This document shows, piece after piece, positions 1 through 64,000 of a stretch of DNA of 64,000 bases (position 1 is its first letter; each line of letters begins with the position of its first letter). Origin of the DNA: an uncultured Mycoplasmatota bacterium (GTDB lineage: Bacteria > Bacillota_I > Bacilli_A > Izemoplasmatales > Izemoplasmataceae). The position numbers and the translations under genes were made by a program. Location: the NCBI GenBank assembly GCA_913062645.1, contig CAJXVW010000001.1, forward strand, positions 1,302,001-1,366,000, given 5' to 3'. The notes under the pieces are model-generated. The model ran no database searches. It was given only the letters and a program-made list of their open reading frames with translations, and was not told the origin of the DNA.

Positions 1-202
1 TGAAGCGGACACCGGCTTGAATGTCGCCGCGGACGCCGTGTTCCGGCGCGAACAGCGCAACCAGATCGGTCTGGTTGTGAAGGAGATCGATGGTTGCCGT
101 GAAGTCGCTGGTGACACCGGTCGGGTTGGTGATCAGACCGACGCGTTTGCCGGCAAACAGATGGCGGTACTCCGCGAGGCGTTCGATGCCGAGTGTGATC
201 AT
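1..202 (-). CDS. namZ: Exo-beta-N-acetylmuramidase NamZ (DUF1343, GH171), N-terminal part only
   Basis: Only the first 67 codons are inside the window; the gene continues beyond position 1. The translation begins MITLGIERLAEYRHLF and contains the family signatures GLITNPTGV (about residues 22-30) and FAPEHGVRGDIQAG (about residues 51-64), both diagnostic of DUF1343/NamZ. In Bacillus subtilis NamZ (YbbC) removes MurNAc from the non-reducing end of peptidoglycan chains. The ATG overlaps the stop of the preceding YesL-like gene by 4 bases (ATGA), so it is the distal gene of the transporter operon. No signal peptide is visible on this fragment, which suggests action on imported muropeptides, although the B. 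subtilis enzyme is exported. The identification is strong despite truncation. Confidence 0.85.
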   Translation of the reverse strand, partial: MITLGIERLAEYRHLFAGKRVGLITNPTGVTSDFTATIDLLHNQTDLVALFAPEHGVRGDIQAGVRF

Positions 203-837
203 GACGATTCCCCCAGTCGTTCGAGGTAATGGACGGCCTGTCTTGTCAATAGCGCATGAATGAGCAGCGGCAACGACACGCCGAAGAAGACGAACAATAC
301 ACTCGTGAGCGGCAGGAGCAACATCAGAAAGGGAATGGTGTTGACCATCACGAGGAACAGTGTGATGAAGTAGAATTTGCCGGCCAGATAGAACGACAGC
401 TTGATGATTTCAAACAGCCGGATGCCGGGGTGGACCTTGAACACGACGAACGTGTAGAGACTGACGGCGTACGCGATCGCCAGCAGCGCGAGCGTCACGT
501 AATAGCCAACCAGCACCAACGTCGAGGACTCTTGTTCGAGCACGTTCGAATAGAATGTCGAATTCGCAAAACTGAGATAGAAGATCAACGCAATGATGAC
601 GCCAAGCACGAGTTTCTTGCCGATGTTCTGACGAAAATACTCGAAATAGGTTCGAACCAGTTTGAAGTCCTTCTTCTGCACGTAGTCACTGAGGACCGCG
701 TACCCGGCACACAGTGCCGGCAACAGCGTGATCACCGGTAACGCGGTGACGACGATGAGGATGTTGATGAGCACCAGCCGGATGACCCAGTCGGCGAAGG
801 CGTTGATTTTCGAATTCATCAGTTTGTCGAAATTCAT
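199..837 (-). CDS. YesL/DUF624-family membrane protein
   Basis: A 212-residue protein with about five to six hydrophobic segments (about residues 20-45, 85-105, 115-145, 160-210). Its opening, MNFDKLMNSKINAFADWVIR, followed by a long hydrophobic stretch, is typical of YesL/DUF624 proteins. These are small membrane proteins encoded beside CUT1 sugar transporters in Firmicutes, and their biochemical role is unknown. The start is chosen because AGGAGGGG lies just upstream of the ATG; in-frame sequence further upstream overlaps the permease gene and has no ribosome-binding site. Its stop overlaps the namZ start. Confidence 0.75.
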   Translation of the reverse strand: MNFDKLMNSKINAFADWVIRLVLINILIVVTALPVITLLPALCAGYAVLSDYVQKKDFKLVRTYFEYFRQNIGKKLVLGVIIALIFYLSFANSTFYSNVLEQESSTLVLVGYYVTLALLAIAYAVSLYTFVVFKVHPGIRLFEIIKLSFYLAGKFYFITLFLVMVNTIPFLMLLLPLTSVLFVFFGVSLPLLIHALLTRQAVHYLERLGESS

Positions 838-847
838 GACACCCCTC

Positions 848-1849
848 CTATCCGACAATGCCGGTACGTTCGATCGATTCCACGAATTGTTTTTGCACAA
901 ACAGATACATGATGAGGAGCGGCAGCATCATCAGTAGCGCCGCAACGTTGCTGATCAGGGCGAGGAACAGCGGGTTCTCCCACACGTCCTGGCCGATCAG
1001 ATCGAGACCGCCGGTGTAGAACAGGGCTTGGTACATGCCTTCGGCGGCGTTGATGAGTCGCATCGTCAGCAGCGGGAACTCAACCGTCGACACTTCGAAG
1101 ATCTTGACGTAGTACGCGTCGTTCCATTGCCAGACGAAGGCGAACAGACCGACCGTCACGAGCGCACCGCGGGCGTTGGGCAGCATGACGCTCCAGAACG
1201 TCCGGAATACGCCGGCGCCGTCGATGATCGCCGATTCTTCGAGTTCCTTGGGCAGACCCCGGAAGAACTGGCGGAAAATGTAGATGAAGATGCCGCTACG
1301 GATGCCCATGCCCAGTCCGCTCATCAGATAGATGGATGCTTCATTGCCAAGCAGATCGAGATTGCGGAAATAGAAATACTGGGCGAGCGACAGGGCTTGC
1401 GGCGGAATGACGATGGTGAGAATCACCAGTAAGAACAAGATGTTCGAGCCTTTGAACTTGAGGCGGCTGAACGCATAGCCGGCGAGCGCCGTCGATGCCA
1501 GCTGCAGCAGCATCGAGATTGCGCTGAGCCGGAACGTATTGACGGCCGCTTTGCCGTAGTCGAGAACGACGGCGGCGATTCTGAGATTCATCAGCGACCA
1601 GTTTTCGGGAATCCAGATGACCGCCGGATTGTTGACGTCCTCCGGCGCGCGGAGCGCCATCGACAATTGCTGGATGGTCGGAAACAGGATGACGAAACAC
1701 AGACCGAACAAAAGCACGGTGCGGAGAATCGTCATCGCGACGGTCTGGAACTTCTTCTTGCGGACGAGCATGTTGCGCGGGTCGTTCCAGTTTTCCTTGG
1801 CTTGTTCCACGTAACCGTTCCACTTCTGCATCAGGTCGTTACTCTTCAT
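848..1849 (-). CDS. Carbohydrate ABC transporter permease, MalG/UgpE type (pair 2)
   Basis: A 333-residue inner-membrane permease with six predicted membrane segments after a roughly 45-residue cytoplasmic N-terminus. The EAA loop that contacts the ATPase is visible as ELEESAIIDGAGVFRTFW near residue 215. CUT1 systems pair a MalF-type and a MalG-type permease; the partner is the gene at 1839-2774, whose 3' end overlaps this start by 11 bases. The insert near residue 265 (VEFPLLTMRLINAAEGMYQ) is longer than in the MalG core. No ATPase gene is nearby, so a shared MsmX/UgpC-like ATPase is assumed. Confidence 0.9.
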   Translation of the reverse strand: MKSNDLMQKWNGYVEQAKENWNDPRNMLVRKKKFQTVAMTILRTVLLFGLCFVILFPTIQQLSMALRAPEDVNNPAVIWIPENWSLMNLRIAAVVLDYGKAAVNTFRLSAISMLLQLASTALAGYAFSRLKFKGSNILFLLVILTIVIPPQALSLAQYFYFRNLDLLGNEASIYLMSGLGMGIRSGIFIYIFRQFFRGLPKELEESAIIDGAGVFRTFWSVMLPNARGALVTVGLFAFVWQWNDAYYVKIFEVSTVEFPLLTMRLINAAEGMYQALFYTGGLDLIGQDVWENPLFLALISNVAALLMMLPLLIMYLFVQKQFVESIERTGIVG

Positions 1850-2774
1850 AGTGCGATCCTCCGATCTTGAAGGATTTCGCCAACACCGCGAGGAGTGCAA
1901 GAATGCCGATGATGGTCGATACGTACACCCAGGCCATCGCCGAGGACAGACCCCAGTTCTGTCTGTTGAGTTCGCCGGAAATGATGTTGCTCACCGACGA
2001 CGTCAGGAACGTGTCGACCAGGGCATAGACGGTGACCGTGACGATGTGCGGACTGACGTTGGGCAGGGTGATCAGCCAGAAGGTCTCATAGCCGGTCGCC
2101 CCTTCGATCTTGGCCGCTTCGTACAAATGTTTCGGTACCGACTGAATGCTCGCGAGGAAGAGCAGAATCGGTACCCCGGCGAGCGACAGGATCGCGTAGA
2201 TGCGATCGATCAGCCCGACGATGAAACCGATCAGAATCGGTGTCATGCCGGTTTGAACAAGATAAAATTCGAGGTCGAAAATCTGTTCGATGCCCTGTTC
2301 TTCGAGTAGCGCGGCGATGGCGTCGCCGCCACCGAGCGCGGTCGTGACCGCGGCGCTGTTGAGGATGACGGGGATGAAGAAGATCGCCCGGACAACCGCA
2401 CGGCCGCGGAACTTCATGTTGAGCATGACGGCGATGAACAGACTGAAAATCAGCAGGACGGGAAGATTGATGAGCGCGTCGACGGTCGTGTTGATCAGTT
2501 CGACCTGGAAGCTCGAGTTCGAGGTGACGTGTTCATTGAAGGCGAAGATGTAATTGCCGAACCCGATGAACTCTTCGGTGATCTCGCCGGCGGTCGGCGT
2601 CAGTTCGTAGAAACTGTAGCGCAGCGACTCGAACAGCGGCCATGCGAACAAGGTCACGAAGCCGATCATCCACGGCATCAGGAAAATCACGCCCCAGATG
2701 ATCTTGGAGGTCTTGTACGGGATTTCAAAGCGCCGTTTCGGCGGCGTGGTGATGTTGCGTGCGGAATCGTCCAT
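1839..2774 (-). CDS. Sugar ABC transporter permease, MalF/UgpA type (pair 2)
   Basis: A 311-residue permease whose first membrane segment is near residues 25-48. The EAA motif YEAAKIEGATGYETFW lies about residue 218. It forms the second permease pair with the downstream gene. It starts directly after the stop of the DUF5696 gene. An unusual periplasmic-side insertion (ALGGGDAIAALLEEQGIEQIF, about residues 145-165) is absent from most MalF-type proteins and may suit a special binding protein. The substrate is not readable from sequence; the context suggests amino-sugar oligomers. Confidence 0.9.
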   Translation of the reverse strand: MDDSARNITTPPKRRFEIPYKTSKIIWGVIFLMPWMIGFVTLFAWPLFESLRYSFYELTPTAGEITEEFIGFGNYIFAFNEHVTSNSSFQVELINTTVDALINLPVLLIFSLFIAVMLNMKFRGRAVVRAIFFIPVILNSAAVTTALGGGDAIAALLEEQGIEQIFDLEFYLVQTGMTPILIGFIVGLIDRIYAILSLAGVPILLFLASIQSVPKHLYEAAKIEGATGYETFWLITLPNVSPHIVTVTVYALVDTFLTSSVSNIISGELNRQNWGLSSAMAWVYVSTIIGILALLAVLAKSFKIGGSHYEE

Positions 2775-5351
2775 CTAGTCCACCTCCACGACGACGTAAT
2801 CAAGGGCGGGTATCGTCTGGGAATCCACCGTCACGTCACTCAGGTTGTAGTTGATGCGCACGACCAGACCGTGCGAATAGGACACCTCGACGACATTGTT
2901 GGCGAGCACGCGGTGTCCGATCAGGGTGCCCTGATGGATGCCGAGATCGTCGAGTTCGGCGACGGTCTGGGCAATCTGCGTGAGCCAGTTTTGATACTGC
3001 GTCGAGAGATAATAATTGTATTCGGTTTCCTTGAGTTCCTTGGAATCGTCGAAACTGAGCGTGTATTTTACATTGGAGCCGGTTTCGATGATCTTCAGGA
3101 AGTTGAACTGCGTGCTGCGCGTGTTGGCCAGATTGAGACTGACGGTGCTGTAGTCGACCTGTCCCGAAAGCACCAGCTGCAGCAGCGGAATCGGGTAATC
3201 GAGAATCGCGTACAGCGTCATGTCGGTCGGCAGATCGGTGATGGTCGTCGCATATGGCATCGCGAACCCGAGCGGGCTCGAGAGCGCCAGCTGTTCGTCA
3301 AGCCCGGCGAGCAGTTCTTCCTGCAACCGCAGGGCATCCTGACGATAGACCAGCACGGCGTTGTCGTAATCGCCGCCAAGCACGCCTCCGAGCAGCTCGA
3401 AGGCGATTGCATCGCCATCGTAGTCTTTGTCGAAACGACTCAGCACTTCGGCCAGATAGCGGGGGTTGATCACGTAGTCGTCCTTGGTGTCGCCAAACGG
3501 CGTCTCACTGTAGGGCAGTTTCGACGGCAGGTGATAATTGAACAAGAGGGATTGCGATCCGTCGATGCGGCTTGCGCTGTAGCGGAACCGGTCGAACATC
3601 TTGTCGAACTCCGATGCCGTCATCAATTTGACGGTCGGGTACATGACGATGTCGGCGTCATCGAGGTACACCAGGAAATCACGGTAGCCGCGGCGTCCGC
3701 CGAGCACCCGCTCGACATTGAAATGGTCGTTGAGATCGGTCGACAAGCCACCATTGATCATGCCCGTGTAGAGCACGTCGATCGTGGTGATGCCGGCGTC
3801 GCTCAAGGCATTCAGAATCGTCTCGGCCTCGTCGAACGTCGTCAGCGAATCATTCGCGTAATACGGCACCCCGAGCAGGAACTGTTTCTGGTCGTAGGCA
3901 CCGACGAGTTCGGCGGTGACGACGGTGCTCGTCGTCGTGTCGTCGTGACGGAAGCCGCGCGTCGTCTCGAGATGGTCGCGGTAGACCGCGGCGATCGATA
4001 CGTAGTCGTTCTCTGTGTCGTCCAGCATCCGGAAGGAAATCTGGAAGTCGCTGCGGACCCGTTCTTTCGTCCACAAATCGATGCCGTACTGGTTGAAGCC
4101 GGTGCCGAGCGTGACCGATTCGACTTCGCGGAGCAGAAAGCTGGTGTAGACTTTGTTGTAGGAGTCGATCCGGCCCGATACGTCGGCATGCAACGTCGCC
4201 ATCGAGTCGCCTTCGGTGATGATCGCGGCGTAACCGCCCGTGTCTTTCACCATGCCGAACAGCGGGAGGCTGATCTTTTCCTGGACTTCCGGCATCTTGT
4301 AGTCGAGAATCGCGAGATCCTCGCCGTAGAGCCGTTTGTTGTAGGGTTGCTGGTAGAATTTGCCGTTGTTGAATTCCATCACCGCACCACTGCCGTCGGG
4401 CAGAACGATGTAGCCGTCGGTCGGTTCGCCGGCGATCTCGCTGATGGCGGTACCGAACAGCGGCAACACGGTGATGCGGGCCAGTTTGACATTGGATGGT
4501 TCGACGATTGAATCATGGGGGATCGTCACATCGATGCCATCATCGGTCAGACGGACGTCGAGGGCGATCTCGAAGCGGACCTTTTCAAAGGTTTCGGTGT
4601 AGCCGTACTGGGCGTTTTCTTCAATCGCCCGTTCACGGGTGTAGCCAAGTCCGTCTTCGCCGTAGAACGTGTCGTACAGACGGCGTTTGACGAGTTTCGA
4701 CATCGACTCGTACTGGACGAGTTCGTAGACGTCGAGTTCTTCGTCGTAGCCGGTGTAGGCGATCGCTTCCAGAATGTCGCGATTGTCCAGCGACTCGAGG
4801 ACGTCGGGGGTGAGGAATTTCGGGAAATAGAGATAGTCAATCTCGAGGTCCTCGATGACGTACTTGATCTGGAAGCCGTCGTCGACGTACTTGACGCCGA
4901 ACGTGCGCAGTCCCTCGTCGTTGAGGATGCTTTCGGGATGATGGATCGAATATTTGTAGTTGTTGATCGTGGCGATCGAGCCGGTGTCGTTGAAATACGA
5001 CAGCTCGAGCGTCGATCTCTGCTTGTCGAGCGCGCTGTTGGTGATTGTCTTGGTCGGGTCGAACTGCCACGGATCGAAGGTGTCGGGATTGCTCTTCCAC
5101 TCCAGTCCGGTGCGTTTGTCGACCAGGCGGAAATACGATGTTGTCTCGTCCAGATACAGCTGGAACGTGGCGTTTTCCGCGACGAGCCGATCGGTGTCGC
5201 TCAATGTTTCGCTGTCGGTGAAGCCGTCCGGATCGAACGGCATCAGGTCGGTCGCCTCGATGGCTGTCGGCGACATGTTGAACAAGATGGTGTACAGGAG
5301 GAATACGAGGGCGATCAGGGCCACGATCGCATAACGTCGTTTGGTCATCAT
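2775..5351 (-). CDS. DUF5696-type extracellular protein, transporter-associated
   Basis: An 858-residue protein with one N-terminal membrane anchor (about residues 6-26) and a large extracytoplasmic part with no other hydrophobic segment. Stretches such as YIVLPDGSGAVMEFNNGK and IDVLYTGMINGGL fit the DUF5696 family, which occurs next to CUT1 sugar permeases in Firmicutes and has no established biochemical function. The middle region (about residues 490-720) resembles a TIM-barrel glycosidase-like fold in predicted alternation, but I see no catalytic signature. Start could be either of two adjacent ATGs (5351 or 5348). It sits between YIP1 and permease pair 2, so a role as an accessory receptor or processing factor for that transporter is inferred. 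Confidence 0.65.
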   Translation of the reverse strand: MMTKRRYAIVALIALVFLLYTILFNMSPTAIEATDLMPFDPDGFTDSETLSDTDRLVAENATFQLYLDETTSYFRLVDKRTGLEWKSNPDTFDPWQFDPTKTITNSALDKQRSTLELSYFNDTGSIATINNYKYSIHHPESILNDEGLRTFGVKYVDDGFQIKYVIEDLEIDYLYFPKFLTPDVLESLDNRDILEAIAYTGYDEELDVYELVQYESMSKLVKRRLYDTFYGEDGLGYTRERAIEENAQYGYTETFEKVRFEIALDVRLTDDGIDVTIPHDSIVEPSNVKLARITVLPLFGTAISEIAGEPTDGYIVLPDGSGAVMEFNNGKFYQQPYNKRLYGEDLAILDYKMPEVQEKISLPLFGMVKDTGGYAAIITEGDSMATLHADVSGRIDSYNKVYTSFLLREVESVTLGTGFNQYGIDLWTKERVRSDFQISFRMLDDTENDYVSIAAVYRDHLETTRGFRHDDTTTSTVVTAELVGAYDQKQFLLGVPYYANDSLTTFDEAETILNALSDAGITTIDVLYTGMINGGLSTDLNDHFNVERVLGGRRGYRDFLVYLDDADIVMYPTVKLMTASEFDKMFDRFRYSASRIDGSQSLLFNYHLPSKLPYSETPFGDTKDDYVINPRYLAEVLSRFDKDYDGDAIAFELLGGVLGGDYDNAVLVYRQDALRLQEELLAGLDEQLALSSPLGFAMPYATTITDLPTDMTLYAILDYPIPLLQLVLSGQVDYSTVSLNLANTRSTQFNFLKIIETGSNVKYTLSFDDSKELKETEYNYYLSTQYQNWLTQIAQTVAELDDLGIHQGTLIGHRVLANNVVEVSYSHGLVVRINYNLSDVTVDSQTIPALDYVVVEVD

Positions 5352-5363
5352 GATGTCATCCCC

Positions 5364-6005
5364 CTAGTACCGCAGTGACAGCTCTTCGTAGATGGAGACC
5401 ACGAAGGCGATGAACTGTTGGATGAGGTCGAAGAACAAGAGGCCCAGAAACATCATTACGCTCATCGACACGATCGTCGCGATGAACGCGAGGATCGTCT
5501 TGAACAATCCGTATTGGTGTATGTTGAGGATGCCCATGAACAGCATCCATCCGGTGAGGATGTAGGCGATCAGCATCATCAAGCTGTAAAACGCCATTTC
5601 CTCGAGCGTCAGGAAATTCGACAGAATGACGCTCGGGAACCCGATGATGACCAGAGGGAACAGTGCGTAGCCGGTCACCATGAGGATTTCCTTGTAGCTG
5701 CCCTTGCCTTCCATCAGGGTCGTCACCGACCAGTTGCCGACGGTGAACAGGAACACCAGGAGCACCACCGAAAAGATCTCGTTCAGACTGTTGAGATCAA
5801 GCGGATTGTTGGGATTGATCAGAAAGCCGGTGTACTGGAAGCTGAAGATGCGGAAGAACGCAAACAGCGTGATGAACACCACGGCGACCTTCAGTTTGGC
5901 TTTCTTGTAACGTTTGAACTCCTCGTATCCGTCGAACGGATGCAGGAGAATGTATTTGGGGAAGCGGATGAAATCGTGGTACCATTCTTTGAGTTTAGTC
6001 TTCAT
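5364..6005 (-). CDS. YIP1-family membrane protein
   Basis: A 213-residue protein with five predicted membrane spans and the opening typical of bacterial YIP1-domain proteins, a short amphipathic N-terminus with FIRFPKYILLHPFDGYEEFKRY. Bacterial YIP1 proteins have no assigned function; many are encoded next to sugar ABC transporters together with propeller/TPR proteins, as here. The start codon lies inside the last codons of the upstream propeller gene (11-base overlap), so translation is probably coupled. A function in assembling or gating the unusual transporter is only inference. Confidence 0.7.
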   Translation of the reverse strand: MKTKLKEWYHDFIRFPKYILLHPFDGYEEFKRYKKAKLKVAVVFITLFAFFRIFSFQYTGFLINPNNPLDLNSLNEIFSVVLLVFLFTVGNWSVTTLMEGKGSYKEILMVTGYALFPLVIIGFPSVILSNFLTLEEMAFYSLMMLIAYILTGWMLFMGILNIHQYGLFKTILAFIATIVSMSVMMFLGLLFFDLIQQFIAFVVSIYEELSLRY

Positions 6006-7491
6006 ACAGGATCGAACCTCCCCGTTTGTAGACGTTGCGGATCTTGAGGCCGATCGCGCCGCTGCCGATGACGACGATCGCGCCGACGATCAGACCGAAG
6101 TTGTCCTTGAGGATTTCGTTGCGGTATTCCTTGTAGGCTTTGGAATAGTAATACTGGTCGTGACCCAGTTGGAAGTATTCCATCGCCTCGCGGAACCGCT
6201 CCTGGCGGAGCAGCAGTTTGCCGATGCCGTTGTAGGCGATTTCGTAGTTGGTGTTGATTTGGATCACTTCTTCCCACATTTCGGCCGCGTCGTCGAAACG
6301 CCCTTCGGCGTGGTAGGCGATGGCGCGGTTGACGTAGGAGCCGAACTCGGTCAGACGGTAGACGACGATCGTCTTCGTGCCGCGGTCGAGAATCAGCAGA
6401 TCGTCGCCGAAGTAGCCGATCGCGACGCCTTCGGTGAACTTGTCGGACTGATTGCCTTCGTCGCCGTTGATGTAGAGGAGATTGCCCTCCGAATCATAAG
6501 TGAAAAGGCGCGAGCGCTTCTGATCGAGCACGGTGTAGATACCGTGATCGGTCGAGGCGATGTCGACGAGGTCGGACGGACCGTCGATGACGTAGTTGTT
6601 CATGCCGACGATGTACTGGACGTCGCCCATCGGCGGGAAGTATCCGTTTTTCTTGATGACGTCGACGCCCTTGGGATTGATCAGCTGAATCGGGTTTTCG
6701 GCGTTGTTCTCCGAGACCCGTGATGTCGCGTAGATGAAGTTGCGGCTGTCGATCTGGACGTTGGTGTACTCCGTCGGCAGGTACAGCTGCAGCTGCGCCA
6801 GCTGATCTTCGGTCATCAGGCTGCGACTGAAGATTTCAAACGGTGTGAGGACGATCGGATTGACGCCCGTGAACCGATTGAAACTGCCGTCGGAGTTGAT
6901 TTCGAGAATGCCTTCGTAGGCGTTCTTGGCGACCACGTACATGCGGTCGGTGGGGTCGACGGTGATTTTGCTCGGTTCGTAATTGATGCCTTCTTCCTCG
7001 CCGTCTTCAGGGTCGGGATCGAAGGTGTCGTCGTCGGGCGTGCCGAACGTCGCCACGACTTCGTAGTCGTGGTTGAGTTTGACAACCCGGTAATGACCGG
7101 GGTCGGTGATGAAGATGCCGCTGTCGGTGACGTCGATGCCGAGCGGACCGTCCAGCGTCAGATCAACCGGCGTTTCGATGCCCTGGGCGGCGATGTATTC
7201 CGCGGACAGCGGAAAGCTCGTGAACTCGTGGACAAGCTGAAAGTCCGCGTCGATGACGAGCAGGCTGTCGACGTTGGAGTCGACGACATAGATGTGGTCG
7301 TCGTACACCACGAGATCCTCGGGGGACTGCAACGTCGCGCCGAGGGTCTGGGCGTTGATGTAGGCGGCGAACGTCATGCCGGGTGCCGAATGGATGGCTT
7401 CGCCGTAATAGGAATAGTTGTAGCTGGTCGAGGCGATCGAGTAAAACGGTGCCGTCAGCAGGATCGTCGCCAGTGTGATTAGTTTGATCAT
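5995..7491 (-). CDS. NHL-repeat beta-propeller protein with TPR and C-terminal membrane segment
   Basis: A 498-residue protein with a signal peptide (about residues 1-20), NHL/SMP-30-like propeller repeats (for example QSPEDLVVYDDHIYVVDS, GPLGIDVTDSGIFITD, GPSDLVDIASTDHGIYTV), a TPR-like helical section at about residues 390-450 (AIAYHAEGRFDDAAEMWEEVIQINTNYEIAYNGIGK) and a C-terminal membrane helix at about 465-485. The propeller would lie outside the cell and the short basic tail inside. It is encoded between permease pair 1 and YIP1. The architecture suggests a scaffold or ligand-sensing component. No enzyme signature is seen. Confidence 0.75.
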   Translation of the reverse strand: MIKLITLATILLTAPFYSIASTSYNYSYYGEAIHSAPGMTFAAYINAQTLGATLQSPEDLVVYDDHIYVVDSNVDSLLVIDADFQLVHEFTSFPLSAEYIAAQGIETPVDLTLDGPLGIDVTDSGIFITDPGHYRVVKLNHDYEVVATFGTPDDDTFDPDPEDGEEEGINYEPSKITVDPTDRMYVVAKNAYEGILEINSDGSFNRFTGVNPIVLTPFEIFSRSLMTEDQLAQLQLYLPTEYTNVQIDSRNFIYATSRVSENNAENPIQLINPKGVDVIKKNGYFPPMGDVQYIVGMNNYVIDGPSDLVDIASTDHGIYTVLDQKRSRLFTYDSEGNLLYINGDEGNQSDKFTEGVAIGYFGDDLLILDRGTKTIVVYRLTEFGSYVNRAIAYHAEGRFDDAAEMWEEVIQINTNYEIAYNGIGKLLLRQERFREAMEYFQLGHDQYYYSKAYKEYRNEILKDNFGLIVGAIVVIGSGAIGLKIRNVYKRGGSILYED

Positions 7492-7504
7492 GTCCGCATC
7501 CTCC

Positions 7505-8362
7505 TTACTTCATGCCCGAATGGCTGAAGGTTTCGACGATGCGCGACTGGGAAATGATGAAGAACGTGACGGGGACGATCATCATGATGAAGCTGACGGC
7601 GGCGATCGTACCGGCGCGTTCGATGGTTCCCTGCGCGATTTGTCTCAGGGCGTAGGACAGCGGCTTGAGTTCTTCGGAGAAGATGAAGCTACCGCCATCG
7701 GTGATCCACAGACGTTGGAACAACAGAATGATCAGCGTCAGCCAGGCCGGTTTGACGAGCGGCATCACGATCGTGAAGAAGATGCGATATTCGCTCGCGC
7801 CATCGATCTTGGCCGATTCGATCAGCTCGTCGGGAATCTGCTGCATGAACTGTTTCATCAAATACAGACCCAGACTCGAGGCGATCGCCGGCAGAATGAT
7901 CGCGGTCGGATTGTCGATCAGACCGATGCCGCTGACGATGATGTAGTTGGGAACGGCGGTGACCTGGGGCGCGAACATCAGGCTGTAGACGACCAGCGTG
8001 AAGAACAGACTGCGTCCGGGGAAGCGGTATTTCGCAAGCGGAAAGGCCGCCATCGACGCAATGATGACGTGGCCCACGGTCCCGACCGTGGTGATCAGCA
8101 GGGTGTTGAAGAAATAACGGGAAAAGGGTATCCAGCTGTTACCGATCAGTTCACGCAGATCACGGAAGTTCTCGAGCGTGAGATTGCGCGGCAACAAGCG
8201 CGGTGGAAAGAGAAACAGTTCATCGAGCGGTTTGAAGGCGTTGGACGCGGTCATGATCAGCGGATAGGCGCTGAAGAACCCGAACAGCGCGAGCACCAGA
8301 AACAGCCCGATGTCGCCCAGCAGCGAACGGTTGAGACGTCTGGTCTTGGTCAGAAATTTCAT
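7505..8362 (-). CDS. Carbohydrate ABC transporter permease, MalG/UgpE type (pair 1)
   Basis: A 285-residue permease with six membrane spans and the EAA loop IESAKIDGASEYRIFFTIVMPL near residue 185. It pairs with the gene at 8364-9296. The ATG at 8362 is preferred over an in-frame TTG four codons upstream because GGTGA sits at the right distance. The reading frame begins beside the stop of the upstream permease, so the two are coupled. Like pair 2 it lacks a linked ATPase. Confidence 0.92.
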   Translation of the reverse strand: MKFLTKTRRLNRSLLGDIGLFLVLALFGFFSAYPLIMTASNAFKPLDELFLFPPRLLPRNLTLENFRDLRELIGNSWIPFSRYFFNTLLITTVGTVGHVIIASMAAFPLAKYRFPGRSLFFTLVVYSLMFAPQVTAVPNYIIVSGIGLIDNPTAIILPAIASSLGLYLMKQFMQQIPDELIESAKIDGASEYRIFFTIVMPLVKPAWLTLIILLFQRLWITDGGSFIFSEELKPLSYALRQIAQGTIERAGTIAAVSFIMMIVPVTFFIISQSRIVETFSHSGMK

Positions 8363-8363
8363 G

Positions 8364-9296
8364 TCAATCACCAATCCTTCTGAGAATCTGACGGACGACG
8401 AGGTTGGTCGTCATCATGATCAGAAACAGGATGGTGGCGATCGCTGACGCATAGCCCAGATCGTACCTCACCGTACCGTAGTCGATGAGGTGCGTGACAA
8501 TCGTGTGACCGGCATACTGGACCGACGGGAAGCCGACGAGTTGCATCGACACTTGCGCAATCGCAAGGGAAGTCGTGATCTGCATCACCGCCCCGAACAA
8601 CAATTGTGGTTTCATGGACGGCAGGGTGATGAACCACAGTTCCTGCCAGCGGTTGCGGATGCCGTCGATGGCCCCGGCTTCGTAGAGCGTCTTGTCGACC
8701 GACTGCAAGCCGGCGATGAACGCCAGGAAACTGACGCCGAGACTGAGCCACAGCTGGACGATGATGATCACCAGCATGATGTACTCGGGATCCTTGAGCC
8801 ACTGGATCGGATTGTCGATGAACCCCCAGTTCATCAGATAGGCGTTGGCGAATCCGTGGGTGTCGCCACTGAAGATCAGCAGCCACATCAGAAACGCGTT
8901 GCCGCTGATCGACGGCGCATAGAAGACAAGCGTCAGAAACGCCCGGAGTTTCGGTCCGAGCTCATTGATCAGCCAGGCGAAGACAAACGCCATCAGGTAA
9001 CTGATCGGACCGGTGACAACCGCGAGAATCAGCGTGTTGCGAAGGGCGATGATGAACACCTCGTCCTCCAGAAACAGCTTGATGTAGTTGTCGAGGCCGA
9101 TTAGTTTCGGCGGTTCGAGCAGATTGAAGTAGGAGAAACTGATCCCGAGCGACATGACGACGGGAACGACCGTGAACGTGAAGAACAAGATGGCGTAGGG
9201 GGCCATCAGAATGTAGTAATGTTTCGACTTCTTGATGTTCTTCTTCAGAAGTTGCATGCGACTCAGCTGATGCGAGGCTTGTATGTTCGTGTCCAT
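8364..9296 (-). CDS. Sugar ABC transporter permease, MalF/UgpA type (pair 1)
   Basis: A 310-residue permease with a basic N-terminus, six membrane spans and a MalF-type EAA loop (YEAGAIDGIRNRWQELWFIT, about residues 215-234). It starts after GGAGGTTGCC, nine bases downstream of the large solute-binding protein gene, so that protein (9306-12212) is the likely partner. The substrate cannot be read directly; neighbouring NamZ and the amidase/AnmK operon suggest muropeptides or amino-sugar disaccharides. Confidence 0.92.
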   Translation of the reverse strand: MDTNIQASHQLSRMQLLKKNIKKSKHYYILMAPYAILFFTFTVVPVVMSLGISFSYFNLLEPPKLIGLDNYIKLFLEDEVFIIALRNTLILAVVTGPISYLMAFVFAWLINELGPKLRAFLTLVFYAPSISGNAFLMWLLIFSGDTHGFANAYLMNWGFIDNPIQWLKDPEYIMLVIIIVQLWLSLGVSFLAFIAGLQSVDKTLYEAGAIDGIRNRWQELWFITLPSMKPQLLFGAVMQITTSLAIAQVSMQLVGFPSVQYAGHTIVTHLIDYGTVRYDLGYASAIATILFLIMMTTNLVVRQILRRIGD

Positions 9297-9305
9297 GGCA
9301 ACCTC

Positions 9306-12212
9306 CTATTCCAGTCCGAATTCGCGACGTTTCTTCGCGATCTCATCGTTGATGATCTGGACGTAGTCGTATATCGTTTCGCGGGGATTGGAGCTCTCGT
9401 TGTACACAAGGCGGAAGGCGTTGTCGAGATGGCGTCCGGTCATGTAACCGCCGGGCACTTCGGGAATGCCGCGGACCCAGTCCCACTGGCTTTCCAGCTT
9501 CTGGTATTCGCGGACCGTCCACGGCAGCTGGCTGAGCGCGGCGACGTTGGCGGTCGGATAACGCGCGGCGGCACCGAGGATGCCTTCCATCTCACGGCCG
9601 AACTGGACCTGTACGTCGGTCGAAGTCCACCATTTGAGGTATTCCCAGGCGGCGACCTTGTTGTCGGCGTCGTTCATGATCATTACTGAGGTGCCGGTTG
9701 AGACCGTCTCGCGGCGGATGTACTCGTTGCCCAATTCGTCTTCATCAACGGTTCCCGGCACGGGGATGAAATCCCACTTGCCGCGGATTTCCGGGGCGAA
9801 CACGCTGAGCACGTTGTAGGTGTTGTAGTAGGTGATGCCGATCGGCATCTGGCCGCTGCGGAAGCGGTTGACGAAGTTGGCCTGAACCGGGAACGAGTAA
9901 TCGGTGTAGAACTGCGTCCACAGTTCGAACACTTCCGGGCCCTTGCCTTCATTGAAGCCACTTTCGGTTTTGCCGTTGATATAGAATTCCCCGTCGTTCT
10001 GGTAGAACAGCGTGGCGTACACCGGGTTGGGCGGCAAGTTCATGACGGCGCCCTGGGTGATCGGCACGGGGAGATAGAATTCAAGGTTGTGTTTCTGCAA
10101 ATCGGGAATCAGCGTAATGACGTCCTGCCAGGTGTCGGGCGGGGTCAGATCGAGTTCCTCGAAGATGTCCGTACGGTAGAACATCATCAGAAAGATCTGC
10201 TGCTCGGGCAGGGCGTAGTAGCCGCCTTCGTATTCGAAGGGAACCATCGCGCTGTCCTTGAAGCGGTCGGCGACTTCTTCGAAATCGTCGAACTGCGAAA
10301 TGTCATACACGGCGTTGCGCATCGCGTAATTGACGGGGATGCTGTTGCCCAGCCCCATCGCCACGTCGGGACCGACGTTGGACAACGTCGCCGGTAACAA
10401 GACGGCGCCGTTGACGAGCTTGAGGTCGATCTTGATGCCGTTGTTGGGCGTGAACGATTCGTCGATCAGCTTGCGCAGCACGTTGGCCTGGTCGCGGCCG
10501 ATCGACAGCCACACTTCGACGGTCTCGGTCGTTTCGAACTCGTCGGTCTGACCGAGTGACGCGTAGTCGGTGACGAACGTCGACAGGAAACTGCGCACGC
10601 CGAACGTCATCCTGGTCCACGTCGAGGCGGTCGTCGCCGGCAGATCGGCGTCGCTGCCGTGCACGGCGATGTAGTCGACTTCGAGCGGTTGGGCGCTGAG
10701 CAGCAAGACGAGCGTACCGAGCGAGGAGATGTTCGAATTGTACGTCGGCAGATTCTGATGGATTTCACGGGGTTTCTCGATGAAGTCTTCGAGTTGCAGG
10801 ATGACGGTGTCGAGAATCCCGGTTTTTTCCGATTTGCTGCCGGAGATCGTGATGATGTCGGACTGGACCTGACGTAGCGCATCGCGTTCCGCTTCGAGGC
10901 GGCCGACGAGGTTGTCGATTCGCTCGGTGAGCTGATAGTCGCGGTACTGGTCGGGTTCCGGTCCGGTGTAGATCAAGATCTCACGGTAGAGTTTGTTGAG
11001 GTTGTTGATCGACGTCTGGACCTGACCGATGATCGGTCCGTAACTGCCGAGCGACACTTCCATCTCGATCGTGTGGGTACCGGCTTCGAGGTGGAACTGA
11101 TAGGGTTCATCCTCGGCGCCAAGCGTCTGGATGCGCCAGTCGTCGCCGTAGGTGAAGGCGTAGTTGGCCAGTTCGACAAACGGCAGTTCGCCGTCGATGT
11201 AGATGTTGCGATAGACGTTCATGCCTGTCGCCAGTTTCTGTTTGACGCGCATGCTGATGGTGTAGAGACCGGCTTCTTCGACCGTGAAGTCCCAAGCGAT
11301 CTTGTCGCCGGCGACACGCCAGTTGTTGCCGCCGATCGTATTGAGGCGGACCTTGTTGGGGCTGGCCGGTTCGGTCAGCGGACTGGTCCGGTCGTTGAGC
11401 GGGTACAACGTCGGTGACGTGCTGTAGGCCTGATGTTCGCCTTGGACGAACACCAGTTCTGCACCGGCGTCGGGAAGCGCGCCGTAGGTCGAACGCACAT
11501 CCGCGTAGGTCGGTACATCGGCGCTCGCGACCAGTTCAATCGATTCAATCAGAAGCGGTTCGCGCATGCTGTCGAAGGTGATCGTGTTGACGCCCTGGAC
11601 GAAATGGAAGTAATAGGGATCGTTGACGTAGCCGATGTGATCCTTGACGTAACTGTACGTCCAGAACGGCGTTTCGATCTGGCTCGGTCGGATGTCGTTG
11701 CCGTTGATGTCCTGGCGGATCACCGTCTCGTTTCCCCAGATGCGGTGGAAGGTAACGGTGTTGGCTCCGTCGAACGGCACCTCGTCGTTGATCTTGATCG
11801 TGCGTTCGATCGACGAGCTCTTGCCGGGATAGGGATAGTAGTTGACCTTCATCTGATAGAATCCGGCCTCCTCCACGTCGACCGTCCAGGTGACACTGGA
11901 GATTTCCCCGGTCAGCAGCACGTCGGTCTTGCCGGCGTAGTCGATGACGTCGACGTCGCCCTCCTCGAGAATGTAATCGGAGGCATCGATGACGATCGGC
12001 TCGACGTCGGGCATGACCGCGTCGAACGAATCGAGATAACTGTAATAGTCGGAGATGTCAAAATACGACAATTCGTCGTAGAACGAATCGTCAAACGGTT
12101 CGGTGTTGAATCGTGTGTAGTCCTGCCGGTTCTGCAGCCACACCGGCTCGATCGCCACGAACAGGGCGAACGCGCCGATCAGGCTCAGCAACACGATGGC
12201 GAATTTGTTCAT
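9306..12212 (-). CDS. Very large ABC solute-binding protein fused to carbohydrate-binding-like modules
   Basis: A 968-residue protein, about twice the usual length of a CUT1 binding protein. The N-terminus (KFAIVLLSLIGAFALFVAI) is a membrane anchor without a lipobox cysteine. Residues about 70-235 and 255-400 are two related beta-rich modules (TWTVDVEEAGFYQMKVNYYPYPGKSSS and WDFTVEEAGLYTISMRV), resembling CBM6/35-like jelly-rolls. A helical linker (about 410-490) follows, then a type 1 solute-binding domain (about 555-968) with family stretches such as YYALPEQQIFLMMFYRTDIFEEL and EYLKWWTSTDVQVQFGREME. Two binding-module copies on a receptor imply capture of polymer-attached or long glycans at the cell surface before handover to permease pair 1. 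Confidence 0.85.
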   Translation of the reverse strand: MNKFAIVLLSLIGAFALFVAIEPVWLQNRQDYTRFNTEPFDDSFYDELSYFDISDYYSYLDSFDAVMPDVEPIVIDASDYILEEGDVDVIDYAGKTDVLLTGEISSVTWTVDVEEAGFYQMKVNYYPYPGKSSSIERTIKINDEVPFDGANTVTFHRIWGNETVIRQDINGNDIRPSQIETPFWTYSYVKDHIGYVNDPYYFHFVQGVNTITFDSMREPLLIESIELVASADVPTYADVRSTYGALPDAGAELVFVQGEHQAYSTSPTLYPLNDRTSPLTEPASPNKVRLNTIGGNNWRVAGDKIAWDFTVEEAGLYTISMRVKQKLATGMNVYRNIYIDGELPFVELANYAFTYGDDWRIQTLGAEDEPYQFHLEAGTHTIEMEVSLGSYGPIIGQVQTSINNLNKLYREILIYTGPEPDQYRDYQLTERIDNLVGRLEAERDALRQVQSDIITISGSKSEKTGILDTVILQLEDFIEKPREIHQNLPTYNSNISSLGTLVLLLSAQPLEVDYIAVHGSDADLPATTASTWTRMTFGVRSFLSTFVTDYASLGQTDEFETTETVEVWLSIGRDQANVLRKLIDESFTPNNGIKIDLKLVNGAVLLPATLSNVGPDVAMGLGNSIPVNYAMRNAVYDISQFDDFEEVADRFKDSAMVPFEYEGGYYALPEQQIFLMMFYRTDIFEELDLTPPDTWQDVITLIPDLQKHNLEFYLPVPITQGAVMNLPPNPVYATLFYQNDGEFYINGKTESGFNEGKGPEVFELWTQFYTDYSFPVQANFVNRFRSGQMPIGITYYNTYNVLSVFAPEIRGKWDFIPVPGTVDEDELGNEYIRRETVSTGTSVMIMNDADNKVAAWEYLKWWTSTDVQVQFGREMEGILGAAARYPTANVAALSQLPWTVREYQKLESQWDWVRGIPEVPGGYMTGRHLDNAFRLVYNESSNPRETIYDYVQIINDEIAKKRREFGLE

Positions 12213-12230
12213 CGGGCATCATCCTTTCAA

Positions 12231-12266
12231 GACAATCTCCCCCTTGTGGTGACAAGGGGGATTGTC
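12231..12266 (-). other. Intergenic stem-loop between two solute-binding protein genes
   Basis: A 15-base-pair stem (left arm 12231-12247 with a 2-base bulge, right arm 12252-12266, loop GGTG) lies between the stop of the upstream binding-protein gene and the start of the large one. No T-run follows, so it is not a classical terminator. In sugar-transport operons such hairpins stabilise the upstream binding-protein message or reduce read-through, giving more binding protein than permease. Confidence 0.75.
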
Positions 12267-12281
12267 CGGAATGTCGTGCGG

Positions 12282-14009
12282 TTATTCGCCCAGGTAGTCT
12301 TCCAGGGCGGCGGCGTAAATGGGGGCAATCGAATCCATGACAGATCTGGCATTATCGTCGCGGATCGCCGCGTTGATGTTGGCGGTCCAGCCGTTTTCGC
12401 TGTAGGCTCTGATGCCGATCGCGTTGATCAGATCAAGATAGACTTTGTCGTATACGTCCATGTAAGCCGTGATGTAGAGTTCATCATCGAATTTGGTCAA
12501 GAGCGACAGTTCAAAGGCCTCGGCCGCTTCTTCGTCCGTCAGCCAGATCTGGAGCGCATTCCAAACCTTGAAGACGAGTTCTTCGCGTTCGGGAGTCATG
12601 CCGCTGGCGACGGTCATCAGCGCGACGCCGCCAACCGGTGATACGTATTCGCCACTGAAGTCATCGGCGACCGGGTAGGGCACGAAGCCGAGTTCGAAGG
12701 GGAGTCCGCCCCAACGGTTCGCCGCATTGATGAACCACAGGCTGCCCGGATGCAGGGCGACTTTGCCGGCCAACCATTGCGGACTGCCCGCGTCGTAGGC
12801 CGGGGCCGTTTCAAACAAGCCCTTGTCTTCCAGTGTCGCCAGGAAGTCGTAGGTTTCAATCGCCGGATTCTGGGCGAAGCTGACGCGTCCGGTGGTGGCG
12901 TTGATGAGACTGCCGCCATTGAGCGGAACCATCGATGCCGCATAGTAACTCAACATGCCGCCAAGGGCGAAGTAGTCGTCACCAAGTGGTGTCAACTGCG
13001 TCTGTACGTTGGTCGCCCACGTTTCGAAGGTGGACCAAGTCCACTGGCCGTCGAGATAGAGTTGGGTCGGATTGGGCACGCCGAGCGAATCAATCAGTTC
13101 GGCGTTGTAGTAGAGTCCCGTTTCCATCGTGACTTTGAAACTCTCGAATCCGTAGATGTTGCCCTGGTAACCACCGACGTCCCACCAGACGGGATCGATG
13201 TTGGTGCCATGGGTCGACATGTAGGACGTGACCGGGGTGATCGCATCGCCTTGAACGAGTTGCTGGATCCAGTCGGACGTGACCCAGTAAATGTCGGACA
13301 GATGGTCGCCGGCGACGCTGGATTGAATGATTTTACTGACGCGGTTGGGTCCCCATCCGGCATCGTCCGGATACGGGGCATACACGATGTCCACGTTGTA
13401 GAATTCTTCCACTTCTTCCTGAAGCTGCTGACGTTCGAGCTGTTCGGTGCCGCTGTAACTTTCGTGGAAGGGGTCGATTTCATGGACCGCACCATGCATG
13501 ATCGTGATCACTTCGGGCGGGATGTCGACGCAAAGGCCGTCCTGCAGTTCCTGATGGACGTCACAGCCGTCCATGCCCTTGACGGTCACCACGCGGGTGA
13601 CGGTCTGGGTGTTGCCGTCGCTGTCGGTGACGGTGTAGGTGATGGTGTAGTTGCCGATGGTGTTGACATTGACCGCACCGCTGATAACGATGTCGGCCGT
13701 CACATCACCATCGATGTTGTCGGTTGCGGTGACTCCCGTCAGGGGATCGAACGGATCGCCGATGGTGATTTCAAGATCAGCGACGCCGTCGAAAATCGGG
13801 GCGTTTTCATCCTGTTCGACGACGCATTCGCCATCGACCAGTACAAATCCTTCCTCGCATTCGGTGATTTCGTCCTCGACGCATTCGCCGTCGACGAGCG
13901 TGAATCCATCGTCGCAGGTGATCGGATCGGGGTCGTCGTCATTGCCGCCGCATGCGGCGAGTGCGAGACTGAGTGTGAAGGCGGAGAAAATCAATAACAG
14001 TTTCTTCAT
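12282..14009 (-). CDS. Lipoprotein ABC solute-binding protein with Cys-rich repeats and DUF5011 Ig-like domain
   Basis: A 575-residue lipoprotein (lipobox LAACG, mature Cys near residue 20). Two short C-x-[DE]-G-F-x-L-V-D-G-E-C-V repeats (about residues 33-68) precede a DUF5011-type Ig-like domain (about 72-145), a further Cys pair, and a family 1 solute-binding domain (about 165-575). The last is recognisable from IYWVTSDWIQQLVQGDAITPV and GKVALHPGSLWFINAANRWGGLPFELG. It is the first gene of the long operon and the likely receptor for permease pair 2, by elimination. RBS AAGAGGTAT precedes the ATG. The repeats and Ig domain probably act as a stalk. Confidence 0.85.
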   Translation of the reverse strand: MKKLLLIFSAFTLSLALAACGGNDDDPDPITCDDGFTLVDGECVEDEITECEEGFVLVDGECVVEQDENAPIFDGVADLEITIGDPFDPLTGVTATDNIDGDVTADIVISGAVNVNTIGNYTITYTVTDSDGNTQTVTRVVTVKGMDGCDVHQELQDGLCVDIPPEVITIMHGAVHEIDPFHESYSGTEQLERQQLQEEVEEFYNVDIVYAPYPDDAGWGPNRVSKIIQSSVAGDHLSDIYWVTSDWIQQLVQGDAITPVTSYMSTHGTNIDPVWWDVGGYQGNIYGFESFKVTMETGLYYNAELIDSLGVPNPTQLYLDGQWTWSTFETWATNVQTQLTPLGDDYFALGGMLSYYAASMVPLNGGSLINATTGRVSFAQNPAIETYDFLATLEDKGLFETAPAYDAGSPQWLAGKVALHPGSLWFINAANRWGGLPFELGFVPYPVADDFSGEYVSPVGGVALMTVASGMTPEREELVFKVWNALQIWLTDEEAAEAFELSLLTKFDDELYITAYMDVYDKVYLDLINAIGIRAYSENGWTANINAAIRDDNARSVMDSIAPIYAAALEDYLGE

Positions 14010-14064
14010 TTGTCATACCTCTTTTCATGGTTTTTTTCAGCATGTCTTTGATGAATACATAATT

Positions 14065-14070
14065 ATTATA
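14065..14070 (-). promoter_or_regulatory. Probable -10 element of the long transporter operon
   Basis: A perfect TATAAT on the minus strand about 55 bases upstream of the 14009 start, in an AT-rich gap that separates it from the terminator of the preceding gene. No good -35 hexamer lies 16-18 bases upstream, which may mean activator dependence. Confidence 0.5.
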
Positions 14071-14135
14071 CTACTCATAACAGTGGAATACTATATGCAC
14101 CTCGTTATTTTCACAATTGAAAAAATATTTTCACA

Positions 14136-14166
14136 CAAAAAACCAGCCTGACGAATCAGACTGGTT
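14136..14166 (-). terminator. Rho-independent terminator of the surface-protein gene
   Basis: Minus-strand hairpin with an 11-base-pair stem (arms 14141-14151 and 14156-14166, one G.U pair), TTCG tetraloop and a following T6 run. It lies 20 bases after the stop of the 14187-16658 gene and insulates it from the transporter operon. Confidence 0.9.
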
Positions 14167-14186
14167 TGATGGTGCTGTGATGGTGC

Positions 14187-16658
14187 TTAGTGTTTGCGGA
14201 TGAAGAACAGAACGCCTGCACCGAGGACACCCGTGATCATCACGAGGACGGTACCGATCGAGAGGGCCGATCCGCAGCCGGCGTCGGCGGCGAAGTCTTC
14301 GATGGCCTGGTCGACCAGTTCCTGCGCTTCTGCTTCGGTGAACAGATCCTGCGCATTGATGGCGTCTTCAATCAACTGATCCGCTTCTTCTTGCGTGAAC
14401 AGATCCTGATCGGCGATGGCCGCATCAATCAACGCTTGTGCTTCGGTTGCGGTGAACAGATCCTGATCGGCAATCGCGTCGGCGATCATCGAATCCACTT
14501 CGGCGGCGGTGTACATCACCGGAGCGGCGACGATTTCGACATCGAAGGTGACCATGGCACTGTTACCAGCAACGTCTTCAACGGTGACTTCAACGGTGTA
14601 TGTTCCAGCTGTATCCGGCAGGAGTCCGTCGTTGTTCGATACGTATACGGCGAGATCGTCTGGTGCGTCGTAGTTGTCGAAAGCAACGACGTTGGCGAGA
14701 ATCGCGGCGTTGGCGGTGGCGAATTCACCGGTTTCGATGGTGTAATTGTCATCAAGTACGATAGCGACCGGAGCCGTAATGTCATCAACTGTCAGTGTGT
14801 AGGAAGCTTCTGTGTCAACATAGAACAACTGATCCTCGGTTTCAACCGTATATGAAACAGGATCATTGTAGGCAAGATCTCGCAGTGCAGGTGATATAGT
14901 ACCACCGTACGAACCAATTACAAATCCGCCATCTTCGATAACAACAGATGCCTTCCAGGTTTCAAAGGTGCTTCCTCCATCATTCCACTCGCCAGTTTCA
15001 TCAGTGACATCCCAAGTGTAGCGATCATAGACCGCATCAACTAATCCATCTGCTCCAACCAAAACAAGCACTGTTCCAAAACCCCAAGCTACATCGTGGA
15101 CCATTGTTTCATCAGTGAAAATATGATACTCAGCACTGGATGAAAGTAATGAGGTCGATGAATCTAGGAATGCATCATCCCAGTCAGTGGTTGTTCCATC
15201 AATAGTCACACTACTATCCACACCAGGAATAAGTACTTCAACAGTGAACAACAAGTCAATCATATATTCACCAGGTTCTGGGCTATATGTATTCAAGTTG
15301 TCTGGTTTTGTGATTTCAACGGTGTTAGTGACAGGATTACCGTATCCATCGTCAGCGGTGATTCCATCAAGCAAATCAACATATGTTTTTTCGTTGATGT
15401 ATACATCTTCAACGCCGATAAACTTCGGCGGCAGAACACCAACTGCTATATCCACCATTACTTCGGTCAAGTCTCCCGATGGTGTAGTGAACATGTACTT
15501 CGCTATAACACCGCTACCAAAAACGCTAGTGTCGAGGCTTGTTAAGGCAGCACTTGCCGAATACTCGGTTCCATCCCATGTGAAATCAATGGTTTCTAAG
15601 ACTCCGCTTTCGTCTGAAATCTCAACCGAGTAATCTAAGTTTTCTAAATCGTTGATGATATTACCAGAAGTGTCGAACATTTTCAGCCATTGTGCATGAA
15701 TGTCGGTCGGCAAATCAAACGTAGAGTTGTAGTCGACAATCATGTTAACACCAGGAGTAACAGGGTCAGCATCATACCCAACCAAGCCACTGAACCAACC
15801 AGGCTGATCCGTATACTCGATTACAGCAGGAGCAGTATCCCCGGCTGCTAACGCATATGGCAAAGTCTTAATGAAGTCGATTGACTTTTGATTACTTCCG
15901 TTACGTTCAAGAGTACCGAAACTTACGGTTGACCATCCGGCAGGAATAGTGACATTGTTCGGATCATCCGCAAGAATGTCAGACCATTCAGCAACAGGCG
16001 CACTCGAAGTGTCAATACCTTCCTTAACCCAACTAAGGTATCCAATTGGCTCGACCACATATCCATCGCTATCAGTGTCATCCAGTGCAATCCGAATGTA
16101 GGACAGTTTTGTTGTATCCGGTTTCGGATCTGCCGCCTCATAGTCATCAATTTCTGCCTGGGTCGCAAGACGCCAGTCAGGTGCTTCAGAGGTTCCGTCG
16201 TTGAAAATCATGAACTGGAAAGTAACGAATGCTTCAAACATCTGCAGTTCACCAGTTTCATCGAAGTATGCCCAAATGCCATGGAATGCTCCGGTCAAAT
16301 CACTGCGGGTGGTGTTCATTGTTTTAATTACGACCTCGCTGGCGGTATCATTAATAATTAGTCCACCAAATGAGTCCCATGAGTTCGTTGGCATTTCGTC
16401 TGCAGTAATGAACCCATCTGAGTTGTCGTCATCAAAATCTACAGCATACCGAGCTTGACCACCTGGTATATGGTATCTGTAGCCATTGTAGACTGCATCC
16501 CAATTTGAATCTCCAATTTGAAGCGGACAGTCTTCCGGAATTAGACAACTTTCCAAATCATATGGAAAGATGTCAATTTCTCCCTCGGCCTGAACGCTGC
16601 TGGCATAGCCGAACACGAGCAGAGCAGTAAACATGAAAATTGCTAAAAGTTTCTTCAT
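14187..16658 (-). CDS. Cell-surface anchored protein with Ca-loop-like motifs and helical stalk repeats
   Basis: An 823-residue protein with a signal peptide (residues about 1-24, ending SSVQAE), beta-rich modules, and a C-terminal membrane anchor with basic tail (IGTVLVMITGVLGAGVLFFIRKH). Two acidic loops, DFDDDNSDGFITADE (about residue 75) and DDTDSDGYVVE (about 190), resemble EF-hand/dockerin calcium loops. Residues about 640-715 look Ig-like (VEDVAGNSAMVTFDVEI), followed by three 19-residue helical repeats. The large middle part (roughly 14850-16650) is visibly more AT-rich than the rest of the locus, a sign of separate origin. Function is not recognised; a surface adhesin or glycan binder is plausible. 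It has its own promoter and terminator. Confidence 0.7.
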   Translation of the reverse strand: MKKLLAIFMFTALLVFGYASSVQAEGEIDIFPYDLESCLIPEDCPLQIGDSNWDAVYNGYRYHIPGGQARYAVDFDDDNSDGFITADEMPTNSWDSFGGLIINDTASEVVIKTMNTTRSDLTGAFHGIWAYFDETGELQMFEAFVTFQFMIFNDGTSEAPDWRLATQAEIDDYEAADPKPDTTKLSYIRIALDDTDSDGYVVEPIGYLSWVKEGIDTSSAPVAEWSDILADDPNNVTIPAGWSTVSFGTLERNGSNQKSIDFIKTLPYALAAGDTAPAVIEYTDQPGWFSGLVGYDADPVTPGVNMIVDYNSTFDLPTDIHAQWLKMFDTSGNIINDLENLDYSVEISDESGVLETIDFTWDGTEYSASAALTSLDTSVFGSGVIAKYMFTTPSGDLTEVMVDIAVGVLPPKFIGVEDVYINEKTYVDLLDGITADDGYGNPVTNTVEITKPDNLNTYSPEPGEYMIDLLFTVEVLIPGVDSSVTIDGTTTDWDDAFLDSSTSLLSSSAEYHIFTDETMVHDVAWGFGTVLVLVGADGLVDAVYDRYTWDVTDETGEWNDGGSTFETWKASVVIEDGGFVIGSYGGTISPALRDLAYNDPVSYTVETEDQLFYVDTEASYTLTVDDITAPVAIVLDDNYTIETGEFATANAAILANVVAFDNYDAPDDLAVYVSNNDGLLPDTAGTYTVEVTVEDVAGNSAMVTFDVEIVAAPVMYTAAEVDSMIADAIADQDLFTATEAQALIDAAIADQDLFTQEEADQLIEDAINAQDLFTEAEAQELVDQAIEDFAADAGCGSALSIGTVLVMITGVLGAGVLFFIRKH
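14300..14510 (-). repeat. Tandem 57-bp coding repeat (stalk)
   Basis: Three consecutive 19-residue units (IADAIADQDLFTATEAQAL and two variants, the third ending EAEAQEL) plus a partial fourth, encoded just before the C-terminal membrane anchor. They predict a helical, possibly coiled-coil stalk. Confidence 0.8.
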
Positions 16659-16705
16659 AGTTCCTCCATTTTCCTTTCTAATTTTTATTTGTTGTGCACA
16701 CCATC

Positions 16706-16734
16706 ATTTTACAACTCTGTGAAAACGCTGTCAA
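16706..16734 (-). promoter_or_regulatory. Strong sigma-A promoter of the surface-protein gene
   Basis: TTGACA at 16729-16734 and TAAAAT at 16706-16711 on the minus strand with an exact 17-base spacer, about 50 bases upstream of the 16658 start, which has GGAGGAACT as its ribosome-binding site. Confidence 0.85.
16720..16733 (-). promoter_or_regulatory. Candidate CcpA cre site overlapping the promoter
   Basis: TGACAGCGTTTTCA on the minus strand lies across the -35 element and spacer of the promoter at 16706-16734. It matches the cre consensus WWTGNAARCGNWWWCAWW at all but two positions when flanks are included. The position would give repression when preferred sugars are present. Confidence 0.6.
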
Positions 16735-16811
16735 TTGTAGGTGTGTAAAAACCGTTTTTCGAAGTCCTTTTTACGAGATTAGAATATTTTTTTCACGCGC
16801 GTAAAGCCAAT

Positions 16812-19800
16812 TCATCGCACCGTTCCAGGCACATAAGTATAGAACGTGCGGCTTTCGGTGATGCCGTCGTAGGTCACGGTGATCGTGTAGCTGACGGTCA
16901 TCGCACGATCCGGCATGGCGATGATCCGACCATGGTCGTCGAGGATGTCAGGATTGTGGGATTCAAAGGTGATTTCGGCATCCGGGAAGTTATCGCGGAC
17001 ATGATACTCGGTTGCGATGAATTCTTCAAACAGTGGCACCAGACCGGCATTTCTCAGTGTGTTCGGGCAGTCCTTGCCGGAGAAGTCGTTGTGATACTTC
17101 TGATTCTCGATCGGCAGGTTGAACTGGAACAGCAGATCGACGACCAGTTTCGCCGTACGCTGCCAGGTACGGAAGACATCGCCGTCGTCGTTGACGGCCA
17201 TCTCGATGCCGATGCCGTTGCGGTTGCCACCGCCGGTGTAGGTTCCTTCACCGGGTCTGGTCGAGCCGTCGCCGGCATGATATCCACGTTCATCCAGCGG
17301 CAGGTGCTGGTAGGTGTAGGTGTCGTCAATCGTGAAATGCCATGAGACCCACAGTTCGGTTCCGGCCAGAGCACTGTTGTAAAGCCAGTTGGCGTGCGCC
17401 AACGCATTGGATCCGGTTGCCGTCGAAGCGGTGTCATGAATGACGATCCAGTAGGCGTTTTGCGGGTTGTACTGGGTGTATCCGACCGGCAGTGGATCGA
17501 ACGGTTCGCCCGGGCGGATGCCGTAACTGACAGGGACGATTTTCGAATCATTCACGACAATGTCGCCGAAGTAATAATGGGACACACTCTCATACAGTCG
17601 CTCACCGAAATTGTACTGGAAACCGTATACGGTGAACCGATGTTCCTGCGTGTACATGACCTGGTTCATCGTCAGGTAATCGAGCAGGTTCAACGGATCG
17701 AGCGTATTGAACACCTCGAGCGTATAGGTCTGGGTGACGGTCGGATCGCTTTGGAGACTGGCGGTGAAGGTCACGACGCCGGGCGCCAACATGTTGATTT
17801 CGCCGGCGGCGTTGATCGTAGCGATCGATGGATCGCTGGAGACGAAGTCGACGGTTTCACTGGCGTACGCGGCCGGGAATGGTTCGGCGGTGAGCGTCAG
17901 CGTGTCGCCGACCGTGAAGCCGTTCATGAGAACGCTCGGTGTCAGTTCGATGCCCGGGGTGGTTTCGATCTGGAAGTCGACTTGGGTCCGGATCGCGGAA
18001 TTGATGGCGCTGCGCACTTGGATGTACACCTCCCCGCTTTTGAGCGGTGTGATTTCACCGGTCTGGTTGATCGCGACCAGCTCGGGATCGCCGGTGATGA
18101 AGCGGATCGGATGGTCGGCAAGTTCCATCGGCAGAATGTCGTATTCGAACGTATGGGTTTCCCCGATCATGATCGATTCGATCGGGTTGGTGACGATGAT
18201 GAACAATGGCAGATCGGGATCGAAGCTGCCTTCGGCGGGAATGTGTTCGGCGAGCGTGTAGAAGCCGCGCAGATAATACGGATCGACGTTTTGGAACTGA
18301 TTCATGTCAAGTTCGACGCAGCCCCAGTGGTTGAGCGTGAAGTCGATCGTGTTGTCGGCGCTGGCGATGACGTGCGTCGTAGTGTTGGTCACCGAGTTGA
18401 AACGGAACACGACGTCGATTGTCTTCTGTTGATCGGTATCGTAGATGAGATCGACGGCGAACGCCGTGTCGGCGTTGTCGATCGTGTTGCGACGGACGTC
18501 GATCGAGGTCGTCAGATCGTACTCGTTCACGGCTTGGAAAGTAATCGGGATGCTGACGTTGGTGAACGTGTTCTTCTCAATCGTGAAGTCCCCGTTTGGG
18601 AAATCGACGATGGCGATGGCGCCGGCGGCGATGTTGTCAAAGGTGTTGTCGGAGACGGAGACAATGACGAGACCGTCAAGATCCAGGAAGTATCCGTTCG
18701 TGGCGGTGAGATCGCGTACGGTGTTACCGATGAAATGCAACATCGCGGCTTCGTAACTCTGTGGGGTTGAAAGATTGACGCTGTTGTGAATCATCGCATC
18801 GCCCTCGAATATCAAGTTCGTCATGATGACGTGATTTGCCTGGAGATCCCAAGTTCCCCTTAGAACGACGTTATCTCCGATGCCCTCAATCTCAAACACG
18901 AAACCAGTTGCGATGATGTCCTCGTCATAGGTTCCGTCGGCCAAATAGAACTTGGTGCCTGCGGGAGAGGCGTCAATCGCCTGTTGAATCGATGAAAACA
19001 GGCGCTCGCCGTATTCCATTTCCATACCCATGAACGGGTAGATGCTCTCTGCTTCGGAATCGTCGTCGATGATGCTGACGTTGATGACTTCGATCTGGAA
19101 CGTCGCCACAATCGAATCATCCAGTACGCTTGTGGCCGTAATCGTCGTCGTGCCGATGTCAATGCCGGTGACGAGACCCGCATCATCGACGGTCGCAGTC
19201 GTGGGATCCGAACTGGTCCATACCACTTCGTCATAAGCGCCAACAGGGTCGACCGAGATGTTGAGTTGACCTGTCATGCCGACAATCAGAACGTCGTTTC
19301 CTTCTATTTCCAGGGCTTCGGTATACTTGAACACCGTCACGGAGACTTCAATGACTTTGGTGTTGTCCGATACACTGGTGATATAGATGGTCGCGGTTCC
19401 AAACTGATTGGCCGTGATCGTACCGCCGGCGGTCACGCTGGCGACATTCGGTTCGCTGGATTGATAGGTGATGCTGTCGTTTGTCGTGACGTCGAGCGTG
19501 ACCATGTCGCCGACGACCATGACATAGTCGTCCTGGGTGACAGCCAAGGTGACGAGTTTGTCGACGTTGACAGTCATGGTTGCCGTCACAGTGTCGTCGT
19601 AGGTCGAGGTCACCGTCAGGGTCGCGGTACCTTCATTCTGTGCGGTGATCAATCCGTCTTCATCGACGACGAAGATGTTGAGATTGCTGGATTCATAGGT
19701 GACGTCGTCATTACTGGTGGCGACGACCTGATACGTGTCGTCTTCCGTGAGCGTAATGGCATCCGTACCGATTGACAGGGTAATCAGACGGTCCACGGTT

Positions 19801-20336
19801 ACGGTGACGGTGCGGGTCACTTGATCATCCAATGCCGATGTCACGTAAAGCGTTGCTTCCCCGACACCAATCGCAGTGACGACACCGTCTTCGTCAATCG
19901 TGACCACGCTGGGATCGCTCGAAGCGTATGACACTTCGCCGTTGGACTGCACGTCGAGCGAGTACACATCGTCCTCTTTTAAATCCAGTTCCGTGATGTC
20001 CAAACTCAGTTCAACATACGGGGAAACATCGAACGATACTGTCAACATGACACTGGAATCGGTTCGCGATTGGATCGTTACGTCAGCTTCCCCCGCGGCG
20101 ACCGCGGTCACCAGTCCGGATGCACTGATCGTTAGAATTTGGTCGTTGCTGCTACCAAAAACGAATCCGTCCGTTTCATTGGTGTTGATGTCGATTTCGG
20201 TTACGTCATAGGTATCCCCTTCAACCAGTTCAACAACCTCGACAATTTCGTCGAACGACATGTAGATTTCGTCTTGACAGGCGACCAGGGTCATTCCGGA
20301 CACCATCAAGAGTATGGTTGTCAGCAGTTTTTTCAT
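16812..20336 (-). CDS. Lipoprotein N-acetylmuramoyl-L-alanine amidase (Amidase_2) with BIG_2 repeats and a beta-helix
   Basis: A 1174-residue lipoprotein (lipobox LVACQ, Cys about residue 20). Residues about 25-420 form five BIG_2 Ig-like repeats, each with the pattern [YV]SSDPSVVTIDEDGVVTAIGVGEATL. Residues about 430-660 look like a parallel beta-helix (FYLADGTYDEDIIATGFVFEIEG, NTFTNVSIPITFQ). Two more BIG_2-like domains follow (about 690-860), then an Amidase_2 (PGRP/T7-lysozyme) domain at about 955-1100. Its zinc ligands are all present: His in WIVIHD (about 967), His in KYHND (about 1082) and Cys in KDCPN (about 1090). It would cut the MurNAc-L-Ala bond outside the cell. Its ATG overlaps the AmiE-like stop by 4 bases. 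Confidence 0.88.
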   Translation of the reverse strand: MKKLLTTILLMVSGMTLVACQDEIYMSFDEIVEVVELVEGDTYDVTEIDINTNETDGFVFGSSNDQILTISASGLVTAVAAGEADVTIQSRTDSSVMLTVSFDVSPYVELSLDITELDLKEDDVYSLDVQSNGEVSYASSDPSVVTIDEDGVVTAIGVGEATLYVTSALDDQVTRTVTVTVDRLITLSIGTDAITLTEDDTYQVVATSNDDVTYESSNLNIFVVDEDGLITAQNEGTATLTVTSTYDDTVTATMTVNVDKLVTLAVTQDDYVMVVGDMVTLDVTTNDSITYQSSEPNVASVTAGGTITANQFGTATIYITSVSDNTKVIEVSVTVFKYTEALEIEGNDVLIVGMTGQLNISVDPVGAYDEVVWTSSDPTTATVDDAGLVTGIDIGTTTITATSVLDDSIVATFQIEVINVSIIDDDSEAESIYPFMGMEMEYGERLFSSIQQAIDASPAGTKFYLADGTYDEDIIATGFVFEIEGIGDNVVLRGTWDLQANHVIMTNLIFEGDAMIHNSVNLSTPQSYEAAMLHFIGNTVRDLTATNGYFLDLDGLVIVSVSDNTFDNIAAGAIAIVDFPNGDFTIEKNTFTNVSIPITFQAVNEYDLTTSIDVRRNTIDNADTAFAVDLIYDTDQQKTIDVVFRFNSVTNTTTHVIASADNTIDFTLNHWGCVELDMNQFQNVDPYYLRGFYTLAEHIPAEGSFDPDLPLFIIVTNPIESIMIGETHTFEYDILPMELADHPIRFITGDPELVAINQTGEITPLKSGEVYIQVRSAINSAIRTQVDFQIETTPGIELTPSVLMNGFTVGDTLTLTAEPFPAAYASETVDFVSSDPSIATINAAGEINMLAPGVVTFTASLQSDPTVTQTYTLEVFNTLDPLNLLDYLTMNQVMYTQEHRFTVYGFQYNFGERLYESVSHYYFGDIVVNDSKIVPVSYGIRPGEPFDPLPVGYTQYNPQNAYWIVIHDTASTATGSNALAHANWLYNSALAGTELWVSWHFTIDDTYTYQHLPLDERGYHAGDGSTRPGEGTYTGGGNRNGIGIEMAVNDDGDVFRTWQRTAKLVVDLLFQFNLPIENQKYHNDFSGKDCPNTLRNAGLVPLFEEFIATEYHVRDNFPDAEITFESHNPDILDDHGRIIAMPDRAMTVSYTITVTYDGITESRTFYTYVPGTVR

Positions 20337-21397
20337 GTTGTTTGTCCCTCCTCAGCGGACAGAATGAGTGTCCCAATTTGCTTGCGATACGGGATGATGC
20401 GATTGTTCTCCCGTTTGGGATGAACGGCGTTACTGAGCATTACGAAACCGACGCCGTGGGCGCGGTCGATCCACATGTTGCATCCGGTGAATCCGGTGTG
20501 GACGATCGTTTCGTCGGGATCGACGAGGTCGCCGGCGGTGCCTCCCGGTGTCGGTTTGTCCCAACCGTAGGCACGGACGAGCGGGTAGTTGTTCTTGTTG
20601 GTGTCGTGGGCTCGCGCCGGGAACAGCAGATCCTGGGTTTCCTTCTTCAGCACCGTTTCATCACCGACAAGGAACATGCGAATGAACTTGGCGATGTCGC
20701 GGGCCGTCGAGAACAGACCGGCGTGACCGGCGTTGCCCTGAAGGGCGAACGCCTTCTCGTCGTGCACCAGTCCTTGGAGAAATCCGGTGTAGACGTCGTC
20801 GTCGCGGTGTTCGGTCGGAGCGCAGCGATCCTTTTTCGGCTGGTAGCCGGTGTCGCTCATGCCAAGCGGTTCGAAGATCATCTCCTTGGCGAGCACGAAG
20901 AGCGGCTTCTTGGTGATTTTCTGAATCACCAGACCAAGCAGGATGAAGCCGATGTCGCTGTAGACGATGCGCGTTCCGACGGGGTTTATGAGATCGACAT
21001 GGAAGATGTGGTTGAGCACGTCGTCCTTGTTGCGGAGCTTATTCGCCCGCGGGATGTCGGCCGGTAGGCCCGAGGTATGGGTCAACAGGTGCCGGATCGT
21101 GATCTCGCGATGGTGGAACATCTCGAGAATCTCGACCACCGGCGTATCGAGCGACAACTGGTGGCGTTCGATCAGTTTCATGATCATCGTCGTCGTTGCG
21201 ATCACTTTCGTCAGCGACGCGACGTCATAGATTTCCGAGCCGTCGACGGGGATGTTGACGGGATGGGTTTGACGATACCCGAGGGCATCGAAGAGTTTCG
21301 GTTTGTCGGCGTAGACAACGGCATACTGACAGCCGGGAAAACGGCCGGCGTCGATGCCGGATTGCAAGAGTTTGTTGATGTCCTCGCGGAGCGTCAT
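20333..21397 (-). CDS. Beta-lactamase-family serine hydrolase, AmiE (YbbE)-like muropeptide amidase candidate
   Basis: A 354-residue penicillin-binding/beta-lactamase-fold hydrolase. The motifs are SLTK with nucleophile Ser61 and Lys64, a YSD second motif (IVYSDIGFILLG) and a late HTG triad (VHTGFTGC). In B. subtilis YbbE/AmiE, encoded beside NamZ and NagZ, is an N-acetylmuramyl-L-alanine amidase of this fold; that function is assigned here from context. There is no signal peptide, so it may act inside the cell. Start chosen at the ATGA overlap with the upstream gene; longer in-frame sequence upstream is shadow. Confidence 0.8.
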   Translation of the reverse strand: MTLREDINKLLQSGIDAGRFPGCQYAVVYADKPKLFDALGYRQTHPVNIPVDGSEIYDVASLTKVIATTTMIMKLIERHQLSLDTPVVEILEMFHHREITIRHLLTHTSGLPADIPRANKLRNKDDVLNHIFHVDLINPVGTRIVYSDIGFILLGLVIQKITKKPLFVLAKEMIFEPLGMSDTGYQPKKDRCAPTEHRDDDVYTGFLQGLVHDEKAFALQGNAGHAGLFSTARDIAKFIRMFLVGDETVLKKETQDLLFPARAHDTNKNNYPLVRAYGWDKPTPGGTAGDLVDPDETIVHTGFTGCNMWIDRAHGVGFVMLSNAVHPKRENNRIIPYRKQIGTLILSAEEGQTT

Positions 21398-24300
21398 TGT
21401 CGTCTCCGCAACAGCACCATCGTCGATGCCGCGGCGATCATCAGGCCGATGAGCGGCAACGACCGGAACAAGGCGATCGAGGAGAAACAGCCGGTCTCTT
21501 CTTCGAAGATCTCGACGCATTCGCCATCGATCAGTTGATAGCCATCTTCACATGTTACAGTGTCTGGAACGCATTCGTCGCCTTCCAGATGATAGCCGTC
21601 CTCGCATTCGATGACGTCGGGGACGCACTGGTCACCTTCGAGATGATAGCCATCTTCGCATTCGATCACGTCGGGGACGCATTGGTCGCCTTCGAGGTGG
21701 TAGCCGTCTTCGCATTCGATGACATCGGGGACGCATTGATCGCCCTCGAGATGATAGCCATCCTCGCATTCGATGACATCGGGGACGCAGGCACCGTCTT
21801 CGATGTGGTAGCCGTCGTCACAGACGAGCGGTTCGATGTCGCTGTCCCAGGGGAACGTGACATATTGGGTCCAGTAGTAGCTGTTGAGGCGTTCGACTGC
21901 CTGGACGACTTCGGTGTCAAAGCTGTTGAGGACTTTGTAGCTGAAGAAGCTGGAGCCGATGATGACATCGTACTTGGTCATGTAACGCAGTTGTTCCAAG
22001 AGTTCGTTGGGATCGTCCCAGGAGTCGTCGTCGTAGCGATAGAATCCCTGGCCGATGATCAGATCGACGCCGGTGCCGTCGACGACGTCCGCCCACCAAT
22101 CCACCAGATCGGCGAACGGTGCGGCCGAGTGGTCGAACTCCCAGTACAGTTGCGGCATGATGTAATCAAGCCATCCTTCTTCAACCCAGCGTTTTGTGTC
22201 CGCATACTGGTCACTGTAACTCTGGAGCGTATAGGGTGACGTGTTTGAGCCATCTAAGCCGCCACTCTTCCAGATGCCGAAGGGGCTGATGCCGAACTTG
22301 ATCTTGGTGCCGTTTTGGGTGTTGTATTGTTGAATCAGTTCGTAGACTTCGCGGACGACGGTGTTGATGTTTTCACGACGCCAGTCGTCCAAACTCTGAC
22401 CAACGTCCTTGTAGGTATCGTAGGTTGCGGCGTCCTGAGCGTCGGACATGCCGTTGTAGCTGTAGAAATAGTCGTCGAAATGCACGCCGTCGACATCGTA
22501 GAGGGCGATCAGTTCGGCGATGACGTTCTTGATGTAGGCCTGAACCTGCGGTTCGCCGGGATTGAGGATCAGCTTGCCAGTGCTGTCGGCGATGACCAGA
22601 TCGGGATTCTGTTTGGCGAAGTTCTCGTCGTCGAGCACGGCCAGTTGGGCCGCCTTGTCGGCGGTGCCGGTCGAGACCCGGTACGGGTTCAACCAGGCGT
22701 GCACTTCGATGCCGCGGACATGCGCTTCTTGAATCAGGAACGCGAATACGTCCCATCCCGGGTCAACGCCTTCGGTGCCGGTCAGATAGCGGCTCCACGG
22801 GGCGTACATGCTGTCGTAGAAGGCATCGTTCATCGGACGGACCTGGAAGAAAATGAGATTGAAATTGTTGGCTTGGATGGTATCGAGCATGTTGATGATT
22901 GTCGCCTTGTAATCCGCTTCGTTACTGTGTTGGCCGATGTCGATATTGGCGACGGTGGCCACCCAGACAGCGCGGATCTCGGCGTTTTTCTCGGTGTATT
23001 CGGTCGGCAGTTCAATGGGAATGCTGGTGCCGTAGTAGGTCACTTGCTCGCCGTCACGGATGACGTAGAGATTGTCTTCCGACGGGGGAATCTGGAGGCG
23101 AATGCGTTCATCGAGGATCGTGCCGGCGTTCTCGGCGAGATCGACGGCGACGTATTCGAACGTGTAGGTCGCGTTGAACTGCAGTACGATCGGTTCGCTG
23201 TAGATGGTCCATTCGGTCCAGGTGCTGCCGTTGTGCAGACGATACCACAAAATCACATCCGGCTCAACGTGCGACAGCGCCAGCGATGTGATGCTGGTGT
23301 GGTAGCGTTCACCGTCGTAATCACCGGTGACGGTCAAGGTCGGATCGGCGGGTGCCGTCTGATCGATGGTGAACTGCGCGGTTTGTTCGACGCCGCATTC
23401 GTCATCGTTCTTGTAGGAGACGGTGTAGTCGCCTTCCATGTCAAAGTCGATGGGTGCCGTATAGGTCTGATAGGCACCATCGTTGATTTTGTAGAGGATT
23501 GTCGGACTGTCTCCCGACACCGTCAGCGTGGCGTTTTGAAAGTACGGATCGGTGCCGGTGCCGCTGATCGAGTAGGTCGGGTCGTCGTAACACAATGGCA
23601 CGATTGTTACGGATCTAGTTGCTATGACGGATTCTACACCTTCAAAATTGATAGTTTTGGTCTGGATGTAATAACTCCCTAGATCTGTCAGCGTGATAGG
23701 TTCGGTATAGAGTGTCCATTCTCCGACACTACCATGATTGATTGCTACCCAAATGGGTTCAGACTGACTCGTAAGATTGATTGTTGCACCGGAAAGATAG
23801 CCGTTGTCAAACACGGTTCCATTGATAGTTATCGTCGGCACATCGGTATTTGTTTTGTCGATGGTAAATCCGATGCCGGCGATGAGACTGTCACCGAGAG
23901 TCGCATCAACGCTTTTGGCATGAACGACGTAATCACCTTCTGAAGTGATATCAAATGGTGCTGTATACGGTGTCCAAGTACCATAGTTGATGCGGTAGAA
24001 CAAATCCGCATCCCCGTTGATGGTGACGGTCACGTCGGTCGTGTAATGATCGCCGTCCAACGTACCAGAAAGATCAATGGATGGTGTTGGAACATCGCTT
24101 TCCGCCCATGTTCCAAGCGGCTTGGTGGTCCAGTAGTTGGCTTCCACGTGCTGCATGTGCGAATAATCGAGATAGGCGGCGCTGTACATCATTTCGCCGG
24201 TGATTTCGGGATATTGCTGGTTGTACTTGAGTTGGAGTCCGATCTCCTCGGTCTCCCAGTTCTGCGAATACGCGGAGGACGGCGCATGACCGATGATCAG

Positions 24301-25407
24301 GTCAACGCCGGTGCCGCGCACCGTTTCCACCCACCAGTCGACGACGTCGGCGTAGGGGGCGGAACCATTTTCAAAATTCCAGTACACTTGCGGATTGACG
24401 TAATGGAGCCAGCCTTCGTCGATCCACCGTTTGGTGTCGGCGTACTGGTCGAAGTAGCTCTCCATCGTGCCCGATGGGATCTGGGCGCCGTCGGGACTTC
24501 CGCCGTTCTTCCAGATGCCGAACGGGCTGATGCCGAAACGGACATCGGTGCCATTGGCTGTATTGTGAGCATCAATGTCTTCCTTGACGCCGCGGACGAC
24601 GTCGTTGACGTTCTCGCGTCGCCAGTCTTCGATCGACTCATCGCCTACCTTGTATGTAGTGTACGTCGTGTAGTCGGCGCTGATGCCGCTGTAGGGATAG
24701 AAATAATCGTCGAAATGCACGCCGTCGACGTCATAGAGCGTGATCAGTTCGGTAATGACGTCGCGGATGTAGGTCTTGACAGCCGGTTCACCAGGATTGA
24801 GAATGAGCGGTAGACGGCCGTTGCTGTCGACATTGCCGTTGGTGACAAGGGCAGGGTTCTGCTTGGCGAAATTCTCGTCATCAAGAGTTGCCAGATAGGA
24901 CGACTTGCTGAGCGTCGTATTGGCGACCCGGTAGGGATTCAACCAGGCGTGGAACTCGATGCCGCGGCTGTGCGCTTCGGCGATCATGTAGGCCATCACG
25001 TCCCAGCCGGGATCGCCGCCTTCGGTGCCGGTCAGCCAACGACTCCACGGTGCGTAGGCGCTGTCGTAGAAGGCGTCGTTCTGCGGCCGGACCTGAAACA
25101 CGATGGCGTTCATCTTCGATTCTTCGACTTCGTCGAGAAGCGCCTCGAACGCCGCTTTGTACTGGGTTTCACTGGTGTGTTGCGGCATGTTCAAGTTGTA
25201 TACCGTCGCCACCCAGACACCGCGAAACTCGTACAGTTTTTCTTCGTAGGTGGTGGGAATCAAGACGTTGTCGGTGGTGCCGTAGTGGGTCACGTAGTTG
25301 CCGTCGATGACGAGCGGTTCGAGCGTCACTTCGGCGGCCACGCCGGGCAGGGCGAGGCCGAACAGCGCGATGACAAGCGCGGTGATCAGCAGTTTCAGTT
25401 TGGTCAT
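21394..25407 (-). CDS. Secreted, membrane-anchored double GHL10 (DUF187/YngK-like) glycoside hydrolase
   Basis: A 1337-residue protein with a signal peptide (residues 1-24), a first GHL10 domain (about 30-430: EFRGVWVATVYNL, GVHFDDYFYPY, FGISPFGIWKNGG, PQVYWNF) and four or so Ig/chitobiase-like modules (about 436-770). A second GHL10 domain repeats the same signatures (about 775-1190). A Cys-rich repeat stalk (about 1195-1300) and a C-terminal anchor with RRRQ tail follow. GHL10 proteins are predicted retaining glycosidases of the YngK type. The context points to peptidoglycan glycan strands, but substrate is unproven. Start at 25407 is fixed by the signal peptide; the gene begins 5 bases after the upstream stop. 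Confidence 0.85.
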   Translation of the reverse strand: MTKLKLLITALVIALFGLALPGVAAEVTLEPLVIDGNYVTHYGTTDNVLIPTTYEEKLYEFRGVWVATVYNLNMPQHTSETQYKAAFEALLDEVEESKMNAIVFQVRPQNDAFYDSAYAPWSRWLTGTEGGDPGWDVMAYMIAEAHSRGIEFHAWLNPYRVANTTLSKSSYLATLDDENFAKQNPALVTNGNVDSNGRLPLILNPGEPAVKTYIRDVITELITLYDVDGVHFDDYFYPYSGISADYTTYTTYKVGDESIEDWRRENVNDVVRGVKEDIDAHNTANGTDVRFGISPFGIWKNGGSPDGAQIPSGTMESYFDQYADTKRWIDEGWLHYVNPQVYWNFENGSAPYADVVDWWVETVRGTGVDLIIGHAPSSAYSQNWETEEIGLQLKYNQQYPEITGEMMYSAAYLDYSHMQHVEANYWTTKPLGTWAESDVPTPSIDLSGTLDGDHYTTDVTVTINGDADLFYRINYGTWTPYTAPFDITSEGDYVVHAKSVDATLGDSLIAGIGFTIDKTNTDVPTITINGTVFDNGYLSGATINLTSQSEPIWVAINHGSVGEWTLYTEPITLTDLGSYYIQTKTINFEGVESVIATRSVTIVPLCYDDPTYSISGTGTDPYFQNATLTVSGDSPTILYKINDGAYQTYTAPIDFDMEGDYTVSYKNDDECGVEQTAQFTIDQTAPADPTLTVTGDYDGERYHTSITSLALSHVEPDVILWYRLHNGSTWTEWTIYSEPIVLQFNATYTFEYVAVDLAENAGTILDERIRLQIPPSEDNLYVIRDGEQVTYYGTSIPIELPTEYTEKNAEIRAVWVATVANIDIGQHSNEADYKATIINMLDTIQANNFNLIFFQVRPMNDAFYDSMYAPWSRYLTGTEGVDPGWDVFAFLIQEAHVRGIEVHAWLNPYRVSTGTADKAAQLAVLDDENFAKQNPDLVIADSTGKLILNPGEPQVQAYIKNVIAELIALYDVDGVHFDDYFYSYNGMSDAQDAATYDTYKDVGQSLDDWRRENINTVVREVYELIQQYNTQNGTKIKFGISPFGIWKSGGLDGSNTSPYTLQSYSDQYADTKRWVEEGWLDYIMPQLYWEFDHSAAPFADLVDWWADVVDGTGVDLIIGQGFYRYDDDSWDDPNELLEQLRYMTKYDVIIGSSFFSYKVLNSFDTEVVQAVERLNSYYWTQYVTFPWDSDIEPLVCDDGYHIEDGACVPDVIECEDGYHLEGDQCVPDVIECEDGYHLEGDQCVPDVIECEDGYHLEGDQCVPDVIECEDGYHLEGDECVPDTVTCEDGYQLIDGECVEIFEEETGCFSSIALFRSLPLIGLMIAAASTMVLLRRRQ
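21517..21825 (-). repeat. Tandem 54-bp coding repeat, Cys-rich stalk
   Basis: Five to six copies of an 18-residue unit with consensus CEDGYHLEGDQCVPDVIE, followed by diverged end copies, near the C-terminus of the double GHL10 protein. Two cysteines per unit could form a disulphide in each, giving a rigid spacer between enzyme and membrane. DNA copies are nearly identical, so copy number may vary between strains. Confidence 0.9.
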
Positions 25408-25412
25408 GGGTA

Positions 25413-26621
25413 TCAGTCCTTTGCTAGCAGTCTCTTCAGGCGGCGCATGCCTTCGGCCACCTGGTTGTCGTCGATGAAGGTATGGTAGGTGAAGAACACA
25501 TTGCCCTTCACGTTTGGTTTCTGATTGGCGTACTTCACTTGATCGGTGATTTCGTCTGGGTTGGTCCAGTCGCCGTCGCTGCCGAGGCGGTAGGCCCCGT
25601 GGCCGATATACAGGTCGACACCGGTGCCGGCGATCAGATCGTCCCACCAGTCGCACAGGTCTGCGAATGGTGCGAGATGGTGGTTGAAGTGCCAGTAGAC
25701 CTGTGGCACGACGTAGTCCATGTAGCCTTCCTTGACCCACAAATACGAGTCGGCGTACTGATTGAAGTAGGTTTCGCCACATCGCGGATCAACGTTAGCC
25801 CCGCGCGGATCGGAGGCTTTGGTCTTCCAGATGCCGAACGGGCTGATGCCGAACCGAAGTTTGGGATCGACGTTCTTGACGGCCTTGTGGACACCGGCGA
25901 TGACGTCGGTCACCTGACGACGCCGAAAGTCATCCAGCGTTTCATCGGGGTGTTTGTACTGGTCGTATTCGGCACGATCGTTTTGCGTCTCGTCGAGACT
26001 ACCATAGGGATAGAAGTAATCATCGAAATGAATGCCGGCGATGTCGTAGTTCTCGGCCAGTTCGACCATCGAGTCGATGATGAACTGCTTGACGTCGGAA
26101 CGCGCCGGGTTGAGAATCAGTTTGCCCTTGTCGTCCTTGACGATTGCGTCGGGATGACGTTTGGCGAAGTTGAGAGGATCGCAGGTCGCGAGATACTCTT
26201 CCTGTGAGAGCTTGCCGTCGGCGCTGATCCGGTATGGATTGCACCAGGCGTGCACTTCGATGTCACGCCGTTTGGCTTCGCCGATGACATGGGCCAGCAC
26301 GTCGAACGGCGGCTCTTTGCCTTCTTCTCCCGTCAGGAACCTGGAGATCGGATTGAGTTTCGATTGATAGAATGCATCGTTGGTCGTGCGCACTTGAAAA
26401 AAGATGGCGTTGATGTTGTAGGCGTCACAGGTATCGAGCAGTTTCGTTATTTCCGCCTTGTAGGCGAGACCGTCCCCGGTAATGACCGGCAGGTCGATGT
26501 TGACGACGTTCGATACCCACATCGCCCGGAACGGTTGTTCACGATAGGTCTCCGGGATTTCGACGGGGGCGTCGCTGTCGAAATGACGGACGATTTCGTT
26601 GTTCACATTGTATTTGATCAT
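25413..26621 (-). CDS. Cytoplasmic single-domain GHL10 (DUF187/YngK-like) glycoside hydrolase
   Basis: A 402-residue protein covering one GHL10 domain with the same signatures as the secreted neighbour: RAMWVSNVVNIDLP, IFFQVRTTNDAFY, EVHAWCNPYRIS, GIHFDDYFYPYGS, FGISPFGIWKTKA and PQVYWHFNHH. There is no signal peptide, so it probably processes imported glycans, while the 21394-25407 product works outside. Its ATG overlaps the stop of the GH4-like gene by 4 bases. This cytoplasmic/extracellular pairing of paralogues in one operon suggests the same linkage is met on both sides of the membrane. Confidence 0.85.
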   Translation of the reverse strand: MIKYNVNNEIVRHFDSDAPVEIPETYREQPFRAMWVSNVVNIDLPVITGDGLAYKAEITKLLDTCDAYNINAIFFQVRTTNDAFYQSKLNPISRFLTGEEGKEPPFDVLAHVIGEAKRRDIEVHAWCNPYRISADGKLSQEEYLATCDPLNFAKRHPDAIVKDDKGKLILNPARSDVKQFIIDSMVELAENYDIAGIHFDDYFYPYGSLDETQNDRAEYDQYKHPDETLDDFRRRQVTDVIAGVHKAVKNVDPKLRFGISPFGIWKTKASDPRGANVDPRCGETYFNQYADSYLWVKEGYMDYVVPQVYWHFNHHLAPFADLCDWWDDLIAGTGVDLYIGHGAYRLGSDGDWTNPDEITDQVKYANQKPNVKGNVFFTYHTFIDDNQVAEGMRRLKRLLAKD

Positions 26622-27937
26622 GATCGGTCCTCTTCGTAGTAACCAAGATGGTCGCGGTGCGCTTCGAACAGTTCCTCGAAGGCCGCCTTAGCGTTTTGGA
26701 TGGAGTGGATCAGCGGGTTGATTTGAAGCGCGAACTGCGCTTTGTTCAAGTCTTTTTCGAAAATCGCATCAACGAGCAGTTCCTCGTAGGCTTTCATGCT
26801 TTGGATCAAGCCTTTGATCTGCAGTGGCAGGGTGCCGATGTAGACCGGAACCGGTCCGTGCTTGGTCATCCGGCAGGTAATCTCGATCGCCGCCCCTTCG
26901 GGCAGATCGGAGATCGCTCGGTTGTTTTCGGTGATGACGACGTGATAGTCGCGTTTGTCGTTGTGAATCGAGGCGATGACGCCGCAGGCGACGTCGCTGT
27001 AGTAGGTGCCGCCGCGGTCGCTGATGTGATTCTCGTCGAGCTCGAAGTCGGGATCGGCGAAGGTCTGGAGCAGATCCGCTTCGATCCGTTTCACCTGTTC
27101 GGCACGGGTGTTGTTGGTCGCCGCTTGCTTGAGGTAGCGTTCCAACATCTCTTCGTAGTGATAATAGTACTTCAGGTAGGGACCGGGATACGCCCCCAGT
27201 TGTTTGATGAACTGGCCGTCCCAACTGGGCGTGCCATCGTGTTTGAAGCGCAGTTCCGATTCGTCCATGTTGTCGAGAATGTCCTGCAGCGAGTTGCGGT
27301 GTTTGTGGTAGAGACTGATGACGTAACTGAGTTGATACAGCCCGACGAAGTAGGGGATGATGTCCTTTTCCTTAGCGCCGAGCTGGCTGGCGAAATGATT
27401 GGCCAGGTAATTGGTGATCGTCGAGATGCCGACGTAGTTCGGGTATTCGGCGTAGCGATAAATCGCTTCGCTGATGATCCCGGTCGGATTGGTGACGTTG
27501 ATCAGCCAGGCCCCGTCGCAGTACGTCTTGATGTCGTCGATGATGGCCCACATCACGGGGATTGTGCGGAGCGCCTGGAACAACCCGCCGATGCCGATCG
27601 ATTCCTGGCCGAGCAGGCGATGTCTGGCGGGAATCGTCTCGTCCTTGATGCGGCTGTCGATACCGCCAACGCGGAACTGGGTGATGACGTAGTCAGCACC
27701 CGGCAGCGCTTCCGTTCGGTCCGTGGACAGACGAACATCAAACGGCACGTTTGCCGTGGCGATCATCCGCTTGACGAGATTGCCGATGACGGCGAGTTTG
27801 TCACTGGCCTCGGGCAAATCGACGAGCCACAGTTCGGTGATCGGCAACTCGTCGTATCGACGAATCAACCCCTGAACGAGTTCGGGAGTATAAGTCGAGC
27901 CTCCGCCGATGGTGACGATTTTGATGGATGATGACAT
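26618..27937 (-). CDS. GH4-family (LicH-like) protein lacking the metal ligands
   Basis: A 439-residue homologue of NAD-dependent 6-phospho-glycosidases (GH4). It has the N-terminal Rossmann signature IVTIGGGSTYTPELVQG, GQESIGIGGLFQALRTIPV, NVTNPTGIISEA and GGTYYSDVACGVIASIHND. The two Mn ligands of the family are missing. The usual VGLCNVP reads VGISTIT, so the Cys is Ser, and the usual GLNHM reads GLYQL, so the His is absent. The protein is full length and otherwise well conserved, which argues for a changed activity and not decay. Start: ATG at 27937, with GTG at 27949 as alternative. It lies between anmK and the cytoplasmic GHL10 gene, so a phospho-amino-sugar substrate is inferred. Confidence 0.85.
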   Translation of the reverse strand: MSSSIKIVTIGGGSTYTPELVQGLIRRYDELPITELWLVDLPEASDKLAVIGNLVKRMIATANVPFDVRLSTDRTEALPGADYVITQFRVGGIDSRIKDETIPARHRLLGQESIGIGGLFQALRTIPVMWAIIDDIKTYCDGAWLINVTNPTGIISEAIYRYAEYPNYVGISTITNYLANHFASQLGAKEKDIIPYFVGLYQLSYVISLYHKHRNSLQDILDNMDESELRFKHDGTPSWDGQFIKQLGAYPGPYLKYYYHYEEMLERYLKQAATNNTRAEQVKRIEADLLQTFADPDFELDENHISDRGGTYYSDVACGVIASIHNDKRDYHVVITENNRAISDLPEGAAIEITCRMTKHGPVPVYIGTLPLQIKGLIQSMKAYEELLVDAIFEKDLNKAQFALQINPLIHSIQNAKAAFEELFEAHRDHLGYYEEDRS

Positions 27938-27958
27938 GGCGTTCACCACGCTTCCTGT

Positions 27959-29095
27959 TTATTTGGTGTATGCGATCTGACCCAGCACGACGGGGCGTGA
28001 TGCGCCGGTGGCGCCGGGTACGTTGGATGGTTTGTGCTGCATCGTTTCGTTGCCGAGAACGGCAAAGGCGATGGCTTCTTTGTAGATGGCGGGAATCCCG
28101 TGATCGTCCGTGGTGGTGATGGTGAGATCGGGCATCCTTGCCTGAAGTCGAGAGACGAGATGAATGTTGGCGGCACCGCCGCCGGAGACAATCAATTCAT
28201 CGACAGCCGGGGCGTATCGTTGCAATGCATCGGCCATCGACTGGGCGGCCGCTTCCGTCAGTGTGGCGATGATGTCTTCCTTGGCCAGATGATCGAAACG
28301 TTCGATGAGTTCCTCGGTGTACTGGATGCCGAATTGCTCGCGGCCCGTGGATTTCGGTGGTTCGAGTGCGAAGAACGGATGACCGAGAATGTGATCGAGC
28401 AGTTTGTCGCGAACGATGCCGCTGGCTGCGACGGAGCCGTCATGATCGTACTCGCGTCCGTAGAGAATCCGCATCGCATCGTCGATCATCATGTTGCCCG
28501 GACCGGTGTCGAACGCGATCACATCGTCGAGGGAACCACGGGCAGGCAAGATCGTGATGTTGGAGATGCCGCCGATGTTGTGCAGAACGCGTGTATTGGA
28601 GTCGTGTTGAAACAGTACGAAGTCGGCATAAGGGACGAGCGGTGCGCCCGTTCCACCATGCGCGATGTCGGCGTTGCGGAAATTGCTGACGGTCGGAATC
28701 CCGAGCACTTGAGCCATTACCGAGCCATCTCCGAGTTGGAGCGAGGACCGCACCAGATCATCACGTGATGCGTTGATGTGATAAATCGTCTGGCCATGAC
28801 AGGCGACAAAGGCAATGTCGTTCGAAGTCAAATCAACATCCGCAAGCAGATGGCGCACGGTGTCGGCATACGCCAACGCCAATTCAAAATGAACACTACA
28901 CACCAATGCGGCAGTGCTCGTGGTTGGATGGATGCATTGTTTGAGTTTGGTAACCAGATCCGCGGAAAAGGGATCGCTGCGCCCCGCGAGGAAGCGCAAT
29001 CGGGTGTTGGTGAACGATCCGTCGAGTTCCACCAGGGCGGCGTCGATGCCGTCCATGGAGGTTCCGCTCATGATGCCGATGGCCAATCGTTTCAT
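27959..29095 (-). CDS. anmK: Anhydro-N-acetylmuramic acid kinase
   Basis: A 378-residue ASKHA-fold kinase that phosphorylates 1,6-anhydro-MurNAc while opening the anhydro ring, giving MurNAc-6-phosphate. The diagnostic motifs are MSGTSMDGID (about residues 8-17), ACHGQTIYH, GGTGAPLVPYAD, HNIGGISN and FDTGPGNMMID. Anhydro-MurNAc is made by lytic transglycosylases, mainly during Gram-negative wall turnover, so its kinase here fits uptake of foreign muropeptides. It is the first gene of a six-gene coupled chain reaching 16812. ATG at 29095 is preferred over an upstream in-frame ATG at 29119, which has no ribosome-binding site. Confidence 0.93.
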   Translation of the reverse strand: MKRLAIGIMSGTSMDGIDAALVELDGSFTNTRLRFLAGRSDPFSADLVTKLKQCIHPTTSTAALVCSVHFELALAYADTVRHLLADVDLTSNDIAFVACHGQTIYHINASRDDLVRSSLQLGDGSVMAQVLGIPTVSNFRNADIAHGGTGAPLVPYADFVLFQHDSNTRVLHNIGGISNITILPARGSLDDVIAFDTGPGNMMIDDAMRILYGREYDHDGSVAASGIVRDKLLDHILGHPFFALEPPKSTGREQFGIQYTEELIERFDHLAKEDIIATLTEAAAQSMADALQRYAPAVDELIVSGGGAANIHLVSRLQARMPDLTITTTDDHGIPAIYKEAIAFAVLGNETMQHKPSNVPGATGASRPVVLGQIAYTK

Positions 29096-29117
29096 ATCAT
29101 CACTTCCGTCTACTCTC

Positions 29118-29145
29118 ATTATAGTTTATTTCCGTTTTTAATCAA
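29118..29145 (-). promoter_or_regulatory. Promoter of the anmK operon
   Basis: TTGATT at 29140-29145 and TATAAT at 29118-29123 on the minus strand, 16-base spacer, about 23 bases upstream of the anmK ATG. Confidence 0.65.
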
Positions 29146-29229
29146 TCAAACCTACGGTTTTAGGTTGTTTTTTTCAAAAAAGAAAAAAACGCTATCATTT
29201 TGCCGGCTTTTTTCACATCAAAAACAAAA

Positions 29230-29249
29230 AACGGCCATTTCTAGCCGTT
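29230..29249 (-). terminator. Terminator downstream of the RpiR-type regulator gene
   Basis: Minus-strand hairpin with ACGGC/GCCGT arms followed by a T6 run, 20-40 bases after the regulator stop; it separates that gene from the anmK promoter. Confidence 0.8.
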
Positions 29250-29269
29250 TATAATTTTCAAACAGGGAT

Positions 29270-30115
29270 TTAACGTTTGAATTTCTTGAAGGTTTGATAG
29301 GTTGCTTCGAGCATCTTCACGGACTTGTCGATGTCCATGTAAGCACAGTTGGCGAAGAGCGCGTCAACGACACAGAACTGACTGATTCTGGACGTCATCG
29401 CGGCACTGCGGAATTCACCTTCCAACGAGGTTGTATACAGCGTGATGTCGGACAGTTCCGACAACAGACTGGTACCGAGTTTGACGATTGAAATGATCTT
29501 TGCCTTTTTCTCTCTGGCAAGCAAAGCTGCACTGATGATTTCTTTTGTTTTACCGGAATTCGAGATGAACACAACTACATCATTCTGATTTAGGAACGAT
29601 GCGTCAACCAACTGCTCATGAGACTCTCCCTGAGCGATGGCGAGTTTGTTGACGCGACGTAGTTTCATCTCCAGATCCTTGCATACGAGATAACTGGATC
29701 CCTTACCAAAGATGAACACCTTGCGAGCGCGCATGATCATCTTGGCAGCATTGTGGAGCGCCACTGGATCATGAATTTTCAAGGTATCTTCCAGAATCCG
29801 AATGTTGTTTTGGATGACTGTCTTCCCGTAGTTCTGATCCTTCGACAGAATGACGTCTTTGTACTCGCGATCTTCGGGAATCTCAATTTTCGCATTCGAC
29901 AAAATGAAGTCGATCTTGAAATCCTTGAATCCCTTGTATCCCAGCTTCTTGCACATGCGTACCACCGATGCGGGAGACGTATACGCCGCTTCGGCAATCT
30001 TCTCGACATTGAAATCCTTGAGTACCGCTTTGTTCTCGATCAGATAATCCAGCACGGCGCGTTCCGCCATGCTCAAATCCTCTTTGTATTTCAACATGTT
30101 CAACATGACACTCAT
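29270..30115 (-). CDS. RpiR/MurR-family transcriptional regulator
   Basis: A 281-residue regulator with an N-terminal RpiR helix-turn-helix (about residues 1-77; IAEAAYTSPASVVRMCKKLGYKGFKDFK) and a C-terminal SIS sugar-phosphate binding domain (about 105-245; VFIFGKGSSYLVCKDLE, VVVFISNSGKTKEII). RpiR proteins beside NamZ/AmiE genes are MurR-type regulators that sense MurNAc-6-phosphate. Its place between anmK and lctBCD suggests control of one or both operons. Start at 30115 follows GGAGGTGACGGCG; a longer frame upstream lacks a ribosome-binding site. A minus-strand TATAAT lies at 30146-30151. Confidence 0.88.
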   Translation of the reverse strand: MSVMLNMLKYKEDLSMAERAVLDYLIENKAVLKDFNVEKIAEAAYTSPASVVRMCKKLGYKGFKDFKIDFILSNAKIEIPEDREYKDVILSKDQNYGKTVIQNNIRILEDTLKIHDPVALHNAAKMIMRARKVFIFGKGSSYLVCKDLEMKLRRVNKLAIAQGESHEQLVDASFLNQNDVVVFISNSGKTKEIISAALLAREKKAKIISIVKLGTSLLSELSDITLYTTSLEGEFRSAAMTSRISQFCVVDALFANCAYMDIDKSVKMLEATYQTFKKFKR

Positions 30116-30205
30116 CGCCGTCACCTCCATCATCGTGCATCATATATTATAACATTGCCATTGAAAAAAATGTAGCAAAAAATCGCGTTTTTTTCAAAAA
30201 ATATA

Positions 30206-30227
30206 TAAAAAGGCTCTTGCGAGCCTT
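30206..30227 (-). terminator. Terminator of the lctBCD operon
   Basis: Minus-strand hairpin AAGGCTC-GCAA-GAGCCTT (arms 30210-30216 and 30221-30227) followed by TTTTTATA, about 40 bases after the lctD stop. Confidence 0.85.
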
Positions 30228-30268
30228 CCTATAAATGGAGTCCCTTGTGGGAGGAGAAAAAGAAGAAA

Positions 30269-31666
30269 TTACGACAGGATTTTTCCTGGGTTCAATATGT
30301 TGTTCGGGTCAAAGACTTGTTTGATGCCGCGCATCAACGTCATTTGCGCCGGGCCGACTTGGCGTTCCATGTAGGCCTTTTTGGCATAGCCGATACCATG
30401 TTCGCCGGACACCAGTCCACCGAGTTCGAACGCTTTGTCGTACATCTTGTCGAAGCCGATTTCCAGGGCCTTTTGCCACTTCTGTTCGGACAGTTCGTCC
30501 CGGCAGAAATAGATGTGCAGATTGCCGTCGCCGGCATGACCGAAATAGGGAATCCGGACACCGAGTTCACGGGAGAGGTTCTTGGTGAACTTGAGAAACT
30601 CATTGATGTGCACGCGCGGCAATACGACATCGCATTCATCGATTTCGGTCGTCGACGACTTGATCGCCTCGAGGAATGCGCCACGCGCACTCCAAACGCT
30701 TTGTTTGCGCTCGTCGGTATCGACGAGATAGACGTCGATCGCACCGAGTTCGTCGATGCAGAAGGAACTGATCGCATTGACGTCGTCCTCCATCTGCTGG
30801 TCGCTGTTGCCATCGTAGCTGAGCAAGAGATAGGCCGGGTAATCGGCGTGGGGAATCTGTTTGCCGAGGAACTCCTCGCTGAACGCGAGCGAGTCCTTTT
30901 CGAGAAACTCGACGGCCGTCGGCAGAGCATGATTGGCGATGATTTTGGGAACGGCGTCGATCGCTTGTTCACGCGAATCGAACGGCACCAACAGACTCAC
31001 CGACTTGTTGGGCAGGGGAATCAGTTTCAACGTCGCTTCGACAATGATGCCGAGCGTCCCTTCGCTGCCGATGATGAGATCCTTGATCGCATAGCCGGTC
31101 GAGTTCTTGACGACCTTGCCGCCGGTGACAATCCGTTCACCGCTGGGTAGGACGACTTCGAGGCCGCGCACCCAGTCACGGGTGACTCCGTACTTGACGG
31201 CCCGCATGCCGCCGGCGTTGGTGGCGATGTTGCCGCCGATCGTAGCGCTTTTTTCACCGGGGTCGGGGGCATACAGGAATCCTTGTTTCTCGACGTATTC
31301 GGCAATGTCCATCAACAATACGCCCGGCTCGACGCGAAGCGTCATGTTGAGCGGGTCGAGTTCGATGATCTTGTTCAGTTTCGACATGTCCAGGAGCACG
31401 CCGCCGTGAATCGGCACGCAGGCGCCGACCAGACCGGTGCCGCTGCCGCGGACGGTGACGGGAATCTTCTCCTGGTTGCAATGCGTCATGATCGCTTCGA
31501 TCTGGTGCTTGTCGGTGACGACCAGATGGACCTCCGGTTGCGCCGCGACGGTACCCAGCTCATCGTGAGCCAGATCGGCGTCGATGGCCGCTCCGACGTG
31601 GACGTGGGCCGCACCGACGATGTCTTCAAACACCTTCAGATCACGATTGCGGATTTTGGTGTACAT
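30269..31666 (-). CDS. lctD: FAD-binding lactate dehydrogenase subunit of a bifurcating LDH/Etf complex
   Basis: A 465-residue GlcD/D-lactate dehydrogenase-type flavoprotein with an N-terminal FAD_binding_4 (PCMH) domain (about residues 40-215; VRGSGTGLVGACVP, GGNIATNAGGMRAVKYG, GSEGTLGIIVEATLK) and a C-terminal FAD-oxidase domain ending HAGDGNLH and GEHGIGYAKK. With adjacent etfB and etfA in the same order as Acetobacterium woodii lctBCD, it should oxidise lactate with NAD and drive the step with reduced ferredoxin. The lactate may be D-lactate released from MurNAc-6-P by an etherase encoded elsewhere. GAGGAGGG precedes the ATG. Confidence 0.88.
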   Translation of the reverse strand: MYTKIRNRDLKVFEDIVGAAHVHVGAAIDADLAHDELGTVAAQPEVHLVVTDKHQIEAIMTHCNQEKIPVTVRGSGTGLVGACVPIHGGVLLDMSKLNKIIELDPLNMTLRVEPGVLLMDIAEYVEKQGFLYAPDPGEKSATIGGNIATNAGGMRAVKYGVTRDWVRGLEVVLPSGERIVTGGKVVKNSTGYAIKDLIIGSEGTLGIIVEATLKLIPLPNKSVSLLVPFDSREQAIDAVPKIIANHALPTAVEFLEKDSLAFSEEFLGKQIPHADYPAYLLLSYDGNSDQQMEDDVNAISSFCIDELGAIDVYLVDTDERKQSVWSARGAFLEAIKSSTTEIDECDVVLPRVHINEFLKFTKNLSRELGVRIPYFGHAGDGNLHIYFCRDELSEQKWQKALEIGFDKMYDKAFELGGLVSGEHGIGYAKKAYMERQVGPAQMTLMRGIKQVFDPNNILNPGKILS

Positions 31667-31678
31667 GGTTCACCCTCC

Positions 31679-32866
31679 TCAGGTCAGGGTATCGATGAGT
31701 CGATTGAGTTCGGGAATGACGTCGTAGAGATCGCCGATGATGTTGTGATGACTGATTTCGAACAGCCGGTTGTCGGGATCGCTGTTGACGGAAATGATCA
31801 GTTCGGCGTCTTTCATGCCTTCGATGTATTGGACGGCGCCGCTGATGCCGATGTTGATGATCAGTTTCGGTTTGACGGTTCGTCCGGACAGACCGATCTG
31901 CTTGCGGGCGTCGAACCATCCGTTTTCAATCAACGGACGGGTACACGCCAGCGTCGCATTCAGTTTCTTGCGCAGCGGTTCGATCAGTTCGAGATCCTTC
32001 TCCTTTTTGAATCCGCGCCCGACGGCGATGATGACATCGGCGTCGCTGATGTCTTCGATGTCGGCCTTGGGCAGGGATTCGACCAGGCGGATACTAGACG
32101 CGGCGAGCGGCTTGTCAAGGTGATGATGATGGATTGTTCCATGGGGATTCTGTTTGGTCGGTGCGTCGAACATCTTGTAGCGAATCGTCGCCAGTTGGGG
32201 ACGGTGATTGGGGGTGTGGATCTTGGCCATGATGTTGCCGCCGAAGGCGGGACGGATCTGCAACAGATCGCCGTCTTCGCGGATGTCCAGTTTGGTGCAG
32301 TCGGCGGTCAGGCCGGTCTTCAGTTTGGCCGCCACGCGGGGCGCGAAGCTGCGTCCCTGCATCGTACCGCCGAACAACAGGATGTTGGCTTGTTGTCTGG
32401 TTTGAAAATCGGCGACGACCTGGGTGTAGGTTTCCACGTTGAAATCATGGAACGCCGGATCGTCATAGACATGGACGTGATCCACGCCGTAGGACAAGGC
32501 TTCTTGTACGATGTCCTCCGTCTTGTCGCCAATCACGAGACAGGACACATGTTCCTTGGTGATTCGCGCCAGTTCCTTGGCTTTGCCGACGAGTTCCCAG
32601 GCAACCGGGTGCGGTTTGCCCTGATAGTGTTCGACATAGACGACGATGCCCTTGTACTTGTTTTTGTCGATCGATGGTCGATCGTCTTCGATGAATTCGC
32701 AAACGCCGTCAGGACCGTTCTTGACACAGATCTTGCACAGTTTGCAAGCGGCGTTGATTGACAGATAGGCGTCCGTGTAATCGAACGCGTTGAAGGGACA
32801 GAGCTCGATGAGTTCCTGAGCCGTTTTCGCGGACAGTTTGTCCTGATTGATTTTGATGTATCCCAT
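31679..32866 (-). CDS. lctC: Electron transfer flavoprotein alpha subunit with N-terminal iron-sulphur domain
   Basis: A 395-residue EtfA. The first 60 residues carry cysteines C23, C41, C44, C47 and C56, including a CxxCxxC, consistent with one [4Fe-4S] cluster as in LctC-type EtfA; ordinary EtfA lacks this. The core Etf domain and the C-terminal FAD-binding region (CTRPLIENGWFDARKQIG, NIGISGAVQYIEGMK) follow. It transfers electrons between ferredoxin, EtfB flavin and the lactate dehydrogenase. ATG at 32866 is used because AGGTGG lies just upstream; a GTG at 32875 abuts the etfB stop and is less likely. Confidence 0.9.
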   Translation of the reverse strand: MGYIKINQDKLSAKTAQELIELCPFNAFDYTDAYLSINAACKLCKICVKNGPDGVCEFIEDDRPSIDKNKYKGIVVYVEHYQGKPHPVAWELVGKAKELARITKEHVSCLVIGDKTEDIVQEALSYGVDHVHVYDDPAFHDFNVETYTQVVADFQTRQQANILLFGGTMQGRSFAPRVAAKLKTGLTADCTKLDIREDGDLLQIRPAFGGNIMAKIHTPNHRPQLATIRYKMFDAPTKQNPHGTIHHHHLDKPLAASSIRLVESLPKADIEDISDADVIIAVGRGFKKEKDLELIEPLRKKLNATLACTRPLIENGWFDARKQIGLSGRTVKPKLIINIGISGAVQYIEGMKDAELIISVNSDPDNRLFEISHHNIIGDLYDVIPELNRLIDTLT

Positions 32867-32875
32867 GGCCGCCAC

Positions 32876-33667
32876 CTACACGTATTTGCTTTCTTTGAGA
32901 AGATCGAAGAGCGTCTGCGCCAGTTCGGTCTTGGTGCCGGTATGACGGACGCTTTCGGTTCGTTTGTCGGGTGGGAAGATTGCCTCGACCTGGGTCGGCG
33001 ACCCTTTCAGTCCATAATGGTCGGGATTGGGATCGACGAGATCACTCAGCGCCACCAGACCGATCGGATGATCGCGGTAGGCGAGCTTGCGCCGATACGA
33101 CGGCAGACGCGGGACGAGGTGTCCCTTCTCGACCGTGATCAGACAGGGAAACGCGACGTCGACGATCTCGTCGTGGGCGTCGTAGATGCTTCGTACGCGC
33201 ATGCCCCGATCGGTGACATTCAGGATGTCGATGACATAGGGGACATGGGGGATGCCGAGAAATTCGGCGATTTCCGGACCGACTTGCGCGGTGTCGCCGT
33301 CGGTCGTCTGTTTGCCGCACACGACCACGTCGAAATTGCCGATCGTCCGGATCAGCTGACTGAGGGTGTAGGCCGTGGCCAGCACGTCGGCGCCGGCGAA
33401 CCGGGGGTCGCTGACGAGCGTCGCTTCGTCGCCACCCATGAAAAACGATTCCAACAACACCTGACGCGCGCTGGGCGGACCCATTGTCACGGTGTGGACC
33501 GTGGATCCCGCACGTTTGTCGCGCAATTGAAAACTCAGTTCGAGGGCATACAGATCGTATGGATTCATCTTGACGTTGTTGCCATCGCGAATCAGTACGC
33601 CGGTATCGGGATCGACGTCGACCTGACTGGAGGCCGGGACTTGTTTGACGCAGGTTATGATGTTCAT
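32876..33667 (-). CDS. lctB: Electron transfer flavoprotein beta subunit
   Basis: A 263-residue EtfB with the FAD/AMP loop CGKQTTDGDTAQVGPEIAEFLG (about residues 117-138), the signature of EtfB that holds the bifurcating flavin. It opens the operon, with GGAGGTGCCCG before the ATG. Partner of the adjacent LctC and LctD proteins in the cytoplasm. The presence of the complete three-gene set supports a functioning lactate-oxidation module rather than a housekeeping Etf for acyl-CoA dehydrogenase. Confidence 0.9.
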   Translation of the reverse strand: MNIITCVKQVPASSQVDVDPDTGVLIRDGNNVKMNPYDLYALELSFQLRDKRAGSTVHTVTMGPPSARQVLLESFFMGGDEATLVSDPRFAGADVLATAYTLSQLIRTIGNFDVVVCGKQTTDGDTAQVGPEIAEFLGIPHVPYVIDILNVTDRGMRVRSIYDAHDEIVDVAFPCLITVEKGHLVPRLPSYRRKLAYRDHPIGLVALSDLVDPNPDHYGLKGSPTQVEAIFPPDKRTESVRHTGTKTELAQTLFDLLKESKYV

Positions 33668-33778
33668 CGGGCACCTCCAAAAGATACCTTTCTACTATCA
33701 ATGTATCACATATTTCACGGAAAGAAAATGCCCTTTCATTAGGGGACCCCCTTTTTTCACAAGTAGGAAAAATTGTTC

Positions 33779-33806
33779 AAAAAAAGAAGGGGCGATGCCC
33801 TTCTTC
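33779..33806 (-). terminator. Terminator of the ROK/PIG-L/SGNH operon
   Basis: Minus-strand hairpin with arms GAAGGGC and GCCCCTTC and a following T7 run. It overlaps the SGNH hydrolase stop codon. Confidence 0.85.
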
Positions 33807-34347
33807 AATCGAAGTATGGGGAGATCAGATCATAATAGGTCCGGTAGCCGGTTTCACTCAGATGAACACCGTCGGTGGTGTGTTGTTCCGCGATCGCACC
33901 GTCATCGGCCTTGAGCGCCGACGCGACATCGACATAGGTGAAGCCGAGTTCTTCAACGCGCCCTTTGAGCCAGTCGTTCCACGCGTCGATCTCGCGGTTG
34001 ACAAGCGCATTGTCATAACGCTCGTCCAGCCGGACCGGGGGAATGCTGATGAAGTACACGTCGGTGTCCTTCAAGTTATCCTGAATGAGGGTGATCAAGG
34101 CGTCGATCATCACCTCGTAATCGATGTGGATGTATTCCTGCCAGTGCCGCTTGTTGACGAGAAAATCGTTGGTGCCGATCATGATGAACAGTTTCGTTGG
34201 TCGGGCCCGGATGACACTGACGAAGCGACCGATCAGTTCGATCGTCTTGTCGCCGCCGACACCGAGATTGACGATGTTGTCATGATCGTTCAAACGCTCG
34301 AATCCGGCGGTGATGGAATCGCCATAGAAGACGATGCGGTCGCTCAT
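33805..34347 (-). CDS. SGNH/GDSL hydrolase (possible sugar O-deacetylase)
   Basis: A 180-residue SGNH hydrolase with all four blocks: YGDSITAG (nucleophile Ser11), the Gly in NLGVGGDKT, GTND (oxyanion Asn) and DGVHLS (catalytic Asp and His near the C-terminus). There is no signal peptide. The family removes acetyl or acyl esters from sugars and glycans. Next to a PIG-L deacetylase and in a peptidoglycan locus, removal of O-acetyl groups from MurNAc is a reasonable but unproven guess. Its ATG overlaps the PIG-L stop (ATGA). Confidence 0.85.
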   Translation of the reverse strand: MSDRIVFYGDSITAGFERLNDHDNIVNLGVGGDKTIELIGRFVSVIRARPTKLFIMIGTNDFLVNKRHWQEYIHIDYEVMIDALITLIQDNLKDTDVYFISIPPVRLDERYDNALVNREIDAWNDWLKGRVEELGFTYVDVASALKADDGAIAEQHTTDGVHLSETGYRTYYDLISPYFD

Positions 34348-35198
34348 TTGGTATGGACCTTGTTGATGCGGTCGATGACATCCTTCTTGAAGCGGTCGAT
34401 GTAACCGGTGATGAAGTCGGTGATGTCGAGTTCGTCGTCCTCGATCAATGGTGTCAGATCGACGGCGTATGTGATCGCCTGGGCGTCGTCGACGGCGTGC
34501 GAGGAACTGAACGTGGCATTGGCGAGGCGCCGTCCCATCGTCGCCAGGTCGTATCGTTTGCCGCCGACGATCTGCGAATCGAAGATCGTCACCAGGCTTT
34601 CCGCTAGATTGGGGTGGGCGGACACGTCGAACGCGACTTTTTCGTTGTCGACGACCCAGTCGAGGTCACGCCACACTTCGCAGCCATAGAGTTCGATCGG
34701 ACGCTCGGCCAGCGGCAGACGCCGACAGGCTTTGATGACCTTGGTCACGACGCCGATGTGGGTGTCGTGCTTGTCGGCCAGGTTGTGCGTGTAAAGGACT
34801 TCCGGTTGGGTCGCTTTCAACAACGCGACAAGTTCTTCGACGATGTCGTCGTTGGCGGGATCCTTGACGTCCTTGCTGGGATGGTCGAGCAGGGCGAGCG
34901 CACTGAACTCGCCGACGTGCGCGGCCTTCTTCTGTTCTTTGCGGCGCACGGCGATCATTTCTTCATCGGTGTAGTTCTTGTAGACGTTGTCGCGGGCACT
35001 GCCGCTGCCGTTGGTGACAACGACGCCGGTGAACCACGCGTCTTTTTGTTGAAAGCATTTGACGATGCCGTCGTAGGCCATGATTTCGATGTCGTCCTGA
35101 TGGGCGGCAATCGACATGCGGGTGGTGCGTTTCAACGCCTTGTCCAGATTCGTGCCGTCGGGCACGTACCATTCGGCGGTCGGTTGAATGAAGTTCAT
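34344..35198 (-). CDS. PIG-L family deacetylase
   Basis: A 284-residue LmbE/PIG-L metal-dependent N-deacetylase. The zinc motif is AHQDDIEIM (a variant of AHPDDE, residues about 32-40), and the distal His is in HNLADKHDTHIGVV (about 150). The family removes acetyl from GlcNAc or related amino sugars. The protein is cytoplasmic and is translationally coupled to the ROK-like gene upstream and to the SGNH gene downstream, forming a three-gene sugar-modification operon. Confidence 0.87.
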   Translation of the reverse strand: MNFIQPTAEWYVPDGTNLDKALKRTTRMSIAAHQDDIEIMAYDGIVKCFQQKDAWFTGVVVTNGSGSARDNVYKNYTDEEMIAVRRKEQKKAAHVGEFSALALLDHPSKDVKDPANDDIVEELVALLKATQPEVLYTHNLADKHDTHIGVVTKVIKACRRLPLAERPIELYGCEVWRDLDWVVDNEKVAFDVSAHPNLAESLVTIFDSQIVGGKRYDLATMGRRLANATFSSSHAVDDAQAITYAVDLTPLIEDDELDITDFITGYIDRFKKDVIDRINKVHTK

Positions 35199-36610
35199 CG
35201 GGATTCCTCTTTTCTGATCTGCGGCAGGCTGGCTGCGGCGATCGATTGTCCGACCCGGCGGCTCTGTTCGTCCGGCAGGATCAGTTCAATTGTATTGTAC
35301 AACGACGGGAACTCCTGTTGCAAGACTTTGTTGGCCATCGCGACCAATCGCTGGCCGCCCTTGCCGGAGGTCACACGGCCGAGCACAAGCACTTTCGCGA
35401 TGTCGTAGAACTCGGCGTAATGGGCGAGCGAGTAACCGAGATAGACGCCGATCGTATCGAACACTTCCGCAGCCCAGCGGTCGCCCTCTTCCACCAGTTC
35501 CTGAACGACTTTCAGTTTTTCGGCAGGACTGAGCGTGTCGTCCAGGTCGATGCCGGCGGCCGTGGCCAGTTTGATGACCCCGTCCTGACTGAAGTACTTG
35601 ACGCCGCAACCGACGTCCAAGGACCATTCGTCGACCATCGCGTTGGAATTGTAATCGACCGGGACAAAGGCTAGTTCATTGAGCCAGCCGGTGATGTTGC
35701 CGTCCGCATCGACGTACCCGGCCGCCTGGCTAGTTCCCATTGCGATGCCGAGTACCTTGTCGGCATCGAGACTCATCGCTCCGGCAAGCGCGGTGACGTC
35801 GCCGTCGTTGGCGACTTCGATCGGGACATCGCCCATCTCTTTGGCGATGTTCAGGAACATGTCACGGACCTCGGCGTCGAACTTGTCCTGCGGAACGCGG
35901 ATGAACAGCGATGCCGCGGCGACACGGTTGTCGATGTAGATGCCGGCCGCACTGACGCCGATCGCATCGACGCGGGGCAGATGGGTTGCCGCTCGTTTGA
36001 TGGAATCGAGAATGCCGTGGTAATGATAGGACGGATCGTCCTTAAGTTTCGGATGCCACACCACTTCTTCGCTGTAGACCGATTCACCGTCGATCACGGC
36101 CGAGACCTTGCGGTCGCTGCCGCCGGCATCGAAGCCGATCCGGCAGCCGTCGAGATGGCGGCCCATCGGATGCGACGTTTCGTTCTGGTCGGGGACGCTG
36201 TCGATGTCGGTCACGACCACGGTGAACGGTTGTTCGTAGATGCGGCTCATGAATGCGGCGTCAAACGCGCGTTTTTCGTCTTTCTGATACATTTTCTGAA
36301 GCGCCAGGCCAATGTCCTTCGGCCCGCCGAAAATCACTTTGTATCCGCCTTTGAGCCACAGCAGCGTCTTGACGAGTCGTTCGATGTAACGGATGTTGGC
36401 GTCGAACTGGTTCATCGCGGCGGCGAACACGGCGGTTTCTATGGTGGCGATCTGGTTGTTGCTGCGGATCAGCGCGATCTTGACCGGAACCGCCTGGCCA
36501 GAGGCCGCAACGGCCGCGCGGTAGGCGCGATTGTTGAGGACCATCGGCGCGAAATCCTGATCGAGCGTGATCTTGAAGGCGCTCTTCTGGTTGAACTCGA
36601 ATGATGTCAT
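35195..36610 (-). CDS. ROK/ASKHA-family sugar-kinase-like protein with N-terminal extension
   Basis: A 471-residue protein. The ATPase-fold part starts near residue 155 with FDAGGSDRKVSAVIDG (phosphate-1 motif), followed by DAIGVSAAGIYIDN, EVANDGDVTALAG (probable catalytic Asp) and LGIAMGTSQAAGY. The first 150 residues form an extension not found in short ROK glucokinases. The ROK zinc motif CxCGxxGCxE is absent. The closest annotation class I recall is the long Firmicutes ROK proteins without assigned substrate. ATG at 36610 is chosen, since AGGTGATTCCC fits it, over an in-frame GTG at 36619. It heads the operon with PIG-L and SGNH genes. Confidence 0.75.
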   Translation of the reverse strand: MTSFEFNQKSAFKITLDQDFAPMVLNNRAYRAAVAASGQAVPVKIALIRSNNQIATIETAVFAAAMNQFDANIRYIERLVKTLLWLKGGYKVIFGGPKDIGLALQKMYQKDEKRAFDAAFMSRIYEQPFTVVVTDIDSVPDQNETSHPMGRHLDGCRIGFDAGGSDRKVSAVIDGESVYSEEVVWHPKLKDDPSYHYHGILDSIKRAATHLPRVDAIGVSAAGIYIDNRVAAASLFIRVPQDKFDAEVRDMFLNIAKEMGDVPIEVANDGDVTALAGAMSLDADKVLGIAMGTSQAAGYVDADGNITGWLNELAFVPVDYNSNAMVDEWSLDVGCGVKYFSQDGVIKLATAAGIDLDDTLSPAEKLKVVQELVEEGDRWAAEVFDTIGVYLGYSLAHYAEFYDIAKVLVLGRVTSGKGGQRLVAMANKVLQQEFPSLYNTIELILPDEQSRRVGQSIAAASLPQIRKEESR

Positions 36611-36841
36611 GGGAATCACCTCTATGGTTTGGTTTGAAATGTTTTGTCACGTATGCTTTTTCGGATGGCATACTTTTACACTTATACATTACCATACAAC
36701 AGGGGGGTGAATAAAGGGAAACCGACCAAAGTGACGTTTTTTTCATTTTCTGGAAATCTTGTTCAAAATGATGGCGCGAAAACAACCGGTTGTGCGCCCA
36801 TCCACGGTCGATGGCGGTGGTTGTCGTTCACAAACGGGATA

Positions 36842-36870
36842 TTGCGCAACGCTTCGATATGGAGTACAAT
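36842..36870 (+). promoter_or_regulatory. Promoter of the C39-like lipoprotein gene; divergent intergenic region
   Basis: TTGCGC (36842-36847) and TACAAT (36865-36870), spacer 17, upstream of AGGAGGACGACC-ATG. The 287-base region 36611-36897 separates divergent operons; otherwise it shows only a weak GTATGC/GCATAC inverted repeat at 36650-36672. Confidence 0.6.
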
Positions 36871-36897
36871 CATAGTATCCAAGCGAGGAGGACGACC

Positions 36898-38046
36898 ATG
36901 ACCCGAACGTTCCTGATCATTGCACTCCTGACGGTCTTTCTGGCAGGTTGCACGACACCATCCGACAACGACACTCCCGATGATACGGAGGAACCCATCA
37001 TGAATCAAACCGACTGCACCACCACGACCATCGACGCATCGTCTATGCACACCGCCACACTGGACGCCGTGTTCCTGTTTCAACACGCCACCCTGTGCGA
37101 GGGTCTCGATCTCGTCGACGGCCGGATCGTATTCGAAGAAGGCGTTACGGAAGGACGTCTGGAAACCGACGTGTTCACCGTCGCACCGTTCCGTGAACTG
37201 GTACCGTCGTGGAACATCGCAATCGACCAGGACGCGAAGATTCGCGTCCGTGTCCAAGTCGGCAACGACACCGGCATGAGCGATCCGTTCCTGATGGCAT
37301 ACTGGACGGCGTCGTACAAAACATCGCTGGCCAATCAGGAAGACGACTTCGGCAAGGTCTACATCGACACGATCGTGAATCGGGCCGACGATCCGCTTAC
37401 CAAGATCAAGTTCATCGTCGGGTTCGACTCCGGACAACCGGAAATCAAGTCCTTGTCGTTCACCACGGTCGCTCCCGAGTCGACGCTGCCGATCGCCCTG
37501 GACGAAGAACAACTCAAACCGCTGTCGATCGTGGTACCGGCCAAACAACAACTGAGCGTCCCCGCCATCGGCAATGCGATCTGTTCGCCGACGTCGCTGG
37601 CGATGGTGCTGGCGATGTTCGGAACCGATCAGGACGCCGCCACGGTGGCCGGTTTGGTATACGACGAGGGTCCCGGCATCTACGGCAACTGGAGTTTCAA
37701 CGTCAGTTACGCCGGCGGCCTGAACGTTCTGTCCAGTCGCGTCGAATACATCGACGACCTTGCGGTGGTCGTGTCCTATCTCGAACAGGGCGTTCCCATC
37801 GTCCTGTCGATCCGCACCACTGACATCAGTCAGCTCGACGGTACGATCATGGCTTATCCGGCCGGTCATTTGTTGGTGCTGCGCGGTCTCGAACAAGTCG
37901 ACGGCACCTGGTTCGCGCTTGTCAACGATCCCGCCGAGTACACCGACGAGGCCGTCCCTCGCAGTTATCCGCTCGAACAGCTGTTGTCCGCATGGCGTGG
38001 CTATGCCTATGTCGTGACCGATCAGTCTCTGAGCGATCTGGGCTGA
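36898..38046 (+). CDS. Lipoprotein with C39-like cysteine peptidase domain
   Basis: A 382-residue lipoprotein (lipobox LAGC, Cys about residue 17) with an acidic linker, a beta-rich domain (about 45-205) and a C-terminal peptidase C39-like domain (about 210-375). The catalytic set is visible: Cys in GNAICSPTSLAMVL, His in YPAGHLLVLRG and Asp in LVNDPAEY. C39_2 proteins cut peptides or act in cell-wall contexts. A role on stem peptides released by the amidases is possible but inferred. Start is fixed by AGGAGG and the lipobox. Confidence 0.82.
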   Translation: MTRTFLIIALLTVFLAGCTTPSDNDTPDDTEEPIMNQTDCTTTTIDASSMHTATLDAVFLFQHATLCEGLDLVDGRIVFEEGVTEGRLETDVFTVAPFRELVPSWNIAIDQDAKIRVRVQVGNDTGMSDPFLMAYWTASYKTSLANQEDDFGKVYIDTIVNRADDPLTKIKFIVGFDSGQPEIKSLSFTTVAPESTLPIALDEEQLKPLSIVVPAKQQLSVPAIGNAICSPTSLAMVLAMFGTDQDAATVAGLVYDEGPGIYGNWSFNVSYAGGLNVLSSRVEYIDDLAVVVSYLEQGVPIVLSIRTTDISQLDGTIMAYPAGHLLVLRGLEQVDGTWFALVNDPAEYTDEAVPRSYPLEQLLSAWRGYAYVVTDQSLSDLG

Positions 38047-38078
38047 CCTTCCGTCCATTTGCTTTTTAAATGTTTTTT

Positions 38079-38099
38079 TCGCTCAAAGAGCGATACAAT
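38079..38099 (+). promoter_or_regulatory. Promoter with inverted repeat in the spacer
   Basis: TACAAT (-10) at 38094-38099 is preceded immediately by TCGCTC-AAA-GAGCGA (38079-38093), which fills the spacer and could be an operator or a weak terminator for the C39 gene. Confidence 0.45.
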
Positions 38100-38116
38100 A
38101 TAGGTGGTGATGCACT

Positions 38117-38872
38117 ATGAAAAAACTAATGTATGTGATGCTTGTAATTCCCCTTGTTCTGTCGGCCTGCACTCCAGCCACCGTCGACGACGATCCCGTA
38201 TGTGGTGACAACCAGACGCTAATCGATGGCGTCTGCGTCGACGATGTGGTCTGCGACGAGGGCCAGGAACTGATCGATGGCGACTGTGTCGACATCGCGG
38301 TCGAATGCTCCGATACTCAAATCGAAGTGGATGGCGAGTGCGTCGATCTGACAGGACCCGAGTTGCTCCTCAGAAGCGCGCTGGAAACGACGCTCGGCAT
38401 CGATAATTACACGCTTGACGTGACAATTACCGATGGTGCGGACGTGGTTCCCGTGACGTTGCGTTTCGATGGTGCGACGACGATGTACGAAGATGCCAAT
38501 GAGACGATCTACACGACGAAGGACAACGACATCTGCACGGAAACGACGGTCCGGTTCGAACAGGTGAGTAGCGCCATCGTGCCTTGTGGCGATGGTCCCT
38601 ACGACTTCTTCGAGTTTCTCACGTATGACATGTTCACCCTGGAAAGCGGGGTCTATCATCTGAATCCCGAGCACCTGGTTGACATCGCCTTTCCGTTCTT
38701 GACGGGCGATGCTGTCGCCAGCGACTTCACCGTTCAGGTCGGTGACAACCGGATTACCTCGATGACGCTTCATCTCGACTTCGGCGACGATCTGGTGACG
38801 ATCACCTTTGATTTGTCGGCGATCGGAACCACCGAAATCGAGTTGCCTGTATTGACGGAGGTGATAGAATGA
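38117..38872 (+). CDS. Small lipoprotein with Cys-pair repeats
   Basis: A 251-residue lipoprotein (lipobox LSACT, Cys about 18). It has three short C-x-D-x3-L-I-D-G-x-C-V-type repeats (about residues 29-75), then a beta-rich domain resembling LolA/YceI-like lipoprotein folds in its pattern (TLDVTITDGADVVPVTLRFDG) with two further cysteines. The repeat is the same module as in the double GHL10 protein and the 12282-14009 binding protein. I do not recognise the main domain. Its stop overlaps the next start by 4 bases. Confidence 0.7.
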   Translation: MKKLMYVMLVIPLVLSACTPATVDDDPVCGDNQTLIDGVCVDDVVCDEGQELIDGDCVDIAVECSDTQIEVDGECVDLTGPELLLRSALETTLGIDNYTLDVTITDGADVVPVTLRFDGATTMYEDANETIYTTKDNDICTETTVRFEQVSSAIVPCGDGPYDFFEFLTYDMFTLESGVYHLNPEHLVDIAFPFLTGDAVASDFTVQVGDNRITSMTLHLDFGDDLVTITFDLSAIGTTEIELPVLTEVIE

Positions 38873-40419
38873 AAAAGTTCTTCTTGGTCCTGACGCTTCT
38901 GCTCAGCGTCTTCCTGCTTCAGGAAACGAGCGTCCACGCCGAATTCCGGTTCAACTACGACACCAAGGACACCTCGTTCTACATGGGCGTCCGTCACGAT
39001 GAAATGATCGGCACCATTCAGTACAACGGCACCGAGAGTCTGCAGAAGATCAACTATCTGGGCGCCAACGTGCTGACCAATGACAATCTCCACATCGTCA
39101 CCGGCGACAACTACATGGACATCGGCTGGGGTCGCGGCACGGTGATGACGATGATCAACAACATCAACAACGACTATCCCAACTACACCGTCATCGGTGG
39201 TGTCAACGGCGACTTCTACAGCGCCACCGGCTATCCCATTGAAGCATACGTTCACAACTTCGAAGTGTTGACGCCGGGTCTCGGCTACGAACGCACCGTG
39301 ATCGGCTTCAAAGACAACGGCGAGGTCGTCTTCGGCCGGCCGTGCTGGGAGGGTCACGAACTGATCGTCTACGACGAAGACGGCAACATCAAGGACATCC
39401 GCCCGATCGACGGCATCAACCGCAAACCCTTTGATAACACCGAACTAACGGTCTACTTCGACGATATTTCAGGCACCGTCACGGGTGATGTCAACAAGGT
39501 CGTCCTGACGGCCACCAACATCAAGATCGACGACTATTCGCAGATTCATTTCGGCAAGGGTGTGCTCGATTACGAAACGACCGGCGACGTGCCCCTCGAA
39601 GCCCAGCGGCTGATTCTCGTCGGCGTCGGCTTCAACGACGATGACTTGATCACCGCGACCGACCGCGTCGTCATCCAACAACACATGGGATGCGACTTCG
39701 AAGGCGTCCGTTACGCCATCGGCGGCTGGGAGAAACTGGTCGAGGACGGCGTCGCGATGACCTCGTTCCCATCCAGTCATTCGATTTATCGACACCCCCG
39801 GACCGCGATTGGCGTCAAAGCCGACGGCACGGTCTTCTTCGTGACCGTCGACGGACGCGACTACGTCAACGACTTCTATGGCGTGACCAACTCCGAACTG
39901 GCCGAAATCATGCTATACTTCGATGCCGTTGAGGCCTACAATCTCGATGGCGGCGGATCGACGACGATGATCTGGTACGACGAGACCGCGGAAGACTACG
40001 CGGTGCTCAACACTCCGTCCGACGGCAATCTGCGTCCCGTCTCCAACGGCGTGTTCATCGTCATCGGTGAACACGATCCCGCCCCGGCCCGCCTGCCCTG
40101 GCCGGACACGCGCCAAACACTGCTGCCCCCGGATGTCGTAACGATCAATCAGTCGGGTCTACTCGACTTCGGTGATGTCGCCGGAGCGAGCGGCTACGAT
40201 GTCCTCGTCAATGGCGAACCCCATCGCGTCACCGACAGCGAACTCGCCCTCGATCTGGAACCGGGCATCTACGAGTTCCAGATCCGCAGTCGCGGTGATA
40301 CGACGGACTACAAGACGTCGGACTATTCCGACACCTTCACCTACACGATCTTCCCCGATCGCATCAACGATCTTCTGGAACGACTGAAACTGTTCACCCG
40401 CGAAGAAACAAGCGAATAA
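38869..40419 (+). CDS. Phosphodiester glycosidase family protein (NAGPA domain)
   Basis: A 516-residue secreted protein (signal peptide 1-24, ending VHAE) with a NAGPA/DUF2233 domain (about residues 40-405). Signatures are GGVNGDFYSATGYPIEAYVHN, RTAIGVKADGTVFFVTVDGRD and the terminal YNLDGGGSTTMIW. A fibronectin-like tail follows (about 425-500). The eukaryotic homologue removes GlcNAc from GlcNAc-1-phosphodiesters. Bacterial members act on phosphodiester-linked sugars, which are found in teichoic-acid linkage units and capsules. It fits degradation of decorated Gram-positive walls. It is coupled to the upstream lipoprotein gene by an ATGA overlap. Confidence 0.87.
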   Translation: MKKFFLVLTLLLSVFLLQETSVHAEFRFNYDTKDTSFYMGVRHDEMIGTIQYNGTESLQKINYLGANVLTNDNLHIVTGDNYMDIGWGRGTVMTMINNINNDYPNYTVIGGVNGDFYSATGYPIEAYVHNFEVLTPGLGYERTVIGFKDNGEVVFGRPCWEGHELIVYDEDGNIKDIRPIDGINRKPFDNTELTVYFDDISGTVTGDVNKVVLTATNIKIDDYSQIHFGKGVLDYETTGDVPLEAQRLILVGVGFNDDDLITATDRVVIQQHMGCDFEGVRYAIGGWEKLVEDGVAMTSFPSSHSIYRHPRTAIGVKADGTVFFVTVDGRDYVNDFYGVTNSELAEIMLYFDAVEAYNLDGGGSTTMIWYDETAEDYAVLNTPSDGNLRPVSNGVFIVIGEHDPAPARLPWPDTRQTLLPPDVVTINQSGLLDFGDVAGASGYDVLVNGEPHRVTDSELALDLEPGIYEFQIRSRGDTTDYKTSDYSDTFTYTIFPDRINDLLERLKLFTREETSE

Positions 40420-40422
40420 AAA

Positions 40423-40448
40423 AACAGCACGTCAATTGGCGTGCTGTT
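40423..40448. terminator. Bidirectional terminator
   Basis: Hairpin with arms AACAGCACG (40423-40431) and CGTGCTGTT (40440-40448) flanked by A and T runs, between two convergent genes. Confidence 0.85.
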
Positions 40449-40452
40449 ATGT

Positions 40453-40983
40453 TTAGATGATGTAGTAGATGACGATTCCAACGATGCCCGACAACAGGAC
40501 AACCAGGACCGGATGGACCTTCCACTTGGCGAGCAAGGCAACGTACAGCGCGATCAGGATTGGGCCGAACCAGTCGATGATGGCCGTCCTCGCGACCAGG
40601 AACACACTGGCGAAGATCAGGCCGATGAGCGCCGGACGCAAGCCTTTGAGCACGCGGCCAGCCGTTGCCGAATGGCGGAATTTGTCACTGTGATAGGCAA
40701 CGATGCCAACCAACAGCGCCGGCATCGTGATGACCCCGGTCGTGGCGATCGCGGCGCCGAGAATCGAACCGGTGGTCTGATAGCCGATGAACGTCGCACT
40801 GTTGATGGCGATCGGACCCGGGGTGATCTGGCTGATGGCGATCATGTCGACGAAGGTCGTCATCGTCAGCCAAGCGCGGTCGTCGACAATCATCCGTTGC
40901 AACAGTGGCAACACGGCGTATCCGCCGCCGAACGCGACGCCGCCGATGGCGAGGAACGCCCCGAACAACTTAAGCAGGTTCAT
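40453..40983 (-). CDS. Chromate transporter family half-protein (ChrA domain), subunit B
   Basis: A 176-residue, five- to six-span CHR-domain protein. The family motif appears as AIGGVAFGGGYAVLPLL (about residues 11-27) and QITPGPIAIN (about 52-61). Short-chain CHR proteins work as pairs of oppositely oriented halves. The partner is the overlapping upstream gene (14-base overlap). Chromate or sulphate export is the family activity; true substrate here is unknown. Confidence 0.88.
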   Translation of the reverse strand: MNLLKLFGAFLAIGGVAFGGGYAVLPLLQRMIVDDRAWLTMTTFVDMIAISQITPGPIAINSATFIGYQTTGSILGAAIATTGVITMPALLVGIVAYHSDKFRHSATAGRVLKGLRPALIGLIFASVFLVARTAIIDWFGPILIALYVALLAKWKVHPVLVVLLSGIVGIVIYYII

Positions 40984-41524
40984 CGCTGTTCACCACCCGA
41001 ATCGTCATGTAGAGGTATCCGCCGAGTCCGGCGAGCAGGATCACCAGCGCCGGATGGAGACCGACGACGATGATCAGCGTGAAGGCAATCAACATCATCG
41101 CCACGCCGAAGTAACTGCGATATCGGATCATCAGCTTGCCGCCGGCGACCAGCATCAATGCGACGACGCTGAGACGCACGCCTTGGAAGAACGCGACGAC
41201 GATCGGATGTTCGACGTAGTTGAACAGCAACATCGCAATCAGCAAGATGAAAAAGAACGAGGGAATCGTCACGCCCAGCGTCGTCATCAACGCACCTTTG
41301 ACGCCGCGAAGACGCAGTCCCGAGTAGACGGCGAAGTTGACCGCCAGCGGTCCCGGCAAAGACTGACAGATGGCCAGGGCATCATAAAACTCGTCGGTCG
41401 CCATCAGATGGTGGCGTTCGACGAGTTCGCGTTCGAACACGGGGATCATCGCGTAGCCGCCACCGAAGGTGAACGCGCCAACGCGCAAATAAATCAGAAA
41501 CAGTTGTCCAAGTGATAGGTTCAT
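40970..41524 (-). CDS. Chromate transporter family half-protein (ChrA domain), subunit A
   Basis: A 184-residue CHR-domain membrane protein with RVGAFTFGGGYAMIPVFERE (about residues 14-33) and QSLPGPLAVNFA (about 54-65). It forms a two-gene short-chain ChrA pair with the downstream gene. The start used is the ATG at 41524, about nine bases after GGGAG; an in-frame TTG at 41533 is an alternative. Confidence 0.88.
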   Translation of the reverse strand: MNLSLGQLFLIYLRVGAFTFGGGYAMIPVFERELVERHHLMATDEFYDALAICQSLPGPLAVNFAVYSGLRLRGVKGALMTTLGVTIPSFFFILLIAMLLFNYVEHPIVVAFFQGVRLSVVALMLVAGGKLMIRYRSYFGVAMMLIAFTLIIVVGLHPALVILLAGLGGYLYMTIRVVNSDEPA

Positions 41525-41600
41525 GTGCAGCAACTCCCTACAACAAGTCCATCATACCACCGTTGCCCCCCAGGGGCAATGATTTTGATGAGGAATTCAC

Positions 41601-41633
41601 AAAAAAAGACCTCGGACGACCATGGTCCGAGGT
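41601..41633 (-). terminator. Terminator of the third chromate-transporter-like gene
   Basis: Hairpin with arms at 41609-41617 and 41625-41633 (CCTCGGAC/GTCCGAGG) with A and T runs on both sides, just after the stop at 41646. Confidence 0.88.
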
Positions 41634-41645
41634 TTTTGATTCCAA

Positions 41646-42215
41646 TCAACGGATGAAGAACCCGCCGATCAACAGCGCCGACACGATGATGATCGCCGGA
41701 TGCACGTCGAACGACGGCACCAGTTCATTGAGCAGCACCAGCGTCGCAGCGACGACGAACAGACCGAGAATGATCCACGTCCTCGCCGTGTTGAAGTCCA
41801 TGCCGACGAAGACACTGCCGCGTGCCATGCTGAAGGCGACGCCGGCGATGAGCACGACGACAACGGGTTTGGCGGCCGCCTGCATGCCTTTGACGAAGGC
41901 GGTATCCTTGTATTCCTGGAACAGCGTGAACATCACGATGATCGCGATCGTGCTCGGTAGAATCAAACCAAGCAACGCGGCGAACGCACCGGGAAAGCCG
42001 GCCAGGTCGTAGCCGATCAGAAAACTCATCTTGGTGGCGATTGGTCCGGGCAGCGTATTGCCCATCGCCAGATAGTCGATGAACTGTTCTTCGGTAAGCC
42101 AGGCGTAGTTCTCAACGACTTCTTCCTGAATCAGCGGAATCGTCGCCTGACCGCCACCGAACCCGAACACGCCGGTTTTCAAGAATGCGTAAAACAATTG
42201 CCAAATGAGTTCCAT
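41646..42215 (-). CDS. Chromate transporter family half-protein (ChrA domain), separate unit
   Basis: A 189-residue CHR-domain protein with KTGVFGFGGGQATIPLIQEE (about residues 12-31) and GNTLPGPIATKMSF (about 53-66). It has its own ribosome-binding site (TGGAGGT) and terminator and so is not part of the adjacent pair. It may act as a homodimer or exchange with one half of the pair. Longer in-frame sequence upstream of the start has no coding character. Confidence 0.86.
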   Translation of the reverse strand: MELIWQLFYAFLKTGVFGFGGGQATIPLIQEEVVENYAWLTEEQFIDYLAMGNTLPGPIATKMSFLIGYDLAGFPGAFAALLGLILPSTIAIIVMFTLFQEYKDTAFVKGMQAAAKPVVVVLIAGVAFSMARGSVFVGMDFNTARTWIILGLFVVAATLVLLNELVPSFDVHPAIIIVSALLIGGFFIR

Positions 42216-42286
42216 GATATACCTCCATTCGTATCCATACCATATTATACTACATCTCGGTGGATATCCAATAGACAAACAAAAAA

Positions 42287-42303
42287 AGGCAGAAAATCTG
42301 CCT
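42287..42303 (-). terminator. Terminator of the DUF92/VTE5-like operon
   Basis: Minus-strand hairpin AGGCAGA/TCTGCCT followed by a T7 run, touching the stop of the 42305-43057 gene. Confidence 0.85.
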
Positions 42304-42304
42304 C

Positions 42305-43057
42305 TTATGTGATCTGCAGGAAAAGGTACGCGGCGATGACGATGATCAGATTGCTGAGAAAGTTGACGAGGTTGTTGGTGAGAAACCTGATACCGGTCGT
42401 ACGGCGCACGTCCTCCTCTTCCGGTGGAGTGTCGAGCACCCGCCCCGAGGCGGTCACGTACTTGATTTGCACGGTCCCGAGGACACTGTCGACAATGCTT
42501 CCCAACAAGCCCCAGACGATGACCTGGATGCGGAATGACAACAGCAGGGCGATGACCATGCTGCCGGCAAGCGAAGCCAGCGTACCGAGCAATGTGACAC
42601 CGCCGGAGACCCCGGGTTCGACCTGCCGCCATGTCAGAATCTGACGCGGCATGGTCTTGGACAATCTGCCAATCTCGCCACCCCAGGTATCGGCGGTCGC
42701 GACAGCAAAACTGATCGTATAGAGGGTCCGATACACGGCATCGTCATGGACGTAAAACAGTACCGCGAGGATCATTCCGATACTGCCGTTCGCAAGCACT
42801 TGTTTGTAATTGCGCATGCTGTCTTTCGGTGCTTCGGGATGCAATTTCGACAACAGCGAACTGCTGACGAAAAACACCATCAATACAGCCATGAAATACC
42901 ATCCGCCAAAGGCGAAGATGATGGTACCGGTGACCACCGCCGCAACCAGACCGGTTGCATCCAAAGCGCGTCGTCGGTATGCCACGTACGCGATGATGAT
43001 GCTGATCAGCAACCCGATGCCGATACTCCACGGCATCTCCGTCAGATGTTGTATCAC
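42305..43057 (-). CDS. DUF92/TMEM19-family membrane protein (VTE6-like prenyl-phosphate kinase candidate)
   Basis: A 250-residue protein with six to seven membrane spans and the DUF92 signatures YRRRALDATGLVAAVVTGTIIF, SSLLSK, ATADTWGGEIGRLSK and GVSGGVTLLGTLAS. The plant member VTE6 phosphorylates phytyl phosphate with CTP. A GTG start at 43057 is preferred, as GAGGTGAGTGAC precedes it. It is 10 bases downstream of a dolichol/phytol-kinase-like gene, so the two would perform successive phosphorylations of a prenol. Confidence 0.75.
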   Translation of the reverse strand: MIQHLTEMPWSIGIGLLISIIIAYVAYRRRALDATGLVAAVVTGTIIFAFGGWYFMAVLMVFFVSSSLLSKLHPEAPKDSMRNYKQVLANGSIGMILAVLFYVHDDAVYRTLYTISFAVATADTWGGEIGRLSKTMPRQILTWRQVEPGVSGGVTLLGTLASLAGSMVIALLLSFRIQVIVWGLLGSIVDSVLGTVQIKYVTASGRVLDTPPEEEDVRRTTGIRFLTNNLVNFLSNLIIVIAAYLFLQIT

Positions 43058-43067
43058 GTCACTCACC

Positions 43068-43688
43068 TCAAACAATCAACAACAAGAGATACGACACCAG
43101 TGGCACGGTCAGATTGTCGAAGCCGCGCGGACTGAACAATTCCACCGCGGTTGCGGCGACGGCGATGACCAGGATCGCAAGGATGTTTTCAAGCAGGATC
43201 ACGCCGATGATGATGGTGACGATGCACATCGTCAGCGATCCGAACAAGGTCTTGTTGCGATGCAACGTCATCGACTTGAACCGCATGCCGACCACGGCGG
43301 ACAGTCCGTCTCCGTAGGTCATGATCAATATGGCCACCAGCGCTCTGGTCGTCAGTGCGTCGAACTGCAAGAAGTCAGCTGCAACGACGAAAAACAGACT
43401 GAGTGGGAAGTACACGGTTCCTAGATCATTGCCACTTCGTTCCTTGCGCTCCATTGCTTGAAAGAGATGGAAGCGATAGGACAGGAAGTTGATGACAACG
43501 AAGGTCAAGGGCGGAATCGCCGCCATCCACACATTGTCAAACGTAAAATAGGCGATGATGATCCAGTTCCCGACGCCGATGTGGATGAACTTGCGGGCAC
43601 CTTCATCGTCTAGAACACGGTATTTTTGAAGAAGCGTACTCAGTCCGATGATGCCGAAAACAAACAAATACGACAAGAATACCGCCAT
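43068..43688 (-). CDS. Dolichol/phytol kinase-like protein (SEC59/VTE5 family)
   Basis: A 206-residue membrane protein with about six spans. Signatures DDEGARKFIHIGVGNW (about residues 25-40) and LIMTYGDGLSAVVGMRFKS plus NKTLFGSLTMCIVT match the CTP-dependent polyprenol kinase family (SEC59, VTE5). The expected reaction is prenol + CTP to prenyl monophosphate at the membrane. It is followed directly by the DUF92 gene. ATG at 43688 has AGAGGTG at the right distance. Confidence 0.8.
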   Translation of the reverse strand: MAVFLSYLFVFGIIGLSTLLQKYRVLDDEGARKFIHIGVGNWIIIAYFTFDNVWMAAIPPLTFVVINFLSYRFHLFQAMERKERSGNDLGTVYFPLSLFFVVAADFLQFDALTTRALVAILIMTYGDGLSAVVGMRFKSMTLHRNKTLFGSLTMCIVTIIIGVILLENILAILVIAVAATAVELFSPRGFDNLTVPLVSYLLLLIV

Positions 43689-43737
43689 GGTGAACACCTC
43701 TTTGGGATGATACGATTTTTTTTGCGCCGTCCGAAAC

Positions 43738-44310
43738 TCACTTTGCTGATCCTCTTATCTTGCGAACGCGATCAAACAGTTTGGTATAGACGGGTTTCAT
43801 GCGGTCTTCCGTGACATGATCCAACACCGAGTCCAGCGGAAACCATTTCACGTTGGAGTTCTCGGCATGATTGATTTCGAGTTCGTCGGATTCGTCGGCG
43901 ATCAATAGATAGGTGATGTTGAAATGAAGATGATCGTTGACAAACTGGCCGTTCTTGATGTGGTTCGATACATGGATGATGTCAATGCCAAGGATGTCTT
44001 CGTTGTAAGGATGAACTTTTGAAACACCGGTTTCTTCCATGGTTTCCTTGATGGCTACCTTGAGACAATCCGGCTCGCCGTCATTGTGACCTCCGACCCA
44101 TCCCCATGAGTTGTAAATGTTGTGATGCGCAAACAAAACCTTATCCATCGATGGGTTGACGACGATGGCACTGGATGTAAGATGACCGGCTAAATTGGAT
44201 CGATCTAGGACATCGGCATTGCGATCGATAAAGGCAAGCATCGCAAGTTTGTCCTGTCGCTCCTGTTCGTTCACTGGCTCATAGCTTAAAAGTTGTTGGT
44301 ACAATGTCAT
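43738..44310 (-). CDS. NUDIX hydrolase
   Basis: A 190-residue protein with a NUDIX box GGHNDGEPDCLKVAIKETMEETGV (G-x5-E-x7-xExxEExGx; the Arg of the consensus is Lys). It hydrolyses a nucleoside diphosphate-linked compound; the substrate is unknown. Start is uncertain: AGAAGGTG lies very close to the ATG at 44310, and a TTG a few codons on has better spacing. The gene follows the ABC-F gene by 6 bases. Confidence 0.82.
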   Translation of the reverse strand: MTLYQQLLSYEPVNEQERQDKLAMLAFIDRNADVLDRSNLAGHLTSSAIVVNPSMDKVLFAHHNIYNSWGWVGGHNDGEPDCLKVAIKETMEETGVSKVHPYNEDILGIDIIHVSNHIKNGQFVNDHLHFNITYLLIADESDELEINHAENSNVKWFPLDSVLDHVTEDRMKPVYTKLFDRVRKIRGSAK

Positions 44311-44316
44311 CACCTT

Positions 44317-45855
44317 CTATATTTCGTGTAGTCCTGTTGCATCAAGAACGTATATCTTATCAAAAACATTCTCGATGAAATTGCGATCGTGCGTCACAGC
44401 GATGATCGCACCTTGGTATTGCAGCAACATCTGATGAATCACCGGGATGCTGAGCGGTGACAGATTTCGTGTAGGTTCGTCTAGCAGCAACACATTATCG
44501 TCCTCTACTACCATTTTCAAAAGAAACAGTTTAGCCTTTTGTCCACCGGACAGTAATGTTTGGCTATATTCCATTTCCTCACGTGTGAACTGAAGGGCAC
44601 CCATCATCTTTCGAATGGTTGCCTCCTCCCGCCGATCTCCCTTAGGGAGAACGATGTCGAGAGCTGACATTTCGTCGGTCAACAATTCTTCATAGGCTTG
44701 AGGCATATAGCCAAGACGGATGTCATCACGATCGATCAGATGATTGCGAATGACTTTCAAGAGGGTGGTCTTACCAGATCCATTCTTCCCAATTATAGCT
44801 ATCTTTTGAGGCCCCTTGACAATTATGTCGAGATTGCGAGCCAGCACCTTACCGCCTACGACCAGTTCTTCTTCATGAAAGCGAATGACATCTTTGTTAT
44901 TCGGAAAAGAAGCATTTGAAGTGAATGTAAGGTCAATCGACTCTTCTCGTTCTGGGATATCCAGAAACTGTTCTTGTTCACGTTGATACCGATGCTCTGT
45001 CGATTTGATGGATTTCATCTTTTTTGCAAGTAAACGCCCTAATGATGGATTACGTACTGCTTGATTTTGCTGATGTTCAACTGATTGATAAATCGATCGG
45101 AAACGTTCCATTTTTTTCTTGAAATCCGATCGTTGTTTTCGTGCTATCATTTCTTGCGAATCCAACATGTCCTTACGTTTTTGCTTGTATTCCATGTAGG
45201 TTGATTTCACAAAAAAGGTGACAGCTCGTTGTCGTTTGTGTGTTTGCACCAAATGGATAATGCCGGTAGCCGTGGCCTCCAACAGCGCTTCATCATGGGA
45301 TATGTAAAGGATTGGTCTTATTTCCTTCTGAATGAAATCCTCCAAAAACAGTATGGTGTCAAGATCCAGATCATTGGTTGGTTCATCCAGTACCAATACA
45401 TCCGGCTCATCCAGCAGAAGTTTAACAAGTCCGAGTTTAACGAGTTCTCCACCACTGTACTGCCGTATGGTCTTTGTTTCATCAAATACCTGTTCATCAA
45501 AATGAACGTATTGTAACATTTTGTTCAAGTGAGTTAATTTTCGATAGGATTCTGCGGTAATCTCCGAGTCGGGTGCGGGTTTCAATAAGAAATCCAGCAC
45601 ATTCATGTCGTCATACTCGCCTGCAATGGACTGTGGCAAGTACCCGATGCGGTGCCGTTTCGTTATGACTTCACCGCTGCAATCGACATAATCAAGCGAA
45701 TCACCGACAATCCATTTCAGCAATGTTGATTTGCCACTGCCTTCGAGGCCGATCAAGGCGAACTTATCACCTTTGTTCATCACAAACGACAAGTCCCGGA
45801 TCAATTCCCGTTCCTCGGCCGTTTTGACGATGGTTGCGTGTCGTATCTCTAGCAT
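44317..45855 (-). CDS. ABC-F family ATPase (ribosome-protection type)
   Basis: A 512-residue protein with two ATPase domains and no membrane segments: Walker A GLEGSGKST (about residue 37) and GKNGSGKTT (about 345), signatures YSGGELVKLGLVK and LSGGQKAKLFLLK, and Walker B LVLDEPTNDLD and LLLDEPTRNLS. A basic interdomain linker (about 200-300, rich in K, R, Q) is the region that reaches into the ribosome in antibiotic-resistance ABC-F proteins (Vga/Lsa/Msr/VmlR). The second Walker B has R where N is usual. The attenuator-like leader supports an antibiotic-inducible resistance role. Local base composition is more AT-rich than surrounding genes. Confidence 0.88.
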   Translation of the reverse strand: MLEIRHATIVKTAEERELIRDLSFVMNKGDKFALIGLEGSGKSTLLKWIVGDSLDYVDCSGEVITKRHRIGYLPQSIAGEYDDMNVLDFLLKPAPDSEITAESYRKLTHLNKMLQYVHFDEQVFDETKTIRQYSGGELVKLGLVKLLLDEPDVLVLDEPTNDLDLDTILFLEDFIQKEIRPILYISHDEALLEATATGIIHLVQTHKRQRAVTFFVKSTYMEYKQKRKDMLDSQEMIARKQRSDFKKKMERFRSIYQSVEHQQNQAVRNPSLGRLLAKKMKSIKSTEHRYQREQEQFLDIPEREESIDLTFTSNASFPNNKDVIRFHEEELVVGGKVLARNLDIIVKGPQKIAIIGKNGSGKTTLLKVIRNHLIDRDDIRLGYMPQAYEELLTDEMSALDIVLPKGDRREEATIRKMMGALQFTREEMEYSQTLLSGGQKAKLFLLKMVVEDDNVLLLDEPTRNLSPLSIPVIHQMLLQYQGAIIAVTHDRNFIENVFDKIYVLDATGLHEI

Positions 45856-45867
45856 AATGTCTCCTTA

Positions 45868-45945
45868 TCTCTTTTTCGGTTTGTGTTTAACGTCAATGAA
45901 AAAGAGACAGATTTCCTTTTCACTGACTGGTTAGCTAGTATACAT
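45868..45945 (-). promoter_or_regulatory. Attenuator-like leader of the ABC-F gene with a four-residue uORF
   Basis: In transcription order: GAAAGAGGTG, then an ORF ATG-TAT-ACT-AGC-TAA (45945-45931, MYTS). Next is a hairpin A of GTCAGTGAAAA with TTTTCATTGAC (45892-45927), which competes with hairpin B, a perfect 10-bp pairing of 45898-45907 with 45868-45877. B abuts the AAGGAG ribosome-binding site. GTCTC upstream can also pair directly with the GGAGAC of that site. An extended -10 (TGATACACT) lies at 45976-45984. Confidence 0.7.
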
Positions 45946-46018
45946 CCTTTCACCTCTTTCCAAGTGGTCATAAATAGTGTATCACAAACGGCCTGATTAC
46001 GCCATCTCTACTTGCAAT

Positions 46019-46040
46019 GAAAAACGACTCCGAGGAGTCG
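46019..46040 (-). terminator. Terminator of a small membrane-protein gene
   Basis: Palindrome CGACTCC-GA-GGAGTCG at 46025-46040 followed on the minus strand by T5, directly after the stop of the 46042 gene. Confidence 0.88.
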
Positions 46041-46041
46041 C

Positions 46042-46242
46042 CTAGAAGATTCCGAGCTGGAACAAGCCACCGCCCAGAAGCAAAAACACGATGAAGTAGG
46101 CAATGACGAAGTTCTTGAGGTTCTCGCTGAACTTGTTTTTGACAAGCCCCCAAATCAAGAACACGATGTTGACAATCGGAATGCTCATGATGATGATCAG
46201 TACCAACCATTCAATGATGCCGAGTTTGTTTTTCTTGAACAT
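46042..46242 (-). CDS. Small two-span membrane protein
   Basis: A 66-residue protein with two hydrophobic helices (about residues 9-31 and 46-64) separated by a basic loop. AAAGGAGAAGAC precedes the ATG and a terminator follows, so it is a real gene. It resembles small DUF4870/YIP-like leader proteins in pattern only; function unknown. Confidence 0.7.
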   Translation of the reverse strand: MFKKNKLGIIEWLVLIIIMSIPIVNIVFLIWGLVKNKFSENLKNFVIAYFIVFLLLGGGLFQLGIF

Positions 46243-46271
46243 GTCTTCTCCTTTGTATGTGTTGTGTTTGA

Positions 46272-46715
46272 TTAACTGTTTTCGTATTTGGCACCGACAA
46301 AGATGCGACGAATGAAAATCGTCACAACGGCAATGAAAAAGAATGCGAGCTCAACTATGATGATTGTCGTCCGGAGCCAATCTGCGGCGTTGGATCCACT
46401 CAGCAAGTTGATCAGCGTGAACAGCGCAGCATAGCCATATACGAATCCATGATAGCGGTATATGAACTTGGCAATCGTGTCCTGGGTCGCGAAGTGAACC
46501 AGGAACGAACGATACCACTTGGTCGTGATGTCCTCTTCATCAACGGCATGGATCATATCCGAGTTCTCCATCGCGATGATCAACATCGCGCCACTCAGCA
46601 CGAGTGCCAATCCCAGCGGTTGGAAATCAAAATAGATCCGCGCACCCACACCCATCAAAAGAACAATGACAAGCAACCACAAATAGTGATCCAAAACGGT
46701 TTTGCTTTTTGTCAT
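46272..46715 (-). CDS. Four-span membrane protein, unknown function
   Basis: A 147-residue protein with hydrophobic segments at about residues 13-28, 35-50, 92-108 and 115-135 and a short charged loop (DMIHAVDEEDITTKWYR). TAAGGAGGTG precedes the ATG at 46715. I do not recognise the family. It may be co-transcribed with the small membrane protein 29 bases downstream. Confidence 0.65.
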   Translation of the reverse strand: MTKSKTVLDHYLWLLVIVLLMGVGARIYFDFQPLGLALVLSGAMLIIAMENSDMIHAVDEEDITTKWYRSFLVHFATQDTIAKFIYRYHGFVYGYAALFTLINLLSGSNAADWLRTTIIIVELAFFFIAVVTIFIRRIFVGAKYENS

Positions 46716-46813
46716 GACACACCTCCTTAGGTGTTCTGATATCATTATACCACATCATCCCAGCCACATTCCCAGTTTATAAATAATGAAAACTTTTCAT
46801 AAAACACTTTACT

Positions 46814-46868
46814 TTGACAGATAGAGTAATTATAATGATAGTGTATTACTATGCCACACATAGTAATA
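46814..46868 (+). promoter_or_regulatory. Promoter and palindromic leader element of the desaturase gene
   Basis: TTGACA (46814-46819) with GATAGT 17 bases on (46837-46842); a TATAAT at 46831-46836 gives an alternative. A perfect inverted repeat TATTACTATG-CCACA-CATAGTAATA (46844-46868) covers the start of transcription and ends against the AGGAGGAG ribosome-binding site. It may be a repressor operator or an RNA thermosensor-like hairpin. Confidence 0.65.
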
Positions 46869-46881
46869 GGAGGAGGCACTC

Positions 46882-47889
46882 ATGGAACGTCAACTCATAC
46901 ATAAACTAATAAAGCCCTACATAAAGCCATCTCGTGGTCGCGCCGCATGGCAGATCATCAATACGGTCATTCCTTATTTCGGCTTCATCGTACTGATGTA
47001 TTACATGCTGAACTGGGGCGTTCATCCCGTCTTTGTATTCCTTACGGCGATTCTTCCCGCGATGCTCATGGTGCGTATTTTCATTTTCTTTCATGACTGC
47101 ACGCACGGTTCGTTTTTGAAATCCAAGCGTTGGATGAGCTTCTGGGGTCACCTCTTCGGTGTTCTCACGTTCACCCCGTACAACAAATGGAAACGAGAAC
47201 ACATTGCCCATCATCGCACCGTCGGCAACATTGACAAACGAGGCATCGGCGATGTCTGGACGATGACCGTCAGCGAATACAATGCTGCACCGTTTCTCAC
47301 ACGTCTCGCCTATCGCCTGTATCGTCACCCTTTCGTCCTGTTCGTCATCGGTCCGATTTACCTGTTCGTGGTTCATGAACGGCTGCCAATCGGTCTCAAA
47401 GACAAAAAAGACTGGTTCAGCGTCATCTTCACCAACGTGATGCTCGCGGCCATCATCGTCGCCGTATCTCTGACCGTCGGATTCCGATATTACCTTCTCA
47501 TTCAGATCCCCATCATCTTCTTTGCTTCCTCGATGGGCGTATGGATGTTCTTCGTCCAACACCAGTACGATGACGTCTACTGGGAACACGATCCCCAGTG
47601 GGACATCATCGATGCCGCAATGGAAGGCAGTTCCGTCTACAAGTTGCCCGCTATTCTCGATTGGGCAACCGGATACATCGGGTACCACAATCTCCACCAC
47701 ATCAACGCCAAAATCCCCAATTATCGCCTTAAAAAGGCATTCCGTTCCCACCCGTTCTTCCAAGAGGGCAAGATCATCACCCTGTGGAAGAGTTTCCGAC
47801 TCGCACTATTGATGCTCTATGAGGAACAAGAGCGGAAACTCATCAGTTATCGCCAGTATCGCCGATTGAATTTACGCAAGACCACCTAA
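46882..47889 (+). CDS. Membrane fatty acid desaturase
   Basis: A 335-residue integral membrane di-iron desaturase with the three histidine boxes HDCTH (about residues 71-75), HIAHH (about 110-114) and HNLHH (about 272-276), with four membrane spans between them. It introduces a double bond into membrane-lipid acyl chains and needs oxygen and a reductant. Start follows GGAGGAGGCACTC. An oxygen-dependent enzyme implies the host meets oxygen, in line with the superoxide reductase near the window end. Confidence 0.9.
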   Translation: MERQLIHKLIKPYIKPSRGRAAWQIINTVIPYFGFIVLMYYMLNWGVHPVFVFLTAILPAMLMVRIFIFFHDCTHGSFLKSKRWMSFWGHLFGVLTFTPYNKWKREHIAHHRTVGNIDKRGIGDVWTMTVSEYNAAPFLTRLAYRLYRHPFVLFVIGPIYLFVVHERLPIGLKDKKDWFSVIFTNVMLAAIIVAVSLTVGFRYYLLIQIPIIFFASSMGVWMFFVQHQYDDVYWEHDPQWDIIDAAMEGSSVYKLPAILDWATGYIGYHNLHHINAKIPNYRLKKAFRSHPFFQEGKIITLWKSFRLALLMLYEEQERKLISYRQYRRLNLRKTT

Positions 47890-47891
47890 AC

Positions 47892-47924
47892 AAAACACGA
47901 CCGATCCATGGTCGTGTTTTTCAT
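47892..47924. terminator. Bidirectional terminator
   Basis: Hairpin with arms AAAACACGACC (47892-47902) and GGTCGTGTTTT (47910-47920) between convergent genes. Confidence 0.88.
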
Positions 47925-48958
47925 ACCGTGATGATGCGACCGTCGGCCGCTTTCAGAAGGCGGTTCATGATTGCTTCGGCATGCGGTCCGGACGCAAAGG
48001 CCATTGAGTAGATGTGTGTCATCCCACGCTGATCGGCCTCGCGTAATATCGCGAATAAATTGGCGGCAATCGTCTCATCGTCATCGGCATCCCCGATCAC
48101 GAATACCACGTCCTCCGGAAACTTGTTTTGATACTCCGATGTGGTAATCACAGCACACTGGTCACCCTGTGTTCCATGTTGTTTGAGCCGCTCAAGAATC
48201 GTTGAGACTACGCTCTCGACGGCTCCATCAATAATGACCAACTCGCCCTTGGGTGCATAGTGCTTGTACTTCATACCTGGTGATTTAGGCGCCTTTTCTA
48301 ACCCCGATTGTTCGTTGACCGATACCAGATTATCAATTTCAGCCAGCATTGCTCGGGAAATCATGCCGGGACGAAGAATCACAGAGTGGTCACCCGTCAC
48401 ATCAACGACCGTCGATTCGATTCCAACCGGTGTTTTGCCTCCATCGATGATGATGTCCACCTTGCCACTGAAGTCGTCGATGACATGCTCCAGCAAGGTG
48501 GCCGATGGGCGTCCGCTGATGTTCGCACTCGGTGCACAGATGGGAACCCCGGCGATGCGAATGATGTCCCTGGCGATGGCGCTGTCGGGAAGTCGGATGC
48601 CGACGGTATCCAACCCGCCGGTGATGGCGTCCGGGACGATCTCGGATTTGTCAAACACGAGTGTCAACGGACCTGGCCAGAACCGTTCCATCATTCGTTT
48701 GGCATACGGACGGATTGTCGTCACATATTTCGTCACGTCATCCGCGTCGGCGATGTGCAGAATCAAGGGGTTGTCACTGGGACGTCCCTTAACGTCATAG
48801 ATGCGGCGAATGCCGGTTTCATCGATTGCATTTGCGCCAATACCGTAAACCGTCTCCGTCGGAAATACGACGTTACGGCCGGCAAGAATGGTGGTTCGGA
48901 TATCTTCGCGGACGTGATCGTATGCAAGATCATCCGCCTTGTAGATGCGGGTCTTCAT
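47921..48958 (-). CDS. ywlC: L-threonylcarbamoyladenylate synthase (Sua5/YwlC type)
   Basis: A 345-residue cytoplasmic enzyme with the YrdC/TsaC domain (about residues 1-205; FPTETVYGIGANA, KGRPSDNPLILH, SANISGRPS) and a C-terminal Sua5 domain (about 235-345), joined by the linker SPGMKYKHYAPKGEL. It makes threonylcarbamoyl-AMP for t6A37 of ANN-decoding tRNAs. The two-domain length matches B. subtilis YwlC. Start at 48958 after AAAGGAGGAAATAC. Confidence 0.93.
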   Translation of the reverse strand: MKTRIYKADDLAYDHVREDIRTTILAGRNVVFPTETVYGIGANAIDETGIRRIYDVKGRPSDNPLILHIADADDVTKYVTTIRPYAKRMMERFWPGPLTLVFDKSEIVPDAITGGLDTVGIRLPDSAIARDIIRIAGVPICAPSANISGRPSATLLEHVIDDFSGKVDIIIDGGKTPVGIESTVVDVTGDHSVILRPGMISRAMLAEIDNLVSVNEQSGLEKAPKSPGMKYKHYAPKGELVIIDGAVESVVSTILERLKQHGTQGDQCAVITTSEYQNKFPEDVVFVIGDADDDETIAANLFAILREADQRGMTHIYSMAFASGPHAEAIMNRLLKAADGRIITV

Positions 48959-49036
48959 CGTATTTCCTCCTTTCGGTATTGATATGCTACTCAATTATAC
49001 CACAAACCACACGCATTGTGCATGTTCGGAAAACAA

Positions 49037-49065
49037 AAACCGCAACGTGGTTGACGTTGCGGTTT
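49037..49065 (-). terminator. Terminator of tRNA-Ala
   Basis: Minus-strand hairpin AAACCGCAACGT/ACGTTGCGGTTT (arms 49037-49048 and 49054-49065) followed by a T-rich tract, 11 bases after the tRNA CCA. Confidence 0.88.
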
Positions 49066-49075
49066 GATTGTCTAC

Positions 49076-49151
49076 TGGTGGAGACAAGGAGACTCGAACT
49101 CCCGACCTCTTGACTGCCAGTCAAGCGCTCTCCCAGCTGAGCTATGCCCCC
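49076..49151 (-). tRNA. tRNA-Ala(GGC)
   Basis: A 76-base gene including encoded CCA. Acceptor GGGGGCA pairs with TGTCTCC and has the alanine identity pair G3.U70. The anticodon loop CTGGCAG gives GGC, and the T-loop is GTTCGAGTC. A promoter TTGCAA-N17-TATAAT (49198-49203, 49175-49180) lies upstream. Confidence 0.95.
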
Positions 49152-49245
49152 AGAATTTGGCTGTGTCGTACCATATTATACTAAATCACAACCAACTTTG
49201 CAACCGCATTGCGGATTATTTCGTTACTTTTTTTCAGCGGTGCCG

Positions 49246-49905
49246 TCAAAGGCCGAAATGAGCCACAATTTCGTTGTATTTTTCTTCGATGTCATCGTCC
49301 TCGCCATGCCGGATGACACATTTGAATCCGCTGTTCAGATAACGGTCATGGACGGCTTGACTGTTGATTTTCATCAGGCCTTCTCGAAAGTTCTGCAACG
49401 TCGCATCCGGATCTTCCGTTTTGTCGATCTCATCCAGCAGAAACCGTTTCTCCGGATCGCTGCGATCAAAGAACTTGTTGACGGACAGTTCCTGTGGAGC
49501 GAGCATGAACACGACATGATCGTAGTCGCTGATCTGTGCCAGGAGATCCGCGGACAGATTGGTGTCGACGATCACTTTGTTGTCACGGGCGAGTTGCATC
49601 AGTTCCGCCACTTCGAACTGGGCGATTTCGTCGGCGGTGTTGGCGATCCACGCCGCGTACTCGTCCGGCGTGCGCGTGACGAACTCCTGCCAACCCGACA
49701 TGGTCTGGAAGTAACACAGATTGGGAAACCGATCCGGCGTCGCGATCGACAAGAACTTCTTCAATCCGTAGTTTTCCCCACAATGAATGAGACCCTTGCG
49801 CTCGGCAATCATCCGGACGACCGTTGATTTCCCGGCATAGGCAGTCCCGTTGATGAAATACACGTTGTTCAAATAGGCTTTCAGAATGCTGTCATCAATA
49901 TGCAT
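49246..49905 (-). CDS. P-loop NTPase/kinase-like protein, unknown function
   Basis: A 219-residue cytoplasmic protein with a Walker A VYFINGTAYAGKST (about residues 15-28) and otherwise mostly helical sequence; VIVDTNLSADLL (about 112) could hold the Walker B Asp. The size and single P-loop suggest a small-molecule or nucleotide kinase, but no specific family is recognised. It is the third gene of an operon with a TrmD-like protein (19 bases upstream) and a serine hydrolase. GAAGGGGGAG precedes the ATG. Confidence 0.7.
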   Translation of the reverse strand: MHIDDSILKAYLNNVYFINGTAYAGKSTVVRMIAERKGLIHCGENYGLKKFLSIATPDRFPNLCYFQTMSGWQEFVTRTPDEYAAWIANTADEIAQFEVAELMQLARDNKVIVDTNLSADLLAQISDYDHVVFMLAPQELSVNKFFDRSDPEKRFLLDEIDKTEDPDATLQNFREGLMKINSQAVHDRYLNSGFKCVIRHGEDDDIEEKYNEIVAHFGL

Positions 49906-49924
49906 GGTTCTCCCCCTTCAAGCG

Positions 49925-50536
49925 TTATTTTTTGTGTGTTTTGATGTATTGTTGGTACAAGTCCGGACGACGTTCCTTGGTGCGTTTCAGTGACTGTTCG
50001 TGTCGCCATCTGGCGATTTCGGCATGGTTGCCGCTGAGCAACACTGCCGGCACTTCCTTGCCATCGATGACACGCGGTCGCGTGTAATGCGGGTGTTCGA
50101 GAAGTCCGTCGTTGAAGGAATCATGAAGATGCGATTCTTCTTTGTTCAGAACCTCGGGTGCCAGCCGTGTGATCGCGTCCACCAACATCATCGTGGCGAT
50201 GTCGGGATCGATGTTGTCGTTGACGTTCCAGACCGCATCGACCCAGCTTGCATCGACCGTCTCTTGCATGTTCGGTGCATAGAGAATGATGTGCTCGTGT
50301 CGGGCGCTTCGATAGGCCATGGGTTGCGTGAAACTCGAACCGGACGCATGGGCCATGATCTTGTGGGCGGATTCCCATCCCGTGACGCTCGCAACCGCGT
50401 CCCTGAGGACATCGAAATTGTTAAGATCGACGATTTCGACGTGCAACTTGTCGGTGTTGCGGGCATGCCACATGATCGATGAATTCAAATATCCGCGGTA
50501 CTGTTCGGGATGATGGGTCAGCACATGAACGATCAT
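49925..50536 (-). CDS. TrmD-related SPOUT protein with lost SAM-binding knot
   Basis: A 203-residue protein clearly descended from tRNA (guanine-37-N1)-methyltransferase TrmD. The C-terminal half reads DAITRLAPEVLNKEES, DSFNDGLLEHPHYTRP, VPAVLLSGNHAEIARWRHEQSLKRT and ERRPDL, nearly standard TrmD. Catalytic Arg (DAITRL) and Asp (HDSF) are present. The SAM pocket is gone: CGRYEG(I/V)D has become YAPNMQETVD, and IGDYVLTGGE has become VNDNIDPDIA. The N-terminal YGGGxGM loop and about 40 residues around it are missing. It is unlikely to bind SAM normally. It is coupled (ATGA) to the serine hydrolase gene upstream. A true TrmD is expected elsewhere. Confidence 0.85.
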   Translation of the reverse strand: MIVHVLTHHPEQYRGYLNSSIMWHARNTDKLHVEIVDLNNFDVLRDAVASVTGWESAHKIMAHASGSSFTQPMAYRSARHEHIILYAPNMQETVDASWVDAVWNVNDNIDPDIATMMLVDAITRLAPEVLNKEESHLHDSFNDGLLEHPHYTRPRVIDGKEVPAVLLSGNHAEIARWRHEQSLKRTKERRPDLYQQYIKTHKK

Positions 50537-51489
50537 GATCGCAACTCCTCACGGATCTGATTGTGAAGCGCAAACACGTCGTCCCGGGCATTGGAAATCA
50601 CCGTGATCAGCAAATCATCGCTGTGGTTGAACGACGAGATGAACGTAACGCCGGGATCCTCACCGACGAAGTTCGGAGTACCGTCCGGATACAGCCAGAT
50701 ACCAAGCCCATATCCAAAATGCTCCTCGAAGACATGCGGATAGAGCATCTGCCGGAGCATGGCCGCGCCAAGCAACGTTCCGTCGAACAACCCATCCCAG
50801 AACAAGGCGATGTCGGTCGGATTGGTGAAGGCACCGCCGGCACCGCTGCCTTTGGCATCGATGCTGTAGATGTTGGTTCGCCACGATTCATCCGCGTCGA
50901 TGATGTAACCATTGGCGCAGTTGGCGGGAAGCCGGTCCAGTTCATGATAGCCCGTCCGCGTCATCCCGAGCGGGGCGAAGATGGTGTCATGAAGATGCTT
51001 GTCCAGAGGTTCGCCGGTTGCTTCTTCAAGTACCAAACCAAGCAGCACGAACGCCGAATTGTTGTAGTGGAATATGCCACGACGAGTATGAAGCGGTGGT
51101 TTGTCCACAAATAGCGGTAACAGATCGCGGCCCGTGCGAATGCGATAGTTGGGCAGATCCTGCCACAGCAGTTCATAGTCGGGAACCTCGTCTTCATCAC
51201 AGTAGTCCGGTACATTGGACGTATGCGTGAGCAGTTCGAACAAGGTTGTCGAGGGATCGAGCCGACCGGGAACGTCCTTCAGAACATGTTCTAGGGTATC
51301 TTCCAGATGCAGGCGACCTTGTTCGATCAGGCGTAAAACGGCCACGGCGACAAATACCTTGCCGGCCGATGCCGTGCCGAATGACGTCGCCTGGTCATTG
51401 GTAAGTTCGTTGGCGATGTCGCGGTAACCAATCGGCTGATGACGTGTGACGGTCCCGTTGTGACGTACGTAAATAATGCCGTGTCGCAT
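50533..51489 (-). CDS. Beta-lactamase-family serine hydrolase
   Basis: A 318-residue class C/esterase VIII-type hydrolase with SAGK (Ser41, Lys44), a YNN second motif (FHYNNSAFVLLG), the usual LLTHTSN and FAPLGMTRTGY stretches and a GSGAGGAFTN loop. No signal peptide. Substrate unknown; peptidase, esterase and amidase activities all occur in this fold. It begins the operon with the TrmD-like and P-loop genes. ATG at 51489 follows AGGAGGT. Confidence 0.85.
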   Translation of the reverse strand: MRHGIIYVRHNGTVTRHQPIGYRDIANELTNDQATSFGTASAGKVFVAVAVLRLIEQGRLHLEDTLEHVLKDVPGRLDPSTTLFELLTHTSNVPDYCDEDEVPDYELLWQDLPNYRIRTGRDLLPLFVDKPPLHTRRGIFHYNNSAFVLLGLVLEEATGEPLDKHLHDTIFAPLGMTRTGYHELDRLPANCANGYIIDADESWRTNIYSIDAKGSGAGGAFTNPTDIALFWDGLFDGTLLGAAMLRQMLYPHVFEEHFGYGLGIWLYPDGTPNFVGEDPGVTFISSFNHSDDLLITVISNARDDVFALHNQIREELRS

Positions 51490-51613
51490 GACGTTTACCT
51501 CCTGTGATAGGTCTCGCTTTATTGTATCATACATTCCGCGGTTTCGACAGTCCGGAATGTCCAATCGCAATCAAAACGGACCCGGGTCCATCCCGCGTCC
51601 GATATCGGTTCCA

Positions 51614-51688
51614 TGGTGGAGTCAGAGGGATTCGAACCCCCGACCCCCTGCCTGTGAAGCAGGTGCTCTCCCGCTGAGCTATGACTCC
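51614..51688 (-). tRNA. tRNA-Val(CAC)
   Basis: A 75-base gene including CCA. Acceptor GGAGTCA/TGACTCC, anticodon stem CCTGC/GCAGG with loop TTCACAG giving CAC, and T-arm GGGGG-TTCGAAT-CCCTC. A TATAAT with upstream TG (extended -10) precedes it. Confidence 0.95.
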
Positions 51689-51783
51689 AATGCATTTCCA
51701 TTATACCAAAGCACGAATGGAAAAGCCATCCCCAAACGCAGAAACCGTTTGAGAACACGGATTCCATGATTCACTCGTTCACC

Positions 51784-53085
51784 CTAGGCAGCATCCGCGG
51801 CGTTGTTCAGATACCAGCGTTCAATTGCAATCAATAGGAGTGCCGTGACCAAAGAAATCATGACAACGAACCAATCTTGCTGAAGCTTGTAGGCGACAAA
51901 GGCAATCAATACGATCGCATCAAGAACAAGTGCCGTCCATACAACCGGCGCGCGAAAGTCCATCTTGTCCTTCAAGTTGCGAACCAGTCCATAATGAATC
52001 ATCATGTCCATGATCAAGTACAAGATCGCGCCCATCGAGGCAATCCGTGACAGATCGAAGAATATCGTCAGTAACAACGCAATCGCCGTGGTATAAAACA
52101 GCATCTGTTTCTGTTTGCGCAGTTTGGTGTCGACGGTAATGTTGGGAATCAACTTCATGTCGCTCATCATTGCCAACATCCGTGTCACTGCGAACACGCT
52201 GGCAATGATGCCGGTGATCGTTGCGACAATAGCAAGCAGACCAGTCAAGATCACACCCCATTGGCCGAATGCTGGACGCGCCGATGCGCTCAAGGCATAA
52301 TCCCTGGCTGCGATGATGGCTTCAATCGACAGCGTGCTGGACACGGCGAACGCAATCAACAGATAAACGACCAGACAGATCATGATGGAAATGAAGATGC
52401 TTCGTTTGATATTGACGGTCGGCGATACGATCTCGTCACCGCTGTTGGTGATGGTGGTAAAGCCTTTGAATGCCAGTACGCTGAGTGCGACGGCAGCAAC
52501 GATGCCGAGCGCTCCCGGTCCGTCATACGTACCATCCGACGCTGCCAGCGCAGGGACGAACGACACGACATAGTATCCCGCTGCGGCGAAGGCGATCAGA
52601 CCGATGATCTTGACAAGGCTTACGACAATGGTGAATGACTGGATCACCATGTTGCTTAGCATGTTGATTGCGAATGCGAAGATGATCAGACCGACACCCA
52701 ACACCGCCACAAAGATGGCGTTGCCTTCTTCGGAAAACATCTGGACCGTATACTCGCCGAAGGTTCGGGCCACGAGGCTTTGATTGATTACCATCGAGAG
52801 CGCCATCATCAACGCCCCTACAGCAGCGGTGGCCGAGGAACCATATTCCTTCACCAGATACATACCGATGCCGCCGGCGCTCGGATACTCTTCGCTCAGT
52901 TTCATATAGGAGTAGGCACTGAACAAGGTCACGACCGCACCAACAACAAATATGAATGGAAACCATTTTCCGCTCAATTCCGCCATTTGTCCGAGAAGTG
53001 CAAAAATACCGGCACCGATCATCACACCGGTTCCCAATCCCACGCTTCCCAGTAAGGTAATGCTGTTTTTCTTATATTCGCTCAT
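51784..53085 (-). CDS. APC-superfamily amino acid permease
   Basis: A 433-residue, twelve-span permease with the APC opening GSVGLGTGVMIGAGIFALLGQ (about residues 13-33), SEEYPSAGGIGMYL and GFTTITNSGDEIVSP (the conserved region of TM6 and following). It is a likely amino acid:proton symporter or exchanger; substrate not predictable. Start after GGGAGTGACAGC. It lies alone between two tRNA-Val sequences. Confidence 0.88.
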   Translation of the reverse strand: MSEYKKNSITLLGSVGLGTGVMIGAGIFALLGQMAELSGKWFPFIFVVGAVVTLFSAYSYMKLSEEYPSAGGIGMYLVKEYGSSATAAVGALMMALSMVINQSLVARTFGEYTVQMFSEEGNAIFVAVLGVGLIIFAFAINMLSNMVIQSFTIVVSLVKIIGLIAFAAAGYYVVSFVPALAASDGTYDGPGALGIVAAVALSVLAFKGFTTITNSGDEIVSPTVNIKRSIFISIMICLVVYLLIAFAVSSTLSIEAIIAARDYALSASARPAFGQWGVILTGLLAIVATITGIIASVFAVTRMLAMMSDMKLIPNITVDTKLRKQKQMLFYTTAIALLLTIFFDLSRIASMGAILYLIMDMMIHYGLVRNLKDKMDFRAPVVWTALVLDAIVLIAFVAYKLQQDWFVVMISLVTALLLIAIERWYLNNAADAA

Positions 53086-53180
53086 GCTGTCACTCCCATG
53101 TGATCATTATAACACACGCGCAACGCTGACCAAAGGCATACGAAAGGCGCATCCGATATCGAATGCACCGTGTTTGAGAT

Positions 53181-53254
53181 TGGTGGAGTCACAGGAACTC
53201 GCCCCCCGAATTCTTATCTGTGAAGCGGGAGCTCTGTCGCTGAGCTATGACTCC
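53181..53254 (-). pseudogene. Decayed tRNA-Val(CAC) copy
   Basis: A 74-base sequence closely similar to the tRNA-Val at 51614-51688. The acceptor stem (GGAGTCA/TGACTCC plus CCA), D-arm start and the loop TTCACAG are kept. The anticodon stem is broken (CCCGC opposite ATAAG), and the T-loop TTCGAAT is replaced by GCGAGTT with one base lost. No good promoter lies upstream. It would not fold as a working tRNA. Confidence 0.85.
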
Positions 53255-53306
53255 GGTATTCTCATTATTGCAAAACACGCGCGGAAACGCCACTCAAAAA
53301 TGTCAA

Positions 53307-53335
53307 AACACAGTTAGTTCGTAACCAACTGTGTT
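53307..53335 (-). terminator. Terminator of the ABC-2 exporter operon
   Basis: Hairpin with arms AACACAGTT (53307-53315) and AACTGTGTT (53327-53335), inner GTTCG region, about 30 bases downstream of the permease stop; T-rich on the minus strand. Confidence 0.75.
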
Positions 53336-53366
53336 TGTTCTTTCATTCGATCCAAGTGCTTGTCTG

Positions 53367-54167
53367 TCAAATCACAACACTCTTGCGATCAAACAGTTCA
53401 ATGCCGCCGACAAACCCGAGCAGACCGATCAAGGTCAACACAACCCCGGTCAACAGGCCGTTGCCGGATCCTTCGAGAATGTACTCGATGTCAATGAAGG
53501 TGAACACGGATGCATACTTCAAGAATGCCGTACCGTCACCCAAGTTCGAGACCATGAACGCGACGGCGTTGCCGAACAGCACGACACTTGAAAACATCAT
53601 GGTCGTCTGCGAATCGTCGAACAGACAGGAGAACAAGAATGCGATGGCCGCCAAAATCAGATGCGCACCATACGCGATCAGATTGACGATCAGCAACTTC
53701 CCGATCTCCAGCATGCCGGGAAACATGATGTTGCTGAAGAGAATCATGACACTGACGTTGACAGCGAAGATGAAAAACAGTCCAGCTGCGAAGAAGACGG
53801 CTTGATTGAACATGATCCGGCGCCTTGAATAAGGCATCGTAAGGAGAAAGATCATGCTCCCGGAAGTCGTGTGTTTGGCGACGAGCCGATTGCCGACCAT
53901 GACCGTGAAAATAATCGGGAACAGCAACATCAAGAATCCGTACATGTAGTTGAGCAGATACGATGTCAAACTGCCACCCAGGTTGCCGAAGCCAAGCATG
54001 TTGGTCATCGCATCCGGCAACAAGTCCATCATCTCCTGCAGAACTTCGATGCCGTCGGGATCCCACATGCCGATGCTGGAAAAGACATAGATCAGAAGAA
54101 AGCCGGTAACACCGAAGATGAACACGCGGTTTTCTCGATAATTCAAGAGCTGCAGATCCCAGATCAT
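53367..54167 (-). CDS. ABC-2 type exporter permease
   Basis: A 266-residue membrane protein with six spans in the ABC-2 pattern and the cytoplasmic stretch VAKHTTSGSMIFLLTMPYSRRRIM (about residues 93-116), which is typical of NatB/YhaP-like permeases. Encoded directly after its ATPase with an ATGA overlap. Substrate unknown; bacitracin- or sodium-type export and lipid or peptide export are all possible. Confidence 0.85.
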   Translation of the reverse strand: MIWDLQLLNYRENRVFIFGVTGFLLIYVFSSIGMWDPDGIEVLQEMMDLLPDAMTNMLGFGNLGGSLTSYLLNYMYGFLMLLFPIIFTVMVGNRLVAKHTTSGSMIFLLTMPYSRRRIMFNQAVFFAAGLFFIFAVNVSVMILFSNIMFPGMLEIGKLLIVNLIAYGAHLILAAIAFLFSCLFDDSQTTMMFSSVVLFGNAVAFMVSNLGDGTAFLKYASVFTFIDIEYILEGSGNGLLTGVVLTLIGLLGFVGGIELFDRKSVVI

Positions 54168-55039
54168 TCGTCATCACCACCATAATATTTCATGAACAGT
54201 TCTTCAATCGTCTGTTTCTTCACATTGATTTTGACGACCGGGTAGTTGCTCAGTTCGCGCAACACCTCGGGATAGTTGTTGACGACACTGATCTGATACT
54301 GATTGCCATGCAGTTTCTTGGCGTTCAATGGAGACGACACAATCGCGTCATTCTCCTCTTCCAGTGTCACCACCAACAGATCTTCGACTTCGAGATCGGT
54401 GTCGTTGAGATTTTCAATCGCGACGATGCGGCCGTTTTTGATGATCCCGACCCGATCACACACTTTTTCCACTTCTTCGAAAATGTGCGATGACATGAGG
54501 ATGGTTTTTCCTTTCGCCTTTTCGCTCAGAATCAGATCCAAAAAGGTGTTTTGCATCAACGGATCCAACCCACTGGTCGGTTCATCCAGAATCAAGATGT
54601 CCGGGTCATGCATGAATGCCGAGACAATGCCCAGTTTCTGTTTCATTCCCTTGGACATTTTCTTGATCTTCATGTTCACGTCCAACTCGAACAGCGCGGT
54701 GAGTTCCTGGCGATAAGAATGATCTTCCAGATGTCTCATGTTACAGATGTAGTCGAGAAACTGGGTGCCGGTGTAATTGTCAAAAAACGTCATCTCACCG
54801 GGCAGATACCCGAGAATCTTGTTGACGTCCTTGGTGTCGACACGGGGGTCCATGTTGTCGATCCGGACCGTTCCCTGATCGGCGTTCATCTGGCCCAGAA
54901 TCCCTCGGATGGTGGTGGTTTTCCCTGCACCATTGGGACCCAAATAGCCATAGACTTCCCCTTCTTCGACACGGAAACTGACATCGAAAATGCCTTTTCC
55001 CGACTTGTATGTCTGTGTTAGGTTTTCAATTACGATCAT
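54164..55039 (-). CDS. ABC transporter ATP-binding protein (ABC-2 exporter)
   Basis: A 291-residue ATPase with Walker A GPNGAGKTT (about residues 35-43), Q-loop LGYLPGEMTFFDN, signature KMSKGMKQKLGIVSAF, Walker B ILILDEPTSGLDPL and the H-loop in MSSHIFEEVEKVCDRVG. The ABC signature reads MSKGMKQK, where LSGGQ is usual; this is common in this subfamily. A C-terminal regulatory tail follows (about 215-291). ATG at 55039 after GGGGAGGAC. Confidence 0.92.
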   Translation of the reverse strand: MIVIENLTQTYKSGKGIFDVSFRVEEGEVYGYLGPNGAGKTTTIRGILGQMNADQGTVRIDNMDPRVDTKDVNKILGYLPGEMTFFDNYTGTQFLDYICNMRHLEDHSYRQELTALFELDVNMKIKKMSKGMKQKLGIVSAFMHDPDILILDEPTSGLDPLMQNTFLDLILSEKAKGKTILMSSHIFEEVEKVCDRVGIIKNGRIVAIENLNDTDLEVEDLLVVTLEEENDAIVSSPLNAKKLHGNQYQISVVNNYPEVLRELSNYPVVKINVKKQTIEELFMKYYGGDDE

Positions 55040-55185
55040 GATGTCCTCCCCAAAGCGAATGTGGTGGTAGCGATGTTTCGACAACATCTATAATACAATC
55101 ATATCACTTAATCCCATACTTTGTAAGTCTTTTCTCCCGGTTGTCATCCGCTCAGAGTTCCAAGACAACACGATCAGAACACAAA

Positions 55186-55209
55186 AAAGACGCTGGTCGA
55201 AGCGTCTTT
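55186..55209. terminator. Terminator in the 256-base gap 55040-55295
   Basis: Hairpin AAAGACGCT/AGCGTCTTT (55186-55194 and 55201-55209) with a T run on the minus strand, probably ending the MFS operon. The rest of the gap holds nothing else I can identify. Confidence 0.82.
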
Positions 55210-55295
55210 CAAATGTCAATCATGGCGTTTCTGTACGATGTGACGAAGTTCTTTGAAGATGCATTCATGTATTCGACAACATGATAGTCGGATGC

Positions 55296-56513
55296 CTAAA
55301 ACTCCTCTTTTCGATTTGGAATCCAGTACAACAGCGCCAACGCGATGATGAACAGTCCCATCACGACATACAAATCGAAGACACTGACGGAATCATCAAT
55401 CAGGGTTACGACCAATCCACCCAAAGGCATTGCGATTAGCCCGAAGATCCCGAAGATCGACATCATTCTGCCGATCAGGTCCTGGGGGATCTGTTTCATG
55501 ATGGTCCCGTAGACCGGCGCATGCATCACGGGAATGAAGAAAGCGAAGGCAAACGTAAGCACGATGATCACGAGGATGTTGAATGTGAACCCCAGCTCAA
55601 AGTACTCCACAAACCCCAGTGCGGCGTACATGACTCCCATCATGAGGAATCCCAATCCGATTGCGGTTATCGACCGTATTCGGTCGGATACCTTGCCGAT
55701 TGCGATGCCGCCAACGATCATCCCCGATGAAAACGCCACACCAAGATAGGTCAGCCCTTCGACACCAAGATTCATGACGGTATCGACGTAGACCGGTTGC
55801 AGCACGTTGAAGGGGACATACATGAAACTGATCACCGCACTTAACAATAGCAACGATACCAACAGTCTCTTCCCTTTCAAGTACAGGAACCCGTCCTTGA
55901 TCATCCTGACATACAATGAAATGCTCTGTTTCTCCTCTGTCTGTTTGATGTATTCGATATTCATCAAACGAATCAGCAACGCCGAAACGAAGAAGGTTAT
56001 CGCATCAATCAAAATCGCTCCTTCGATACCAATGATACCAATCAGAATCCCCGCGACGCCCAGTCCGACCAGACTACCAAAACTGGATCCACTGGAGATA
56101 TAACTGTTTCCTTTGGTGTACTCATCCGGGTTCAGGATTCCTTGAATGAGCCCAGTTCGAGATGGATTGGCGACGGATTCGAAGATATTGTTCGCAAACA
56201 CGAACGCGAACAGATGCCATACCTGTAGTAGATCAGTAACATAAAGGACTGCTAAGCTGAGGACAAACACACCGCGCAAGATGTCGCTCAGAATCACCAG
56301 GTGTTTCTTGTTGAACAAGTCTGCAATCACCCCGGCGAACGGCAATACGATCAAGTTGGGCAACACACTCATGATGAAGATTCCACCCATGAGTGCCCTG
56401 CTGCCTGTCATGACATACACCAACCAGCTGAATGCAATGGTATCAATGGAATCACCAATGCGTGTAATGATCGTCGCGGTTAGTAACTTCGTATAGTTCT
56501 TATTGATCAACAT
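55296..56513 (-). CDS. MFS efflux transporter
   Basis: A 405-residue, twelve-span major facilitator protein. It opens with TRIGDSIDTIAFSWLVYVMTGSRALMGGIFIM and VLPFAGVIADLFNKK (the loop 2-3 motif A variant), and the second half repeats IGKVSDRIRS, which is typical of EntS/MefA-like drug and siderophore exporters. It follows the alpha/beta hydrolase gene by 14 bases and is probably under the same MerR-type promoter. Drug or toxic-compound export is inferred from that. Confidence 0.87.
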   Translation of the reverse strand: MLINKNYTKLLTATIITRIGDSIDTIAFSWLVYVMTGSRALMGGIFIMSVLPNLIVLPFAGVIADLFNKKHLVILSDILRGVFVLSLAVLYVTDLLQVWHLFAFVFANNIFESVANPSRTGLIQGILNPDEYTKGNSYISSGSSFGSLVGLGVAGILIGIIGIEGAILIDAITFFVSALLIRLMNIEYIKQTEEKQSISLYVRMIKDGFLYLKGKRLLVSLLLLSAVISFMYVPFNVLQPVYVDTVMNLGVEGLTYLGVAFSSGMIVGGIAIGKVSDRIRSITAIGLGFLMMGVMYAALGFVEYFELGFTFNILVIIVLTFAFAFFIPVMHAPVYGTIMKQIPQDLIGRMMSIFGIFGLIAMPLGGLVVTLIDDSVSVFDLYVVMGLFIIALALLYWIPNRKEEF

Positions 56514-56527
56514 CCCTGCTACCTACA

Positions 56528-57529
56528 TCACTCGCTCAGTAACGTGTCCAGCCACGAAGACACAACAGCCATGAACACGTCCGGTTGTTCTTCATGAGGC
56601 ATATGTCCACAGTCTTCGATCATCACAAACGTCGCATTCGGCAACAACTCCGCAATGGTTTCACTGTCTTCGACCGGGACAACGTTGTCAAACTCACCAC
56701 TGATGACAAGGACGTCAAAATCGATTTGATCCAACTGCGTCTGAACACCACTGGGCGAGATCATCCATGCTTTCAAATACTCCCAGTACGCCAGATTGTA
56801 ATTATTGACTTGAGTCATCTGTTTGTTCAGACTCATTCTGGTTTCATCCAGTACGTTTTCATCGTAATAGATCGTTGAATAGAACGCATCACTACCAGCC
56901 ATCAGTTTCGCGATCACCGGTCCCAGGTGATCCGCTTGCGGTGCGTTCATGATCCACGATGGCACTGCTTCACTGACCAAGATCGCCGGATCGACAAAAA
57001 TCATCGAATCGACCAAATCCGCGTTCGATACGGCCAACTCAGCAGCGATCACGGCACCATAGGAACTCCCCACCAATACCGCTGATTCAATTCCCAGTTC
57101 ACTCATGAACAATTCCAGTTGCAGCACCGCCGCATCAATCGTATACGGATTCGCTTCGCCAAAATCATCACCCAGCAACTTCTCGCTGAGACCATAGGGG
57201 GCTTGATCGTACGCATAGACATTACCATATGCGCTCAACTCTTCCGTGACCAAGTTCCAAGTCTGAGCATTGTACATCGAACCATGAATCAATATGAAGT
57301 TCTGTGTACTGTCACTGGTACTTGGCGTAAACTCGTAATACAAATCAATTCCATCCGTTCCGTCAAACGGAATCGTGACAAAATCACCATTGTCGTTTGC
57401 CAAATCTTGGTTCTCACTTAGACCAGTTTCACCCTCGATGGGTATCGCAAACGGAACAACCAACAATGCTACTGTAAATATGAGAAAAACAATTCCTAAA
57501 ATCTTTAACACTTTTTTAAATATTTTCAT
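56528..57529 (-). CDS. Membrane-anchored alpha/beta hydrolase
   Basis: A 333-residue alpha/beta-fold hydrolase with an N-terminal membrane anchor (about residues 9-28). The oxyanion motif is LIHGSM (about 80), the nucleophile elbow GSSYGA (about 156-161), and the late motifs are ISGEFDNVVPVED and DCGHMPHEEQP, giving the Ser-Asp-His triad. The active domain would lie outside the membrane. It precedes an MFS exporter and diverges from a MerR regulator, as in toxin or drug detoxification cassettes. Confidence 0.87.
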   Translation of the reverse strand: MKIFKKVLKILGIVFLIFTVALLVVPFAIPIEGETGLSENQDLANDNGDFVTIPFDGTDGIDLYYEFTPSTSDSTQNFILIHGSMYNAQTWNLVTEELSAYGNVYAYDQAPYGLSEKLLGDDFGEANPYTIDAAVLQLELFMSELGIESAVLVGSSYGAVIAAELAVSNADLVDSMIFVDPAILVSEAVPSWIMNAPQADHLGPVIAKLMAGSDAFYSTIYYDENVLDETRMSLNKQMTQVNNYNLAYWEYLKAWMISPSGVQTQLDQIDFDVLVISGEFDNVVPVEDSETIAELLPNATFVMIEDCGHMPHEEQPDVFMAVVSSWLDTLLSE

Positions 57530-57552
57530 TTATATCACTCCAATCTGGTATA

Positions 57553-57583
57553 ATGATAATGTATGACCTAAGGTCGAAGTCAA
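57553..57583 (-). promoter_or_regulatory. MerR-type promoter with 19-base spacer and dyad operator
   Basis: Minus strand: TTGACT (57578-57583) and TATCAT (57553-57558) separated by exactly 19 bases, the overlong spacing characteristic of MerR-activated promoters. The spacer holds the perfect 11-base dyad GACCT-T-AGGTC (57565-57575). It drives the hydrolase/MFS operon. On the plus strand a TATAAT (57549-57554) could serve the regulator gene. Confidence 0.85.
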
Positions 57584-57600
57584 GAGAAAAGAGTGATTAT

Positions 57601-58290
57601 ATGAAATATTCTTCAACAGAGGTGACAAAACGCGCCAGCATTACCAAAAAGACGCTTCGTCATTATCAAAAAATCGGTATTTTGAATCCCATCATCGAAG
57701 CGAATGGATACTGGTATTATACGGAAAATGATTTGACAACCCTCCAGTTGATCCAAACCCTCCAAGTAATGGGATTCACACTCAAAGAAATCAAGGCGAA
57801 CATTGATTCCAACTACACCGATCTGCGCCACCAAGTTCTTGAAAAGAAGAATTACATCAAAGAGCAACTGATGCAACTGGACTTGGCTTCCCGACTGATT
57901 GACAAGATTGAAAAGAAAGAAACCCTTTCTCCGATTGATGCCATCATGGAAAGTTTTGAAGAAGAACACTTGGAATGGTACCGACAACAATTGCCACAAG
58001 CGCAATACGACCTCGTGATCGACATGCTAAACAATCCGAAAAGCGCGGATGACCACCAACAGTTGTTAATTGGTCTGAACTCATTCAAGGATGCATTGCA
58101 AGCCAACAAACCCATTGCTCCCGTAATCCAAACCATAAAAACGATATTTCGTAAATATGACATCGACAACGCGACCATTAATCTGGTCTTGACATCCTTC
58201 ATCACCGCCAATTTAGAAGGACCTCTATCGCAACGGATCTTATCCATTCACGAATCCACAAAATTCTTGGAGTATCTAGAACGGTATTAA
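57601..58290 (+). CDS. MerR-family transcriptional regulator
   Basis: A 229-residue regulator with an N-terminal MerR helix-turn-helix and wing (about residues 5-70; TKRASITKKTLRHYQKIGIL, GYWYYTENDL, LKEIK), a long coiled-coil (about 75-105) and a helical C-terminal effector domain of about 120 residues without the Cys pattern of metal sensors. This fits the TipA/BmrR-like organic-ligand class. It is divergent from the hydrolase/MFS operon with a dyad promoter between them. ATG at 57601 has AAGAGTGA upstream; longer frames reach into the operator. Confidence 0.9.
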   Translation: MKYSSTEVTKRASITKKTLRHYQKIGILNPIIEANGYWYYTENDLTTLQLIQTLQVMGFTLKEIKANIDSNYTDLRHQVLEKKNYIKEQLMQLDLASRLIDKIEKKETLSPIDAIMESFEEEHLEWYRQQLPQAQYDLVIDMLNNPKSADDHQQLLIGLNSFKDALQANKPIAPVIQTIKTIFRKYDIDNATINLVLTSFITANLEGPLSQRILSIHESTKFLEYLERY

Positions 58291-58340
58291 GCGAACTCGG
58301 TGGTTACGTGCACGTTGTGTAAACTCGAGATGAAAAGAAA

Positions 58341-58364
58341 AAAGGCGCTTGAGAAAGCGCCTTT
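58341..58364. terminator. Bidirectional terminator
   Basis: AAAGGCGCTT/AAGCGCCTTT hairpin between the MerR gene and the convergent tRNA-Cys. Confidence 0.85.
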
Positions 58365-58377
58365 ATTATGTCACAAA

Positions 58378-58452
58378 TGGAGGTCCCGACCGGATTTGAA
58401 CCGGTGATCGCGGAGTTGCAGTCCACTGCCTTAGCCACTTGGCTACGGGACC
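58378..58452 (-). tRNA. tRNA-Cys(GCA)
   Basis: A 75-base gene including CCA. Acceptor GGTCCCG/CGGGACC with discriminator U, anticodon stem GTGGA/TCCGC and loop CTGCAAC giving GCA. Promoter TTGCCT-N17-TATAAT lies at 58493-58498 and 58470-58475. Confidence 0.95.
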
Positions 58453-58537
58453 AGAAGTGTCCGTTAAATATTATAGTCGCTTTACTGCTAAAAGGCAAGT
58501 CTTTTGGGGCTATAATTTGCGGGAGTGATTTTCATCT

Positions 58538-58565
58538 TGTATCGCACTTGCGATGTGATAAAATA
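58538..58565 (+). promoter_or_regulatory. Probable promoter of the GH31 gene
   Basis: TTGTAT (58538-58543) and TAAAAT (58560-58565), spacer 16; an inverted repeat CGCA-CTTG-TGCG-like element lies in the spacer. GAGGAGG precedes the ATG at 58620. Confidence 0.55.
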
Positions 58566-58619
58566 AGAATAGCAGAGACCACGATCCATCGTTGACATTA
58601 TCCAATGAGGAGGCTTCTT

Positions 58620-61007
58620 ATGGGGCACCAATACATCCGCAATCACCTATCGTTCAAGAGCGAACCCATCGCCGATCCACAAGCCGTCGTCCAGCGCGGC
58701 AACTACCGCATCACGGTACTTGCCAGTCGCTTGATCCGGATTGAGTATGATTCTCGACAAACCTTCGAGGACCGTCCAACCCAAACCGTATGGTATCGGG
58801 CAATGACGGCCCCGTTTGACATCGTCGAAAAGGACAGCAAAGTCACATTATCAACCGATCACTGCATGTTGCTCTTGGATCCTTCGAAGGATCCGAAACA
58901 CGGCGTCGTCATCCGTCATCACGAATCGGGAGCAACCTGGCAGCCCTACGACAAAGACAAGCCCAACCTAAAGGGAACCTACCGCACCCTCGACCAGGCC
59001 GACGGTCCGGTCGAACTGGAGAAGGGTCTGATTTCCCAACGTGGCATCACCAGCTTTGACGACAGTGCCTCGCTCTGTTTCGAAGATGGCGTCATCACCT
59101 CGAAAAACAACAACGAACACGATCTGTATGTGTTTGCCTATGGTCATGATTTCGCCGAGGCGATCTGCGATTATTACCGCATCGCCGGTGTGACACCACT
59201 CCTTCCCAAGTATGCCTTCGGGAACTGGTGGAGCCGCTACTGGAACTACAATGATCAGGAACTGAGCGATGTCATCGCGCAGTTCGAACAACGACGCATT
59301 CCCCTCTCCGTCTGCATCATCGACATGGACTGGCACATCACCGATGTGCCCGCCGAACTCGGTGGTGGATGGACCGGTTACACCTGGAACAAGGACTACT
59401 TCCCCGATCCCGAAGCGACGATGAACCGGCTCAAGGATCAAGGTTTGAAGGTCTCACTGAATTTGCATCCCGCCGACGGCATTCGCCCCTTTGACGATTG
59501 TTACGAGGCAGTATGCGAGACCCTGGGACTGAATCCCGAGGACCAGGCCATCATCCCCTTCGATCTCACCAACGACGCCTTCGTCAAGGCCTATTTCGAA
59601 GATGTACACCAACCGCTGGAACGTCAGGGTGTCGACTTCTGGTGGATCGACTGGCAGCAAGGCACGAAATCCAAGATGGACGGCCTCGATCCTTTGTTCC
59701 AACTGAACCATTATCACTATCTCGACGGTGTCAACCGCGGCAAGACCCACAACATGATCTTTTCGCGCTGGCCCGGACTTGGCGGGCATCGCTACCCGAT
59801 CGGGTTCTCCGGCGACACCCAGATCACCTGGGACAGTCTCCACTTCCAACCTTATTTCACCAGCACCGCGGCCAATGTCGGATTCGGCTGGTGGAGCCAC
59901 GACATCGGTGGGCACTTTCACGGTCGCGAAACGGCCGACCTGTACACGCGCTGGGTCCAACTGGGCGTGTTCAGTCCCATCTTGCGCCTGCATTCAACGA
60001 AGAGTTTCTATCATCGCCGCGAACCGTGGAGATGGGACAAGGAAGTCGAACACATCACCACCGAATACCTGCGCTTGCGCCACCGTTTGATTCCCTACAT
60101 CCATACCTTCAATCACCGCCAGTCCGACGGTGATCTGCCGCTGATTCTGCCGCTGTACTACGTGTATCCCGAGGACGGCGCCAGTTATGAGTTCAAGAAC
60201 CAGTTCTTCTTCGGCAGCGAATTGATGGTTCTACCGTTCACGTCGCCCCGACACAAGACACTCGGTCTGGCGGAAGACAGCATGTATTTCTTCGAAGCCG
60301 GATGGATTGACTTCTTCTCCGGTCACGTCATCGAGCGATCCGGCGAACAAACCCGCTACGGTTCGCTTCGCGACAGCAACGTCTTCGCCAAGCCCGGTGC
60401 GATCGTACCGCTGGCGACCAATCCCGAGGAAGGCACCGACGATCTCCCGCTTGAACTCGACATTCATCTTTTCCCCGGAGCCGACGGCATCTTCGATCTG
60501 ATTGAGGATCAACAGGACCTGCGCATCACCACGACGATCCGCAGTTCCTACCGTGACAACATGTGGACGATCGCCATCGCGAGCGACAGCCCGACGCCTC
60601 ACCAGCGCACCCTGCATCTGTATCTGCGCTCGATCCGCGGAGACGTCATCGTCGCCGATCAACCGGAATGGACGATGCTTCGCGATGACACCACCAACAC
60701 CAGCGTTCTGTCGCTCGAATGGAGCATGACCGAACCGCTCGAGTTCACGATCGCCGGTGACGCACCCCTCATCAGCAATCCCTTCAACTTCGAAGCCACC
60801 GTGATGTATGCGCTCGAACAATCGTCCTATCGCACCAGCACCAAAAACAAAGTCGGCTACATCAATTACAACAATCCCTTCGAAAGTCGTGGCTGGCTGG
60901 CATCCGACCTGGGCCTGTATGAGAAACGCGAACAGCTCAAGGATCTTGACATCCCCAAAACATTGAAACGATATCTCAAAGACATGATTGACAACATCAA
61001 AAAATGA
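58620..61007 (+). CDS. Glycoside hydrolase family 31 (alpha-glycosidase)
   Basis: A 795-residue cytoplasmic GH31 enzyme with an N-terminal beta-sandwich (about 1-180), a TIM barrel (about 195-530) and C-terminal beta domains. The nucleophile is Asp344 in FWWIDWQQG and the acid/base is Asp399 in GFSGDTQITWDS, inferred from family alignment. GWWSHDIGGH and RWVQLGVFSPILRLHS are also typical. Family members act on alpha-glucosides, alpha-xylosides and some alpha-GalNAc-type substrates; the IDWQQG form does not settle which. It stands alone, without a transporter. Confidence 0.9.
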   Translation: MGHQYIRNHLSFKSEPIADPQAVVQRGNYRITVLASRLIRIEYDSRQTFEDRPTQTVWYRAMTAPFDIVEKDSKVTLSTDHCMLLLDPSKDPKHGVVIRHHESGATWQPYDKDKPNLKGTYRTLDQADGPVELEKGLISQRGITSFDDSASLCFEDGVITSKNNNEHDLYVFAYGHDFAEAICDYYRIAGVTPLLPKYAFGNWWSRYWNYNDQELSDVIAQFEQRRIPLSVCIIDMDWHITDVPAELGGGWTGYTWNKDYFPDPEATMNRLKDQGLKVSLNLHPADGIRPFDDCYEAVCETLGLNPEDQAIIPFDLTNDAFVKAYFEDVHQPLERQGVDFWWIDWQQGTKSKMDGLDPLFQLNHYHYLDGVNRGKTHNMIFSRWPGLGGHRYPIGFSGDTQITWDSLHFQPYFTSTAANVGFGWWSHDIGGHFHGRETADLYTRWVQLGVFSPILRLHSTKSFYHRREPWRWDKEVEHITTEYLRLRHRLIPYIHTFNHRQSDGDLPLILPLYYVYPEDGASYEFKNQFFFGSELMVLPFTSPRHKTLGLAEDSMYFFEAGWIDFFSGHVIERSGEQTRYGSLRDSNVFAKPGAIVPLATNPEEGTDDLPLELDIHLFPGADGIFDLIEDQQDLRITTTIRSSYRDNMWTIAIASDSPTPHQRTLHLYLRSIRGDVIVADQPEWTMLRDDTTNTSVLSLEWSMTEPLEFTIAGDAPLISNPFNFEATVMYALEQSSYRTSTKNKVGYINYNNPFESRGWLASDLGLYEKREQLKDLDIPKTLKRYLKDMIDNIKK

Positions 61008-61030
61008 CGGCAATTGCCGTCATTTGTGTT
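61004..61030 (+). terminator. Terminator of the GH31 gene
   Basis: Perfect palindrome ATGACGGCAATTGCCGTCAT (61004-61023) overlapping the stop codon and followed by TTGTGTTTT. Confidence 0.8.
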
Positions 61031-61035
61031 TTAAG

Positions 61036-61112
61036 TGGTCGGGATGACAGGATTTGAACCTGCGACCTCTTACTCCCGAAGCAAGCGTTCTACCAAGCTG
61101 AACTACATCCCG
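61036..61112 (-). tRNA. tRNA-Pro(CGG)
   Basis: A 77-base gene including CCA. Acceptor CGGGATG/CATCCCG, anticodon stem CTTGC/GTAAG with one G.U pair, loop TTCGGGA giving CGG. Last of a four-tRNA cluster transcribed from the minus strand. Confidence 0.94.
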
Positions 61113-61159
61113 ACGAGGAAATAAAAAAATGATGAAAGATCATCATGGGAAGTTTGATT

Positions 61160-61236
61160 TGGTCGGGAAGACAGGATTTGAACCTGCGACCTCTTGGTCC
61201 CAAACCAAGCGCTCTACCAAGCTAAGCTACTTCCCG
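61160..61236 (-). tRNA. tRNA-Pro(TGG)
   Basis: A 77-base gene including CCA. Acceptor CGGGAAG/CTTCCCG, anticodon stem CTTGG/CCAAG and loop TTTGGGA giving TGG. Its T-arm is identical to that of the CGG gene, suggesting duplication. Confidence 0.95.
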
Positions 61237-61247
61237 CAAAAAAAGAG

Positions 61248-61324
61248 TGGCGCGCCCAAGAGGACTTGAACCCCTAACCTCTTGATCCGTAGTCAAGCGC
61301 TCTATCCAATTGAGCTATGGGCGC
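61248..61324 (-). tRNA. tRNA-Arg(ACG)
   Basis: A 77-base gene including CCA. Acceptor GCGCCCA/TGGGCGC with discriminator G, anticodon stem CTTGA/TCAAG and loop CTACGGA giving ACG. The first base should be edited to inosine by TadA to read CGU, CGC and CGA. Confidence 0.95.
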
Positions 61325-61331
61325 GTTTGTC

Positions 61332-61407
61332 TGGCGGTCCTGACGGGACTTGAACCCGCGATCTTCGGTGTGACAGACCGACATGTTAACCACTACACCA
61401 CAGGACC
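61332..61407 (-). tRNA. tRNA-Asp(GTC)
   Basis: A 76-base gene including CCA. Acceptor GGTCCTG-type stem (CAGGACC on the plus strand), anticodon stem TCGGT/ACCGA and loop CTGTCAC giving GTC, discriminator G. It is first in the cluster; the promoter TTGATT-N17-TATAAT lies at 61452-61457 and 61429-61434. Confidence 0.95.
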
Positions 61408-61537
61408 TGTGGCTAAAGCAGCAAGAAAATTATATCATATGGCCGTAGTGAAATCAACCTTTTTTTTGCCATGTACAATAATACCAAACAAGCGCCTATT
61501 TGACAAGTGTTTTGACCGAAATCTTCGCCTGTTTCGA

Positions 61538-62035
61538 CTAGGTCCAGTCCCGCCTCAAGAGTTCCATCAACGTCACGTCATCGGTCGATTCAACAATCCT
61601 AAACCCGATCTGTTTGAGCAACACAATCGCCCCTTGATTGTCACTGGCGACATCGTCGACGATGCGTTCGATGTCGCGTTCGTTAAACATCCAATCGAGA
61701 AAGGCATGGAGGGCGTTGTGACCATGATGGTTGCCACGGTAGCGATGAAGAATCTTGATGTTCAGAACAAACGACTCGTAGGTGTCGTCATAGCGGGTGC
61801 TGACCTCGCCGACGAACACGTGGTCGAGATTGTAGATGTGGAAGTATTCATGATGCGGATCACCACTCAGATAGCGATCGTAAAACGCTTGCCAGGAAGA
61901 TTGCGGAAACGGCACCGTCCCGCCCCACTTGTTGTTGAAGGCCATGGTTTCCGGATCGGCGAGCAACATTTCTGTTAATGCCAGTTCTTCTATTGTCGGA
62001 CGCTTCAGATACACATTACCGTAGGTTCGTTTCAT
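61538..62035 (-). CDS. GNAT-family N-acetyltransferase
   Basis: A 165-residue RimJ/RimL-like acetyltransferase. The acetyl-CoA loop is ILHRYRGNHHGHNALHAFLDWMF (R-G-x-x-x-G-x type, about residues 96-118), followed by DDVASDNQGAIVLLKQIGF, the motif B region. It transfers acetyl from acetyl-CoA to an amine; substrate unknown. Divergent or unlinked to neighbours. Confidence 0.85.
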   Translation of the reverse strand: MKRTYGNVYLKRPTIEELALTEMLLADPETMAFNNKWGGTVPFPQSSWQAFYDRYLSGDPHHEYFHIYNLDHVFVGEVSTRYDDTYESFVLNIKILHRYRGNHHGHNALHAFLDWMFNERDIERIVDDVASDNQGAIVLLKQIGFRIVESTDDVTLMELLRRDWT

Positions 62036-62060
62036 GTTATCACCAGTTCCATTATACCAA

Positions 62061-62088
62061 AAAACGCATGGCTCCGGCCATGCGTTTT
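62061..62088. terminator. Bidirectional terminator
   Basis: AAAACGCATGGC/GCCATGCGTTTT hairpin (62061-62072, 62077-62088), about 19 bases after the uracil permease stop on the minus strand. Confidence 0.88.
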
Positions 62089-62106
62089 TCGGATTCGATT
62101 ATGGGA

Positions 62107-63402
62107 TTATGCTTCGGTTTTCGTTGGGAACAGACGCTCCAGAAGATGGAAGAACCCGTTGAGTGCGATGCCGACGATCGCGGCAAGCGACATGCCTTGC
62201 AGCGACACGGCTTCGTTGATCGCGAATGACGCGCTGCCGATGCCGATGACGAGCATCGTCGCGACGATGATCAGATTCTTCATGTCGAACAGGTCGACTT
62301 TGGCGCGCACGATCACCTTGACGCCGTTGCCGGCGATCAGTCCGAACAGTACAAGCGCGATGCCGCCCATGACCGGCAGGGGAATGCTGTTGATGAAGGC
62401 TTGGATGTATCCGAGGAACCCGAGCAGAATGGCGATGATGGCGGCCAGTCCGGTGACGTAGACGCTGCCGACTTTGGTCATGGCGACGACGCCGGTGTTC
62501 TCTCCGTACGTGGTATTGGCGGGCCCGCCGAGCATGGCGCTGACGGCGGTGGCGATGCCGTCACCCATCAAGGTCTTGTCGAGACCGGGGTCGGTGATGA
62601 AGTCCTCACCGCAGATTTCACCAAGTACGGTGTGGTCGCCGATGTGTTCGGCGATCGTGACAAACGCGATCGGAGCGAACATCAGGACGGCGCTGAAATC
62701 CAGGGTGTAGGTGCCGATGAAGGCGAAATCGGGTGCGTTGATGAACTTGGCTCCACCGAAGGCGGTGCTGAGATCGACAACCCCGAACAGGATGGCGAAC
62801 ACATAACCGACGAAGATTGCGATGAGGAACGGTACGATCTGGTAGAAGCCTTTCGCTTTGAGGGCAATGACGACGACCGTCAGGAACGTGATGAGCGCGA
62901 TGACCGGATTGCGCCAATCGCCGGCAAGGAAGCCGAGGCTGGCATCGGTCGGGTTGATGCCCGCTTGCGCGGTGGCGACACTGGCGAGACCAAGACCGAT
63001 GATCATGATCATCGGGCCGATGACGACCGGGGGAAGAAGTTTTTTCAACCAGGCGCTACCGACGAACTTGATGATGAGGGCGACGATGACGTAGATCAGA
63101 CCGACGGTGATCAGACCGACGTACGCGCTCGAGAAACCATTCACCGCACCAGCGGCAATGATCGCGCCGATGTAGGCGAAGCTGCTGCCCAGATAGACCG
63201 GGACTTTTCCTTTCGTGGATGCGATGTAAATGAGCGTACCGACGCCGCTGGCGACGAGGGCGACGCCGACGTCGAGGCCGGTCAGAATCGGGACGAGCAC
63301 GGTCGCGCCGAACATGGCGAAGACGTGCTGGAAACTGAGGGCGATCCATTTGCCGATGCTGCTGGGACGTTCTTGAATGCCAATTACCAATTGTTTTTCC
63401 AT
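62107..63402 (-). CDS. uraA: Uracil permease (NCS2/UraA family)
   Basis: A 431-residue, fourteen-segment NCS2 permease. Signatures are SFQHVFAMFGATVLVPILTG (about residues 21-40), VYLGSSFAYIGAI, IAEHIGDHTVLGEI (substrate-binding Glu region of TM8) and GGPANTTYGENTGVVAMT (TM10 motif). The SFQH and ENTG forms are typical of uracil over xanthine transporters. Uptake of uracil with protons is expected. The PyrR-type leader upstream supports the substrate call. ATG at 63402 follows AAAGGAGAAAG. Confidence 0.93.
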   Translation of the reverse strand: MEKQLVIGIQERPSSIGKWIALSFQHVFAMFGATVLVPILTGLDVGVALVASGVGTLIYIASTKGKVPVYLGSSFAYIGAIIAAGAVNGFSSAYVGLITVGLIYVIVALIIKFVGSAWLKKLLPPVVIGPMIMIIGLGLASVATAQAGINPTDASLGFLAGDWRNPVIALITFLTVVVIALKAKGFYQIVPFLIAIFVGYVFAILFGVVDLSTAFGGAKFINAPDFAFIGTYTLDFSAVLMFAPIAFVTIAEHIGDHTVLGEICGEDFITDPGLDKTLMGDGIATAVSAMLGGPANTTYGENTGVVAMTKVGSVYVTGLAAIIAILLGFLGYIQAFINSIPLPVMGGIALVLFGLIAGNGVKVIVRAKVDLFDMKNLIIVATMLVIGIGSASFAINEAVSLQGMSLAAIVGIALNGFFHLLERLFPTKTEA

Positions 63403-63431
63403 TTCTTTCTCCTTTTCGTTTTTTTTACACA

Positions 63432-63550
63432 AAAAAAGCTCTAAGTCGAAAGACATAGAACGGGATTTCATTGCATGTGGGCGGACTCCGGTCCGCTTCG
63501 CATGAATTCCTTACTAGTCTCTCTGGACTACCTTAAAGGTATTCTATAAG
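63432..63550 (-). promoter_or_regulatory. PyrR-dependent attenuator leader of the uracil permease gene
   Basis: In transcription order: a PyrR-binding hairpin with upper stem TAGTC/GACTA and hexaloop CAGAGA (63516-63530, the consensus CNGNGA loop), and a lower stem GAATACCTT/AAGGAATTC with one mismatch and a purine bulge. A strong GCGGAC/GTCCGC hairpin (63481-63496) comes next, and then a terminator hairpin CTATGTC-TTTC-GACTTAG followed by CTTTTTTT (about 63432-63460). With UMP/UTP bound, PyrR would favour termination. Confidence 0.88.
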
Positions 63551-63630
63551 CATAGTATCACAGATGTCGGTGCGTGTCAATTGCTAATCAAACAAATTAA
63601 AAAGAGTACGAATACTCTTTCTAATGGTGG

Positions 63631-63915
63631 CTACTCCAACTCGCCCTGCCACAATCCGTGGAGGTTGCAGAATTCTCTGGCGAAGACTTGTTTGCCCTTG
63701 TCGCAGATGAATTCGGCGATCGGCTGGTCGCCGGGTTGGAGATCCTTCTTGCCGACTTTCTCGCCGTCGACGTACAGTTCAATATACTCGATGTAGTGAA
63801 TGTCGTCCATCGGATGGAGCGACGGTTTGCCGACGGTCACGCGGTAGCCGTCCTCGAGTTCTTCGACCCAGGGGACATGCCGTTCCTCATTGACGTTTCC
63901 GGTTAAGACTTCCAT
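63631..63915 (-). CDS. Superoxide reductase (neelaredoxin type)
   Basis: A 94-residue protein comprising only the desulfoferrodoxin catalytic domain, without the rubredoxin-like N-terminal domain (1Fe-SOR). The iron ligands are visible: His in RHVPW, His in SLHPMDD, His in DIHYIEYIELY, and Cys and His in FCNLHGLW. The usual EKHVP, whose Lys attracts superoxide, reads ERHVP. It reduces superoxide to peroxide in the cytoplasm. Start at 63915 after GAAGGAGGG. Confidence 0.92.
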   Translation of the reverse strand: MEVLTGNVNEERHVPWVEELEDGYRVTVGKPSLHPMDDIHYIEYIELYVDGEKVGKKDLQPGDQPIAEFICDKGKQVFAREFCNLHGLWQGELE

Positions 63916-63943
63916 GATTCCCTCCTTCGTGTTCTCTACTTTC

Positions 63944-63972
63944 ATTATAAGGCAAAGCCGTCCTGAATTCAA
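63944..63972 (-). promoter_or_regulatory. Promoter of the superoxide reductase gene
   Basis: TTGAAT (63967-63972) and TATAAT (63944-63949) on the minus strand, spacer 17, about 30 bases before the ATG. Confidence 0.75.
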
Positions 63973-64000
63973 ATTATAATGACAATCCACCCGCATCTGC

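Follow-up and report, generated by a model that had tools for sequence, protein, structure and literature searches.

The tRNA m1G37 methyltransferase TrmD is broadly conserved, is considered essential in various bacteria and serves as an antibiotic target, and to our knowledge it has until now been described as a homodimer of identical subunits. The structure of Haemophilus influenzae TrmD with tRNA and sinefungin contains one tRNA per dimer, in which subunit A supplies the SAM pocket, Arg52, Tyr54, Gly59 and Gln90, while subunit B supplies Arg154, Asp169, Ser170, Phe171, Arg183, Ser198-His201, the linker and the tRNA-contacting C-terminal domain (CTD) (PMC5372744). These A and B roles, taken here from reviews, are filled by two copies of one full-length gene product.

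Pairs of methyltransferase-like proteins are known from other systems. In METTL3-METTL14, DNMT3A-DNMT3L and the PRMT7 pseudodimer, a methyltransferase is aided in activity or substrate binding by a paralogue or domain in which SAM binding has been lost (PMC10908127), yet these are eukaryotic Class I (Rossmann) enzymes whose active member retains its own catalytic site, whereas in the system described here the catalytic residues are divided. Closer in fold are the paralogous SPOUT proteins mt-LAF5/6 of Trypanosoma and Upa1-Upa2 of yeast, which form actual or assumed heterodimers (PMC12123411, PMC8994135); both pairs are, however, eukaryotic and rRNA-linked, mt-LAF5/6 being discussed together with a 2'-O-methyltransferase and the Upa1-Upa2 dimer being assumed only, and no report of residue-level complementary loss in either pair was found in the literature searched. 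An engineered heterodimer of wild-type NHR and its R135A mutant shows that one functional subunit suffices for methylation by a SPOUT dimer (PMC4409310), although this is a laboratory point-mutant construct, neither natural nor reciprocally deleted. It was noted in 2007 by Tkaczuk et al. that inactive SPOUT members, unreported at that time, might exist as subunits of heterodimers (PMC1829167). For TrmD itself, the literature searched yielded no description of a heterodimeric or split form.

The window (the whole stretch of 64,000 nucleotides that was analysed), from a free-living relative of the mollicutes that belongs to the Izemoplasmataceae, contains a gene, here termed trmD2, for a partial TrmD paralogue. 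Its features and those of its immediate surroundings, all on the minus strand, are as follows:

50533..51489, minus strand: upstream ORF, beta-lactamase/penicillin-binding-like (PF00144), in the same gene string as trmD2; starts after AGGAGG
50545..50550, minus strand: GAGGAG, Shine-Dalgarno-like site, 8 nt before the trmD2 ATG
49925..50536, minus strand: trmD2, TrmD paralogue of 203 aa with the SAM site erased and the catalytic/C-terminal half intact (ORF, profile matches, alignment)
50408..50536, minus strand: residues 1-43, TrmD N-terminus, still recognisable (alignment)
50339..50350, minus strand: residues 63-66, SAM cover loop replaced, HASG for S/TPQG (alignment)
50261..50281, minus strand: residues 86-92, SAM wall loop replaced, YAPNMQE for LCGHYEG (CGHYEG to APNMQ-) (alignment)
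50201..50227, minus strand: residues 104-112, SAM bottom loop replaced, NVNDNI--DPD for SIGDYVLTGGE (alignment)
50165..50167, minus strand: Arg124, equivalent to catalytic Arg154 of E. coli and H. influenzae TrmD, kept (alignment; role from PMC5372744)
50114..50122, minus strand: Asp139-Ser140-Phe141, equivalent to Asp169-Ser170-Phe171 (general base; Phe171 essential), kept (alignment; roles from PMC5372744)
50024..50035, minus strand: Ser168-Gly-Asn-His171, equivalent to Ser198-His201, D-stem recognition motif, kept (alignment; role from PMC5372744)
49928..50122, minus strand: Asp139 plus the C-terminal tRNA-binding domain, every near-invariant residue kept (conserved-column count)
49246..49905, minus strand: downstream ORF with a weak P-loop kinase-like match and no demonstrated link to TrmD2

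The trmD2 gene looks expressed, since its codon-position GC (0.59/0.36/0.67) is like that of neighbouring genes, it is preceded by the GAGGAG site and its ATG shares a 4-bp ATGA overlap with the stop of the upstream ORF. Neither the beta-lactamase-like nor the kinase-like neighbour has an evident tie to tRNA modification. When the locus was compared with those of congeners, only the beta-lactamase-like ORF was found to have a relative (in G002), at another site and with no adjoining TrmD; relatives of the kinase-like protein are patchily distributed, occurring in 9 of 49 family genomes including this one and in none of the congeners.

Membership of TrmD2 in the TrmD family is supported by a match of residues 47-191 to PF01746, the tRNA_m1G_MT domain (E=1.4e-27, 97.1 bits against a cut-off of 27.3), and by a PDB sequence search that returned 27 distinct TrmD chains (best E=4.8e-33), while its TIGR00088 trmD score of 146.8 bits falls below the 195-bit equivalog cut-off. 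Structure prediction, which had been proposed as a check, yielded a TrmD-like fold by AlphaFold2 (pLDDT 88.6), with TrmD accounting for all of the top 50 PDB matches, although the input alignment consisted mostly of canonical TrmD and may have biased the model in that direction. The original prediction described a C-terminal half that is almost textbook TrmD, with catalytic Arg and Asp retained, and glycine-rich SAM segments that are replaced; both descriptions agree with the alignment. The N-terminal GGG loop, in contrast, was said to be replaced as well and is rather cleanly deleted: the 23-residue Asp50/GGG loop (KHxKVDDxPYGGGxGMVLxVxP) is missing in frame between residues 43 and 44 (50407/50408), next to the recognisable N-terminus. 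Among scaffold residues that are otherwise conserved, TrmD2 carries F9H, M12Q and R39N.

The genuine trmD, suggested to lie near rimM and rplS, was indeed located there, but as a partial gene. Searching all 1.99 Mb of the genome (2 contigs) with PF01746 returned only two partial matches, namely TrmD2 (model positions 49-195) and a second protein, TrmD1 (model positions 8-135). The gene for TrmD1 (C1:1242487-1242984, minus strand, 165 aa; PF01746 match C1:1242514-1242900) is unlinked to trmD2, at a distance of ~109 kb, and directly follows rimM, the usual place of trmD in the rimM-trmD-rplS operon. The gene order is KH/rpsP, ABC genes, rimM, trmD, an arylsulfotransferase-like gene, rplS, a ccpA-like and a tyrS-like gene, as named by sequence resemblance and E. 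coli gene order, and the operon is syntenic with those of three congeners, each carrying a single full-length TrmD. The C-terminus of TrmD1 reads ...HALGSNEKEGHPDA before the stop, its reading frame stopping at ...DNIVRHALGSNEKEGHPDA, and none of the reading frames downstream contains the coding sequence of the missing C-terminal domain. TrmD1 retains the complete SAM knot, the Asp50/GGG loop and Arg154, and is without the linker, Asp169, Ser170, Phe171 and the CTD. Because the 8-bp overlap between its stop and the start of the next gene is retained, just as in congener G001, TrmD1 looks like the product of an in-frame loss of linker and CTD and not of a frameshift. Its TIGR00088 score is 183.2 bits, below the cut-off, versus 324.2 bits for a full-length congener, and the otherwise conserved scaffold residues changed in it are S20D, I21R and Q96A.

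The losses in TrmD1 and TrmD2 are reciprocal. An alignment of 37 full-length TrmDs, numbered on E. coli TrmD (NC_000913), contains 64 columns that are at least 95% conserved, 53 of which can be assigned to the A or B role. Conserved A-role residues (SAM knot loops, Asp50/GGG loop) are present at 30 of 31 positions in TrmD1 and at 2 of 31 in TrmD2, while B-role residues (Arg154, linker, Asp169, CTD) are complete in TrmD2 (22/22) and reduced to Arg154 in TrmD1 (1/22). Fisher tests of this partition gave p ~6e-13 and ~1.5e-12, and excluding the deleted loop still gives 5e-10 for the TrmD2 contrast; the TrmD1 result deserves less weight than its p value suggests, since the 21 residues lost there may stem from one deletion, and hence be non-independent. 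Taken together, the two proteins hold 52 of the 53 residues in the subunit in which the structure requires them, the sole exception being Leu138 of TrmD1, which is Met. Mean residue frequencies agree with this division: the CTD of TrmD2 (0.59, versus 0.53-0.58 in normal TrmDs) is equally family-typical, the SAM/loop region of TrmD1 scores 0.76 (normal 0.75-0.77) versus 0.16 in TrmD2, and by the same measure the scaffolds of both proteins have drifted. Losses among near-invariant scaffold residues are also divided, S20, I21 and Q96 being lost only in TrmD1 and F9 and R39 only in TrmD2, which could be the mark of a heterodimer-specific interface.

Based on these findings, we infer that TrmD1 and TrmD2 each form one half of a single tRNA m1G37 methyltransferase that acts as an obligate heterodimer, a reading to which we assign a probability of roughly 0.8; TrmD2 is most plausibly the half of the m1G37 enzyme that TrmD1 lacks. 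TrmD1 would act as 'subunit A', its trefoil knot binding SAM and its Asp50-Gly59 loop reading G36 and the anticodon-loop backbone, while TrmD2 would act as 'subunit B', contributing Arg154, the linker, the general base Asp169, Ser170/Phe171 and the D-stem-gripping CTD. Both homodimers should be dead, because TrmD2 is without a SAM site and TrmD1 without the general base and the tRNA-gripping domain. Of the two composite sites of the heterodimer only one could work, because each gene misses the other's half; SAM and G36/G37 would be held in TrmD1, with the rest coming from TrmD2. An ordinary TrmD homodimer likewise uses one site at a time, its mode of one tRNA per dimer matching the proposed single-site heterodimer (PMC5372744; PMC9508554), and the heterodimer would be the only arrangement that uses all conserved residues of both proteins. 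The pair belongs to the same family as H. influenzae and E. coli TrmD (PF01746/TIGR00088), jointly holds every functional residue of one active site and would follow an already known division of subunit roles (PMC5372744), but it is encoded by two unlinked half-genes, whereas known TrmD comes from a single full-length gene and its two subunits are equivalent. One review places Asp50 in 'the second protomer' (PMC9508554), which conflicts with the simple model: if the Asp169-bearing subunit was meant, Asp50 would be missing from TrmD2. The assignment of three residues of this loop (R52, Y54 and G59) to subunit A (PMC5372744) fits the heterodimer model. The changes at otherwise conserved scaffold positions in both proteins, and the restriction of the pair to one genome, also weigh against the model.

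The need for the m1G37 product appears to persist in this organism. All Pro (CGG, GGG, UGG) and Leu (CAG, GAG, UAG) tRNAs of the genome carry G36-G37, including two in the window:

61036..61112, minus strand: tRNA-Pro(CGG), G36-G37, expected m1G37 substrate
61160..61236, minus strand: tRNA-Pro(TGG), G36-G37, expected m1G37 substrate

A search of the genome for Trm5 by way of the TRM5-TYW2 domain returned nothing above threshold, the best match reaching 23.1 bits, below the family cut-off of 28. The genomic tRNA set (including window positions 61036-61407) also contains tRNA-Arg(CCG) with A37, and tRNA-His(GUG), Arg(ACG) and Val(GAC) with G37, the last without G36.

To establish the distribution of the short form, a survey of relatives having been advised, PF01746 was surveyed in ~540 distinct genomes of the class. 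The genome of the window is the only one of at least 95% completeness with a partial best TrmD match (next weakest best match: 6.5e-49), and a pair like TrmD1-TrmD2 was found in this genome only. Short TrmD matches in three genomes (G029, G037 and G040) were rejected as further split cases because they are located at contig ends. Four of the 391 class genomes of at least 95% completeness (G107, G209, G280 and G362) have no PF01746 match, which reflects TrmD loss or a missing contig, and one other class genome (G487; contigs C22 and C34) has two full-length TrmD matches. Within its GTDB genus, the genome of the window shows a large shift in GC content (~54%, versus 30-38% in congeners).

Scanning of TrmD2 residues 1-143 against the genome contigs returned no relatives. 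The corresponding scan with a further alignment (A2) returned 554 relatives; the 80 that were retained share 31-39% identity with TrmD2 in the best segment, and no orthologue stands out among them. In the named collection, the best match of this alignment was a contig of Candidatus Izemoplasma GMC6. No relatives of TrmD2 were found in viral contigs, and there is no sign of a mobile origin, because matches in phage and plasmid collections are all below 60% identity and those that are annotated are ordinary TrmD. In a phylogenetic tree, the TrmD2 CTD clusters with TrmDs of the Izemoplasmataceae at modest to weak support, and the N-termini of both proteins fall near the same genomes, on long branches without starred support (end branches 1.15 and 2.6). 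From these placements, a duplication inside the lineage is read as the likely, if not proven, origin of the pair. The duplication would have come first, after which each copy would have shed exactly what its partner supplies. We also consider it probable, if a little less firmly held than the heterodimer itself, that an essential homodimer became an obligate heterodimer in a single bacterial lineage by complementary degeneration of the active site across unlinked genes. The known one-tRNA-per-dimer asymmetry of TrmD would in this manner have been fixed naturally.

Other explanations were weighed against the heterodimer. TrmD1 alone might still make m1G37 as a knot-only homodimer, with TrmD2 serving as a regulator or as a pseudo-methyltransferase that binds tRNA: TrmD1 has the SAM knot in full as well as Arg154, a lone GpG dinucleotide is accepted by TrmD as a minimal, albeit poor, substrate (PMC9508554), and SPOUT enzymes without a CTD, such as TrmL, exist (PMC3763551). 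This is nevertheless unlikely, as TrmD1 is missing Asp169, Ser170, Phe171 and the CTD that binds the D stem, the activity of known TrmDs drops strongly when Asp169 is substituted and is abolished by substitutions of Phe171 (PMC5372744), and the retention by TrmD2 of exactly the 22 B-role residues would be left unexplained. The original prediction had considered TrmD2 a possible tRNA-binding pseudo-methyltransferase, and this TrmD paralogue is indeed expected to bind tRNA and not SAM, but its missing half, TrmD1, had gone unseen; a new SPOUT activity or a regulator, also put forward, is less likely because the trmD at the canonical locus of this genome also encodes just half an enzyme, without linker, Asp169 and CTD. 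The refuting case of no second trmD combined with normal m1G37 formation by TrmD2 does not apply cleanly, given that a second trmD exists, though incomplete. Recent pseudogenisation is argued against by the retained motifs. The broader possibility that both genes are decaying, with m1G37 lost or made by another enzyme, draws on the drifted N-terminal scaffolds with their long end branches and on the four class genomes without a PF01746 match; we regard it as very unlikely, since the loss is non-random, each half retaining essentially all residues of one role, the open frames, Shine-Dalgarno sites and operon overlaps are intact, and all G36-G37 Pro and Leu tRNAs are present while no Trm5 exceeds the cut-off.

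A heterodimer with an altered target or specificity would be in keeping with the scaffold drift, and with A37 in tRNA-Arg(CCG) and G37 in tRNA-His(GUG), Arg(ACG) and Val(GAC), yet between them the two halves retain the G36/G37-reading Asp50 and Asp169 as well as the D-stem motif, and the genome would otherwise be without an m1G37 enzyme, so that such neofunctionalisation seems highly improbable. The pair is known from one genome, which would fit an assembly artefact or chimera in which the 3' part of trmD is missing and a contaminating paralogue is present. However, both genes are located within a 1.375-Mb contig, one of the two that make up a genome of 99.7% completeness and 0.4% contamination, the TrmD1 deletion is in frame with the stop/start overlap retained, the codon GC of trmD2 matches that of the genome, and the TrmD2 CTD groups, albeit with weak support, with Izemoplasmataceae and not with distant taxa; an artefact is accordingly extremely unlikely.

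If the heterodimer reading is correct, TrmD1-TrmD2 would represent the first TrmD heterodimer found in nature, in which evolution has made permanent the asymmetry between the two subunits that crystal structures show, and it would provide evolutionary evidence on the subunit roles that is independent of crystallography. Gene-by-gene annotation pipelines would call both halves broken, as TrmD1 and TrmD2 both miss the equivalog cut-off. The pair would also offer a clean system with one active site for half-of-the-sites measurements without recourse to mixed mutants, and a tractable bacterial case of the passage from homomer to obligate heteromer by reciprocal loss.
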